From NCBI RefSeq assembly GCF_001570365.1, contig NZ_BBYK01000086.1, positions 1 through 43,611 on the forward strand: a stretch of DNA of 43,611 bases, read 5' to 3'. The notes beneath the pieces are model-generated. The model ran no database searches and was not told where the DNA came from. It worked only from the letters and a program-made list of their open reading frames with translations. Source of the stretch: Microtetraspora fusca (GTDB taxonomy: Bacteria > Actinomycetota > Actinomycetes > Streptosporangiales > Streptosporangiaceae). The position numbers were made by a program, and so were the translations under genes. This document shows, one piece after another, positions 1 through 43,611 of this stretch; within the stretch, counting starts at the first letter, position 1; every line of letters begins with the position of its first letter.

Positions 1-146
1 AGCTCGCGCCGGGCGATGCCGCGCGGCTCGGCCGCGGCCTCGGCGCGCAGGCCGCGCAGCTCGTCTACGGGGATGCCCAGGCGGCGGGAGTCGGCGTGTT
101 CGGAGGCCAGCCGCTTCAGCGCGCGCAGAGAAGAGGTTCGGGGCAT
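1..146 (-). CDS. Partial hypothetical protein, N-terminal end only
   Basis: An open frame reads leftward off the edge of the window, so only the first 48 residues are present. The ATG at 146 is preceded by an AGGAGG about 12 bases upstream, which supports a real start. The visible peptide (MPRTSSLRALKRLASEHAD...) is rich in Arg, Ala and Glu and looks helical, with no signal peptide or membrane segment. I do not recognise the family. The C-terminal part lies outside the window, so no function can be given. Confidence 0.5.
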   Translation of the reverse strand, partial: MPRTSSLRALKRLASEHADSRRLGIPVDELRGLRAEAAAEPRGIARRE

Positions 147-542
147 TGGGGGGTGTCCCTCCTGATCGTGTTGCGGAACAGAATGAAGATCAGGAGCCGC
201 CGAGAGAAGTTAGCAACCTGTAGCCGATCGCGATGATCAATTGACATTACGCCGCATCTTCGACTGGGCGGCGATGTGATAAAGCGGGCGACGAGCCCGG
301 AGACGCCTGACCGGCTCGATCTCCGTCGCCGGGCGGCACGGGGCTGCGCTTCTTTGCGGGCTGAATCACGCTGGTGCGTCGGCTCCGTCCGCTGTAGTTA
401 TCGCGCCCGCCCCAGCTCGCGCCGGCTCCAGAAGGGCGCACCACATTTCCCGAGGGCGGCCTCGGCGCCACGGCCACGCTGCTGCACGGCGGCGGCACAT
501 CCACAGGAGCGCCGGACCCCCACGGCCTCCCGCCGCGGGTCC
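147..542. other. Intergenic stretch without recognised gene
   Basis: About 400 bases between the clipped gene at the left edge and the orphan LuxR-type gene. The first 100 bases (about 150-255) are noticeably richer in A/T than the rest and probably hold the promoter of the leftward gene at 1-146. The remainder is GC-rich. Its open frames are Arg/Pro-rich on both strands, as expected for non-coding GC-rich DNA. I see no RNA gene or repeat in it. Confidence 0.4.
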
Positions 543-617
543 CTACCCGGGGACGGCGCCGAGCAGGATTGCGAGGGCCGGGGCCAGCCCCGCGGTCCCG
601 AACAGGAGCCAGGCCAC
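543..617 (-). CDS. Possible 24-residue hydrophobic peptide
   Basis: Immediately after the stop of the orphan LuxR-type gene, and overlapping it by a few bases' distance, a GTG opens a 24-codon frame. It encodes one hydrophobic stretch, VAWLLFGTAGLAPALAILL, and then ends at a TAG. The composition is that of a single membrane helix and differs from the Arg/Pro-rich peptides in the other frames. There is no clear ribosome binding site, so expression would depend on coupling to the upstream gene. It could equally be a chance frame or the remnant of a longer membrane protein. Confidence 0.2.
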   Translation of the reverse strand: MAWLLFGTAGLAPALAILLGAVPG

Positions 618-618
618 G

Positions 619-855
619 TCAGTCCCGGCGGCCGGGGATCCAGCCGCGGCGGGCGCACTCGGCGCCGGCCTGGAAGCGGCTCTCGACGCCGAGGTGGTCC
701 AGGAGCTCCGACACCCTGCGGCTGTAGGTGCGCGGGGAGATGCCGAGGCGGTTGCTCGCCGTCTGGTCGGTCGCGCCGGTGAACAACTGCGTCAGCACGG
801 CATGCAGGTGGTCGGGCAGAACTCTCCGGAACATCTCGTGTCGCGGATCACCCAT
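619..855 (-). CDS. Stand-alone LuxR-type helix-turn-helix protein
   Basis: This 78-residue protein consists of little more than a GerE/LuxR-type DNA-binding domain. The segment ending in TDQTASNRLGISPRTYSRRVSELLDHLGVESRF is the typical four-helix HTH with its recognition helix, followed by the usual RFQAG...RRGW tail. There is no receiver, ATPase or sensor domain. I chose the ATG at 855 because AGGAAG lies about 7 bases upstream; a GTG at 909 would add 18 residues without a better ribosome binding site. It lies 104 bases downstream of the SARP-family regulator on the same strand, so both may act on the same targets. Such orphan HTH proteins are common next to actinomycete regulators and biosynthetic genes. 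Confidence 0.75.
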   Translation of the reverse strand: MGDPRHEMFRRVLPDHLHAVLTQLFTGATDQTASNRLGISPRTYSRRVSELLDHLGVESRFQAGAECARRGWIPGRRD

Positions 856-959
856 TGACGTCTTCCTCTCCGCCGGGCCCCCGTCACACTCGTGTCGAAC
901 ATCGGTCACGGTACGAAGAGATCGTTCCGGTGTCCTCTACGTCCGCTCTTTCCGCGCTC

Positions 960-3890
960 TCACAGCTCTTCGCGCGCCTGTTTCGTCCGGGCCTCCCAGA
1001 GGGCGAAGCCGAGTTCCTCCCACAGGAGCGCCGCCTGGTCGAAGCAGTCCTTCGCGCGGGCCGCCTCGCCCTCCTCGCCGTACCGGACGCCGAGGTGGTG
1101 CAGGGTCATCGCACGGCCGTACCTGTCCCCCACGGCGACGAAGATCTCCAGCGCCCGGGACAGGGCGGCGTGCGCGGCGTGCTTCTCGCCGCAGGCGCCG
1201 TACAGCGCGCCGAGGTCGGCGAGCGCGGCGGCCTCCCCGATCGGGTCGCCGCACTGGCGGAACAGGTCGAGGCTGCGTTCCAGGAGCGGCCTGGCCGGCG
1301 CGAGGCGGCCCATGGCGACGTGCAGCGCGCCGCGGTGGCGCAGCACGAGCGCGCCGCCCACCAGGTCGCCGAGGCTCTGGAACAGGCCGCCGCTCTCGTC
1401 GTAGCAGCGCAGGGCGACGTCGAAGCGGCCGAGGTCGCGGTGGACGGAGCCGAGCGTGTCCAGGGCCCGCGCGGCGCCGGCGAGGTCCTCGTGCTCCCGG
1501 AACACCGCGAGGACGCGGCGCAGCGCGCGCAGCGCCGTGCCCAGCCGCCCGGTCCTGCAGTGGGCGAGGGCGGCGCCGCACCAGGCGTGCGCCGCGCACC
1601 GGGGCTCGCCCAGCTCGGTGAAGATCCCGGCGGCGTTCTCCAGGCACCGCACCGCGTCGGCGTACCGGTCGAGGTCGAGGTACAGCTCGCCGAGCGAGCG
1701 CAGCAGGTGCGCCTCGCCGAACCGGTTCCCGGCCGCGCGGACCGTCTCCAGCGCGTGCAGGTTGACGTCCAGCCAGGCGTCCCTGTGCCGGCGGACCTCA
1801 AGGAACCGGCTGAGGCAGCAGCAGATCTCCCAGGCCGTCGCGTCCAGGCCGCGGGCGCAGATCTGGTCGGTCACGCTCGTCAGCGTCTGCCGTTCGGACT
1901 CGAACCAGGCGAGCGGATCGGCGAGCAGCCGTTCCACCTCGAGGTCCGGCATCGGCGTGCGGGGCGCGGTGCCCCGGGCGAGCCGGGCGAGGCCGCCGGG
2001 CAGCCGGGCCTGCGCCCGCTCCACGAGGAACAGGAACCGGCCGAAGACCCGCTCCAGCGCCGGGCGCACGACCTCCTCGGGCTCCTCCTCCGCGCGCTCC
2101 CTGGCGTACAGGCGCAGCAGGTCGTGGATCCGGTAGCGGACGACCCCGGACTCCTCCACCCCCGCGACGTCGATCAGCCGGACCTCGACCAGGTGCTCCA
2201 GCTGCTCCTCGGCGAACGCGTCGCCGGTCCCGAGGAGCGGCCCGGCGACCCAGCCGGCGAACGTCGGCGCGTCCAGGAGGCCGAGCAACCGGAAGAGCCG
2301 GGCGGTCGGCTCCCCCAGCCCCTGGTAGCTGAGCGCGACGCTCGCCCGTACCCCGATCTCACCGGCGACCAGCGCGTCGAGCCGGCCGTGCTCGTCGTCG
2401 AGCAGGTCGGCGAGCCTGGCCAGGCTCCAGTGCGGGCGGCTGCCCAGCCGGGCGCCCGCCGTCCTGATCGCGAGGGGCAGCCGCCCGCACAGCTCGACGA
2501 CGCGGTGGGCCTCGGCCCGGTCGCGGGCGCGCTCCGCCCCGACGGTCCGCTGGAGCAGCTCCACCGCCTCCTCCTCGGCGAGCACGTCGAGGTCGAACGG
2601 CCGCGCGTTCTCCAGCCCGCCCACCCTGCGCCGGCAGGTGACGATCACCGCAGGGCCGTCCCCGGCCGGGAGCAGGGGCCGGATTTGCCCCTCGCTTCCC
2701 GCGTTGTCCAGCACGAGCAGGACCCGGCGGCCCGCCATGTGCGCGCGGTAGAGCGCGCAGCGCTCCCCGGGGTCCTCGGGGATGTCGCCGTCCCGGACGC
2801 CGAACCGGTGCAGCAACTGGGCCAGGACGGCCGCGGGCTCGGCCGGCCGCCGGTCGAGCCCGCGCAGGTCCACGAAGAACTGCCCGTCGGGGAAGCGCTC
2901 GCTCAGCAGGTGGGCCACGTGGACGGCGAACGCGGTCTTGCCGACGCCCGCGCGACCGGTGACGGCGGCGACGGGCAGCGCCGGGCCGTCCGGCGAGCCG
3001 GACAGGAAGCCCGCCAGCGCCTCGACCGTCGCGGCCCGGCCGGTGAAGTCGGCGACGTCGGGGGGCAGCTCGCGCCGGCCGGGACCGCCCCGGGCCATCG
3101 GCACGACGGGCGCCTTGGGCGCGGCCAGGTCGAGGTGCGGCGCCGAGGTGAGGATGGCGCGGTGCAGCTCCTGCAGCTGCACCTTGGGTTCGAGGCCCAG
3201 CTCCGCCACGAGCAGGCGGTGGCCGTCCCGGTAGGTCTCCAGCGCCTCGGCCTGCCGGTCGGAGCGGTACAGCGCGAGCATGAGCTGGCCGCGCAGCCGC
3301 TCGTTGAGCGGGTGGCGGGCCACCAGGATCTGCAGCTCGGGCACGAGCTGGCGGTGGCGGCCGAGGGCCAGGTCGGCCTCCACCCGCTCCTCCACCGCGA
3401 CCATCCGCAGCTCCTCCAGCGTGGCCGCGGCGGCCCGTACGCCCGCGACCTCCACGTCGCTGAAGGCGGGGCCGCGCCACAGGGCGAGGGCCTCCTCCAG
3501 GAGGCGCGCGGCCGCCTCGACGTTCCCTCCCGAGAGGAGGGCGCGCGCGGTCTCCACCGCGGCTCCGAACCGACCGAAGTCCAGCGACTCGGGGTCGGCC
3601 AGCAGCATGTAGCCCCCGGGCCTGGTGACGATCTGCGAGCCGTCCGCCCGGTCGCCCGAGCCGTTCATCAGGGTGCGCAGCCGCCAGACCCGCGTCTGGA
3701 TCTGGCCCAGGGCCGTCTCCGGCGGCTCCTCCCACAGCTCGTGGATGATCTGCCGGACCGGTACGACGCGATTGGCGTTGAGCAGCAGAATCGCCAGAAG
3801 TCCCCGCTGGGTGCTGCCGCCGGGCGTCCGCGTCCGGCCGTCCACGGAGATCTCCAGAGGGCCGAGCGCGCGAAAGTTAACGCGATTCAC
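960..3890 (-). CDS. AfsR/SARP-family transcriptional regulator (BTAD, NB-ARC, TPR)
   Basis: This is a large activator of the AfsR type, 976 residues from the GTG at 3890. Domains in order: an OmpR-like winged helix starting NFRALGPLEI; a bacterial transcriptional activation domain to about residue 250 (LNERLRGQLMLALYRSDRQAEALETYRDG is diagnostic); an NB-ARC ATPase with Walker A GRAGVGKT near residues 313-319 and the Walker B region LLVLDNAG; then TPR repeats to the end (for example CLENAAGIFTELGEPRCAAHAWCGAALAHCRTGRLG). Family members bind DNA and oligomerise on ATP/ADP exchange to switch on biosynthetic genes. The GTG start is favoured because CATGAT ends exactly 6 bases before it and TTCACA lies 16 bases further up, a promoter for a leaderless message. 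An ATG at 3950 would add 20 residues but has no ribosome binding site. It faces the SbnA-like operon across a short intergenic region. Confidence 0.9.
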   Translation of the reverse strand: MNRVNFRALGPLEISVDGRTRTPGGSTQRGLLAILLLNANRVVPVRQIIHELWEEPPETALGQIQTRVWRLRTLMNGSGDRADGSQIVTRPGGYMLLADPESLDFGRFGAAVETARALLSGGNVEAAARLLEEALALWRGPAFSDVEVAGVRAAAATLEELRMVAVEERVEADLALGRHRQLVPELQILVARHPLNERLRGQLMLALYRSDRQAEALETYRDGHRLLVAELGLEPKVQLQELHRAILTSAPHLDLAAPKAPVVPMARGGPGRRELPPDVADFTGRAATVEALAGFLSGSPDGPALPVAAVTGRAGVGKTAFAVHVAHLLSERFPDGQFFVDLRGLDRRPAEPAAVLAQLLHRFGVRDGDIPEDPGERCALYRAHMAGRRVLLVLDNAGSEGQIRPLLPAGDGPAVIVTCRRRVGGLENARPFDLDVLAEEEAVELLQRTVGAERARDRAEAHRVVELCGRLPLAIRTAGARLGSRPHWSLARLADLLDDEHGRLDALVAGEIGVRASVALSYQGLGEPTARLFRLLGLLDAPTFAGWVAGPLLGTGDAFAEEQLEHLVEVRLIDVAGVEESGVVRYRIHDLLRLYARERAEEEPEEVVRPALERVFGRFLFLVERAQARLPGGLARLARGTAPRTPMPDLEVERLLADPLAWFESERQTLTSVTDQICARGLDATAWEICCCLSRFLEVRRHRDAWLDVNLHALETVRAAGNRFGEAHLLRSLGELYLDLDRYADAVRCLENAAGIFTELGEPRCAAHAWCGAALAHCRTGRLGTALRALRRVLAVFREHEDLAGAARALDTLGSVHRDLGRFDVALRCYDESGGLFQSLGDLVGGALVLRHRGALHVAMGRLAPARPLLERSLDLFRQCGDPIGEAAALADLGALYGACGEKHAAHAALSRALEIFVAVGDRYGRAMTLHHLGVRYGEEGEAARAKDCFDQAALLWEELGFALWEARTKQAREEL

Positions 3891-3896
3891 GAACAG

Positions 3897-3924
3897 ATCA
3901 TGACAAAGTGACGCAATCTGTGAA
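3897..3924 (-). promoter_or_regulatory. Putative promoter of the SARP regulator
   Basis: On the minus strand TTCACA (3919-3924) and CATGAT (3897-3902) are separated by 16 bases. The -10-like element ends six bases before the GTG at 3890, so transcription would begin at the start codon itself. This is seen by eye only. The hexamers are imperfect matches to the sigma-70 consensus. Confidence 0.35.
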
Positions 3925-3968
3925 GACCCATACTCCACATGTCTCGGCATTAGCAGAAGGCATTTCTA

Positions 3969-4016
3969 GCCAACGGGACACCGGCGGCCCCACTCGGTTG
4001 GCGAGAAGTCGCCAAC
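3969..4016. promoter_or_regulatory. GCCAAC half-sites and inverted repeat between SARP and sbnA-like genes
   Basis: GTTGGCGA (3997-4004) and TCGCCAAC (4009-4016) form a perfect 8-bp inverted repeat with a 4-base spacer. A third GCCAAC lies at 3969-3974, 42 bp (four helical turns) from the one at 4011. The site sits in the divergent promoter region about 70 bp before the SbnA-like ATG. It is a candidate operator for the SARP regulator or another factor. Confidence 0.4.
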
Positions 4017-4084
4017 GCCCTTCCCGATCTCCTCGCGGAACTCGATCCTGCAGGTGAACAACCGAGGAGTCATGAGGTGCTGCG

Positions 4085-5113
4085 ATGGTGTCCCGCCTGG
4101 AGATACTCCGCTCCGCGCTGGTCGGCACCCCCGTGGCCCTCCTCCGGGTGAGCCTGCGCGGCCGCACGCACGGGGTGCTGCTGAAGCTGGAGAGCGGCAA
4201 CCCCACGGGATCCATCAAGGACCGCACCGCCGCCGGCCTGCTCATGGCCCTGGACCGGACCCGCCCGCTCACGCCCGGGACGGTGGTGGTCGAATCCACC
4301 TCGGGCAACCTCGGGCTCGGCCTCGCCCGGCTCCTGGCGCACCTCGACTGCCGGTTCATCGCCGTCCTCGACCCCAACACGCCCCGCGCGACGCGGCGGG
4401 CGCTCGCCGCGAGCGGTGCGGAACTGCACGACGTGGACCGGCCGGACGGCCGCGGCGGCTACCTGCTCACCCGCCTGCAAGCCGTACGCCGGCTGCTGGA
4501 GGAGAACCCCGGCTACCGGTGGACCGACCAGTACGACAACCCGGCCAACCCCCAGGTCCACCGGGAGACCACCGGCCCCGAGATCGCCCGGCAGGGCGGC
4601 CCCGAGCTGGACGCGGTCTACATCGCCGTCTCGACCGGCGGCACGCTGGCCGGCGTCGCCGCGCACCTGCACGGCCTGGGCCGGGGTGTGCGCGTCGTGG
4701 CCGTCGACGCGGAGGGCTCCCTCGCGACCGGCCCCGCCGCCGGCCCCCGCCTGATCAGCGGCATCGGCGCGAGCCGCCGGTCGCTCTTCCTCACCCCCGG
4801 CACGTACGACGACGCGCACCGGATCCCGGACGGCGAGGCGATCGCGCTCTGCCGCATGGTCCGTGCCGACACCGGGCTCGGGCTCGGCGGTTCGAGCGGC
4901 AGCGTCGTCGCCGCGTGCCTGCGCGACCTCGGCTCCCCCGGCCCGCCGCGGCACCCGCTGTGCCTGTGCGCCGACGCCGGCGACACGTACGCCGACACGC
5001 TCTACGACGCCGGCTGGCTCGCCCGCAACCGGCTCGCCGAGGCGACCGCCGAGGCCGAGGAGAAGCTGCGCGCCGAGGGCGTGCGATTCCACCTGGAGGG
5101 CCCGTGCCGGTGA
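4085..5113 (+). CDS. SbnA-like PLP-dependent synthase (cysteine synthase superfamily)
   Basis: A 342-residue fold-type II PLP enzyme. The PLP-binding lysine is K45 in NPTGSIKDR, and the substrate loop is ESTSGNLGLGLA. It matches SbnA, N-(2-amino-2-carboxyethyl)-L-glutamate synthase, better than CysK. Shared features remembered from SbnA are the HGGYL-TR-type segment (here RGGYLLTRLQAV), QYDNPANP, IAVSTGGTLAG, VAVDAEGS, SGIGASR, GGSSGSVVAA and a C-terminal DAGDTYADTLYDAGWL. SbnA uses O-phospho-L-serine and glutamate on the way to 2,3-diaminopropionate. No SbnB-type dehydrogenase is in the window, so the true product is uncertain. The ATG at 4085 has GAGGTG about 7 bases upstream. It leads a likely operon with the rhomboid and DUF418 genes and is divergent from the SARP regulator. 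Confidence 0.85.
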   Translation: MVSRLEILRSALVGTPVALLRVSLRGRTHGVLLKLESGNPTGSIKDRTAAGLLMALDRTRPLTPGTVVVESTSGNLGLGLARLLAHLDCRFIAVLDPNTPRATRRALAASGAELHDVDRPDGRGGYLLTRLQAVRRLLEENPGYRWTDQYDNPANPQVHRETTGPEIARQGGPELDAVYIAVSTGGTLAGVAAHLHGLGRGVRVVAVDAEGSLATGPAAGPRLISGIGASRRSLFLTPGTYDDAHRIPDGEAIALCRMVRADTGLGLGGSSGSVVAACLRDLGSPGPPRHPLCLCADAGDTYADTLYDAGWLARNRLAEATAEAEEKLRAEGVRFHLEGPCR

Positions 5114-5174
5114 ACGCCGGCGAGCCCGCGTCGGCCGCGCCCGGCCCTCCGACGAACCCCCCGAAGGAGACCTC

Positions 5175-5909
5175 ATGAGCAACGACCAGGTGACGGGCGC
5201 CCCACGGGAGCAGGCGGCGGAGCCCGGCGCGGCGGCGGGCGGCGGAGGCGGAGGCGAGCGCCGCCTCGTGATGAAGGCGCTCATCGCGATCAACGCGATG
5301 GTCGCGCTGATCACCAGCGTCATGATCGTCGCCGCCGACGGGTTCTCGCCGTCCGGCCTGCTGCTCGACGGCGTCAGCTCCCTGCACGAATGGGGCGAGA
5401 TGAGCGGCCGGGCCGTGGACGGCGGCGAGTACTGGCGGCTGGTCACGACCATGTTCCTGCACTACGGCCTGCTGCACCTGCTGGCCAACATGGTGCTGCT
5501 GTGGCTCGCCGCCCGGAAGCTGGAGCCGGTCCTGGGCTCGGGCCGGTTCCTCGTGGTCTACCTGCTGTCCGGGCTCGGTTCCTCGACCGCGATCTACTAC
5601 GCCGACCACTCCGTGCTCACCGCGGGCGCCTCCGGCGCCGTCTTCGGGCTGTTCACGGCGCTGCTCGTGGCGAGCCTGCGGCTGAAGCTGAACCTGTGGC
5701 TGCCGCTGATCCTGCTGGCGTTCGGCGTCGTCACCACCTTCGCGCTCCCCGGCATGTCGGTCGCGGCGCACGCGGGCGGCCTGCTGGTGGGGGCGGTCGT
5801 GGCCTGCGGGTACCTCCTCGCCCGCCGCGACGCGGTCAGGCTCGCCGTCCCGATCGCGACGGCCGTCGTCCTGCTGGTCCTGGTCGCGCTCCAGCCGGTG
5901 CTCGCCTGA
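5175..5909 (+). CDS. Rhomboid family intramembrane serine protease
   Basis: A 244-residue polytopic membrane protein. After a Gly/Ala-rich cytoplasmic tail of about 30 residues come hydrophobic segments with the rhomboid signatures: H101-xxx-N105 in HLLANMVLLW, the catalytic serine S153 in GASGAVFGL, and the catalytic histidine H199 in AAHAGGLLVGA. Rhomboids cleave single-pass membrane proteins within or next to the membrane; the substrate is unknown here. The ATG at 5175 follows AAGGAGA by four bases and starts 61 bases after the SbnA-like gene. The SbnA-like, rhomboid and DUF418 genes are all rightward with short gaps, so they are probably co-transcribed. All catalytic residues are present, so an active protease is expected. 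Confidence 0.88.
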   Translation: MSNDQVTGAPREQAAEPGAAAGGGGGGERRLVMKALIAINAMVALITSVMIVAADGFSPSGLLLDGVSSLHEWGEMSGRAVDGGEYWRLVTTMFLHYGLLHLLANMVLLWLAARKLEPVLGSGRFLVVYLLSGLGSSTAIYYADHSVLTAGASGAVFGLFTALLVASLRLKLNLWLPLILLAFGVVTTFALPGMSVAAHAGGLLVGAVVACGYLLARRDAVRLAVPIATAVVLLVLVALQPVLA

Positions 5910-6006
5910 CCCCGGCCTCCGCCGGGACCGCTGCCCGGCCCCGGCGCGCCCGAGGCCCCGCCGTGAGGGCCTCCCGACCGGCCCCCTCCCGCCAGGAAGG
6001 ACACGC

Positions 6007-7224
6007 ATGAGCACGCTGCCCCAGAACCCCCCGATCTCCCAGGTCTCCTCGGTGCGCCGCCTCGCCGAGGTGGACATGCTCCGCGGCTTCGCCCTCTTCG
6101 GCATCCTCGTCGTCAACATCTTCTACATGGCCTCGCCGTACGGGACGTACGGGGTGCCGGACCCGCAGTTCGTCGGGCCGATCGACACGATCTCCCGGCT
6201 GGTGGACGACACGTTCTTCACCGAGAAGTTCTACCTGTTCTTCTCGTTCCTCTTCGGCTACTCGTTCATCACGCAGATGGAGGCGGCCGAGCGGGCCGGC
6301 GTCTCCGTGGTGAAACGGTCCCTGCGCCGCTTCGGCGCGCTCTTCCTGCTGGGCGCCTTCCACGCGATCGTGCTGTGGCGGGGCGACATCCTCACCGTCT
6401 ACGCCGTGCTCGGCCTGATCCTGCTCGCCATGCGCAAGGTCGCCCCCCGCACCGCCGTCAAGGCGGCGATCATCGTGCTCACCGCCTTCGTCGTGATCTA
6501 CCTGCTGCTCGCCGGGTTCGCCTGGTGGGCCGAGTCCGTCGGCAGGAACACCGCGGTCAACGTGTTCGACAACCCGCAGGAGATGATCGCCGGATATCGC
6601 GGCGGTCCGCTCGACGTCGTCAAGGAGAACCTCACGCTGCTTCCGGGGATGCTCAGCGGGCTCTGGTTCATGCAGGGCGGCAGCGCGCTGGCGATGTTCC
6701 TGCTCGGCTTCGCCGCGGGCCGGGAGCGCAAGCTGGAGAACCTCCCCGACCACTGGCTGACCAGGGCGCAGTGGGTCGGCTTCACGATCGGCGGCCTCGG
6801 CTCCCTCGCCGTCGCGCTCAGCCACCTCGCCCACGGCGCCGACAGCGGCGTGTACGTCTCCCTCGACCTGGCGGTGACGACCGTGGCGGCGCCGCTGCTG
6901 GTGGCGGCCTACGCGGCCACGCTGCTGCGGGTCATCCGCGCCCACCCGGCGGTCGGCAGGGCACTCGCCCCCGCGGGCCGGATCTCGGCGACCAACTACG
7001 TCGGCCAGTCCCTGGTGACGGCGCTGCTGTTCACCGGGTACGGCTTCGCGCTCTTCGGCAAGGTCTCGCCTCCGCTGCTGATCGGCATCGCGGCGGCGAT
7101 CTTCGCCGTCCAGCTCGCGGTCAGCGCCTGGTGGACGCGCAACCACCGGTACGGCCCCGCCGAGTGGTGGCTGCGCTCGGTCACCTACGGCCGGACCCGC
7201 CGCCCGGCGACCGCCCGCGGATAG
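6007..7224 (+). CDS. DUF418 (YeiB-like) multi-pass membrane protein
   Basis: A 405-residue integral membrane protein of the DUF418/YeiB type. The N-terminal signature RRLAEVDMLRGFALFGILVVNIFYMA is characteristic, as is the C-terminal DUF418 block (AGRISATNYVGQSLV, then YGPAEWWLRSVTYGR at the end). I count roughly ten hydrophobic segments. The biochemical role of the family is not established; it has been compared with acyltransferase-3-like membrane proteins. The ATG at 6007 has AGGAAGGA about 6 bases upstream. It is the last gene of the SbnA-like/rhomboid set, 97 bases after the rhomboid gene. The surroundings suggest a membrane step in the same pathway, but nothing in the sequence identifies a substrate. 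Confidence 0.85.
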   Translation: MSTLPQNPPISQVSSVRRLAEVDMLRGFALFGILVVNIFYMASPYGTYGVPDPQFVGPIDTISRLVDDTFFTEKFYLFFSFLFGYSFITQMEAAERAGVSVVKRSLRRFGALFLLGAFHAIVLWRGDILTVYAVLGLILLAMRKVAPRTAVKAAIIVLTAFVVIYLLLAGFAWWAESVGRNTAVNVFDNPQEMIAGYRGGPLDVVKENLTLLPGMLSGLWFMQGGSALAMFLLGFAAGRERKLENLPDHWLTRAQWVGFTIGGLGSLAVALSHLAHGADSGVYVSLDLAVTTVAAPLLVAAYAATLLRVIRAHPAVGRALAPAGRISATNYVGQSLVTALLFTGYGFALFGKVSPPLLIGIAAAIFAVQLAVSAWWTRNHRYGPAEWWLRSVTYGRTRRPATARG

Positions 7225-7548
7225 CCGACTGCGGCCGGAACACGGCGGCGGGGACCCCCTCCCCGGTATTGATTGGCCTCGCTGCGCTCGGCGGCTCGGG
7301 GCGCCTTGAGGCGATGTCTTCCCTCGTCGCTCGGAGTCGCTCGTTCCTCGCTCCCCACTCGCTCCTCAGTCCAGACACCGCCGCGCCCCTCGCGACCCGC
7401 CCGTGTGTTCGACGTCACCTGTCGGCCGGGTAATCTATGTCGGCCTCGCGGATTCACCCCCGACACCGACCCGGAGATCCACGTCGACCCGCGCCGACAG
7501 GCGAGGCGGACAGCCGCCTCCGGACGAACGCAGACGAACGAAGAGATC
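7225..7548. other. Intergenic region with phased TCGCTC hexamers
   Basis: 324 bases upstream of the FAD/Fe-S oxidase. It holds TCGCTC at 7327, 7337, 7348 and 7359 (spacing 10, 11 and 11 bp), preceded by a GC-rich imperfectly palindromic patch at about 7270-7305. No open frame here looks like a protein. The promoter of the oxidase gene must lie in this stretch, but I cannot pick out convincing -35/-10 boxes. The patch resembles dispersed actinomycete intergenic sequence; whether it recurs elsewhere in the genome cannot be told from this window. Confidence 0.35.
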
Positions 7549-10359
7549 ATGAGCGTCACCCACTCCGAAACGCCGCGGCGACTTACCACGCCGGACCCCG
7601 CCGTTTTGGCGGCCGTCCAGGCCGCCGTGCCGGGGATCACCCGCTCGCGGGTGAGCGACCGGCTGGGCATGGCCCACGACGCCTCGCACTACCTGCTCAC
7701 CCCGCAGGCGATCCTGGTACCCGAAAGCGCCGAGCAGGTCGCCGCGATCATGCGGACCGGCCTGCCACTGACCTTCCGTTCCGGCGGCACCAGCCTGTCC
7801 GGCCAGGGCGTGAGCGAGCACCTGCTCGTCGACACCCGCCGCAACTTCCGCGGCATCGAGGTCCTCGACGACGGCGCCCGGGTCCGGGTGCAGCCCGGCG
7901 CCGTGCTGCGCCAGGTCAACGCCCGCCTCGCGGCCTACGGCCGCAAACTCGGGCCCGACCCGGCCAGCGAGTCGGCGTGCACGATCGGCGGCGTGGTCGC
8001 CAACAACTCCAGCGGCATGACGTGCGGCACCCACGCCAACACCTACCAAACCCTCGAATCGCTGACACTGGTGCTGCCCAGCGGCACCGTCATCGACACC
8101 GGCGCGCCCGATGCCGACGCGCGACTGCGCGCGCTCGAACCCGAGCTGGCCCGGGGCCTGGAGCGGCTACGCGACCGGGTCCGGGACGACGCGGAGTCGC
8201 TGCGCCGGATCAAGGCCCAGTTCTCCCTGAAGAACACCATGGGCTACGGACTCAACAGCTTCCTCGATCACGATTCGCCGGCGCAGATCCTCGCCCACCT
8301 CGTGGTCGGCAGTGAGGGGACCCTCGGCTTCGTCGCCGAGGCGGTCCTGCGGACGGTGCCGGCGAACCGGCTCGCCGCGACCGGCCTGCTGGTCTTCCCC
8401 ACGCTGCGGGAGGCCATGGCCGCGATGCCCGAGATCGTCGCCGCCGGGCCTGCCGCGGTGGAACTGCTCGACGCCGAGTCGCTGCGGGCGGCCCAGACCG
8501 ACCCGAAGGCCGACGACGTCCTGCGCACCCTGGATGTACGGTCGCACGCCGCTTTGCTGGTGGAGTGGCAGGAGTCGGACCCGGAGTTGCTCGCCGAGCG
8601 TGAGCGGGAGGCCGAGCGGGCCTTTGGCGGCCTGTCCCTGTCCGCGCCGGCCCGCCTGAGCAGGGACACCGGCGGCCGCGCCGCCCTGTGGCACATCCGT
8701 AAGGGCCTGTACGCCTCCGTCGCCGGGGCCCGCCCCAGCGGGACCACCGCGCTGTTGGAGGACGTGGCCGTCCCCGTGCCCGCCCTGGCCGACCTGTGTG
8801 ACGAGCTGGCCGAGCTGTTCGCCCGGTACCACTACGAGCGCAGCGTCATCTTCGGGCACGCCAAGGACGGCAACCTGCACTTCATGCTCAACGAGCACTT
8901 CGGCACCGACCTGCAGCGTTACGCCGACTTCACCGAGGACATGGTGGAGGCCGTCCTGTCCCGTGGTGGCACGCTGAAGGCCGAGCACGGCACCGGCCGG
9001 GTGATGGCCCCGTTCGTGCGCCGCCAGTACGGCGATGAGCTGTTCGAGGTGATGCGTGAGGTCAAGCGGCTGTGCGACCCGGCCGGGACGCTGAACCCGG
9101 GTGTGCTGCTGACCGAGGACCCGCGCGCGCACCTGCGTGACCTCAAGCCGGTCGCGACGGTGGAGCCCGAGGTGGACCGGTGCGTGGAGTGCGGTTACTG
9201 CGAGCCGGTCTGCCCGAGCCGGGACCTGACCACGACCCCGCGTCAGCGGATCGTGCTGCGCCGCGAGCTGGCGGCGGCCGAGGCGGCCGGTGACCACGCG
9301 CTCGCCCGCCAGCTCAGCGAGGAGTACGGTTATGACGCGGTGGACACCTGCGCGGTGGACGGCATGTGCGCCACGGCCTGCCCGGTGTTCATCAACACCG
9401 GTGATCTGACCAAGCGGCTGCGCGCCGAGCGGCACGGCCGCGTGGCGCAGACCGCCTGGAAGAAGGCCGCCGATCACTGGGGCGCGGTCACGCGGGCGAT
9501 GGACCTGGCCCTCGACGCGGCCGCGGTCGCGCCGCCCGCCCTGGCCGAGGGGGCCAGCCGGGCCGCCCGCGCTGCCGTCGGCGCGGACGCGGTGCCGCAG
9601 TGGAGCCGTGACCTGCCCCGCGGCGGGACGCCGCGTCGGCCGTCCCCGGTCTCGGAGGCGGACGCCGTCTATGTGCCGTCCTGCCTGAACACGCTGTTCG
9701 CGCCCGCGGACGGAGGCAGCGGCGTCATGGCCGCGCTGCACCGCCTCGCGGAGCGCGCCGGCCTGCGCCTGAGCGTCCCGGAGGACATCGCCGGCCTGTG
9801 CTGCGCCACGCCGTGGTCGTCGAAGGGCTTCACCGGAGGCTACGAGGCGATGCGCCGCCGGGTGCGAAAGGCGCTCGTGGCGGCCACCGACGGCGGCCGG
9901 ATCCCGGTCGTCAGCGACGCCGCCTCCTGCACCGAGGGGTTCGAGCGGCTCGTCGCCGCGGCCTCGCCCGCCGTCCAGGTGCTCGACGCGGTGACCTTCG
10001 CGGCCGAGCGCATCCTGCCCCGGCTGCCCGCCGCCCGCCGCCTTCCCTCGCTGGCCCTGCATCCGACCTGCTCGTCGGTCCGGCTCGGCCTGGACGCCGC
10101 GATCACCCGCCTCGCCGAGGCGGTCGCGGAGCAGGTCGTGGTGCCCGACGGCTGGCAGTGCTGCGCCTTCGCCGGCGACCGTGGCCTGCTGCACCCGGAG
10201 CTGACCGCGTCGGCCACCCGCGCCGAAGCGGCGGCGGTGGCGGAGGGCGACTACGCGGCGCACGCCTCGGTCAACCGCACCTGCGAGATCGGGATGACCC
10301 GCGCCACTGGGAAGACCTACCACCACCTGCTCGACCTGCTGGACCAGGTCACCGCCTGA
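7549..10359 (+). CDS. FAD-linked oxidase fused to Fe-S and cysteine-rich domains (D-lactate/2-hydroxyacid dehydrogenase type)
   Basis: A 936-residue fusion corresponding to GlcD plus GlcF-like parts. The N-terminal half is a PCMH-type FAD domain (LTFRSGGTSLSGQG, CTIGGVVANNSSGMTCGT) followed by the oxidase C-terminal domain (GHAKDGNLHFML, then KAEHGTGRVMAPFV). Next are two 4Fe-4S motifs, CVECGYCEPVCPS from residue 545 and CAVDGMCATACPV from residue 601. The end holds two cysteine-rich CCG-type blocks (LCCATPWSSKGFTGG, and HPTCSS followed by WQCCAFAGDRG). Relatives oxidise D-lactate or another D-2-hydroxyacid and pass electrons to quinone or cytochrome at the membrane. The ATG at 7549 fits the start of the conserved region; a longer in-frame reading from 7273 covers only intergenic-type sequence. 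It is transcribed alone. The exact hydroxyacid cannot be read from sequence. Confidence 0.9.
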   Translation: MSVTHSETPRRLTTPDPAVLAAVQAAVPGITRSRVSDRLGMAHDASHYLLTPQAILVPESAEQVAAIMRTGLPLTFRSGGTSLSGQGVSEHLLVDTRRNFRGIEVLDDGARVRVQPGAVLRQVNARLAAYGRKLGPDPASESACTIGGVVANNSSGMTCGTHANTYQTLESLTLVLPSGTVIDTGAPDADARLRALEPELARGLERLRDRVRDDAESLRRIKAQFSLKNTMGYGLNSFLDHDSPAQILAHLVVGSEGTLGFVAEAVLRTVPANRLAATGLLVFPTLREAMAAMPEIVAAGPAAVELLDAESLRAAQTDPKADDVLRTLDVRSHAALLVEWQESDPELLAEREREAERAFGGLSLSAPARLSRDTGGRAALWHIRKGLYASVAGARPSGTTALLEDVAVPVPALADLCDELAELFARYHYERSVIFGHAKDGNLHFMLNEHFGTDLQRYADFTEDMVEAVLSRGGTLKAEHGTGRVMAPFVRRQYGDELFEVMREVKRLCDPAGTLNPGVLLTEDPRAHLRDLKPVATVEPEVDRCVECGYCEPVCPSRDLTTTPRQRIVLRRELAAAEAAGDHALARQLSEEYGYDAVDTCAVDGMCATACPVFINTGDLTKRLRAERHGRVAQTAWKKAADHWGAVTRAMDLALDAAAVAPPALAEGASRAARAAVGADAVPQWSRDLPRGGTPRRPSPVSEADAVYVPSCLNTLFAPADGGSGVMAALHRLAERAGLRLSVPEDIAGLCCATPWSSKGFTGGYEAMRRRVRKALVAATDGGRIPVVSDAASCTEGFERLVAAASPAVQVLDAVTFAAERILPRLPAARRLPSLALHPTCSSVRLGLDAAITRLAEAVAEQVVVPDGWQCCAFAGDRGLLHPELTASATRAEAAAVAEGDYAAHASVNRTCEIGMTRATGKTYHHLLDLLDQVTA

Positions 10360-10392
10360 CCCCAAGGTCACACTCCCGGACGCGCCTCGCTG

Positions 10393-10414
10393 GCCGCCGT
10401 CCGTGACGGGCGGC
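10393..10414 (+). terminator. Possible hairpin after the FAD/Fe-S oxidase gene
   Basis: GCCGCC (10393-10398) can pair with GGCGGC (10409-10414) around an imperfect inner stem, about 35 bases after the stop codon. There is no T-run, as is usual in GC-rich actinomycetes. This is a weak candidate. Confidence 0.3.
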
Positions 10415-10420
10415 GCCTGC

Positions 10421-10549
10421 TCAAGGGACCCGGGTGAGGCGGACGAGGGCGCCGGCGTGGTCGGTGCCCGGCAGTTCGAGTGGGAGACCGTGGGCCGGCA
10501 GGACGGCTCCGTGGTGGATCGTCCCCGTGTCGTCGCGATAGCGGGCGTC
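10421..10549 (-). pseudogene. C-terminal remnant resembling GH36 alpha-galactosidase
   Basis: On the minus strand a 42-codon stretch ends in TGA at 10421-10423 and reads DARYRDDTGTIHHGAVL, then PAHGLPLELPGTDHAGALVRLTRVP. From memory this is the usual C-terminal strand region of bacterial GH36 alpha-galactosidases (an RYRD-HHGAVL-GLPLELP-LVRL pattern). Upstream, the frame loses protein character within about ten codons and runs into the 3' end of the DUF308 gene, whose stop is at 10572. The rest of a roughly 700-residue enzyme is missing, so this is a truncated relic left by a deletion or rearrangement. I base the family call on pattern recall, not on a search. Confidence 0.5.
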
Positions 10550-10571
10550 CGAGTGGCTTCGAGGGCTGGAT

Positions 10572-11216
10572 CTAGATCGTTCCGAACGGAGCCCCGGGAG
10601 CGCCCGCGTCCGTCAGCCGCCGGTCGAGGCGCCGGATCCACAGGGTGATGGCCACCGTCAGCGCACCCCAGGTGATGAGCCACAGGCCGAAGGTCCACGT
10701 GATGGCCACCAAGGTGATCCCGGGCCACAGAAGCAGGGCGAGCCCCATGAGAGCGGACAGGACCGCCAAGGCCGCCGCCCAGCCGCGCCCGCGCACGGAC
10801 CGGTCGGTCAGCGCGATGACGAGCCCCACGATGCCGCTGATCAGCCAGAAGAGGCCGAAGAGGAGCGCCAGGATCGCGGCTGTGTGGAACGGGTCGCGCA
10901 GGACGAGCACGCCGACGACGAACGACAGCACGCCCAGCAGGGTGAAGAGGACGCGGCTGGCGCCGCTCACCTCGACCGCGACGACGGCCTGCGCTGTCCG
11001 GTACACGCCGTGGATGATCAGCTTCAGGCCGAAGAGGACGGCCACGACACCGATGGTGACGTTCGGCCACACCACGATGGCCACACCGAGCAGCACCGAG
11101 AGGATGCCGGCGGCCACTCCTATGCCCCAGACGCCCGTCGCCAGCCGTATGGTCAGCCGGTCGAACGCCGGTCCGCCGGCCGGTCCCGCCGCGCCCGGGG
11201 GTGTCGATGACGCCAT
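10572..11216 (-). CDS. DUF308/HdeD-like membrane protein
   Basis: A 214-residue protein with about six hydrophobic segments arranged as repeated pairs (for example ATGVWGIGVAAGILSVLLGVAIV, VVAVLFGLKLIIHGVYR, VLFTLLGVLSFVVGVLVLRDP and LALLFGLFWLISGIVGLV). This repeated helix-hairpin pattern with LRDP and GLF-LISG is typical of the DUF308/HdeD acid-resistance membrane family, whose molecular function is poorly defined. I chose the ATG at 11216 because AAGGAGG lies about 6 bases upstream; a longer frame from 11318 has only Pro/Gly-rich sequence before it. The gene is single and leftward, placed after the P450 operon and separated from it by about 220 bases. It overlaps no neighbour, and its 3' end abuts the alpha-galactosidase-like remnant. 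Confidence 0.82.
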   Translation of the reverse strand: MASSTPPGAAGPAGGPAFDRLTIRLATGVWGIGVAAGILSVLLGVAIVVWPNVTIGVVAVLFGLKLIIHGVYRTAQAVVAVEVSGASRVLFTLLGVLSFVVGVLVLRDPFHTAAILALLFGLFWLISGIVGLVIALTDRSVRGRGWAAALAVLSALMGLALLLWPGITLVAITWTFGLWLITWGALTVAITLWIRRLDRRLTDAGAPGAPFGTI

Positions 11217-11435
11217 GTGTTCCTCCTTGTCCGAGGGGCCCCGCCGCGGTCCGCCGGGCGGAGAGCGCCCGCGGAGCCCGTCCCCGGGGCCCGCTGTTTC
11301 AGCTGCCACGGTTGGCACGGCCTACGCCCCGCGGCCGCTCATTTTCCGGTCTCCGCTCACCGACGCTCCGGAAGCCCAGGTGGCGCGGACGCCGACGACC
11401 GGCAGCGGGCGCCCGTACGGGCCGGGCGACGCGGC

Positions 11436-12065
11436 TCACAGGATGAGCGCGATGAAGATCAGGCAGGCGAAGATGTTGATCAGCCAGCCGTGGGACTCCA
11501 TCCACTCCCGGACCTTCGGCATGGCGCGTTCGGCGCGCCCGCGAAAGAGCAGGAGCCCCAGCAACGGCAGCGCCGCGACCGCCACCGTGGCCCCGATGAA
11601 CGGCAGCACCGCGGCCGGCCCGGCACCGGTCTGCGCCAGGTTCGCCCCCACCGTCAGCATGACCAGAATGTCCGAGGGCATCAGCAGGATCACCAGGAAG
11701 CCGGTCGTGAACGCCTTCCACGGATCCGCCCCGAGGAGCTCCCTGAGCCACTTCGGCGGTTCCGCCGTGTCCCGCCGCACGTAGTTCTTCACCGCGACGG
11801 CGAGCAGCAGGGCGACGAGGCCGATCTGGACGGCGGTTCCGACCGATGATCCGGCACGGGAGGCCGGGGCCGGCGAGATCTCGCCGCCGATCAGCCCGAA
11901 CAGGCCGCGGGCGATGGCGACGCCCACCGTCGTCGCGGCGGCGACGCCCACGAGGAACGCGAGCGAGCACGCGCGGGCGCGTTCGGCCGTCACCAGGATG
12001 ATGGCGCACATGATCTGCGGTCCCATCATCATGGTGACGGCCAACGGGAGCACCTGGAGATTCAC
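11436..12065 (-). CDS. GAP/Sap-family membrane protein (sulfolipid-1-addressing-like)
   Basis: A 209-residue polytopic membrane protein with about six hydrophobic segments. The pattern of an N-terminal LPLAVTMMMGPQIMCAIILVTAERARACSLAFLVGVA, a central basic/amphipathic loop (EPPKWLRELLGADPWKAFTTGF) and a C-terminal helix fits the GAP/Sap family. Mycobacterial members help move sulfolipids or glycopeptidolipids to the surface. The start is GTG at 12065, with GGAG about 6 bases upstream. It is the third gene of a leftward operon after the ferredoxin-reductase fusion and the P450, 45 bases behind the P450. This suggests export of, or resistance to, a hydrophobic product of the oxidation system, but that is inference from position. 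Confidence 0.78.
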   Translation of the reverse strand: MNLQVLPLAVTMMMGPQIMCAIILVTAERARACSLAFLVGVAAATTVGVAIARGLFGLIGGEISPAPASRAGSSVGTAVQIGLVALLLAVAVKNYVRRDTAEPPKWLRELLGADPWKAFTTGFLVILLMPSDILVMLTVGANLAQTGAGPAAVLPFIGATVAVAALPLLGLLLFRGRAERAMPKVREWMESHGWLINIFACLIFIALIL

Positions 12066-12110
12066 GGCTCTCCCCCTCCGCCGGGCCCGTCGGTCGTCTC
12101 CGCGCGCCGC

Positions 12111-13340
12111 TCACGTCCCCGGAGACGGGACGATCCCGTCGAACTCGATGAGCAGGTGCCTGGGTCCACGCAGCGCCGCGTTCTCCCGGTAGGGCGGCGG
12201 GTCGGCGACCAGCCGGGGGTTCTCCAGCCGGGAGGCGAGCGCGGACAGCGCGAGCTGCGTCTCCAGGCGGGCCAGCGGAGCGCCGAAGCAGAAGTGGATG
12301 CCGCCTCCGAAGCCGAGGTGTTCCTTGTCCGCCCGGTCGGGGTCGAACCGGTCCGGCTCGGGGAAGCGCCCGGGGTCGCGGTCGGCGGCGGCGAGCACGA
12401 GCGTGATCGTCGCTCCCTTGGGGATGGTGGTGCCGGCGATCTCGATGTCGTCCAGCGCGATGCGCTGGGGCAGCATCTGCACCGGCGGCTCGTAGCGCAG
12501 CAGCTCCTCGACCAGAGGGACGACGCGGCCGGGGTCGCGGCGCAGCCGGTCGAGCTCGGCGGGGTGGCGCAGCAAGGTCAGCATCCCGTTGGTGATGAGG
12601 TTGACGGTGGTCTCGTGACCGGCGACGAGCAACAAGGAGGCGGTGCTCAGCAGTTCGTCGCGCGACATGGCCCCTTCGGCGCCGTCGTCGGTGACCAGCG
12701 CGGACAGCAGGTCCCCGGACGGCTGCCGCAGGCGGGCCTCGGCCAGCTCGTTCAGGTACGCGCGCAGCTCCAGGCCGGCCTCCACGCGCCGCCGCTCCGC
12801 GGCTGCCCCGGCTCTCGGGTCGATCGCCTCGACCAGCGCCGAGGCCCACACGCGGAAGCGCGACTCGTCCTCGGTCGGCACGCCGAGCAGCCTGCAGATC
12901 GCCGTGACCGGCAGCGGGTAGGCGAAGTCGTCGACCACGTCCACCTGGGTCCGGCCCGCGAAGCCGTCGATGAGACCAACCACGATCTCGGAGAGCGCGC
13001 CCCGCAGGCCCTCGACGCGTCCGGGTGAGCGAGGCGGCCCGAAGTGCCGCATCGCCACGCGGCGGATCCGGTCGTGGTCCGGTGGATCACGACGGATGAA
13101 GGCGGGCGGCAGGCCGGGCAGGCTCTCCTCGCCCGCCGACCCGCCGCCGGCGACGTCTTCCTCGCGGATCGAGCTGATCCGCGGATCGTGCAGCAGCTCG
13201 ACGATCTCGCGGTAGGTGCTGACCACGTAGCGGCCGTCGTCGCGCACGACCGGGGTCTCGCGCAGCTCGGCGTACAGCGGGTACGGATCGGCGCGGTTCG
13301 AGTAGTCCAGGATCCGCTTGAAGACGGACCTCTCGGCCAT
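12111..13340 (-). CDS. Cytochrome P450
   Basis: A 409-residue soluble bacterial P450. Visible hallmarks are the I-helix oxygen-activation motif AGHETT, the K-helix ExxR in EELLRYEPP, and the heme-binding loop FGGGIHFCFG with the thiolate ligand at C351. Length and the N-terminal RADPYPLYAELRETPVVR pattern match class I actinomycete P450s of the CYP105/107 kind, though I cannot assign a subfamily. The ATG at 13340 has GAGGAG about 8 bases upstream. It lies 60 bases behind a gene that fuses its likely electron donors, and 45 bases ahead of a GAP-family membrane protein, so the three should form one operon. The substrate is unknown. Confidence 0.93.
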   Translation of the reverse strand: MAERSVFKRILDYSNRADPYPLYAELRETPVVRDDGRYVVSTYREIVELLHDPRISSIREEDVAGGGSAGEESLPGLPPAFIRRDPPDHDRIRRVAMRHFGPPRSPGRVEGLRGALSEIVVGLIDGFAGRTQVDVVDDFAYPLPVTAICRLLGVPTEDESRFRVWASALVEAIDPRAGAAAERRRVEAGLELRAYLNELAEARLRQPSGDLLSALVTDDGAEGAMSRDELLSTASLLLVAGHETTVNLITNGMLTLLRHPAELDRLRRDPGRVVPLVEELLRYEPPVQMLPQRIALDDIEIAGTTIPKGATITLVLAAADRDPGRFPEPDRFDPDRADKEHLGFGGGIHFCFGAPLARLETQLALSALASRLENPRLVADPPPYRENAALRGPRHLLIEFDGIVPSPGT

Positions 13341-13400
13341 GGCGGCGCTCCTCGGCTTCGGGGCGGTCCAGATGTATACGGTGCAGCGCCGGCGCGGCGG

Positions 13401-15014
13401 TCACTGCGGGCGGCGCACCAGTGTGGCCCGCCGCTCGCTCGGGTCGTGGCCGGTCACCACGACGGTGGCGCCCTGGGCGACCCCGATGCGCGGCGGCACC
13501 TCCGCGGGCACCGGGAGCATCTCGGCGGGCCGGCCGACCATGGCGAAGTCCGGCGGGAACGGCGCGGCCCGCTCGATCATCCGCTGGTAGAACTCCAGCC
13601 ACATGGCCTGGTCGAACGTGACGGCCGCGGTGACGCGCCCCCGGTACCCGTAGACCGCGACGAAGCGGCGCTCGGCGACCGAACCCTGCGCGATCACGAC
13701 CTCGTCCGCGAACGTCGGCACCCCGACGGACTTGATGTTGATTCCGAACTGGTTGGACCAGAACACCGGCAGGGCCAGGTGCGCCCACCGCCGGGTCTGG
13801 TCGCTGACCATGTTGTGCGCCGCGATCTCCGCCTGGGCGACCGCGTTGCCCCAGTGCTCCAGGGCCAGGAACTGGAACTCGTACGCCGGATGCGGGAAGC
13901 GCGCGATGTCCCCGGCGGCGAAGATGTCGTCGGTCACCACCCCGTTGATGTCGAAGACGCGGCAGCCCGCGTCGCAGCCCACGCCCCAGACTCCGGCGGC
14001 CAGCCCCGCGTCCTCCAGCCATTCGACGTTGCGGACCGCGCCGAGGGCGACCACCGCCGTCTCCGCCTCCAGGGTGGTGCCGTCGGACAGGCGCGCGGCG
14101 CGCAGCCGCCCGTCCGCGTCGGCGTCGAGCCCCATGACGGTGGTGTCGCAGCGCAGGTCCACGCCGTGCTCCCGCTGGATCTCCGCCGCGATCCCGCCGA
14201 TCACCTTGCCCAGCGCGCCGGCGAGCGGCGCCGCTCCCCGCTCGGCGACCGTCACCGGCCGGCCCAGCTCCCGGCAGACGGAGGCGACCTCCGACCCGGT
14301 GAATCCGGCGCCGATGACCAGCACCCGCCCGTTCCCGGTCTCGAGGCGCCGCCGCAGCCGGGTCGCGTCCTCGATCGTGCGCAGCACGCACACGCCGTCC
14401 AGCGCGGCCTCCGCCTCGTCGGGCCACGGCCGGGCACGCGCGCCGGTGGCGATCAGCAGGCGGTCGAACTCGACTTCCCGGCCGTCGGCGAGGCGCACCC
14501 GCTTGCCGGCCACGTCCAGGCCGGTCGCCCGCTGCCCCAGCAGCCATTCGGCGTCCAGGTCCCTCAGCCGGGGCAGCGTGGTGTGGTCCAGGGGCATCCG
14601 GCCGGTCAGCACCTGCTTGGACAGCGGCGGCCGGTCGTACGGCTCGTGCGACTCGTCCCCGATCAGGGTGAGCGAGCCGGTGAAGCCGTCCCTGCGCAGC
14701 ACCGCGGCGGCCCGCACGCCGGCCAGCGACGCGCCCACGATGACGATCCGCCCGGAACGCCGGAACCCGTCCCCGGCGTCGGCGGCCGGATACGGGTACG
14801 GCCGGGGGCCCGGGACGTGCCCGGCGAGCCGGTCGACGTGGATCGCCTGGACCGGGCATGCCGCCTGCGCCCGCAGCACGTGCTCCCGCTGCTCGTCGCT
14901 CGGGTCGGGGTCGTAGAGCAGCGCCTCCTGCCCGGGCATCGCGAAGACGCCGGGCGCCGCGAAGACGCATTGCCCGTACCCCTGGCATCGGGTGAGATCG
15001 ACGACGACGCGCAT
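13401..15014 (-). CDS. Fused 3Fe-4S ferredoxin and NAD(P)H:ferredoxin reductase
   Basis: A 537-residue protein that joins both electron-transfer partners of a P450 in one chain. Residues 1-62 form a small ferredoxin with C10-QGYGQ-C16 and C53-P, the three-cysteine pattern of 3Fe-4S P450 ferredoxins. After a Pro/Gly-rich linker comes an FAD/NAD(P)-dependent reductase of the putidaredoxin-reductase/Reductase_C type: IVIVGASLAGVRAA for FAD, RPPLSKQVL, VLVIGAGFTGSEVA for NAD(P)H, and DDIFAAGDIA for the FAD ribityl site. The ATG at 15014 follows GGGAGGTG by five bases. It is the first gene of the leftward operon and feeds the P450 just downstream. The order within the chain puts the terminal donor at the N terminus. 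Confidence 0.92.
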   Translation of the reverse strand: MRVVVDLTRCQGYGQCVFAAPGVFAMPGQEALLYDPDPSDEQREHVLRAQAACPVQAIHVDRLAGHVPGPRPYPYPAADAGDGFRRSGRIVIVGASLAGVRAAAVLRRDGFTGSLTLIGDESHEPYDRPPLSKQVLTGRMPLDHTTLPRLRDLDAEWLLGQRATGLDVAGKRVRLADGREVEFDRLLIATGARARPWPDEAEAALDGVCVLRTIEDATRLRRRLETGNGRVLVIGAGFTGSEVASVCRELGRPVTVAERGAAPLAGALGKVIGGIAAEIQREHGVDLRCDTTVMGLDADADGRLRAARLSDGTTLEAETAVVALGAVRNVEWLEDAGLAAGVWGVGCDAGCRVFDINGVVTDDIFAAGDIARFPHPAYEFQFLALEHWGNAVAQAEIAAHNMVSDQTRRWAHLALPVFWSNQFGINIKSVGVPTFADEVVIAQGSVAERRFVAVYGYRGRVTAAVTFDQAMWLEFYQRMIERAAPFPPDFAMVGRPAEMLPVPAEVPPRIGVAQGATVVVTGHDPSERRATLVRRPQ

Positions 15015-15140
15015 CGGGCACCTCCCTGCGCGCAGTGCAATCGGCGGCCGGCCACACGGCCGTGATCCGATTTACAGCGGTATGTCGAGAACCCAGCGGA
15101 AAGCCCGGGCACAGGACGCCCTTACCCCGGTCACGCGGGT

Positions 15141-16199
15141 CTATCCCCGCCGCGCGCCCCGCCGCTCGGGGACGGCCGAGGACGCGCGGACTCGGAAGTC
15201 GGCCGAGAACAGGTGGCCGGGGTCGCCCTCGCGGCCTTCGAGGCGGTCGACGAGCAGGTCCACCGCCGCTTGGGCGGTCTCGCCGGGCAGGAAGCTGAGC
15301 GTGCTGATCGGCGGGTCGGTGTAGCACGCCGCCGAGTCCTCCGTGGTGCAGACCAGCAGCAGGTCGCCGGGGACGGATCGGCCGAGCCTGCGGATCGTGT
15401 CCAGCAGGAGCGGCGGGCTGAGCTCGACCAGGGTGAACAGGGCGTCCGGCGGGGCCGGGGCGGCGAGCAGCTCGGTGACGGCCTGGAGCGTGTGCTCGAC
15501 GCCGGGGGCGGGCAGGCAGGCGATCCGGGGCTCGCGTCCCCGCTCGGCGCACCACTCGTGGTACGCGCGGACGGACTGCTGGTGGAAGCAGGCCGTGGTC
15601 GCGCCGGCGACGACGGCGATCCGCTCGGCGCCCGCGGCCTCCAGGTGATCGAGGACCTGGCGTACGGCGGCGCCGTAGTCGAAGTCGACCCACCGGCCGG
15701 CCTCCCGCGTCTCGACCGGGACCTCCGCCAGGGCCCGGCGGTCGGCGACCACGGGGACGCCCGCGGCGAGGAAGTCCCGGACCATCGGGTCCCCCTCGAC
15801 CGGGTCGATGACGAACACGCCGTCCAGCGGGATGTCCAGCCAGCAGTCGTCCGGCCCGTAGGTGGGCAGCAGGACGACGCCGTATCCGTGGGCGAGGGCC
15901 GCCTGGGTCGTCGCGGTGACGATCTGGGAGAAGTAGGCCAGGTCGGCGTAGACCCAGGGCGTCTCGACGTACTCGCGTGCCGCGAGGCCGAGCAGGCGGG
16001 TGTGCCCGGCGCGCAGCAGCCGTGCCGTGGCGTTCGGACGGTAGCCGAGGGCCCGGGCCACCTTCTGCACGTGCTCGCGCGTGGCCGCGGGGAGCCGCCC
16101 TGCCCCGTTCAGCGCGTCCGACACGGTCGTCTTGGAGACCCCGGCGGCGCGGGCCACGTCCACGAGGCGGACCCTCGGTGTGCGGTCTGACTGGCTCAT
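15141..16199 (-). CDS. LacI-family transcriptional regulator
   Basis: A 352-residue regulator. The N-terminal helix-turn-helix VRLVDVARAAGVSKTTVSDALNGAGRLPAATREHVQKVARALGYRPN is classic LacI/GalR, followed by the hinge and a periplasmic-binding-protein-like effector domain (VAGVPVVADRR-type segments, LDHLEAAGAERIAVVAG, and a dimer region ending ISTLSFLPGETAQAAVDLLVDRLEG). I chose the ATG at 16199, immediately ahead of the conserved HTH; upstream extensions lack conservation. It is divergent from the ABC importer operon. The CG-centred palindrome at 16280-16291 between them is the likely operator, so the protein probably represses uptake until an effector, perhaps the imported amide or peptide, is bound. 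Confidence 0.92.
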   Translation of the reverse strand: MSQSDRTPRVRLVDVARAAGVSKTTVSDALNGAGRLPAATREHVQKVARALGYRPNATARLLRAGHTRLLGLAAREYVETPWVYADLAYFSQIVTATTQAALAHGYGVVLLPTYGPDDCWLDIPLDGVFVIDPVEGDPMVRDFLAAGVPVVADRRALAEVPVETREAGRWVDFDYGAAVRQVLDHLEAAGAERIAVVAGATTACFHQQSVRAYHEWCAERGREPRIACLPAPGVEHTLQAVTELLAAPAPPDALFTLVELSPPLLLDTIRRLGRSVPGDLLLVCTTEDSAACYTDPPISTLSFLPGETAQAAVDLLVDRLEGREGDPGHLFSADFRVRASSAVPERRGARRG

Positions 16200-16279
16200 G
16201 AGCGCGATCCTGTCATCCGGGCGGGCGCTCCGCCACCCGCCTGTATGCATTGCAGAATCGTTCCGCCGAACCCTTGTGC

Positions 16280-16291
16280 AGGAACGTTCCT
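16280..16291. promoter_or_regulatory. CG-centred palindrome, likely LacI-family operator
   Basis: AGGAACGTTCCT is a perfect 12-bp palindrome with the central CG step typical of LacI-family operators. It lies between the divergent lacI-type gene and the ABC importer operon, 69 bases before the binding-protein ATG. A looser relative (AGAATCGTTCCG) lies about 25 bp to the left. Confidence 0.5.
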
Positions 16292-16360
16292 TCACGAATA
16301 CTCACAGCCACCTCTGCCGCACACCTGATCGTTGCGGCCCGTTCAGAAAGAGGTGGTCTG

Positions 16361-17980
16361 ATGCGCACCTCCCGCTTCGCCGCCGCGACGACGCTGCTCG
16401 CACTCGCGGTCGCCGCCTGCGGCGGCGCCTCGCCCGCCGGCGAAGGTGGCGACTCCGCCGCATTCGAGATCACGAAGGACACCGCGCCGGCCAGGGGCGC
16501 CGTGGACACGGTGACCTGGTCGCTCTACGCCGAGCCGCAGTCCCTGGACTACGCGTACGCCTTCGACTACCACCCCAACACCGTGCTCGCCAACGTGTGC
16601 GAGCAGCTCATGCGGATCACTCCCGACCTGAAGGTGGAGCCCGGCCTGGCCGCCGCCGCGGCCAACCCCGACCCCAAGCGCTGGGTCTACACGATCCGCG
16701 ACGGCGTGAAGTTCCACGACGGCTCCGCGCTCACCGCCGACGACGTCGTCGCCAGCATGCGCCGCCACATGGACCCCAAGGTCGGCTCGTACTGGGTCTC
16801 CGTCTACCAGAACGTCGACAAGATCGAGAAGACCGGGCCGATGGAGGTCACGGTCCATCTGAAGAAGCCCGACCAGCTCTTCAACGAGGAGATGGGCACC
16901 TCCGCCGGAACCATCGAGAGCGCCGCCTCACTGGCCAAGGAGGGCTACGGCACCCCGGACGTCGGAGTCGACTGCACCGGCCCCTTCTCGTTCGAGTCGT
17001 GGCAGAAGGGCCAGTCGATCACCTTCAAGAAGTTCGCCGACTACTGGGACAAGACGCTCGAACCCAAGGTGAACACGCTCAAGATGGTGTTCATCCCGGA
17101 CCCCGCCGCCCGCGTCAACGCGCTGCTCGCCGGCGAGGTCGACGGCGGCTACCTGCTGCCGCCCCCCGGATTCGCCAAGCTCCGCACCGCCACCAACGGC
17201 GCGCTCTACTTCGGCCCCAACACGACGGCCGTGAGCCTGATCCCCACCGACCTCAAGGGCACGCTCGGTGACGTCAAGGTTCGCAGGGCGCTGTCCATGG
17301 CGCTCGACCGCGACGGGATCATCAAGGCCGCCGCGGGTGGAGCCGGCACACCGGCGAAGGCGCCGGGCGCCATCGGCGCCTGGGGAATCGCCCCTGACGC
17401 GGCCAAGGAGTACTACGCCGAGCTTCCGGCCCTCACCAGGGACGTCGCCGGGGCGAAGAAGCTGGTCGAGGAGGCCGGCGCCTCCGGCAAGAAGGTCGTG
17501 ATCGCGACCAGCACGCTCTCGCCCGACATCAGCGTCATCGCCAACGCGGTGCAGTCGGCGGGTCAGGCCATCGGCCTGAAGGTCGAGCTGAAGGCGGTCG
17601 CCCCCGAGGCCTACACGGCGCTGTTCTCCGACCCGAAGGCCCGCGAGGGCATCGACCTGGTCATGACGATCTGGTACGACTCCACCCCCGACCCGCTGGA
17701 GTTCTACGGAATCCTGCGGACCGGGGACTTCTCCAACTACGGCGGCTACTCCAACCCCGAGTACGACGCCCTGGTCGACGAGGCCAACGCCCAGGCCGAT
17801 CCCGCCGCACGCGCCGCGACGGTCGCCAAGCTGCAGGAGATCGCCGTTCGCGACGTCGTGTGGATCCCGCTGTACGAGCCGCCGCACACCATGTTCCTGA
17901 ACAAGCGGCTCACCGGCGCGCCGACCAGCATCTCCCAGCTCGTCTACCCGTGGGCGGCTCGTCTGGGTTCGGCCGGTTGA
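16361..17980 (+). CDS. ABC transporter substrate-binding lipoprotein, family 5 (peptide/opine/nickel type)
   Basis: A 539-residue extracellular binding protein. The N terminus MRTSRFAAATTLLALAVAACGG is a lipoprotein signal with a lipobox ending at the cysteine in VAAC, so the mature protein would be anchored to the outer face of the membrane. The family-5 body is clear: EPQSLDYAYAFDYHPNTVLANVCEQLMRITPDLKVEPGLA, then WVYTIRDGVKFHDGSALTADDVVASMRRHMDPK, and CTGPFSFESWQKGQSITFKKFADYW. Family members bind oligopeptides, dipeptides, opines or metal chelates. The ATG at 16361 is preceded by a GAAAGAGG sequence. It is the first gene of the rightward operon of importer and amide-hydrolysing enzymes. 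The ligand cannot be read from the sequence. Confidence 0.92.
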   Translation: MRTSRFAAATTLLALAVAACGGASPAGEGGDSAAFEITKDTAPARGAVDTVTWSLYAEPQSLDYAYAFDYHPNTVLANVCEQLMRITPDLKVEPGLAAAAANPDPKRWVYTIRDGVKFHDGSALTADDVVASMRRHMDPKVGSYWVSVYQNVDKIEKTGPMEVTVHLKKPDQLFNEEMGTSAGTIESAASLAKEGYGTPDVGVDCTGPFSFESWQKGQSITFKKFADYWDKTLEPKVNTLKMVFIPDPAARVNALLAGEVDGGYLLPPPGFAKLRTATNGALYFGPNTTAVSLIPTDLKGTLGDVKVRRALSMALDRDGIIKAAAGGAGTPAKAPGAIGAWGIAPDAAKEYYAELPALTRDVAGAKKLVEEAGASGKKVVIATSTLSPDISVIANAVQSAGQAIGLKVELKAVAPEAYTALFSDPKAREGIDLVMTIWYDSTPDPLEFYGILRTGDFSNYGGYSNPEYDALVDEANAQADPAARAATVAKLQEIAVRDVVWIPLYEPPHTMFLNKRLTGAPTSISQLVYPWAARLGSAG

Positions 17981-17988
17981 GTCCGACC

Positions 17989-18939
17989 ATGGCAGGCTTC
18001 CTCCTCCGCCGGATCGGCGGGATCGCCGTGACGTTGCTCGTCACATCGTTCCTGGTCTTCGGTTCGGTCCACCTCGCCCCCGGTGATCCGGCGTCCTTCC
18101 TCCTGGGAGGGCGCTCGGCGTCACCGGCCGCCGTCGCGGCCATCAAGGCGCAGTACCACCTCGACGACCCGTTCCTGGTCCAGTACACGAAGTGGATCGG
18201 CGGCGTCGTCACCGGCGACTTCGGCAAGTCCGCGACGTTCCGGCAGGACGTGGGCGGCCTGATCGCGGCCCGGCTGCCGACGACGCTGCTGCTCATCGGC
18301 TATGCCGGCGTGCTCATCCTGGTCGGCGGCCTGGCCTTCGGGGCGCTGGCCGCCCTGCGGCGGGGCGTCGTCGACCGGGCGGTCCTCGTCGGCACGGGCA
18401 TCGCCACGGCCACCCCCTCGTTCGTCGCCGCGATCGGGCTGATCTCGCTGTTCTCCGTCCAGCTGGGCTGGTTCCCCGCCTTCGGCAACGGCGGCGGTTT
18501 CGGTGACCGGATCTACCATCTGACGCTCCCGGCGGCGGCGCTCGCCCTGACCTTCGTCGGCCTGCTGGCCCGGGTGACCCGTACGTCGATGCTGGAGGAG
18601 CTGGGACGCGAGCACGTCGAGGTGGCCCGCTCACGCGGGGTGCCCGGCTCGGACGTTGTACGGCGGCACGTGCTGCGCAACGCCCTCGGCCCGATCACCA
18701 CCGTGACCGGAACGATCGTGGCCGGCCTGCTGGTCGCCACCTCGATCGTGGAGACCGCCTTCGGTCTCTCCGGGGTCGGCCAGTTGCTCGTCAGCTCCGT
18801 CACCGTCAAGGACTTCCCGGTCGTGCAGGCCGTCAGCCTGCTGGTGGTGCTGGCCTTCGTCACCGCCAACCTCGTCGTCGACCTGGTCCACCCGCTCATC
18901 GATCCCCGCCTGTCCCACGCGAAGGGAGGCGGAGCATGA
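17989..18939 (+). CDS. ABC transporter permease (DppB type)
   Basis: A 316-residue inner-membrane permease. It has an N-terminal helix (LLRRIGGIAVTLLVTSFLVFGSVHLAPGDP), the TM/loop pattern of DppB/OppB, and the cytoplasmic EAA-type motif in the segment around VARSRGVPGSDVVRRHVLRNALGPI that docks on the ATPases. It ends near DLVHPLIDPRL, as DppB proteins do. I chose the ATG at 17989; an in-frame TTG at 17977 overlaps the stop of the preceding gene and is also possible. It forms the channel with the next gene product. Confidence 0.92.
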   Translation: MAGFLLRRIGGIAVTLLVTSFLVFGSVHLAPGDPASFLLGGRSASPAAVAAIKAQYHLDDPFLVQYTKWIGGVVTGDFGKSATFRQDVGGLIAARLPTTLLLIGYAGVLILVGGLAFGALAALRRGVVDRAVLVGTGIATATPSFVAAIGLISLFSVQLGWFPAFGNGGGFGDRIYHLTLPAAALALTFVGLLARVTRTSMLEELGREHVEVARSRGVPGSDVVRRHVLRNALGPITTVTGTIVAGLLVATSIVETAFGLSGVGQLLVSSVTVKDFPVVQAVSLLVVLAFVTANLVVDLVHPLIDPRLSHAKGGGA

Positions 18940-19799
18940 CCGCCGTGCCCCTCCAGCGGCGCAGATTGCTCGCGCCGCTGGCCCGCATCGCGGGAGGCGA
19001 CAAACTGGTCACGGCCGCCCTCGCCGTGCTCGCCGTACTGATCGTCGCGGCGGTCTTCGCCCCGTGGATCGCGCCGCACGACCCCGACGCCGTGGACCTG
19101 TCCGCGACGTTGAGCGGCTCCACCCCCGAGCACCTGCTGGGCGCGGACCAGTCCGGCCGCGACGTCCTGTCCCGGCTGATCTTCGGCGCCCGTACGGGAC
19201 TGCTCGGCCCGCTGGTGGTCGTGATCGTCTCGACGCTGCTCGGCATGTTGATCGGGGTGGCGGCGGCCTGGCACGGCGGGGTCGTCGACTCCGTGCTCTC
19301 GCGGGCCATGGAGCTCATCTTCTCCTTCCCCGCCCTGCTGCTGGCCATCATCCTGGTGGCCGTCTTCGGCGTCGGGCTGACCGCGCCGGTGATCGCGATG
19401 AGCGTCGCCTACGCCCCGTACGTCGGCCGGCTGGCCCGCAGCGTGGCCCTGCAGGAGAAGGCCCGCCCCTACATCCAGGCGTACAAGGTGCAGGGCTGGT
19501 CCGGCTGGGTGATCTGCGTGAAGCACCTGCTGCCCAACATCGCTCCGCTGATCCTCGCCCAGTCCGCGATCAACTTCGGGTACGCGCTCATGGACCTCGC
19601 GGCGCTCTCCTTCCTCGGCTTCGGTGTGCAGCCGCCCACCGCCGACTGGGGCGCGATGATCAACGAGGGCTCCCCGTCCCTGCTCCAGGGCGCGATGCTC
19701 CCCGCCCTCGCCCCCGGCGTCGCCATCGTGATCACGGTGGTCGCGTTCAGCATCGTCGGCGAGTCCATCGCCGACCGCGTCGCACGGCGGGAGCAGTGA
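18936..19799 (+). CDS. ABC transporter permease (DppC type)
   Basis: A 287-residue partner permease. It shows the DppC/OppC N-terminal extension (APWIAPHDPDAVDLSATLSGSTPEHLLGADQSGRDVLSRLIFGART), then about six hydrophobic segments and the EAA-type loop (YIQAYKVQGWSGWVICVKHLLPNIAPLI). The family feature SFLGFGVQPPTADWGAMI near the C terminus is intact. The ATG overlaps the stop of the first permease by four bases, giving translational coupling. With the first permease it should form the heterodimeric pore of a peptide-type importer. Confidence 0.93.
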   Translation: MTAVPLQRRRLLAPLARIAGGDKLVTAALAVLAVLIVAAVFAPWIAPHDPDAVDLSATLSGSTPEHLLGADQSGRDVLSRLIFGARTGLLGPLVVVIVSTLLGMLIGVAAAWHGGVVDSVLSRAMELIFSFPALLLAIILVAVFGVGLTAPVIAMSVAYAPYVGRLARSVALQEKARPYIQAYKVQGWSGWVICVKHLLPNIAPLILAQSAINFGYALMDLAALSFLGFGVQPPTADWGAMINEGSPSLLQGAMLPALAPGVAIVITVVAFSIVGESIADRVARREQ

Positions 19800-20759
19800 T
19801 GACCACCCGGCTACTGGAGATCGAGAACCTGACCGTGCGGCTCGCGGCCGGCAAGGCCGCGCGCCCCATCCTCGACGGGGTGTCCCTGCACGTCGAGCGC
19901 GGCGAGGCTGTGGGGCTCGTCGGCGAGTCCGGATCGGGCAAGTCCGTCACCTGCCGTTCGGTGCTGGGGCTGCTCCCCGAGGGCTCGCGGGCCTCGGGCG
20001 GCGTGCGGGTGGACGGAGAGGACATCCTCACGATGTCCTCCACCCGGCTTCGCGACCTGCGCCGCCGCGGCGTCTCGATGATCTTTCAGGATCCTCGGGC
20101 CTCCATCAACCCGATGCGCAGGATCGGCGACTTCGTCGCCGAGGGGATGCGGGCCGGCGGCGTGCCGCAGAAGGACGCTCTCAAACGGGCCGAGGAGTTG
20201 CTGGAGTCGGTCGGCATCCGTGAGCCGCGCGCGGCCCTGCGCAGGTACCCGCACGAGTTCTCCGGCGGCATGCTGCAGCGCGTGATGATCGCCGGCGCGC
20301 TCGCCGGAGGGCCCCGGCTGCTGCTGGCCGACGAGCCCACCACGGCGTTGGACGTCACCACCCAGGCCGAGGTCGTCTCGATCCTCACCGGGCTACGGGC
20401 CGAGCGCGACATGGGGATGCTCTTCGTCACCCATGACCTGGAGCTGGCCGCCGCGATCTGCGACCGCATCTACGTGATGTACGCGGGCCGGATCGTCGAG
20501 GCGCAGTCCACCGAAGGGCTCTTCAGCCGGCCGCGTCATCCGTACACCTCGGGGCTGCTGGCCGCGACCCCGCGTCTGGAGTCGGACCAGCCGCCGCACG
20601 GCGTCCCCGGGCGCCCGGTGTCACTGGCCGAGGCTCCGAGCGGATGCGCCTTCGCGGCCCGCTGCGCCCACGCCCGGCCCGGCTGCACCGAGCACGAACC
20701 CGGCCCACGGGAGATCGACGGCGCCCAGGTGGCCTGCCTGCGCGCGGAGGAGCTGATCC

Positions 20760-20767
<8 letters not shown>
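19799..20767 (+). CDS. ABC transporter ATP-binding protein (DppD type)
   Basis: A 322-residue ATPase with Walker A GESGSGKS, the signature loop SGGMLQ, Walker B LLLADEPTTALD and the switch histidine in VTHD. The C-terminal oligopeptide-transporter extension carries four cysteines in a short stretch (GCAFAARCAHARPGC-TEH, with a later C). This pattern is found in DppD/OppD and is associated in some members with an Fe-S cluster or metal. The ATG at 19799 overlaps the stop of the preceding gene. One of two ATPases that drive the importer. Confidence 0.93.
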
Positions 20768-21631
<864 letters not shown>

Positions 21632-21635
<4 letters not shown>

Positions 21636-23047
21636 CCGACCTCGCCTACCTGCCCGCGACCGAGGCCCTGCGGCTGTTCCGGTCCCGCGAGCTGTCCCCC
21701 GTCGAGCTGGTGACCGCCGTCATCGAGCGCGCCGAGGCCGTCGAACCCCAGGTCAACGCGCTCAGCGAGCGCACTTTCGAGGAGGCCCTCCTCCAGGCGA
21801 AGCAGGCCGAGCGCGCCTACCGCGACGGCTCGCCGCGCCCGCTGGAAGGGCTCCCCATCGCGGCCAAGGACGAGCAGCCGATCGCCGGCCGTCTCGCCAC
21901 GGACGGCTCGCTCGCGTACGCCGACCACGTGGCCGAGGTGACCCACCCGATCATCGAGCGGATCGTGGCCGCCGGCGGCATCATTCATGCCCGCACGACG
22001 ACGCCCGAGTTCTGCTGCGCGGCCTTCACGCACTCGAAGCTGTGGGGCGTCACCCGCAACCCGTGGAACCCCGACTACTCCCCCGGCGGCTCCTCGGGCG
22101 GCTCCGGCGCGGCGCTCGCCTCCGGTACGGCCACTCTCGCCACCGGCTCCGACATCGGCGGCTCGATCCGGATCCCCGCCGCCAACACCGGCACGGTCGG
22201 CTTCAAGCCGCCGTACGGCCGGGTGCCCGCGATGGCGCCGTTCAACCTGGACCACTACTGCCACGACGGGTCGATGGCCCGCACCGTCGCCGACTGCGCG
22301 CTGCTGCAGAACACCATCGTCGGCCCGCACCCGCATGACGTGGTCTCGCTCCGCCCGGCCGTGCACATCCCCGACCGGCTCGGCGACGTGACCGGGATGC
22401 GCATCGCGTACGCGCCGAACCTGGGCGACTGGGAGATCGAGCCGGAGGTCGCGGCCAACACCGAGGCCGTGGCCGACGCGCTGCGGGAGGCCGGGGCGAT
22501 CGTCGAGGAGGTCGAGGTCGGGCTGCGCCGCGCCGACGTCTTCAGGGCCGTCTTCATCCATTTCGGCGCCATCTTCGGCCCCATGGTCACCCGGGTCGCG
22601 GCCGAGCACGGCGACCTGCTCAACCCCTACGCCCTCGCTTTCGCCGCCGACGCCGCGCGGGCGATGGAGGAGCCCGGCGCCTTCCTGACGGGGCTGGAGA
22701 TGGAGGCGGCGATCTACCGGCCCATCGGCGAGCTGCTCGACCGCTACGACGCGCTGATCTGCCCGACCACAGGGGCGCCGGGCCTGCGCGCGGGCGAGGA
22801 GTACGTCGACACCAAGCTCAGCGTGAACGGCGTGGAGCTCGACAACTACCTGGAGTACTCGCTGACGCCGGTCTTCAACATCGCCAGCCGCTGCCCGGTG
22901 CTCAATGTCCCGTCGGGTCGCGCCTCCAACGGCGTGCCGACCGGCGTGCAGATCGTCGGCCGCGGCTACGACGACGCGACCGTCTTCCACGTCGGCGCGG
23001 CGGTCGAACGCGTCCGGCCCTGGGCGCACCGCCCCGAGTCGCTGTGA
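21632..23047 (+). CDS. Amidase signature family hydrolase
   Basis: A 471-residue amidase-signature enzyme with the Ser-cisSer-Lys triad in place: K79 in GLPIAAKDE, the serine pair at 154-155 in PGGSSGGSG, and the nucleophile S178 in GSDIGGSIRIPA. Family members cleave carboxamides, short peptides amides, or in GatA transfer ammonia. A GatA role is unlikely because no gatB/gatC lies here. The ATG at 21632 overlaps the second ATPase gene by four bases, so it belongs to the importer operon and probably acts in the cytoplasm on the imported amide or peptide-like compound. The specific substrate is not visible. Confidence 0.9.
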
Positions 23048-23078
23048 TCCCTCCGCTCACGTCCCAAGGAGAAACCGC

Positions 23079-24707
23079 ATGACCACCCCCGCCGACCTCG
23101 TCTTCCTCGGCGGCCCGGTGCACACGCTCGGACCGGTCCGCACCGCGGCCACGGCGGTCGCCGTCCGAGACGGCCGGATCGTCGCCGTCGGCGCGAACCC
23201 GGACGTCCGGCCGCTGATCGGCCGCGCCACCGAGGTCGTCGACCTGGCCGGACGCGCCCTGCTCCCCGGCTTCCAGGACGCCCACGTGCACCCCGTCCTG
23301 GCCGGCCTCACCATGATCCGGTGCGACCTGCACGACGCCCGTGACGCGGACGAGGCGGTCGCCGCCGTCCGCGCGTACGCCGAGGCGAACCCCGACGCCG
23401 AGTGGATCAGCGGAGGCGGCTGGTCCATGGAATGGTTCCCCGGCGGGACGCCGAGCAGGCATCTGCTGGACGCGGTGGTGCCGGACCGGCCCGTCCACCT
23501 GATCAACCGGGACGGCCACGGCGCCTGGGTCAACACGCGGGCGCTGGAGCTGAGCGGCGTCGACGCGGGCACGCCCGACCCGGCCGACGGGCGCATCGAG
23601 AGGGCGGCCGACGGCAGCCCGCAGGGCACGCTCCACGAAGGCGCGTCCCACCTGGTCGGTCGGCACGTCCCCGAACCGACCGCGGACATGATGCTGCGGG
23701 CGCTCCAGGCGGGCCAGCGGCGGCTGCACACGGCCGGCGTCACCGCCTGGCAGGACGCGATGGTCGATCCGAAAGTGCAGCGCGCCTACGTGGCCGCGGC
23801 CGAGTCCGGGCTGCTCACCGCGCGGGTGGTCGGCGCGCTCTGGTGGGACCGCGACAGGGGCGAGGAGCAGATCCCCGAACTGCTCGCGCGCCGAGGTGAG
23901 GCGGGCCGGTTCCGCGCCACCAGCGTGAAGATCATGCAGGACGGGGTGGCGGAGAACTTCACCGCCGCGATGACCTCCTCCTACCTCGACGGGTGCGGCT
24001 GCCGGACCGGCAACCGGGGGATCAGTTTCGTCGCCCCGGAGGCGCTGCGCGGGTACGTCACCCGCCTGGACGCCGAAGGCTTCCAGGTCCACGTGCACGC
24101 CGTCGGGGACCGGGCGGCCCGAGAGGCGCTGGACGCGTTCGAGGCGGCACGCGCGACCAACGGCGCGAACGACCACCGTCACCACATCGCCCACCTGCAG
24201 GTCGTGCACCCGGACGACGTGCCGCGGTTCGCCGCCCTCGGCGTCACCGCCAACATGCAGCCGCTGTGGGCGGCGCACGAGCCGCAGATGGACGAGCTGA
24301 CCATCCCGTTCCTCGGCCCCGAGCGGGCGGCCTGGCAGTACCCGTTCGGGGATCTGGCCCGCGCCGGCGCCTCGCTCGCGGCCGGGAGCGACTGGCCGGT
24401 CAGCAGCCCTGATCCGCTCCTGGGCATCCACGTCGCCGTCAACCGGTGGCTCCCCGGCGAGCGCGCGGAGGCGTTCCTGCCGGAGCAGCGCCTCAGCCTG
24501 ACGGCCGCCCTGGCCGCGTACACGATCGGCACGGCGCGGGTGAACCACCTGGACACTGGGACCGGCACCATCGAGAAGGGCAAGCTCGCCGACCTGGTCG
24601 TCACCGACCGCGACCCGTACGCGATCCCGGCCGGCGAGCTCGCCGAGACGTCGGTGCTGGCCACGTACGTCGAGGGCCGCCTCGTCCACACCGATCCGGC
24701 CTTCTGA
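23079..24707 (+). CDS. YtcJ-like metal-dependent amidohydrolase (Amidohydro_3)
   Basis: A 542-residue amidohydrolase-superfamily enzyme. It has the N-terminal beta-sandwich strand (VRDGRIVAVGAN), the metal-binding HxH in FQDAHVHPVL, INRDGHGAWVNTRALELSG typical of YtcJ/AepA-like proteins, conserved histidines in VHVHAVGDRA and HHIAHLQVVHPDD, and the C-terminal metal ligand in AAGSDWPVSSPDPL. The family hydrolyses C-N bonds in cyclic or acylated amines; exact substrates are mostly unknown. The ATG at 23079 has AAGGAG about 8 bases upstream. It is the last gene of the importer operon, 31 bases after the amidase and before a strong hairpin, so the pathway appears to use two successive hydrolases. 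Confidence 0.9.
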   Translation: MTTPADLVFLGGPVHTLGPVRTAATAVAVRDGRIVAVGANPDVRPLIGRATEVVDLAGRALLPGFQDAHVHPVLAGLTMIRCDLHDARDADEAVAAVRAYAEANPDAEWISGGGWSMEWFPGGTPSRHLLDAVVPDRPVHLINRDGHGAWVNTRALELSGVDAGTPDPADGRIERAADGSPQGTLHEGASHLVGRHVPEPTADMMLRALQAGQRRLHTAGVTAWQDAMVDPKVQRAYVAAAESGLLTARVVGALWWDRDRGEEQIPELLARRGEAGRFRATSVKIMQDGVAENFTAAMTSSYLDGCGCRTGNRGISFVAPEALRGYVTRLDAEGFQVHVHAVGDRAAREALDAFEAARATNGANDHRHHIAHLQVVHPDDVPRFAALGVTANMQPLWAAHEPQMDELTIPFLGPERAAWQYPFGDLARAGASLAAGSDWPVSSPDPLLGIHVAVNRWLPGERAEAFLPEQRLSLTAALAAYTIGTARVNHLDTGTGTIEKGKLADLVVTDRDPYAIPAGELAETSVLATYVEGRLVHTDPAF

Positions 24708-24725
24708 CGGTTTCCCGTGAAGACG

Positions 24726-24756
24726 CGCGGGCGAGGACGGCGCGACCTCGCCCGCG
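24726..24756. terminator. Perfect 11-bp stem hairpin
   Basis: CGCGGGCGAGG (24726-24736) pairs perfectly with CCTCGCCCGCG (24746-24756) around a 9-base loop. It lies 18 bases after the amidohydrolase stop and could also serve the convergent NmrA-like gene. No T-run follows. Confidence 0.7.
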
Positions 24757-24943
24757 TCACGGCTCACGGCTGGACGGCTCGGCGGCGCTCTCCCGCACCG
24801 GGGCGAGCACGAGTACGAGGCGCGGCTGTGCGGCGGTTGGGCAGGGTCGCCGCTGCCGTGGTGCGGGCCAGTTCGGCGGTTTGAGCGCGGTCGGGGCTCG
24901 CCCGCCCAGATCCCAATGCGCCCGAGGGCGTGCTCGCGGGCTC

Positions 24944-25870
24944 TCACGGCTGCTGCTCCGTGGTGCGCCGGGTGGCCAGGAAGGCGGCGATCTGGGCAGC
25001 GCCAGTACGCTCCAGCCAGGTGCGCAGATCCATCGCCCCGGGGTGCATCCGGCGAGTGGCGGGGATGTCCGCGCGGTAGCCGCGTTCGTTGAGCCACTCG
25101 TAGGCGAACGCGAAGTCCTCGCTGAGGGCCCGGATCGCGTCGATCGGGATCTGGGCATACGGCAGCGGGTGTCCGAGCGCGCGCTCGATGGCCGCGGCGA
25201 TCTGGACCGGCGTGAGCTCGTCCGCCGCCAGCGCGACCGCGCGGCCGATCCACTCCTCGGGCCGGGAGAACGCCAGCGCGGTGACGAAGCCGACATCGTC
25301 CACGGCCATGATCTGCTGAGGAACCTCGGGCGCGAGGGCGGTGGTCAATGCTCCGTCTTGCAGGGCGTATCCGCTCGTGAAGTTCTCCATGAAGGAGACC
25401 GGCCGCAGGATCGTCGCGGGTAAGCCGAGTCCGGCGATGTGCTGCTCGATCCGCCACTTGCTGATCAGGTTCCGCGGCAGCGTTTCGCTACCGTGACGGT
25501 CTGCGCCGGCAACCGAGGTGAAGACGAAATGCTCGACGCCGACGGCGTGTGCCGCCTCGGCAACGTTGATCCCCCAGCGGACCTCGTCGTCGGCGCTGAA
25601 GCCCGGCGCCGTGCCGGGAGAGCCGACGGTGGGCTGGACGCTGAACATGCCATAGGCACCGTGCGCTGCGGAGATCAAGGAAGCGACGTCCTCCATCTGC
25701 CCCCTCACGATGTGCGCGCCGATGCTCGCGAGCGCCTTGGCCGGCGCCCCGTCCGGATCACGCGTCAGCGCGCGCACCTGCCAACCGCTGCTCAGCAGGT
25801 GCTGTGTCACCGCCCGGCCCTGCAGACCGGTCGCCCCCACCACGACGATGGTCCTTGCTGTCGATTCCAC
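24944..25870 (-). CDS. NmrA-like NAD(P)-binding protein
   Basis: A 308-residue atypical short-chain dehydrogenase. The N terminus has the dinucleotide motif VVVGATGLQGRAVTQHLLSSGWQVRALTRDP, and the later segments (GVEHFVFTSVAGADRHG, and LRPVSFMENF) are typical of NmrA/HSCARG proteins, which sense NADP(H) state or act as reductases. The GTG at 25870 is chosen because GAGGAGAG lies 5-6 bases upstream and the dinucleotide fold begins directly after it; a longer frame from 26050 reads through the operator and the regulator. It is divergent from a TetR gene, with a long inverted repeat between them, so the TetR protein probably represses both. Confidence 0.9.
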   Translation of the reverse strand: MESTARTIVVVGATGLQGRAVTQHLLSSGWQVRALTRDPDGAPAKALASIGAHIVRGQMEDVASLISAAHGAYGMFSVQPTVGSPGTAPGFSADDEVRWGINVAEAAHAVGVEHFVFTSVAGADRHGSETLPRNLISKWRIEQHIAGLGLPATILRPVSFMENFTSGYALQDGALTTALAPEVPQQIMAVDDVGFVTALAFSRPEEWIGRAVALAADELTPVQIAAAIERALGHPLPYAQIPIDAIRALSEDFAFAYEWLNERGYRADIPATRRMHPGAMDLRTWLERTGAAQIAAFLATRRTTEQQP

Positions 25871-25914
25871 GTCTCTCCTCGACCTCGTCCATGCCGACGA
25901 AGGCCGCATCCCCA

Positions 25915-25971
25915 TAACTGGGGTGGCCCTCCGGTTACCGCTCGATACGATATGGAGGACCACCCCAGTTA
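25915..25971. promoter_or_regulatory. 18-bp inverted repeat operator between nmrA-like and tetR genes
   Basis: TAACTGGGGTGGCCCTCC (25915-25932) is repeated in inverted orientation at 25954-25971 with one mismatch in 18. The arms flank a 21-base AT-richer core. The whole lies in the 121-bp divergent promoter region. This symmetry suggests one operator, or two, for the TetR-family regulator, covering both promoters. Confidence 0.6.
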
Positions 25972-25991
25972 GCAAGCCGTCAGGAGACCCC

Positions 25992-26600
25992 GTGCCCAAG
26001 GACGCAACCGCCCCGGCTCCGCGGCCCATGCGTGCCGACGCGCGCCGCAACTACAACCGCATCGTGGCCGCCGCCGAGACCGTCATCGCCGAACACGGCG
26101 CCGAGGCGTCCCTGGAGGAGATCGCCCGGCACGCCGGAGTCGGCTCGGCCACCCTCCACCGGCACTTCCCCACCCGGCAGGCCCTCCTGGAAGCCGTCTT
26201 CAAGAGCCGAGTGGAGGCCCTCTGCGCCAAGGCGCACGACCTGCTCTCCGACACCGACCCGGGAACCGCGCTCGTTACCTGGCTCCGCGCCGTCGGCGCA
26301 CACGCTGTAGCCAACCGCGGCCTCGGGGCCTCACTGATGCGCGGGGCCCGCCACGGCGACCCAACCTTGGGAAACACCTGCCACACAATGATCGTCAGCG
26401 CCGGCGACGAACTCCTTGCGTGCGCCCGCCAAGCGAAGGCCGTACGCCCCGAGGCCACCATCAGCCAACTACTCAAACTCGTCAGCGCCATCGCCCTGGC
26501 CACCGAGGAGGAACCCGACGGCCCAACCCAGGCCGACCAACTGCTCAACCTCGCCCTCGACGGAGTACGCCTTCACCGAACGTCCCGGCCTCACGAGTGA
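25992..26600 (+). CDS. TetR-family transcriptional regulator
   Basis: A 202-residue TetR repressor. The N-terminal HTH (RNYNRIVAAAETVIAEHGAEASLEEIARHAGVGSATLHRHFPTRQALLEAVF) is intact, and the C-terminal ligand/dimer domain is of the short type common to regulators divergent from NmrA/SDR genes. The GTG at 25992 has AGGAGA about 5 bases upstream. The long inverted repeat just before it makes autoregulation and control of the NmrA-like gene likely. The inducer is unknown. Confidence 0.92.
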   Translation: MPKDATAPAPRPMRADARRNYNRIVAAAETVIAEHGAEASLEEIARHAGVGSATLHRHFPTRQALLEAVFKSRVEALCAKAHDLLSDTDPGTALVTWLRAVGAHAVANRGLGASLMRGARHGDPTLGNTCHTMIVSAGDELLACARQAKAVRPEATISQLLKLVSAIALATEEEPDGPTQADQLLNLALDGVRLHRTSRPHE

Positions 26601-26766
26601 GGCTCGACAAGAGCCCATGGTTGCCACGAAGAACTCGTTCCGGCAGAGCGCTGGTGATCCCAATCAATTCAGATGCGGATTGCCTACGGAGCCACGCCCA
26701 TCCTCGGTCGCCCTTACTGCAAATTGATCGCAACTACTTTCTCTAGGCAGCAGGCTCCGGGCCCAG

Positions 26767-26778
26767 TAGGGTGATCGC
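26767..26778 (+). promoter_or_regulatory. Putative leaderless -10 element before GNAT gene
   Basis: TAGGGT at 26767-26772 ends six bases before the GTG at 26779. This spacing places the transcription start at the start codon, and no ribosome binding site is present. A convincing -35 box is not visible. Confidence 0.4.
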
Positions 26779-27288
26779 GTGATCAGTGACGTGACGGTGT
26801 TCCCGGCCTCTCTGAACGACGGGGATGTGGTGGGCGAGATCCACGCGGAGTCGTGGAAGTCGGCCTACGCAGGCTTCTTCTCTCCGGAGTTCTTCGCAGA
26901 GGCGGTGCGGCAGCGCCGTCACAAATGGCATGACGTGCTCGCCGACAGCAAGGGGACGATCATGCTAGCCGCCCTGAACGGGCGACCATTGGCCTTCTCC
27001 TACTTCGGATCCTCGGCCGAGCGGCCGGAGGCGGCGGAGATCTTCGGCTTCTACGGCCACCCGGACGGCTGGGGAAGCGGTGTCGCGCGCGTCCTGATGA
27101 CCGCTTCCCTGCAGAGGATGCGCGAGGACGGCGCCAGGCGGGTCCATCTGTGGACGCTACGGGACACGCCTCAGTCCCGCCGCTTCTATGTCAAGTGCGG
27201 CTTCACGGAGTCAGGCGTGGTCCGCGACCACGACTACGGCGACGGCAACCCGATCGAGCAGGTCGAGTACGAGCTGATCCTCCGCTGA
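26779..27288 (+). CDS. GNAT-family N-acetyltransferase
   Basis: A 169-residue GNAT protein. The acetyl-CoA loop is GHPDGWGSGVARVLMTASLQRMREDGARRVHLWTL, followed by the motif-B segment DTPQSRRFYVKCGFTESG, both typical of the family. The N-terminal EIHAESWKSAYAGFF is found in acetyltransferases close to RimI-like and antibiotic- or amine-modifying types. The start is GTG at 26779 without a ribosome binding site but with a -10-like TAGGGT in leaderless position. It stands alone between the TetR gene and the AT-rich gap at 27.3-27.7 kb. The acceptor substrate is unknown. Confidence 0.88.
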   Translation: MISDVTVFPASLNDGDVVGEIHAESWKSAYAGFFSPEFFAEAVRQRRHKWHDVLADSKGTIMLAALNGRPLAFSYFGSSAERPEAAEIFGFYGHPDGWGSGVARVLMTASLQRMREDGARRVHLWTLRDTPQSRRFYVKCGFTESGVVRDHDYGDGNPIEQVEYELILR

Positions 27289-27705
27289 CAGCTCCAGCGT
27301 TTCCCCTTCTCGGTCGCCCCGAAGCGGCCCGTTTCCTTACCGCCCGCACGCTTGCGCTTTCACGTCGAAATTTCCGGCCGAATTCAGCCATTCGTATGGC
27401 GGTGCCCGATTCCCCGAATGCGTACGCGGGAACCACGACGCGACGCCGTGGGGGGAATACCTGGGGCGCGAGCGGTAGACCGACCGCGCACCGGGGACGC
27501 GACTCGCCCTCGGCAAGGGACTCCCTACTAGCCCTCGACCGGCCCGCAATCGCCGCCGAATCAACACGGCGTATAATTTGAATTAAAGAAATATACCCCC
27601 GCCGAAAACCACTCCCCCGCCGAAAACGGCCGGGACGTCGAAAACGAAGGGGGTGCCGGCGAAGAAAGCACGCCGCATGCCGTCCGGGAAAAGGTCGGAG
27701 AAACC
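27289..27705 (+). other. Intergenic region with AT-rich promoter-like patch
   Basis: 417 bases upstream of the EF-Tu-domain-like gene. Most of it is GC-rich without a convincing gene. A distinctly AT-rich patch at about 27570-27595 contains a perfect TATAAT at 27572-27577, unusual for this DNA. It would give a leader of about 120 bases. The leader holds several GCCGAAAAC/TCGAAAAC-type short repeats (27600-27645). No good -35 box is seen. Confidence 0.4.
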
Positions 27706-28053
27706 ATGAGGAGATACAAGGTCAGAACATTGATAACGCTGCTGCGTACGGAGGAGGGGGGACTGAAACACGAATTACCCAGCCCCACGCAGTCACTGGT
27801 GGTCCACGTACGCCGCCGCGAAGGGACCAAGATCCGTAGCCGCCTGTTCGAAACGGCGATCACGACCGACGACGACGAGCCGTTGATCCCCGGCGACAAG
27901 GATCGCTTGGTCACCATCCTCGTGACGGACGACAAGGCGAGCGAATATCTCCAGCCGGGTCAGCGATTCGACCTCTGGCCCGAACATGATCTGGGAGCCG
28001 GGTTCGGGAAGAACGTCGGGACGGGCATCGTCTCCCGGCGCGTGTTCGTCTGA
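27706..28053 (+). CDS. Stand-alone EF-Tu domain III-like protein
   Basis: A 115-residue protein whose layout follows domain III of elongation factor Tu. VRTLITLLRTEEGGLKHE corresponds to the VYVLTKEEGGRHTPF strand pair, PLIPGDKDRLVTILVT to MPGDNVKMTVELI, and the end NVGTGIVSRRVFV to RTVGAGVVTKI. There is no GTPase domain and no domain II, so it cannot be a working elongation factor. It is a beta-barrel domain used alone, perhaps binding RNA or a protein partner. The ATG at 27706 has GGAG about 5 bases upstream. It precedes the archease gene in the same direction with a 68-base gap, so they may be co-transcribed. The alignment is from memory of EF-Tu. Confidence 0.7.
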   Translation: MRRYKVRTLITLLRTEEGGLKHELPSPTQSLVVHVRRREGTKIRSRLFETAITTDDDEPLIPGDKDRLVTILVTDDKASEYLQPGQRFDLWPEHDLGAGFGKNVGTGIVSRRVFV

Positions 28054-28121
28054 TCCGCGGAGTCTCGTATCCACGAATCATGCCCGACGGCGCCGGGCCG
28101 GCCGAAGAAGGGGTGGACAGC

Positions 28122-28547
28122 GTGAGCAGTGGGCACCGGGTGGTCCCGCACACAGCCGGCATCGCGCTGGAGGCGTGGGCGGACGGCCGGGAGGAGTGCC
28201 TGGCCGAAGCGGCACGGGCAATGGTGGAGACCTTCGCCGATGTCGGTGACGCGGTGCCGGACCGCTGCGACACCATCGCCCTGGCCGAGGAGACCGACGA
28301 AGAGCTTCTCATCGCACTGCTGGACGAGGTCGTCCGCGAGGTTGAGAGGTCCGGCCGGGTGGCGGTGGACGTGTCGATCGACGAGCGGACGGGCGCCACC
28401 GAGGGGCAGGTCGAGATGCGGCTGGCGACCGTCCCGATGGAGAGGGTCGTCCGAGCCGGCGCGTCACCCGCGCCGATCAGCAGCGAGGGCCTGCGGTTCG
28501 GCCGCGAGGCCGGGATGTGGCACGCCCACGTCGTGATCGGCCTCTGA
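28122..28547 (+). CDS. Archease-family protein with altered metal-site residues
   Basis: A 141-residue archease. The family opens with H-x-x-x-x-H-T-A-D-[IV]; here it is HRVVPHTAGIALEAWADGREECLAEAARAMVETFADV, so the expected Asp is Gly13. The family's C-terminal W-x-x-x-V-x-x-D-[VIL] pattern is also present as MWHAHVVIGL, where Asp is replaced by Gly140. Archease activates the RtcB RNA ligase for tRNA splicing or RNA repair, and acidic residues bind its metal. With both replaced, this copy may have lost that function or changed it. I chose the GTG at 28122 because AAGAAGGGG precedes it and the family motif follows at once; an ATG at 28080 adds 14 unconserved residues. No rtcB is in the window. 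Confidence 0.75.
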   Translation: MSSGHRVVPHTAGIALEAWADGREECLAEAARAMVETFADVGDAVPDRCDTIALAEETDEELLIALLDEVVREVERSGRVAVDVSIDERTGATEGQVEMRLATVPMERVVRAGASPAPISSEGLRFGREAGMWHAHVVIGL

Positions 28548-28561
28548 TCGCGGAAGCCGTT

Positions 28562-28586
28562 CCGTCTGCTCCGGGGAGGCGGACGG
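28562..28586. terminator. Hairpin between convergent archease and GlxA-type genes
   Basis: CCGTCTGC (28562-28569) pairs with GCGGACGG (28579-28586) through one G-T pair, with a 9-base loop. It lies just after the archease stop and before the convergent regulator's 3' end. Confidence 0.5.
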
Positions 28587-28642
28587 CGGCGATCGTCGCG
28601 ATCGGAGACGCGGCGGTGACCGCGAGGGCGTCGCGGCAGTGG

Positions 28643-29557
28643 TCAGAAGAGCACTCTGGCGCGGAGGCGGCGCAGCATCCGGGCATCCTCGAAGCCGACC
28701 TCTCTGGCCGCGGTTTCCACCGTCATGCCACGGCTGACCAGGTGCTCCGCGCGTTCCAGCCGTAGCGTCTGCTGGTAGCGCAGCGGGGTGAGCCCACCGG
28801 CGGCGCGGGTGAACAGCCGGGTCAGGGTGCGTTCACTCACGCCGGCGGAGGCGGCCAGGTAGGCGAGCGGCAGCGGCTCGGTGTACCGCGCGTCGATGAG
28901 GTCCTGTACGCGGTGGACGGTGTCGTCCAGGTGGGAGCGGTGCCGCAGCATGGCACTGGCCTGCGGCTCGTGGCCGTTGCGGCGGGCGTAGACGACCATG
29001 GCCCTCGCCACCTGGGCGGCGAGGGCCGGGCCATGCCTGACGGCCAGCAGGTGTAGCGCCAGGTCGATGCCGCTCGCGATGCCCGCCGAGGTCACCACCC
29101 CGTCGTCGGCGGTGAACAGCACGTCCCGCATCACGATCGCCCGGGGATGCCGGGCCGCCAACTCGTCCTGGAGTTCGTGGTGCGTGGTGCACCGGCGCCC
29201 GTCCAGCAGCCCCGCCTGGCCCAGCGCCTCCGCCCCGGCGCAGACGCTGGCGACGGTGCCGCCGACGGCGTGGTGCGCCCGCAACCGCTCCAGCGCGGCC
29301 GGACTCAGTTCCGGCCCGCCACGGAGTGTGGGCGCCCGCCAGCCCGGCACCACGACCAGATCGTCGGGGCCCGGCTCCGGCCACTCGGTGTCCGCGATCA
29401 GCGGCAGGCCCTGCGCGCTGGGCACCTGCTCCTGCTCGGCGACATAACTGAGCAGGTAGGGCTGCCCGAAGTCCGCCGCCGTACCGAAGGCCTGGGCCGG
29501 CCCGGCCAGGTCGAGCAGGTGGACACCGGGCAGCAGGACGAAGACGACACGGCTCAC
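28643..29557 (-). CDS. GlxA-type transcriptional regulator (DJ-1/PfpI plus AraC HTH)
   Basis: A 304-residue regulator. Its first half is a DJ-1/PfpI-like domain (VVFVLLPGVHLLDLAGPAQAF, DDLVVVPGW, and the elbow cysteine in TVASVCAGAEALGQAGLLDGRR). The second half is an AraC-type double HTH (LPLAYLAASAGVSERTLTRLFTRAAGGLTPLRYQQTLRLERAEHLV). The end ARMLRRLRARVLF is shorter than in many family members. The GTG at 29557 overlaps the stop of the upstream cysteine hydrolase, so the two are translated together. The 10-bp direct repeats at 30130-30169 in the operon's promoter would suit an AraC-type activator. The ligand is unknown. Confidence 0.92.
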   Translation of the reverse strand: MSRVVFVLLPGVHLLDLAGPAQAFGTAADFGQPYLLSYVAEQEQVPSAQGLPLIADTEWPEPGPDDLVVVPGWRAPTLRGGPELSPAALERLRAHHAVGGTVASVCAGAEALGQAGLLDGRRCTTHHELQDELAARHPRAIVMRDVLFTADDGVVTSAGIASGIDLALHLLAVRHGPALAAQVARAMVVYARRNGHEPQASAMLRHRSHLDDTVHRVQDLIDARYTEPLPLAYLAASAGVSERTLTRLFTRAAGGLTPLRYQQTLRLERAEHLVSRGMTVETAAREVGFEDARMLRRLRARVLF

Positions 29558-30105
29558 GCGTCGGATGCTCCCAGCTCCGCCTCCAGTTCGGCCACCGTGG
29601 CGATCCGGGCGAACCGGTCGCGGAGGACCGCCTCCGTACGCTCGATGATCGCGTCGGCGCCGAGGTCACCGATCGGGTTCGTCGTGGTGGCGTCGGTGAC
29701 GAAGACCATCCGGTAGCCGAGGTCGCTGCCCACACGGGTGGTGGTCTCCACACACTGCTCCGTGCGGATCCCGCAGACCAGCAGTTCGCGTACGCCCGCC
29801 CCGGTCAGCAGCTGTTGCAGGTTGGTGGTGGTGAAGGCGTTGTGGGAGGTCTTGCGCAGCACCGGCTCGCCGGGCCGCGGCCGCTCCAGCTCGTCGAGCA
29901 GGCGCACGTGCCCCAGGGCCGGGTCGAACACGTCCCCGCTGCCGGGTTCCACGTGCAGCACCCAGACCACCAGGTCGCCGTTGGCGCGGGCGAGGCGGAC
30001 CAGCCGGTTGACCGGATCCGCGATCTTGGGGTTGGCGATCTGCTCCCACAGCGGGCGGGCACGGAAGGACTCCTGGACATCGATCACGATCAGCGCTCGG
30101 TTCAT
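29554..30105 (-). CDS. Isochorismatase-like cysteine hydrolase
   Basis: A 183-residue cysteine hydrolase of the isochorismatase/nicotinamidase fold. The triad is visible as D9 in LIVIDVQESF, K85 in VLRKTSHNAF and the nucleophile C118 in CGIRTEQCVETTTRVG. Members cleave amides such as nicotinamide or N-carbamoyl compounds, or vinyl ethers such as isochorismate. The ATG at 30105 has a short GAGGG just upstream. It is the first gene of a two-gene operon with the GlxA-type regulator. The DJ-1-like sensor domain of that regulator may bind a substrate or product of this enzyme; that is inference. The exact substrate is unclear. Confidence 0.9.
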   Translation of the reverse strand: MNRALIVIDVQESFRARPLWEQIANPKIADPVNRLVRLARANGDLVVWVLHVEPGSGDVFDPALGHVRLLDELERPRPGEPVLRKTSHNAFTTTNLQQLLTGAGVRELLVCGIRTEQCVETTTRVGSDLGYRMVFVTDATTTNPIGDLGADAIIERTEAVLRDRFARIATVAELEAELGASDA

Positions 30106-30129
30106 GTCCCTCATTCTGACCAGGGACGA

Positions 30130-30169
30130 TACCGGAACGGCAGGCCCGATCTGGCCCCGTACCGGAACG
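30130..30169. promoter_or_regulatory. Direct repeat TACCGGAACG, 30-bp period
   Basis: TACCGGAACG occurs at 30130-30139 and 30160-30169, exactly 30 bp apart (about three helical turns), 25-64 bp upstream of the cysteine hydrolase ATG. Phased direct repeats are the usual binding pattern of AraC-family activators, such as the GlxA-type regulator of this operon. Confidence 0.45.
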
Positions 30170-30307
30170 ATCCGGTCATCGGCGCCCCCGGCCCACACCA
30201 TAGGGCGGCGTTCCGGGAAGGGACCAGGAAAACCGGAGCTCCTCATAGCGGGGCGCTTTTCCGGCTGGGGCGCGGGGCTTCCCAGATAGGACGTCCCGCG
30301 CTCGGGC

Positions 30308-31111
30308 TCACCAGATCGCGTGGAAGTGGTGGACCGGGCCGCGGCCGTGGCCGACGCCCAGAGTGTCGGCGGCGCGCAGCGCGCCGGTCAGGTACTCCTT
30401 GGCCGCGCGGACGGCGGCGAGCCAGTCCGCATGACGCGGCCGCAGCGCCGCGATCGCCGAGGACAGGGTGCAGCCGGTGCCGTGGGTGTTGCGGGTCGCG
30501 ACGCGCGGCGCGGAGATCTCGATCACGCCGTCCCCCTCGCTGAAGACGTCCACGCAGACGTCGCCGTCGAGATGACCGCCCTTGAGCAGCACCCGCCGCG
30601 CCCCCAGCGCGTGCAGCCGCTTGACCTGCTCGCGCATCTCCTCGACGCCGGCCGCCTGGGGCTCGTCCAGCAGATCCGCCGCCTCGGGCAGGTTCGGCGT
30701 GATCAGGTCGACCCGGGGCAGGAGCTCCTCGCGCAGCGCGGCCACCGCGTCCTGTGCCAGCAGCCGGTCGCCGCTCTTGGCCACCATCACCGGGTCGAGC
30801 ACCACGTACGGAGGCGAGAACCGGTCCAGCGCCGCCGCCACCGCCCGGACGACCGCGGCCTCCCCCAGCATGCCGATCTTCACCGCGTCCGCCGGGACGT
30901 CGGTCAGCAGAGTGTCCAACTGGGAGTCGACGAACGCGGCGGGCACCTCGAGGATCTCGCGTACGCCGGTGGTCGTCTGCGCGACCAGGCCGGTGACCAC
31001 CGCCATGCCGTAGCCGCCGAGCGCGGAGAAGGTCTTCAGGTCGGCCTGGATACCCGCGCCGCCGCTGGGGTCGGTACCTGCGATCGACAACACCTTGGGG
31101 ATGGCAGTCAA
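30308..31111 (-). CDS. thiD: Hydroxymethylpyrimidine/phosphomethylpyrimidine kinase
   Basis: A 267-residue ThiD of the ribokinase superfamily. It phosphorylates hydroxymethylpyrimidine and its monophosphate for thiamine synthesis in the cytoplasm. Diagnostic segments are VLSIAGTDPSGGAGIQADLKTFSALGGYGMAVVTGLVAQTT, VLDPVMVAKSG, ITPNLPEAADLL, and the anion-hole/catalytic region NTHGTGCTLSSAIA. The start is the TTG at 31111. The GAAGGGA at the 3' edge of the TPP riboswitch lies 8 bases upstream and acts as its ribosome binding site, so ligand binding should block translation. No ATG or GTG fits. No other thi gene is in the window. Confidence 0.93.
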   Translation of the reverse strand: MTAIPKVLSIAGTDPSGGAGIQADLKTFSALGGYGMAVVTGLVAQTTTGVREILEVPAAFVDSQLDTLLTDVPADAVKIGMLGEAAVVRAVAAALDRFSPPYVVLDPVMVAKSGDRLLAQDAVAALREELLPRVDLITPNLPEAADLLDEPQAAGVEEMREQVKRLHALGARRVLLKGGHLDGDVCVDVFSEGDGVIEISAPRVATRNTHGTGCTLSSAIAALRPRHADWLAAVRAAKEYLTGALRAADTLGVGHGRGPVHHFHAIW

Positions 31112-31119
31112 CGATGACG

Positions 31120-31190
31120 TCCCTTCGCTAGTGCGAACTAGATCAGGTTCGACGGGTGTGATCTCAGCCCGATCCCCGGGCACCCCGCGT
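31120..31190 (-). promoter_or_regulatory. TPP (thiamine pyrophosphate) riboswitch
   Basis: Read leftward, the leader contains GGGGTGCCC, GGCTGAGATCACACCC, GAACCTGATCTAG and the closing CTAGCGAAGGGA. These are the conserved blocks of the THI-box aptamer in the right order. The last block overlaps the ribosome binding site of thiD, which indicates translational control by thiamine pyrophosphate. Confidence 0.92.
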
Positions 31191-31336
31191 CGCGAGCAAC
31201 CGTAACAGAGCGCCGAGCGGGGTCGATCTTCGCCCCTGACGCCGCGGGCGCGGTGGATCGGCCGCCCGCCCATCCCCCGGCAAGCGAGGCGCGGAACCCC
31301 GCCGCCGGGACGGCCGGGGCCCGTAGCGGCGGTGCG

Positions 31337-31864
31337 TCAGAGCCGGGAGCCCGCCGCGATCTCAGCCCTCCATCGGCGGACGGCCCTGCTGGAGCGCAGG
31401 TGGACGACGGTGAGATCGGGATGCCGGACCACGCGCTCGGCCGTCTCGCGTCTCCTGCGTTCGTACTGTGACCAGGACCAGCGGATGGGATGTCCGGGGT
31501 CCAGCCAGTCGCTGAAGCCCTCGCGGTTGCCGTTCCACAGCTCGCGCCGCGTCACCGCCCGGACGATCGAGCGCCACACGACGCGCCGCGTCACCGTGAG
31601 CCGGGGCAGGTCAAGCCAGACGACCGTGTCCGCCCGCTGCCACAGCAGATCCCCCAGGTCGTTGTGGTACTGGTCCTCGGTGACCCAGCGCGGTCCCGCC
31701 GAGAACGCCTCCACGTCGGACCGGAACTCCGGCCGCTTGCGCCAGCCCGGTCCGTGGTGCAGGGCGTCGAGCTCGTACTGGGGCGACTCCAGCGTCGCGG
31801 ACAGCGCCGCGGCCAACGTCGTCTTCCCAGATCCGGAGATGCCGGAGATCAACACCCTGTCCAT
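31337..31864 (-). CDS. P-loop NTPase/adenylate kinase-like protein
   Basis: A 175-residue protein with Walker A GISGSGKTT at residues 8-16, followed by ESPQYELDALHHGPGWRKRP and TVVWLDLPRLTVTRRVVWRSIVRAVTRRELWNGNRE. This resembles the adenylate-kinase-like 'DNA topology modulation' (FlaR) proteins, whose real substrate is unproven. The Arg-rich segment after the Walker B-like VVWLDLP is the probable lid. The ATG at 31864 has no strong ribosome binding site. It lies 88 bases downstream of psuG on the same strand and before the thiD riboswitch, so it might be co-transcribed with psuG. Confidence 0.8.
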   Translation of the reverse strand: MDRVLISGISGSGKTTLAAALSATLESPQYELDALHHGPGWRKRPEFRSDVEAFSAGPRWVTEDQYHNDLGDLLWQRADTVVWLDLPRLTVTRRVVWRSIVRAVTRRELWNGNREGFSDWLDPGHPIRWSWSQYERRRRETAERVVRHPDLTVVHLRSSRAVRRWRAEIAAGSRL

Positions 31865-31952
31865 GGCACCTAATCTGGCCTATCCCGCCGCGGCAGGTCC
31901 AATCGCCGCCGCCCGCCCCGGGCTGAGGCGGGGTATCGGCCCGCCGGGCCGG

Positions 31953-32879
31953 CTACGCCCGGGCCGTCTCGGCGGACAGCGCCGCCGCGACCTTGGCGGC
32001 GAGCGCCACATTGCCGCGGTAGACGTCCACGTTGACCTCCAGGCTCCGCCCGCCCGTGTCCCGCTGGATGAAGTCGAGCAGGAACGGCGTCGCGGCGTTG
32101 CCGCCGATCCCCTGCCTGTCGGCCTCCGCCCAGGCGCGTCGCAGCACGTCGTCGAGCACCTCCGGCGGCAGCTGCCGCGACTCGTCGACGGGGTTGGCGA
32201 GCAGGACCGCCTGCCGCAGCCCCAGCTCGTCCCGGGCAGAGATGATCTTCGCGGCCTCCTCGGGAGAGTTCACCGAGTAGTGCAGCTCGTATCCGGAGTC
32301 GGAGACGTAGAAGCCGGGGTAGCGGCGGGTCCCGTACCCGATGACGGGGATGTTCAGCGTCTCGAACCGCTCCAGGGTCGCCCCGATGTCGAGGATCGAC
32401 TTCACACCCGCGCTGATGATCGTGATGGGGGTCACGGCCAGCGTGGTCAGGTCCGCCGACTCGTCGAACGTCTCCGACGCCCCCCGGTGCACGCCGCCGA
32501 GCCCGCCGGTCGCGAAGACCCGCACGCCGACCCGGTCCGCCAGGTACGCGGTCGCCGCGACGGTCGTCCCGCCGTGCCGTCCGAGCCCGGCGACGACCGG
32601 CAGGTCGCGCAGGCTCACCTTGTCGATGTCGTCGGTCTCCGACAGCGTCGCGATCTGCTCGGCGGTCAGCCCGACCGTGGGGACGCCCGCGAAGACGCCG
32701 ATCGTCGCGGGGACGCCGCCCTCCGCCCGGATCCGCTCCTCCGCCTCCAGGGCGACCGCCAGGTTCCGGGGCCGAGGCAGCCCGTGGGTGAAGATCGTGG
32801 ATTCGAGCGCGACGACGGGCGCGCCGGCCTCCAGCGCGCGGGTGACGTCGTCGGAGACGTGGATCGCAAGACGTGACAT
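31953..32879 (-). CDS. psuG: Pseudouridine-5'-phosphate glycosidase
   Basis: A 308-residue PsuG. It splits pseudouridine 5'-phosphate into uracil and ribose 5-phosphate, in the salvage of modified RNA bases. Clear segments are APVVALESTIFTHGLPRPRNLAVA, VPATIGVFAGVPTVGLT, GLGRHGGTTVAATAYLADRVGVRVFATGGLGGVHRGA, DISADLTTL-type sequence (here DESADLTTLA) and the C-terminal GIGGNAATPFLLDFI. The ATG at 32879 lies 8 bases after GAAGG, which is part of a tandem 15-bp duplication. PsuG usually acts with the PfkB kinase PsuK, but no psuK is adjacent; the nearby P-loop gene is of another fold. It is divergent from a LysR gene. Confidence 0.93.
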   Translation of the reverse strand: MSRLAIHVSDDVTRALEAGAPVVALESTIFTHGLPRPRNLAVALEAEERIRAEGGVPATIGVFAGVPTVGLTAEQIATLSETDDIDKVSLRDLPVVAGLGRHGGTTVAATAYLADRVGVRVFATGGLGGVHRGASETFDESADLTTLAVTPITIISAGVKSILDIGATLERFETLNIPVIGYGTRRYPGFYVSDSGYELHYSVNSPEEAAKIISARDELGLRQAVLLANPVDESRQLPPEVLDDVLRRAWAEADRQGIGGNAATPFLLDFIQRDTGGRSLEVNVDVYRGNVALAAKVAAALSAETARA

Positions 32880-32884
32880 ACGTT

Positions 32885-32914
32885 CAGACCTTCTTCGAGC
32901 AGACCTTCTTCGAG
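32885..32914. repeat. Tandem 15-bp duplication spanning the psuG ribosome binding site
   Basis: CAGACCTTCTTCGAG occurs twice back to back (32885-32899 and 32900-32914). On the psuG strand each copy contains GAAGAAGG, so the ribosome binding region is present twice. The copy nearest the ATG is correctly spaced. Confidence 0.8.
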
Positions 32915-33000
32915 CCGCCCACGAAGCGTCACGTGAGCATGGGCTTCCCAGGCTAGAGAGGCATTCGGTCAAGAACCAGAATGAAAAACGCGGTCTGCGA

Positions 33001-33012
33001 TAGCTTCACGCT
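33001..33012 (+). promoter_or_regulatory. Putative leaderless -10 element before LysR gene
   Basis: TAGCTT at 33001-33006 ends six bases before the ATG at 33013. There is no ribosome binding site, so the message is probably leaderless. The -35 box is unclear. Confidence 0.4.
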
Positions 33013-33939
33013 ATGAAGTTCACCCTCCGGCAGGTCGAGGTCTTCCTGGCCGTCGCCGACTGCCTCCACTTCGGCCGCGCCGCGGAGAAGCTGCACATCT
33101 CGCAGCCCACGGTGAGCCAGGAGGTCGCCCGCCTGGAACGGGCCGTCGGCCTCGCCCTCCTCGACCGCAGCCGCCGTACGGTCGCGCTGACCCCGGCGGG
33201 CAGGGTCATGGCGTCCGAGGGCCGCCTGCTCCTCGACCAGGCGGGCTCCCTCATCGGGAAGGTCCTGCTCCACGAGGACTCGAGGATGAACACCGCCCGC
33301 CTCGTCGCGTCGCCGAGCGTGGTGAACCGCCTGCTTCCCGCCGTCATCAGCCAGGCGGAGACCGACCTTCCCACCCTGAAGATCGATGACATGTCCGTCG
33401 AGACCGGCGCCGTCTCCTCGACGCTCGCCGCGGAGCTGGCCGACATCGGCCTGGGGCGCTTCCTCGACGACCTGCCCGGCTTCCGCACGGAGACGATCGC
33501 CGACGAGCCGGTCCACGTCGCGATCAGCCGCGCCCATCCGGCCGCCGGGCTGCCCGCCGTGGCCCTGCGCGACCTTCAGGACGTGCCGCTGCTCCTGTGG
33601 CCGAGGGAGCAGCATCCGAGGTACTACGACTTCATCCTGGCGATGTGCGCCGATCGGGGGCTCGAACCGCACGTGCTCATGAGCCCGCCGAGGATCGTCG
33701 GCTCCCGCCTCTACCTGCTGTCGCAGGGGCGGGCGTTCTCGCTCGTGCCGGGCTCGACGACCGGCCACCTGTCCGGGGACGTCGTCGCCGTCCCCCTTCA
33801 GGAGCGGGCGACGCTTCCCCTGGAGATGCAGTGGCGGTCGGACGACCGGCGACCGCCGCTCCTCGCGCTGCGCGATCTCATCCGCACGAAGGGGGCGGAG
33901 CTGGCGGACCGTACGGGGGTCGGCGAGGCGGCTCCCTGA
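33013..33939 (+). CDS. LysR-family transcriptional regulator
   Basis: A 308-residue LysR regulator. The winged helix FTLRQVEVFLAVADCLHFGRAAEKLHISQPTVSQEVARLERAVGLALLDRSRRTVALTPAG is complete, followed by the effector-binding domain (LADIGLGRFLDDLPGF, ETIADEPVHVAISRAHP). The ATG at 33013 has a -10-like TAGCTT at leaderless spacing. It is divergent from psuG and upstream, in the same direction, of the urease-like genes with a gap of 117 bases. Either could be its target, and the sequence alone does not decide. Confidence 0.93.
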   Translation: MKFTLRQVEVFLAVADCLHFGRAAEKLHISQPTVSQEVARLERAVGLALLDRSRRTVALTPAGRVMASEGRLLLDQAGSLIGKVLLHEDSRMNTARLVASPSVVNRLLPAVISQAETDLPTLKIDDMSVETGAVSSTLAAELADIGLGRFLDDLPGFRTETIADEPVHVAISRAHPAAGLPAVALRDLQDVPLLLWPREQHPRYYDFILAMCADRGLEPHVLMSPPRIVGSRLYLLSQGRAFSLVPGSTTGHLSGDVVAVPLQERATLPLEMQWRSDDRRPPLLALRDLIRTKGAELADRTGVGEAAP

Positions 33940-34056
33940 CGACGAATCCCGGACCTGCCCTCGGCGACAAAACTTGAGTAGGATTCAAATTCCATCGGCC
34001 CGCCGGCCGGTGTCTTCGTGAGGCCGCGCCGCCCCCTATCCGATCCGGAGGAAGAC

Positions 34057-34743
34057 GTGAGACTGACGCCCACAGAGCGGGATCGGCTGCTGCTGTTCAC
34101 AGCGGCCGAGCTGGCCCGCTCCCGGCGGGCCAGGGGCTTGCGGCTCAACGTGCCCGAGGCGACCGCGCTGATCGCGGACACCGTGTGCGAGGCGGCCCGC
34201 GCGGGCGCGCGGTTGGCGGACGCGATCGAGGCGGGCCGCGGTCTCCTCGGCCCAGACGACGTGCTGCCCGGCGTGCCCGACATCGTGACCGAGATCCAGG
34301 TCGAGGCCGTCTTCGACGACGGCACCCGGCTCGCCGTCGTCACCGACCCGTTCGGCGGCGGCTCGCTCGGCGACGACGCCCCCGGCGCGGTCCTGGCCGC
34401 CGAGCCCCCGGCCGGCGAGGAGGAGCCGGTGGAAACCGTCGAGATCGAGGTGGTCAACACCGCCACCGTCCCGATCAGCGTGACCTCGCACTTCCACTTC
34501 TTCGAGGTCAACCCGCTGCTGCGGTTCGACCGCGCCGCCGCCTACGGCCGCCGGCTGGCCGTCCCCGCGGGCTCCACGATCCGGTTCGACCCCGGCGCCC
34601 GCCGTACGGTTCCGCTGGTCCCCATCGGCGGCGCGCGGGTGGCGATCGGCTTCGCGGGCCTGGTGGACGGCCCGCTGGACGCGCCCGGCGCGTTCGAGAC
34701 CGCGATGGAGCGGGCGCGGGCCTGCGGATATCTGGGGGCGTGA
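34057..34743 (+). CDS. ureAB: Urease gamma-beta subunit fusion (UreA-UreB)
   Basis: A 228-residue fusion. Residues about 1-95 are the gamma subunit (LTPTERDRLLLFTAAELARSRRARGLRLNVPEATALIADTVCEAARAG, then VPDIVTEIQVEAVFDDGTRLAVVTDPF). After an acidic/Pro linker, residues about 125-228 are the beta subunit (VNTATVPISVTSHFHFFEVNPLLRFDRAAAYGRRLAVPAGSTIRFDPG, and FAGLVDGPLD). The canonical gamma LNYPE is LNVPE here. The GTG at 34057 has GGAGGAAG about 5 bases upstream, clearly better than the upstream in-frame ATG at 34018. Its stop overlaps the ATG of the alpha-subunit gene. Such fusions exist in actinomycetes, but here no ureE, ureF, ureG or ureD follows. Confidence 0.93.
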   Translation: MRLTPTERDRLLLFTAAELARSRRARGLRLNVPEATALIADTVCEAARAGARLADAIEAGRGLLGPDDVLPGVPDIVTEIQVEAVFDDGTRLAVVTDPFGGGSLGDDAPGAVLAAEPPAGEEEPVETVEIEVVNTATVPISVTSHFHFFEVNPLLRFDRAAAYGRRLAVPAGSTIRFDPGARRTVPLVPIGGARVAIGFAGLVDGPLDAPGAFETAMERARACGYLGA

Positions 34744-36386
34744 TGAGTCTGTACGGCTACCGCAAGGGCGACCGGGTACGGCTGGGCGACTCGGGACTGG
34801 TCGTCGAGGTCGAGCACGACTCGCAGAAGCGGGGCGAGGAGTTCCTGGCCGGGTTCGGCAAGACCGCCAGGGACGGGCTGCACCTGAAGGCCGCCTCCGT
34901 ACGCGACACCTGCGACCTGGTGATCAGCAACGTGCTGATCCTGGACCCGGTCCTGGGCGTGCGCAGCGCCTCGATCGGCGTGCGCGAGGGCCGGATCCAC
35001 GCGATCGGCCGCGCCGGCAACCCCGACACGCTCGACGGCGTGGACGTGGTGGTGGGCACCGGCACCACGATCGTGTCGGGCGAGGGCCTGATCGCGACGG
35101 CCGGCGCGATCGACACCCACGTCCACCTGCTCTCGCCGCGGATCATGGAGGCGTCGCTGGCCTCCGGCGTGACGACGATCATCGGCCAGGAGTTCGGCCC
35201 GGTGTGGGGCGTCGGGGTGAACTCGCCCTGGGCGCTGCGGCACGCGTTCAACGCCTTCGACGCCTGGCCGGTCAACATCGGCTTCCTGGCCCGCGGCTCG
35301 TCCTCCCACTCCGCGCCTCTCGTCGAGGCCCTGGTCGAGGGCGGCGCGTCCGGCTTCAAGGTGCACGAGGACATGGGCGCGCACACCCGCGCCCTGGACA
35401 CCGCCCTGACCGTCGCCGAGGAGTACGACGTCCAGGTGGCGCTGCACACGGACGGGCTGAACGAATGCCTGTCCGTGGAGGACACCCTGTCCGTGCTCTC
35501 CGGGAGGACGATCCACGCGTTCCACATCGAGGGCTGCGGCGGCGGGCACGTGCCCAACGTGCTCAAGCTGGCCGGGGTGCCGAACGTGATCGGCTCCTCC
35601 ACCAACCCGACGCTGCCGTTCGGCCGCGACGCCCTCGCCGAGCACCACGGCATGATCGTCTCGGTGCACGATCTCAAGCTCGACCTGCCCGGCGACGCGG
35701 CGCTCGCCAGGGACCGGATCAGGGCGGGGACCATGGGCGCCGAAGACGTCCTGCACGACCTGGGCGTCATCGGCATCACCTCCTCCGACGCGCAGGGCAT
35801 GGGCCGGGCCGGGGAGACCGTCAGGCGCACGTTCGCCATGGCCGGCAAGATGAAGGCCGAGCGCGGCGCCCCCGACCGGCACGACAACGAGCGCGTGCTG
35901 CGCTACCTGGCCAAGCTGACGGTCAACCCCGCCATCGCGCACGGCCTGTCCCACGAGGTCGGCACGCTCGAGGTGGGCAAGCTCGCCGACATCGTGCTCT
36001 GGCGCCCGGCCTACTTCGGGGCCAAGCCGCAGCTCGTCCTGAAGGCGGGCTTCCCCGCGTACGGCGTGACCGGCGACCCGAACGCCTCCACCGACGTCTG
36101 CGAGCCGCTGGTGCTCGGCCCGCAGTTCGGCGCGCACGGCGCGACCGCCGCCGACCTCTCGGTCGCCTTCGTCGCGCAGGCCGCCGCGTCCGGCGACCGC
36201 ATGCCCACCCGCAGGCGCCGGGTCGGGGTGCGCGGCACCCGCGGCATCGGCCCCGCCTCGATGGTGCACAACGCCCGCCTGGGCCGCGTGGACGTCGATC
36301 CGCACGGCCGCGTCTCCCTGGACGGCGAGCCGGTCGAGTCCGGCCCCGCCGACTCCGTTTCCCTGAACCGTCTCTACTTCCTCTGA
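34743..36386 (+). CDS. ureC: Divergent urease alpha subunit (UreC-like)
   Basis: A 547-residue amidohydrolase of the urease alpha family. Nickel ligands and catalytic residues align with Klebsiella UreC at a constant offset: H126 and H128 (IDTHVH), K206 carbamylation site and H208 (FKVHEDMG), H235 (ALHTDG), H261 (HIEGCGGGH), H309 in the flap, R325 and D349 (SSDAQGMGR). So the binuclear site looks intact. The flap differs: MVCHHL of typical ureases is IVSVHDL, so the flap cysteine is V308 and the second histidine is D310. HEDWG is HEDMG. The length of 547 is near the usual 567-570, with shortening mainly before the first HxH and between it and K206. The ATG overlaps the ureAB stop. Function may be on a substituted urea. 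Confidence 0.9.
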   Translation: MSLYGYRKGDRVRLGDSGLVVEVEHDSQKRGEEFLAGFGKTARDGLHLKAASVRDTCDLVISNVLILDPVLGVRSASIGVREGRIHAIGRAGNPDTLDGVDVVVGTGTTIVSGEGLIATAGAIDTHVHLLSPRIMEASLASGVTTIIGQEFGPVWGVGVNSPWALRHAFNAFDAWPVNIGFLARGSSSHSAPLVEALVEGGASGFKVHEDMGAHTRALDTALTVAEEYDVQVALHTDGLNECLSVEDTLSVLSGRTIHAFHIEGCGGGHVPNVLKLAGVPNVIGSSTNPTLPFGRDALAEHHGMIVSVHDLKLDLPGDAALARDRIRAGTMGAEDVLHDLGVIGITSSDAQGMGRAGETVRRTFAMAGKMKAERGAPDRHDNERVLRYLAKLTVNPAIAHGLSHEVGTLEVGKLADIVLWRPAYFGAKPQLVLKAGFPAYGVTGDPNASTDVCEPLVLGPQFGAHGATAADLSVAFVAQAAASGDRMPTRRRRVGVRGTRGIGPASMVHNARLGRVDVDPHGRVSLDGEPVESGPADSVSLNRLYFL

Positions 36387-36398
36387 GGAGCGATCCCC

Positions 36399-37385
36399 GT
36401 GTTCATGCCGCCGGAATGGCACCCGCACAGTCGTACCTGGATGTCGTGGCCCGTCGGCTACGCCCTGGACCGGCCGGAGGCGTCGTACCGGGCGTGGTCT
36501 GCGGTCGCCAACGCGATCGTGCGCCACGAGCCCGTCACGATGCTGGTCGACCCGTCCGAGCGGGCGTCCGCGGCCGCCTGGCTCGACCCGCGGGTCGAGG
36601 TGATCGAGCAGCCGCTCGACGACTGCTGGATGCGCGACAACGGCCCCACCTTCGTGTTCGACGGCGGGCGGCTCAAGGGGATCGACTGGACCTTCAACGG
36701 CTGGGGCTGGGCCCCGCACGAGAAGGACGACCTGGTCGCCGCGTCCATCCTCGACCGGGTGGGCGTGCCGCGCCATCGCACCGCGATGGTCGGCGAGGGC
36801 GGCGGCATCCACGTGGACGGCGAGGGCACGGTCATCGTCACCGAGACCGTCCAGCTCGACCCCCGCCGCAACCCGGGCTGGACGAAGGCGGACGCCGAGG
36901 CCGAGCTGCGCGCCCTGCTGGGCGTCGAGAAGGTGATCTGGCTCCCCCGCGGCCTGACCGCCGATTACGGCGGCTACGGCACGAACGGCCACGTGGACCT
37001 GCTGGCCTCGTTCGTACGGCCCGGCCTGGTGCTCTGCCACGTGCAGCCCGACCCGGCGCACCCCGACCACGAGGTCACCCGGGAGAACCTCGCGATCCTG
37101 CATGCCGCCACGGACGCCAAGGGCCGCCCTCTTGAGGTGATCGAGCTGCCCGCCCCCACCGTCCTGGAGGCGGACGGCAAGCTCGTCGACTACTCGTACA
37201 TCAACCACTACCTCGCCAACGGCCTGGCCCTGCTCTGCTCCTTCGACGACCCGAGGGACGCCGAGACCGCCGACCTCTTCGCGAAGCTCTTCCCCGACCG
37301 CGCGATCGCGTCGGTCGACGCCCGCGACATCTTCGCGCTCGGCGGCGGCATCCACTGCATCACCCAGCAGCAGCCCGCGACCTGA
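36399..37385 (+). CDS. aguA: Agmatine deiminase family protein
   Basis: A 328-residue enzyme of the agmatine/peptidylarginine deiminase family. Agmatine deiminase converts agmatine to N-carbamoylputrescine and ammonia. Visible motifs are MFMPPEWHPHSRTWMSWP at the N terminus, DDCWMRDNGPTFV, EGGGIHVDGEGTVIVTE, GTNGHVDLLASFV and the catalytic cysteine C320 in GGGIHCITQQQP. The GTG at 36399 has GAGGAG about 8 bases upstream. It starts 12 bases after the urease alpha stop, so the three genes form one operon. The enzyme's ureido product is a mono-substituted urea, which offers a possible substrate for the urease-like enzyme. A related guanidino substrate cannot be excluded. Confidence 0.88.
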   Translation: MFMPPEWHPHSRTWMSWPVGYALDRPEASYRAWSAVANAIVRHEPVTMLVDPSERASAAAWLDPRVEVIEQPLDDCWMRDNGPTFVFDGGRLKGIDWTFNGWGWAPHEKDDLVAASILDRVGVPRHRTAMVGEGGGIHVDGEGTVIVTETVQLDPRRNPGWTKADAEAELRALLGVEKVIWLPRGLTADYGGYGTNGHVDLLASFVRPGLVLCHVQPDPAHPDHEVTRENLAILHAATDAKGRPLEVIELPAPTVLEADGKLVDYSYINHYLANGLALLCSFDDPRDAETADLFAKLFPDRAIASVDARDIFALGGGIHCITQQQPAT

Positions 37386-37394
37386 CCCGCACGC

Positions 37395-37427
37395 CCCGGC
37401 CGGTTTCCCACCCCGAAACCGGCCGGG
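37395..37427. terminator. Perfect 13-bp stem terminator hairpin
   Basis: CCCGGCCGGTTTC (37395-37407) pairs perfectly with GAAACCGGCCGGG (37415-37427) around a 7-base loop. It lies just after the agmatine deiminase gene and before the convergent NUDIX gene, and could stop both transcripts. Confidence 0.85.
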
Positions 37428-37482
37428 AAGCACCACCCGCGCGGCGTCGGCCTCCGTAGGACCCGGTTCGTACAGGCGCGGG

Positions 37483-37998
37483 CTAGCGTGCGGGGGCCGC
37501 GAGGTGGGCGAACTCGGGGTGATGCCAGGGGAGCCGGACCGGCTCCGTCGGGATCTCACCGGCGTAGAGGCGCTCCAGCACGCCCGCCAGCCCCCAGGGG
37601 ACGACGTTCTCCGTCGTGGCCCGGATCTCCGTGAACGGCCACCATCGGTGCCCGGTGATGTACGTGCGCTCGTGGCGTTCGAGACCCGCCGAGTCCAGGT
37701 CGAAGGCGGGCGCCCGGAGGAAGAAGAACGACTCCACGGAGAACCGGATCCGGCCGTCCCACTCCGCCCTCCAGTGGCCGGAGGTGGTGGCGACGACGGG
37801 CCCCAGGTCCTCCGGCGCGACCCGGTGGCCGGTCTCCTCGCGCAGCTCACGCGCCGCCGCCACGTTGAGCGGCTCCCCCTTGGCGATGCCGCCACCGGGG
37901 GTGAACCAGATGGCCTCCACGCTGCTGAAGAGCAGGAGCCGGTCGTCGTCGTCCGCGAGAAGAACCCGCGCGGTCGGGCGCTTGATGAAACGAGGCAT
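37483..37998 (-). CDS. NUDIX hydrolase
   Basis: A 171-residue NUDIX protein. The box is complete: G36-x5-E42-x7-R50-E51-L-x-E54-E55-x-G57 in GGIAKGEPLNVAAARELREETG. Members hydrolyse nucleoside diphosphates linked to another group; the substrate here is not evident. The ATG at 37998 has TAGGCT at leaderless spacing and no ribosome binding site. It converges with the agmatine deiminase operon at the hairpin and is divergent from the ADP-ribosylglycohydrolase gene; the pairing is suggestive of ADP-ribose metabolism but not proof. Confidence 0.92.
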   Translation of the reverse strand: MPRFIKRPTARVLLADDDDRLLLFSSVEAIWFTPGGGIAKGEPLNVAAARELREETGHRVAPEDLGPVVATTSGHWRAEWDGRIRFSVESFFFLRAPAFDLDSAGLERHERTYITGHRWWPFTEIRATTENVVPWGLAGVLERLYAGEIPTEPVRLPWHHPEFAHLAAPAR

Positions 37999-38010
37999 GA
38001 TCGGAGCCTA
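37999..38010 (-). promoter_or_regulatory. Putative leaderless -10 element before NUDIX gene
   Basis: On the minus strand TAGGCT (38005-38010) ends six bases before the ATG at 37998. No ribosome binding site is visible. GTCACC about 18 bases further up is a possible -35. Confidence 0.4.
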
Positions 38011-38115
38011 AACGGACCACTTTCGCGGGTGACGCGGCTCACCCTCGCCCCTGCCGGGCCGCGTGATGTTCCGTGATGCCAACCAGTGGGATACCCGGAC
38101 AACGTGAAGGAGAGC

Positions 38116-39252
38116 ATGGATTTGGACGCCAGGGCACGAGACGCGGCATATCAGGGCAGTGCGCCGGAAGAAGCGGGGACGGCAGGCGGCGTACGGCACT
38201 TCGGGGACAGGGTCCGGGGGTGCCTACTGGGCGGAGCGATCGGCGACGCGCTCGGCGCGCCCGTGGAGTTCGACTCGATCGCCGCGATCCGCCACGTCCA
38301 CGGCGCGGCCGGGGTGACCGATCTCGTGCACGACCGGCGTGGCGCCCGCGGCCTGATCACCGACGACACCCAGATGACGCTCTTCACCGTGGAGGGGCTC
38401 ATCCGCGCCCGGAGCCGGGACGTCGGCGGCGCGGAGGTGGCCGTCATCCGCAACGCCTACCTGCGCTGGCTCGACACGCAGGACCACCGGCTGCCGCCGC
38501 CGGCCGACGGCCTCGTCCGCACCGGCCGGCTTCGTGAGGAGGCGTGGCTGTACTCGCGCCGCGCTCCCGGAAACGCCTGCCTGTCCGGACTGCGCTCGGA
38601 ACTCGGCCCGCTCGCGGCTCCCGGGATGCCCGGACCGGTCAACCCGGGGTCCAAGGGGTGCGGCACGGTGATGCGGTCCGCGCCGTTCGGGCTGGCCGCC
38701 GCCGATGCGCGCCGCGCCTTCCGGCTCGCCGCCGAGTGCGCCCAGATCACCCACGGGCACCCCACCGGCTATCTCGCCGCCGGGGCCTGCGCGGCACTCG
38801 TCTTCTTCCTCGTACGGGACACGCCGCTGGAGCGGGCCGTCGACAGCACCCTCGACCTGCTCGGCACACACCCCGGCCACGGGGAGACCACCGCCGCGCT
38901 CCGGGCCGCGGTCGCCCTGGCGGCGAAGGGGGACCCGTCGCCCGAGGCGGTCGAGTCCCTCGGCGGCGCGTGGATCGCGGAGGAGGCCCTGGCGATCGCC
39001 GTCTACTGCGCCCTGGTCGGCGGGGAGGACGTGGAGCGGGCGCTGCTGCTCGCGGTCAACCACTCCGGCGACAGCGACTCCACCGGCGCGATCTGCGGCA
39101 ACCTCCTGGGCGCGCGGTACGGCGAGGCCGCGCTCCCCGGGCGCTGGCTGTCCCGGCTCGAAGGCCGTGACTCCATCGCGCGGCTCGCCGACGACTTCGT
39201 CACCGCGTTCACCGGCGGCGACCTCCCGGCCGACGCCTATCCCGGCTGCTGA
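38116..39252 (+). CDS. ADP-ribosylglycohydrolase family protein
   Basis: A 378-residue DraG-family hydrolase. The family start DRVRGCLLGGAIGDALGAPVEFDSI is present, and both acidic magnesium sites are visible: LITDDTQMTLFT near the N-terminal part and HSGDSDSTGAICGNLLGA near the C terminus. Family members remove ADP-ribose from proteins, nucleic acid or small molecules. The ATG at 38116 follows GAAGGAGA closely; an upstream in-frame GTG lacks a ribosome binding site. The first 40 residues precede the conserved domain. It is divergent from the NUDIX gene. Confidence 0.92.
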   Translation: MDLDARARDAAYQGSAPEEAGTAGGVRHFGDRVRGCLLGGAIGDALGAPVEFDSIAAIRHVHGAAGVTDLVHDRRGARGLITDDTQMTLFTVEGLIRARSRDVGGAEVAVIRNAYLRWLDTQDHRLPPPADGLVRTGRLREEAWLYSRRAPGNACLSGLRSELGPLAAPGMPGPVNPGSKGCGTVMRSAPFGLAAADARRAFRLAAECAQITHGHPTGYLAAGACAALVFFLVRDTPLERAVDSTLDLLGTHPGHGETTAALRAAVALAAKGDPSPEAVESLGGAWIAEEALAIAVYCALVGGEDVERALLLAVNHSGDSDSTGAICGNLLGARYGEAALPGRWLSRLEGRDSIARLADDFVTAFTGGDLPADAYPGC

Positions 39253-39393
39253 TCGGGGCCGACGCCTTCTTGAACTCGATCGGCGACCCGAACCCCGGCC
39301 CTCCCTATGCGATCGGGGTCGGCAGGCCCGTCGGGCCGGTGGCCGACGATGAAGGCGGCGAGGCCGTGGAGGTGGGGCTGGGCGCACGTGCGA

Positions 39394-39415
39394 AAGGTGG
39401 GGTGTGCCTCACCTT
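39394..39415. promoter_or_regulatory. Palindromic operator, copy 1 (secreted hydrolase promoter)
   Basis: A 22-bp inverted repeat with arms AAGGTGGGGT and GCCTCACCTT, centred 67 bp upstream of the secreted hydrolase ATG. The same element occurs at 41020-41041 before the two-component operon at almost the same distance from its ATG. Confidence 0.6.
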
Positions 39416-39459
39416 GTTTTGGGATGCCTCGGCCATGTCACCGGGCCGGTCGTGATCTC

Positions 39460-39471
39460 TACGGTGAGCGC
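39460..39471 (+). promoter_or_regulatory. Putative leaderless -10 element of the secreted hydrolase
   Basis: TACGGT (39460-39465) ends six bases before the ATG at 39472. CATGTC about 20 bases further up is shared with the histidine kinase promoter and may be the -35 region. The message should be leaderless. Confidence 0.45.
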
Positions 39472-40968
39472 ATGACAAACCGAACGAAACGGCCGGTCAG
39501 ACCGGCACCGGTCCGCTCCGCATATCGGGTGAAGACCGTGCCGGTCGCCCTGTCGGCCCTGTCCGCGCTCCTGGGACTGACCGTACTGCCGGCAGCGGCC
39601 CAGGCCGCCCCAGCCCTCACCTGGAAGGCCTGCCCTTCCGGCCAGGGCCCAGTAGAAATGGAATGCACGGCGATCGAGGTGCCGGTGGACTGGTCCGCGC
39701 CGGGTAAGGCCACGATCAAGCTGGACCTCGCCCGACTGCCCGCCACCGAGCCGTCGCTCCGCCTCGGCAGCGTTCTCGTCGTGCCCGACGGCGGTCCGGG
39801 GATCCAAGGCGTCCTCTCCTCGGCTTCGGAGTCGTTCACGAAGTTGCGCCGGCACTTCGATGTCGTCGGCTACAACCCGCGTACCAGTGCGGCAGGGCGC
39901 TATCTGCCGCCCTCGTGCGGGGTTCCCGGGCTGCCGCTCAACGACCCGCGTGACCGCGCCGCGTACGAGGCCCAGGCTGCCGCCCTGGAACGCCTGGTCG
40001 ATCGGTGCCGCCAGGACGACACGACCGGCCTGGCCGACCACCTGGACTCGGAATCGGTGGCCAGGGACATGGAGGCCATCCGAACCGCCCTCGGCCAGGA
40101 CAGGCTCACCATGCTGGCCTTCTCCTACGGCGGGGTTCCGGCCGCCGCCTACGCGCGGCTTTACCCTGGGCACGTCCGAGCAGTGGTTTTCGACAGCACG
40201 CCTGACTCGACGGTGGGCTGGCGCGGTATGGAACGCGCGCAACTTCGCACGACTGAGGCGGCGTTCAAGCGCTTCACCACCTGGTGCGCCGGTGACGACG
40301 CGTGCGCCCTGCGAGGGCGGAACGTGCGCACGCTCTGGCGCAAGCTGATCAAGAGCACCGGCCGCAGGCCCGTCACGTACGCCTCCGCCCGGCTGGGCGA
40401 GATCAGACTGACCGATTTGCACCTCAAGGCGCTGGCCCGGACGGTCCTCCCCGTTCCGGAGAAGGCGCCGGAGTTCGCCGACGCGCTGCTCAAGGCGAGC
40501 AAGGGCGACTTCGCCTGGTTCGGCGAGCAGGTCCTGGGCATCTCCGCGAGCTGGAGCTCGCCGGGCGCGGCGGCGACCCGGTGCCCGGATGGCCTGGTCA
40601 GGCTGGGGTACGAGGCGCTCGTCAGCGACCGCCGTTACAGCGAGCGGATCTCCCGCGATTTCGGCGGCGGAGTCGGCACCGGGCTGGAGGCCCTGGCCTG
40701 CTCCGGCTGGCGGCACCGGCCGGTGAACCCGCCACGCCCCCTACCGGCCGGCCTGCCTCCTGCGCTGGGTCTCGGCGGCGACCGTGACTTCCCGGTCACC
40801 GAGCTCCTGGTGAGGAGGATCCCCGGCTCGGTCACCGTCCGCTATGACGGCCCCGTCCACGTCGCCTATCTGCGGGCGAAGGACCCGTGCGTGACGGGGT
40901 ACGCCGACCGGTATCTGACGGCGCTGACCTTGCCCCCCGCGGGCACCCTCTGCTCGCCCCGGCAGTGA
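39472..40968 (+). CDS. Secreted alpha/beta hydrolase, tripeptidyl aminopeptidase-like
   Basis: A 498-residue exported alpha/beta hydrolase. The N terminus has a basic segment, a hydrophobic core (VPVALSALSALLGLTVLPAAAQA) and a likely signal-peptidase site near AQAAP. The mature part resembles the secreted tripeptidyl aminopeptidase/SlpD group: CTAIEVPVDW, the nucleophile elbow AFSYGGVPAA, and C-terminal GPVHVAYLRAKDPCV with the probable catalytic histidine. The usual GGPGGSG oxyanion loop reads DGGPGIQG, a mild deviation. The ATG at 39472 sits at leaderless spacing behind TACGGT. The promoter palindrome is shared with the neighbouring two-component operon, which probably controls it. The substrate is unknown; members of this group often remove N-terminal peptides outside the cell. 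Confidence 0.85.
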   Translation: MTNRTKRPVRPAPVRSAYRVKTVPVALSALSALLGLTVLPAAAQAAPALTWKACPSGQGPVEMECTAIEVPVDWSAPGKATIKLDLARLPATEPSLRLGSVLVVPDGGPGIQGVLSSASESFTKLRRHFDVVGYNPRTSAAGRYLPPSCGVPGLPLNDPRDRAAYEAQAAALERLVDRCRQDDTTGLADHLDSESVARDMEAIRTALGQDRLTMLAFSYGGVPAAAYARLYPGHVRAVVFDSTPDSTVGWRGMERAQLRTTEAAFKRFTTWCAGDDACALRGRNVRTLWRKLIKSTGRRPVTYASARLGEIRLTDLHLKALARTVLPVPEKAPEFADALLKASKGDFAWFGEQVLGISASWSSPGAAATRCPDGLVRLGYEALVSDRRYSERISRDFGGGVGTGLEALACSGWRHRPVNPPRPLPAGLPPALGLGGDRDFPVTELLVRRIPGSVTVRYDGPVHVAYLRAKDPCVTGYADRYLTALTLPPAGTLCSPRQ

Positions 40969-41019
40969 TGACACAGCGGAAAACCTGCCCATACGCTGCT
41001 CGGGCCGCGACTCGGGGAA

Positions 41020-41041
41020 AGGTGGGGTTTACCTCACCTTT
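41020..41041. promoter_or_regulatory. Palindromic operator, copy 2 (two-component operon promoter)
   Basis: Arms AAGGTGGGGT and ACCTCACCTT form a 22-bp inverted repeat with one mismatch, 54 bases before the histidine kinase ATG. It is nearly identical to copy 1 at 39394-39415. It lies upstream of the putative -35, a position suited to an activator such as the response regulator of this operon. Confidence 0.6.
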
Positions 41042-41083
41042 TTCTGGGATATCCGGGTCATGTCGTCGAGCCGTGCCGATGCC

Positions 41084-41095
41084 TAGGGTTGGCGC
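41084..41095 (+). promoter_or_regulatory. Putative leaderless -10 element of the two-component operon
   Basis: TAGGGT (41084-41089) ends six bases before the ATG at 41096, in the same place as TACGGT before the secreted hydrolase. There is no ribosome binding site. Confidence 0.45.
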
Positions 41096-42322
41096 ATGAC
41101 CACTCCCTGGGACCGGATTCGGAGCCACTGGTCGTCGCCGACCTGGCTCCGTACCATCCACGTGACGGCGGGCGTCCCGATCGCGCTCATCTCGATGGCA
41201 GCGATCTTGGGGCTGGGCGCGCTGTCGATAGTACTGGCGTGGACGGTCGTCGTCCCCCTGGTCGCACTGCTGATCCTCACCCGGATCGTGCCGCTGCTCA
41301 CCTGGCTGCAGCGCACCCGGTTCGCCGCCTTCCTCGACCAGGACATCCCCCCGCTACCGCGTCTCCCCCGGGACGGGAGCCCCCTCAGACGGCTTCTCCT
41401 TCAGACGCGATCGGGCAGCCTGTGGCGGCAGATCGCCTATCACCTGGCGGTCGGGCCTCTGATCGGCGCGGCGGGCTTCCTGTGCGGGGCCGTGGCATGG
41501 TCGGCCTGCCTGGTCGCAGCCGTCATCACCGTGCAACTCCTGCTGGCCGGAGGCGACTGGACCACCATCCTGCCCGCGGCGAGCGCACTCGCGCTGTTCG
41601 TGGTGGTGCCGTGGCTGCTTCGAGGGATCACCGCGCTCGACACGCTCGCGGCGCGCGCGTTGCTTGGTCCCAGCGTGAAAGACGAGCTGGTCAGGCGGGT
41701 GGAGACGCTGCGGGAGAGCCGGGCCGAGGTGGTCGAGGCCGCCGACGCGGAACGTCGCCGGATCGAACGCGACCTGCACGACGGCACGCAGCAGCGGCTC
41801 GTGTCGCTCGCCCTCAAGCTCGGCATGGCCCGCAGCGCCTTCACCGACCTGCCCGAGCCCGCCCGCCAGGTGATCGTGCGCTCGCACGAGGAGGCCAAGC
41901 AGGCGTTGAAGGAACTGCGCGACGTCGTGCAGGGGTTGCACCCGGCCGTGCTCAACGACCAGGGCCTGGACGCGGCGCTGTCCGGCATCGCGGCGCGCGC
42001 CCCCTTTCCCGTGCGGCTCAGCGTCGACGTGCCGGAACGCGCCTCTCCCGTGATCGAGGCGGTGGCGTTCTTCGTCGTCTCCGAAGCGCTGACCAACGTC
42101 GCCAAGCACGCACGGGCCTCCGAGGCCGAGGTCAGCGTGCGCCGCGACGGCGACGTGCTCCGCCTCGTCGTACGCGACAACGGCCGAGGAGGCGCCGATC
42201 CCGCCAAGGGGTCGGGTCTGCGCGGACTGGCGCAGCGTTCGGGCTCGGTGGACGGAACGCTGCGCATCGACAGCCCGAGCGGTGGCCCGACGACGATAGA
42301 GGTGGACCTGCCGTGCGCGTAG
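41096..42322 (+). CDS. Sensor histidine kinase, NarL-type (HisKA_3)
   Basis: A 408-residue membrane histidine kinase. Two pairs of hydrophobic segments lie in residues 22-65 and 113-176, followed by a short coiled-coil-like stretch. The HisKA_3 box ERRRIERDLHDGTQQRLVSLALKLG carries the phospho-accepting H228. The GHKL ATPase follows (SEALTNVAKHARASEAEV for the N box, VRDNGRGG for G1, GSGLRGLAQR for G2). There is no large extracellular domain, so it probably senses a signal within or at the membrane. The ATG at 41096 fits a leaderless promoter. It overlaps the response regulator gene by ten bases. Copy 2 of the palindrome upstream suggests autoregulation. Confidence 0.93.
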   Translation: MTTPWDRIRSHWSSPTWLRTIHVTAGVPIALISMAAILGLGALSIVLAWTVVVPLVALLILTRIVPLLTWLQRTRFAAFLDQDIPPLPRLPRDGSPLRRLLLQTRSGSLWRQIAYHLAVGPLIGAAGFLCGAVAWSACLVAAVITVQLLLAGGDWTTILPAASALALFVVVPWLLRGITALDTLAARALLGPSVKDELVRRVETLRESRAEVVEAADAERRRIERDLHDGTQQRLVSLALKLGMARSAFTDLPEPARQVIVRSHEEAKQALKELRDVVQGLHPAVLNDQGLDAALSGIAARAPFPVRLSVDVPERASPVIEAVAFFVVSEALTNVAKHARASEAEVSVRRDGDVLRLVVRDNGRGGADPAKGSGLRGLAQRSGSVDGTLRIDSPSGGPTTIEVDLPCA

Positions 42323-42954
42323 TGCTCGCCGAGGACTCCGTCCTCCTCAGGGAAGGCCTCGTCTGGGTCCTCGGATCCGCCGGTATCGAGGTCGTGGCCG
42401 CGGTGTCCGACGCCGAGGGGCTGCTGCGGGCGGTGGACGACCAGGAGCCCGATCTCGTCGTCACGGACGTGCGGATGCCCCCGTCGCACACCGACGAGGG
42501 CCTGCGCGCGGCGTTGCTGCTGCGCCACCGGCGGCCGAAGCTGCCCATCCTCGTGCTCTCGCAGTACGTCGAGGAACGCTACGCGACCCGGCTGCTGTCC
42601 ACGGCGACGACCGGCATCGGATATCTGCTCAAGGACCGGGTGGCCGACGTCGCCGAGTTCCTGGACTCGCTGCGCCGGGTCGCCGCGGGCGGCACGGCCC
42701 TGGACCCCGAGGTGGTCGCCCAGCTGCTGGTGCGCCGGCACAGCGACCCACTGGACCTGCTGACCCGCAGGGAGTACGAGGTGCTCGCGCTGATCGCGGA
42801 GGGACGGTCCAACGCCGGCATCGCCGAGGCCCTCGTGGTCTCCGAAAGTGCGGTCGGCAAGCACATCAACAACATCTTCGCCAAGCTCGGGCTCTCCGGC
42901 GCCGAGAAGGATCACCGGCGGGTGCTGGCCGTGCTGCGATTCCTGAAGATTTGA
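42313..42954 (+). CDS. Response regulator, NarL/LuxR type
   Basis: A 213-residue response regulator. The receiver begins VRVVLAEDSVLLREGLVWVLGSAG with the acidic pocket E7-D8, the phospho-acceptor D52 in LVVTDVRMPP and the conserved lysine in GYLLKDRV. The output domain is a LuxR-type HTH (LTRREYEVLALIAEGRSNAGIAEALVVSESAVGKHINNIFAKLGL). The GTG at 42313 overlaps the kinase gene, giving coupled translation. The likely target is the palindrome found before its own operon and before the secreted hydrolase. NarL-type regulators bind as dimers to inverted repeats, which fits the site. Confidence 0.95.
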   Translation: MRVVLAEDSVLLREGLVWVLGSAGIEVVAAVSDAEGLLRAVDDQEPDLVVTDVRMPPSHTDEGLRAALLLRHRRPKLPILVLSQYVEERYATRLLSTATTGIGYLLKDRVADVAEFLDSLRRVAAGGTALDPEVVAQLLVRRHSDPLDLLTRREYEVLALIAEGRSNAGIAEALVVSESAVGKHINNIFAKLGLSGAEKDHRRVLAVLRFLKI

Positions 42955-42962
42955 GAGGCGAC

Positions 42963-43517
42963 ATGATGCGAAGAGCGGTGCGGACCAGTTGGATCGCCGC
43001 CGGCGCGGCGGTGACCGTGTCCGCGGTGGTGGCGATGGCGTTGGCGGCGTGGGCGGAGATCCGCGTGCCCCACAGCTACGACTTCTCCTTCCCCGGCTCC
43101 TACCGGTCGTCGGTCCTCGATCAGAGTGGAACCGAGACGAGGACCGTGACGTACGCCATCACCACGCCCCAGATCATCGTGGACGTCCGGGGCAGGGTCG
43201 AGGTTCGGGTCGCTCCGGGCGTCCCCGGACGCCTCTCCGTCAAGCGGGAGACGACCTGGCACGGCGGGTCGCCCTCGATGAGCGAGACCTGGGAGTCAGG
43301 GAAGACGCTGCGGGTCGAGGTGACCTGCTCCCGGGACCTGGGGCGGGTGGATCCCGGCTGTCGCACCGTCTACACCTTGAGCGCGCCCCCCGGCGTCGGC
43401 GTGCTGGTGACGACACCCGACTGGACTGTGCCGTGCCCGCCGACCGAGGCGGAGGTGACCTGCGGCCCCCACCACAAGCCCCAGGTCACAGCGCCCGAAA
43501 GCCCCGATGGCGCGTAG
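42963..43517 (+). CDS. Predicted exported or membrane-anchored protein of unknown function
   Basis: A 184-residue protein. It has a basic N terminus and one hydrophobic segment (TSWIAAGAAVTVSAVVAMALAAWA), which may be a signal anchor or signal peptide, then an all-beta-looking extracellular part (QIIVDVRGRVEVRVAPGVPGRLSVKRETTW, GKTLRVEVTC). Four cysteines lie in the C-terminal third. The repeated beta pattern is reminiscent of DUF4097-type adhesin-like domains, but I cannot assign the family. GAGAGG precedes ATGATG, so the start is 42963 or 42966. It is the third gene of the two-component operon and may be the surface partner or output of the kinase. Confidence 0.7.
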   Translation: MMRRAVRTSWIAAGAAVTVSAVVAMALAAWAEIRVPHSYDFSFPGSYRSSVLDQSGTETRTVTYAITTPQIIVDVRGRVEVRVAPGVPGRLSVKRETTWHGGSPSMSETWESGKTLRVEVTCSRDLGRVDPGCRTVYTLSAPPGVGVLVTTPDWTVPCPPTEAEVTCGPHHKPQVTAPESPDGA

Positions 43518-43549
43518 CGCCGACGTTCCTCAACCCTGATCCCCATAGC

Positions 43550-43589
43550 GAACGGCGGCCCCCGGAACATCTCCCAGGAACCGCCGTTC
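43550..43589 (+). terminator. Hairpin after the two-component operon
   Basis: GAACGGCGG (43550-43558) pairs perfectly with CCGCCGTTC (43581-43589) around a 22-base loop, about 30 bases after the last stop codon. The loop is longer than ideal. Confidence 0.45.
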
Positions 43590-43611
43590 ACCCTGCTTCT
43601 ACTTGAAACCA

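Follow-up and report, generated by a model that had tools for sequence, protein, structure and literature searches.

In textbooks, urease is the standard case of an enzyme believed to act on urea alone and to require nickel chaperones of its own. A contig of Microtetraspora fusca, which we analyzed over its whole stretch of 43,611 nucleotides (the window), raises the question of which compound a urease-like enzyme hydrolyzes when it is encoded next to a deiminase of the agmatine deiminase family. This urease look-alike is carried by soil bacteria related to Streptomyces. An earlier note on this DNA had proposed that the enzyme hydrolyzes N-carbamoylputrescine, the product of agmatine deimination, or a related ureido compound, an interpretation that our analysis partly supports. 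Most of the checks named there that we carried out favored it.

Organization of the locus and its genome

The coordinates bear out the compact cluster that the earlier note had described, with a fused ureAB, a ureC-like gene, and a deiminase gene overlapping or 12 bases apart (Table 1). The first two genes overlap by 1 nt (TGATG), and the deiminase gene starts 12 nt 3' of the ureC-like end. The strong terminator claimed to close the cluster stands in part: there is a perfect hairpin, and the folding energy of a 63-nt stretch is −33.2 kcal/mol (z = −4.0), but a T run is missing; the hairpin is a probable terminator. Maturation genes had been reported as absent from the window, and indeed queries for UreD, UreF, and UreG from the same genome and for UreE, UreF, and UreG from another actinobacterium gave no matches there.

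Table 1. Features of the urease-like/deiminase locus (window positions)
Feature	Position	Strand	Remarks
LysR-family regulator	33013..33939	+	Co-directional, directly upstream of ureAB; possible cluster regulator
Fused urease gamma/beta-like subunit (UreAB-like)	34057..34743	+	GTG start; PRK13192 327.6 bits (cut-off 243, family scan); PF00547 and PF00699 both match
Urease-alpha-like catalytic subunit (UreC-like)	34743..36386	+	ATG start; metal ligands kept; pocket loop shortened
Agmatine-deiminase-family (PAD_porph) enzyme, AguA-like	36399..37385	+	GTG start; PF04371
Perfect 13-bp hairpin, probable transcription terminator	37395..37427	+	No T run

Elsewhere in the genome, a second, 84% identical copy lies on contig C47, surrounded by genes for an oligopeptide/nickel-type ABC transporter, an arginine-deiminase/dimethylargininase-like protein, an M20 hydrolase of the hydantoinase/carbamoylase family, and an FAD oxidase. 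One of the checks named beforehand concerned a second ure operon; the genome does contain a separate urease. Its ureC is 49% identical, and genes for UreF, UreG, and UreD adjoin it on that contig.

The UreC-like protein and its activation

The UreC-like protein passes the broad family model PRK13207 (715 versus 354) and falls below the cut-off of the urease equivalog TIGR01792 (610.2 versus 680 bits). Among sequences of solved structures, it matched 6yl3_C over its full length with 503.8 bits. A UreC tree, also among the checks named beforehand, placed it outside the canonical ureases: the urease-like group separated from canonical actinobacterial UreC with branch support of 100/99 in a sample of 45 of 128 distinct sequences, including 15 of the 98 at ≥80% identity. 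The aligned-segment comparison showed 9 of these 98, and the 21 actinobacterial sequences most distant from it in the alignment were 46–51% identical.

Compared with the canonical nickel urease UreABC (6yl3, 1ejw), the protein shares the subunit make-up, the full-length match, the flap His and Arg, and the metal ligands. The latter (His-126, His-128, Lys-206, His-235, His-261, and Asp-349) are invariant in 22 aligned sequences, and we take them to be the two-metal set of His-x-His, carbamylated Lys, His, His, and Asp. It differs in belonging to a separate group, in a pocket loop (approximately residues 148–161) that is 4 residues shorter, and in the replacement of several pocket residues, and its genes are paired with a deiminase rather than adjoined by maturation genes. 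The canonical flap Cys and substrate loop were not found; Val-308 occupies the position of Cys-319. The equivalents of this Cys and of Ala-363 are replaced in close relatives too. Neither the change from flap Cys to Val nor the motif QGMGR is exclusive to the urease-like group, the former occurring in two canonical-side sequences (L109 and L113) and the latter also in L106, L116, and L121. QAMGR and DTLNE are retained in the group members from peptide-synthetase clusters. An AlphaFold model built from 19 aligned sequences was too poor for structural analysis of the pocket (mean pLDDT 52.7). The ureC-like gene is under purifying selection, with dN/dS values of 0.06–0.17 in eight pairs that include genomes without accessory genes.

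UreF was absent from all nine tested genomes in which urease-like genes occur without a known canonical ureC and present in all six that have both. A second ureC was found in none of the five UreF-less genomes searched for it (the other four are G552, G587, G646, and G418). In the four Streptomyces among the UreF-less genomes, neither UreD nor UreG scores above cut-off, and a further ureC is absent. The urease-like enzyme thus seems to be activated independently of the usual maturation proteins. Of the 87 Streptomyces with the urease-like gene, 83 carry another ureC, 81 of them together with UreD; in such genomes, as in that of M. fusca with its separate urease and maturation genes, activation in trans is possible.

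Partners of the deiminase family

A conserved deiminase neighbor was another check named beforehand. The deiminase gene lies directly downstream of the ureC-like gene in 79 of the 80 nearest relatives, a figure that speaks for close relatives only, as these are the best 80 of at least 567 confirmed. Across 150 Streptomyces genomes, the urease-like gene occurs in 87 and the deiminase in 98, with both in 86 and neither in 51 (Fisher p = 3e-27, for genomes that are related and hence not independent). Gene order varies between ureAB-ureC-aguA and aguA-ureAB-ureC, and adjacency is maintained. A strict pairing is weakened by nine Streptomyces genomes that have the deiminase and TetR genes in the corresponding position and lack the urease-like genes. 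Four relatives at 67–69% identity lack the deiminase, the three annotated ones being located in peptide-synthetase clusters, and a deep relative (L241) likewise lacks it, indicating that the urease-like group extends beyond the agmatine-product step. LysR was rejected as a conserved partner, having no match at E 1e-25 in the 80 loci, and many relatives have a nearby TetR gene instead. TetR is the common nearby regulator among the relatives (50 of 80 loci).

We then considered the deiminase irrespective of its partner. For 78 deiminase-family genes in 296 genomes, the partner within 1.5 kb was urease-like in 28 cases, a nitrilase in 17, an AguY-type amidase in 12, and none of these in 21; genes under 190 bits were omitted, and one urease-like locus with a deiminase on either side (L225) was counted twice. 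Two partner types never occurred beside the same deiminase gene (0 of 78). In the deiminase tree, which has five partner changes overall, two urease-partnered members (L204 and L216) fall inside a clade partnered with nitrilases or AguY-type amidases.

AguB, the nitrilase-type N-carbamoylputrescine amidase, occupies the slot beside a PAD_porph deiminase and carries out the reaction proposed here; its fold is unrelated to that of urease, and it is not known to use a metal. According to PMC12283126, AguY is a proven N-carbamoylputrescine hydrolase that is encoded beside aguA, also in Actinomycetota. The AguY-type amidases, assigned to this kind by adjacency, length, and family (PRK06565) rather than by AguY's own sequence, adjoin the same deiminase subfamily, and an NCS1 permease gene is a neighbor in some loci. 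AguY, too, has an unrelated fold, and its activity, unlike that of the urease-like enzyme, is proven. Because both AguB and AguY are known N-carbamoylputrescine hydrolases, the urease-like enzyme takes their slot, and this exchange is the strongest support for a substituted urea as its substrate. The earlier claim that it replaces the usual nitrilase agrees with the slot shared with nitrilases but is too narrow, as the amidase AguY also fills this step.

Nitrilase content was less telling. Five deiminase-adjacent nitrilases scored 174–208 bits against the TIGR03381 cut-off of 410, and another nitrilase, of 255–262 bits, is encoded elsewhere in all 11 Streptomyces genomes scanned and might perform the N-carbamoylputrescine step. 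Genomes G587 and G418 have one nitrilase each at 246–247 bits, and G552 and G646 have none above 107. We therefore dropped the TIGR03381 cut-off as strong proof that an amidase is absent. Nitrilase absence is informative only for M. fusca itself, where the check on N-carbamoylputrescine amidase found a best nitrilase of 65.8 bits, far below the deiminase-adjacent ones.

Proposed reaction and competing explanations

The missing urease helper genes and the usual position beside an agmatine-degrading enzyme suggest that a substituted urea is digested rather than urea. With moderate confidence, we propose that the cluster encodes two successive catabolic steps, in which a repurposed urease fold hydrolyzes the ureido product of the deiminase, probably N-carbamoylputrescine. 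The substrate of the deiminase would be a guanidino compound, most probably agmatine, and its products the ureido compound and ammonia. The UreAB/UreC-like complex would then release the amine, here putrescine, together with CO2 and ammonia from this mono-substituted urea, doing the job of AguB or AguY. It could be activated without UreD, UreF, and UreG, either as a nickel enzyme that loads its own metal or with a metal other than nickel.

The same two-step logic could apply to another guanidine, such as guanidinobutyrate, a guanidino amino acid, or a methylated guanidine, with the matching ureido compound for the urease-like enzyme; we consider this unlikely. The window deiminase contains the motifs DDCWMRD, EGGGIHVDG, GTNGHVD, and GGGIHC, presumably the catalytic Cys, His, Asp, and Glu pattern of the PAD_porph/agmatine deiminase superfamily, yet it scores below the agmatine deiminase equivalog TIGR03380 (296 versus 381.8), so that its substrate could be another guanidine. 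The neighborhood of the second copy is also unlike plain agmatine use. However, deiminases of the same subfamily paired with AguY-type amidases (250–263, n = 4) or nitrilases (279–287, n = 2) are likewise below the cut-off, as are three other urease-paired ones (246–298), and one deiminase of the second cluster comes nearer to it (350.5). In Tsukamurella, genes of the putrescine route, for amine oxidase and aminobutyraldehyde dehydrogenase, accompany a nitrilase and a deiminase of 52% identity, and at another locus (L258) the deiminase is paired with a flavin amine oxidase. The action of AguY on N-carbamoylputrescine points the same way.

An ordinary second urease acting on urea, which would depend on the canonical cluster elsewhere in the genome for UreD, UreF, and UreG and leave the deiminase incidental or a parallel source of ammonia, is improbable. 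Deimination gives no urea, which counts against this explanation, as do the changed pocket of a separate group, the pairing with the deiminase, and the nine genomes that lack UreF, of which the four Streptomyces also lack UreD and UreG matches over cut-off and any further ureC. It would fit the annotation as urease, the conserved metal ligands, the frequency of another ureC and UreD in Streptomyces, and publications that count the type among urease genes (PMC2492869, PMC3293853, PMC5489568). Persistence of the genes without UreF, UreD, and UreG would instead agree with a urease that uses another metal and no accessory proteins, the deiminase being a separate nitrogen-scavenging step. PMC6737895 describes such an enzyme, the Helicobacter iron urease UreA2B2, which does not need accessory proteins. 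Our system would resemble UreA2B2 in this respect, but UreA2B2 acts on urea and is not known to have a deiminase partner. This explanation, to which we give very little weight, leaves unaccounted for the tight deiminase pairing, the altered pocket, and the way in which nitrilases and AguY-type enzymes take the same slot.

If the urease-like enzyme does hydrolyze the deiminase's ureido product, many Streptomyces "urease" annotations would be wrong (87 of the 150 sampled genomes carry the type), and antibiotic-producing bacteria would have one more way of making putrescine from agmatine. A relative that works on a substituted urea without accessory proteins would contradict both textbook properties of urease and offer a simple system for studying metal-site assembly. 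A wider reading, whose chances we judge to be about even, is that the urease fold represents a further unrelated solution for converting N-carbamoylputrescine to putrescine, after putrescine transcarbamylase, AguB, and AguY, with a metal site assembled without UreDEFG and close kin in peptide-synthetase clusters, and that a family of substituted-urea hydrolases is hidden under the name urease.

In Streptomyces coelicolor, SCO5525–SCO5526 are reported as a ure(AB)C cluster that lacks accessory genes (PMC2492869) and as urea-utilizing genes (PMC3293853); we assign them to the same type as the window genes by description, not by sequence. Our literature search, which mostly did not extend to subscription journals and preprints, found no publication linking the ure(AB)C type, including SCO5525–SCO5526, to agmatine or a deiminase, and passages of PMC4991794, PMC3992018, PMC9397018, and PMC11541087 likewise contain no such link. 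The ure(AB)C arrangement itself was published as urease in 2008 and 2017.

The ureAB-ureC-deiminase unit and its UreC-like protein

The earlier note had claimed a fused ureAB, a ureC-like and an agmatine deiminase gene in one unit without maturation genes. Family models recovered all three genes, and no UreD, UreE, UreF, or UreG query matched anywhere in the window, so both claims hold. The ureC-like product missed the TIGR01792 urease equivalog cut-off (610 vs 680 bits), and the deiminase missed that of TIGR03380 (296 vs 381.8). At the LysR position, several Streptosporangiaceae relatives carry a divergent TetR gene, which is a regulator exchange.

Features of the urease-like unit and its borders
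Feature	Position	Strand	Remarks
LysR gene	33013-33939		upstream of ureAB
ureAB fusion	34057-34743	+	urease gamma/beta by family models
ureC-like	34743-36386	+	urease alpha (broad subfamily) by family models; TGATG overlap with ureAB
PAD_porph deiminase	36399-37385	+	agmatine-deiminase family by family models
Perfect 13-bp hairpin	37395-37427		after deiminase; z = -4.0 over 63-nt stretch; no T run

The UreC tree that had been proposed as a check (unrooted, 45 sequences) set the urease-like group apart from 20 others on one branch (100/99). The metal ligands are all retained, as are the flap His and Arg; the roles of these and of the flap Cys are presumably those assigned in the urease literature. 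A loop of the xQxxGPxWxxGxxx type, shorter by four residues, replaces the canonical GGGTGPAxGTxATTxTPG. Close relatives have Val or Ala in place of the flap Cys, and in them SDSQAMGR, DTLNE, and HEDW read SDAQGMGR, DGLNE, and HEDM. Judged by sequence, a shorter loop with smaller residues would suit a longer substrate. As aligned, these changes are not all exclusive to the group: the canonical-side L109 and L113 also lack the flap Cys, QGMGR also occurs in L106, L116, and L121, and members in peptide clusters (see the last section) retain QAMGR and DTLNE.

Pairing with the deiminase and exchange of partners

Conservation of the deiminase neighbor, a point on which the earlier note had made its reading depend, was borne out. 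Among the best 80 of 567 confirmed relatives from a scan of named genomes (flanks up to 10 kb), the deiminase lies directly downstream of ureC-like in 79, the exception being Microbispora siamensis L007. UreF, UreG, or UreD occurred in 0/80 of these flanks, a TetR gene in 50, and an NCS1-family permease in 43. No deiminase adjoined other-type actinobacterial ureC at 18 loci with narrower flanks (1.5 kb). Across 150 genomes of one genus, taken to be Streptomyces, 87 carry the urease-like gene (96 copies), 98 the deiminase, 86 both, 12 the deiminase only, and 51 neither (Fisher p = 3e-27, not corrected for genome relatedness). The one genome with the urease-like gene only, G765, holds a partial gene in 460 contigs. 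Two of the 12 deiminase-only cases lie at contig edges (L253, with a ureC-like fragment, and L254, which starts at a contig end). Nine have no urease-like genes at the deiminase-TetR site, L261 being a weaker case that ends just past the deiminase gene; at the remaining locus, L258, a flavin amine oxidase adjoins the deiminase. L251, one of the nine, still carries the permease. Dependence is thus one-sided, since the urease-like gene hardly ever occurs without the deiminase and the deiminase is at times alone. That is the pattern expected of a downstream enzyme, but it also means that the two genes need not occur together.

The deep-branching L240 (genome G208, 51%) also has ureAB-ureC-deiminase, with ABC transporter genes upstream, which may point to an old pairing; L241, likewise deep-branching, lacks a deiminase.

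Partners were counted within 1.5 kb of 78 deiminase genes scoring at least 190 bits, drawing on 77 non-window deiminase-family places from 296 genomes of the class (flanks of at most 5 kb, shorter where a contig ended). They comprised 28 urease-like genes, 17 nitrilases, and 12 AguY-type amidases, the last so labeled by adjacency, length, and family rather than by comparison with AguY's sequence; 21 lacked all three (4 of them at the edge of a contig), and no gene had two types. For the 57 genes of at least 340 bits, the counts were 24, 14, 12, and 7 (3 at edges). AguY was shown in 2025 to hydrolyze N-carbamoylputrescine; its discovery rested on adjacency of this kind, which extends to Actinomycetota (PMC12283126). 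In Tsukamurella, the nitrilase gene overlaps the deiminase gene, and genes for aminobutyraldehyde dehydrogenase and primary amine oxidase are close by; among NCBIfam models, the nitrilase matches N-carbamoylputrescine amidase best, at 186 bits, which is under the cut-off.

Partner type changes 5 times in a quick tree of 86 deiminases with one support value, in which the urease-partnered L204 and L216 nest within a nitrilase/AguY-type-partnered clade (98% SH-aLRT) and not with the group of the window gene. The order is aguA-ureAB-ureC in L204, L216, and L228, convergent in L230, and ureAB-ureC-aguA in the window, Streptomyces, and L240; adjacency thus holds despite differing gene order. TIGR03380 scores were 250-263 for AguY-type-paired (n = 4), 279-287 for nitrilase-paired (n = 2), and 246-298 for urease-paired deiminases (n = 4, including the window). 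Because all fall below the agmatine cut-off, missing it looks, from these scores, like a trait of the deiminase subfamily.

An NCS1-family permease lies near the deiminase at urease-like and AguY-type loci (L028, L053, L129, L198, L213, L214, and L251; weak matches of 90-102 bits in L198, L213, and L214) and is a candidate importer of agmatine or a ureido compound.

Maturation proteins and the proposed function

In a search of 15 genomes, UreF was found in 6/6 with canonical ureC and in 0/9 with urease-like genes and no known canonical ureC. Of these nine, the five that the ureC searches covered (G171, G742, G793, G758, and G208) each gave a single urease-like match and no other; the remaining four are G552, G587, G646, and G418. 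The four Streptomyces among the nine had no UreD or UreG over cut-off, only weak 23-31-bit matches; one of these genomes (9.2 Mb, two contigs) has a completeness rating of 100%, and in all four the ureC-like genes are under purifying selection (dN/dS 0.10-0.17, five pairs). Among the 150 Streptomyces, UreD was present in 81/83 genomes with urease-like plus other ureC, 48/54 with other ureC only, 0/4 with the urease-like type only, and 0/9 without ureC. The iron enzyme UreA2B2 of Helicobacter (PMC6737895) is the precedent for a urease that works without accessory proteins.

Three ureC-type genes are present in the window's own genome (9.02 Mb, 99% complete): the window copy, one of 84% identity to it on contig C47, and one of 49% identity adjoined by UreF, UreG, and UreD. 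No N-carbamoylputrescine amidase exceeded the cut-off there (best match 65.8 bits vs 174-208 for five deiminase-adjacent nitrilases elsewhere). The two checks raised beforehand on this genome thus found a separate urease with maturation genes and no such amidase over cut-off.

Most simply, the genes form a putative unit for two successive steps, in which the deiminase would make a ureido compound and the urease-like complex would hydrolyze it. The likeliest putative substrates are agmatine for the first step and N-carbamoylputrescine for the second, given that nitrilases and AguY-type enzymes take the place of the urease-like enzyme at other loci. For S. coelicolor and S. avermitilis, ure(AB)C clusters lacking accessory genes were described in 2008 (PMC2492869); ure(AB)C was counted among urea-utilizing genes in 2012 (PMC3293853) and in 2017 was treated as one type of urease cluster (PMC5489568). 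That the urease-like enzyme is an ordinary second urease is unlikely, given its occurrence in genomes without maturation genes, its altered substrate pocket, and its pairing with the deiminase. Our literature search found no publication linking ure(AB)C clusters to agmatine or addressing their apparent independence from UreDFG.

It is also possible that the deiminase acts on a guanidine other than agmatine, above all in the second cluster of the window's genome (L004, L005; C47). Of the three deiminase-family genes in this genome, the two besides the window's (46-47% identical to it) lie there, at distances of ~6 and ~13 kb from the urease-like ureC of that cluster, so that urease-like and deiminase genes occur together twice in the genome. 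Also encoded in the cluster are TetR proteins, a PucR-type regulator, an oligopeptide/nickel-type ABC transporter, an FAD oxidase, an arginine-deiminase/dimethylargininase-like protein, and a hydrolase of the M20 hydantoinase/carbamoylase family; it looks like a guanidino-compound catabolic cluster. L249 is a cluster with a similar transporter and deiminases.

Other urease-like types

Sister-group ureAB-ureC genes (L122-L125), 67-69% identical, lie on plasmid records of Streptomyces, Embleya, and Kitasatospora, with no deiminase or maturation genes in the stretches examined around them. In the annotated three, L122, L123, and L124, they belong to a cluster for a non-ribosomal peptide that includes phosphotransferase genes and, in L122, a 2OG oxygenase. 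The enzymes of L122-L125 may target a ureido or guanidino group in the product. A further ureC type, in L116 and L121 (L243, L244), has the substrate loop nearly deleted; deiminase, UreF, UreG, and UreD had no match in the flanks examined. A third type in L262, L263, and L264 (genomes G719, G695, and G790) is 47-49% identical to the window's, with the loop GMGxGGVWDxG; UreD had no match in the three genomes, and this type is possibly another accessory-free urease-like class.
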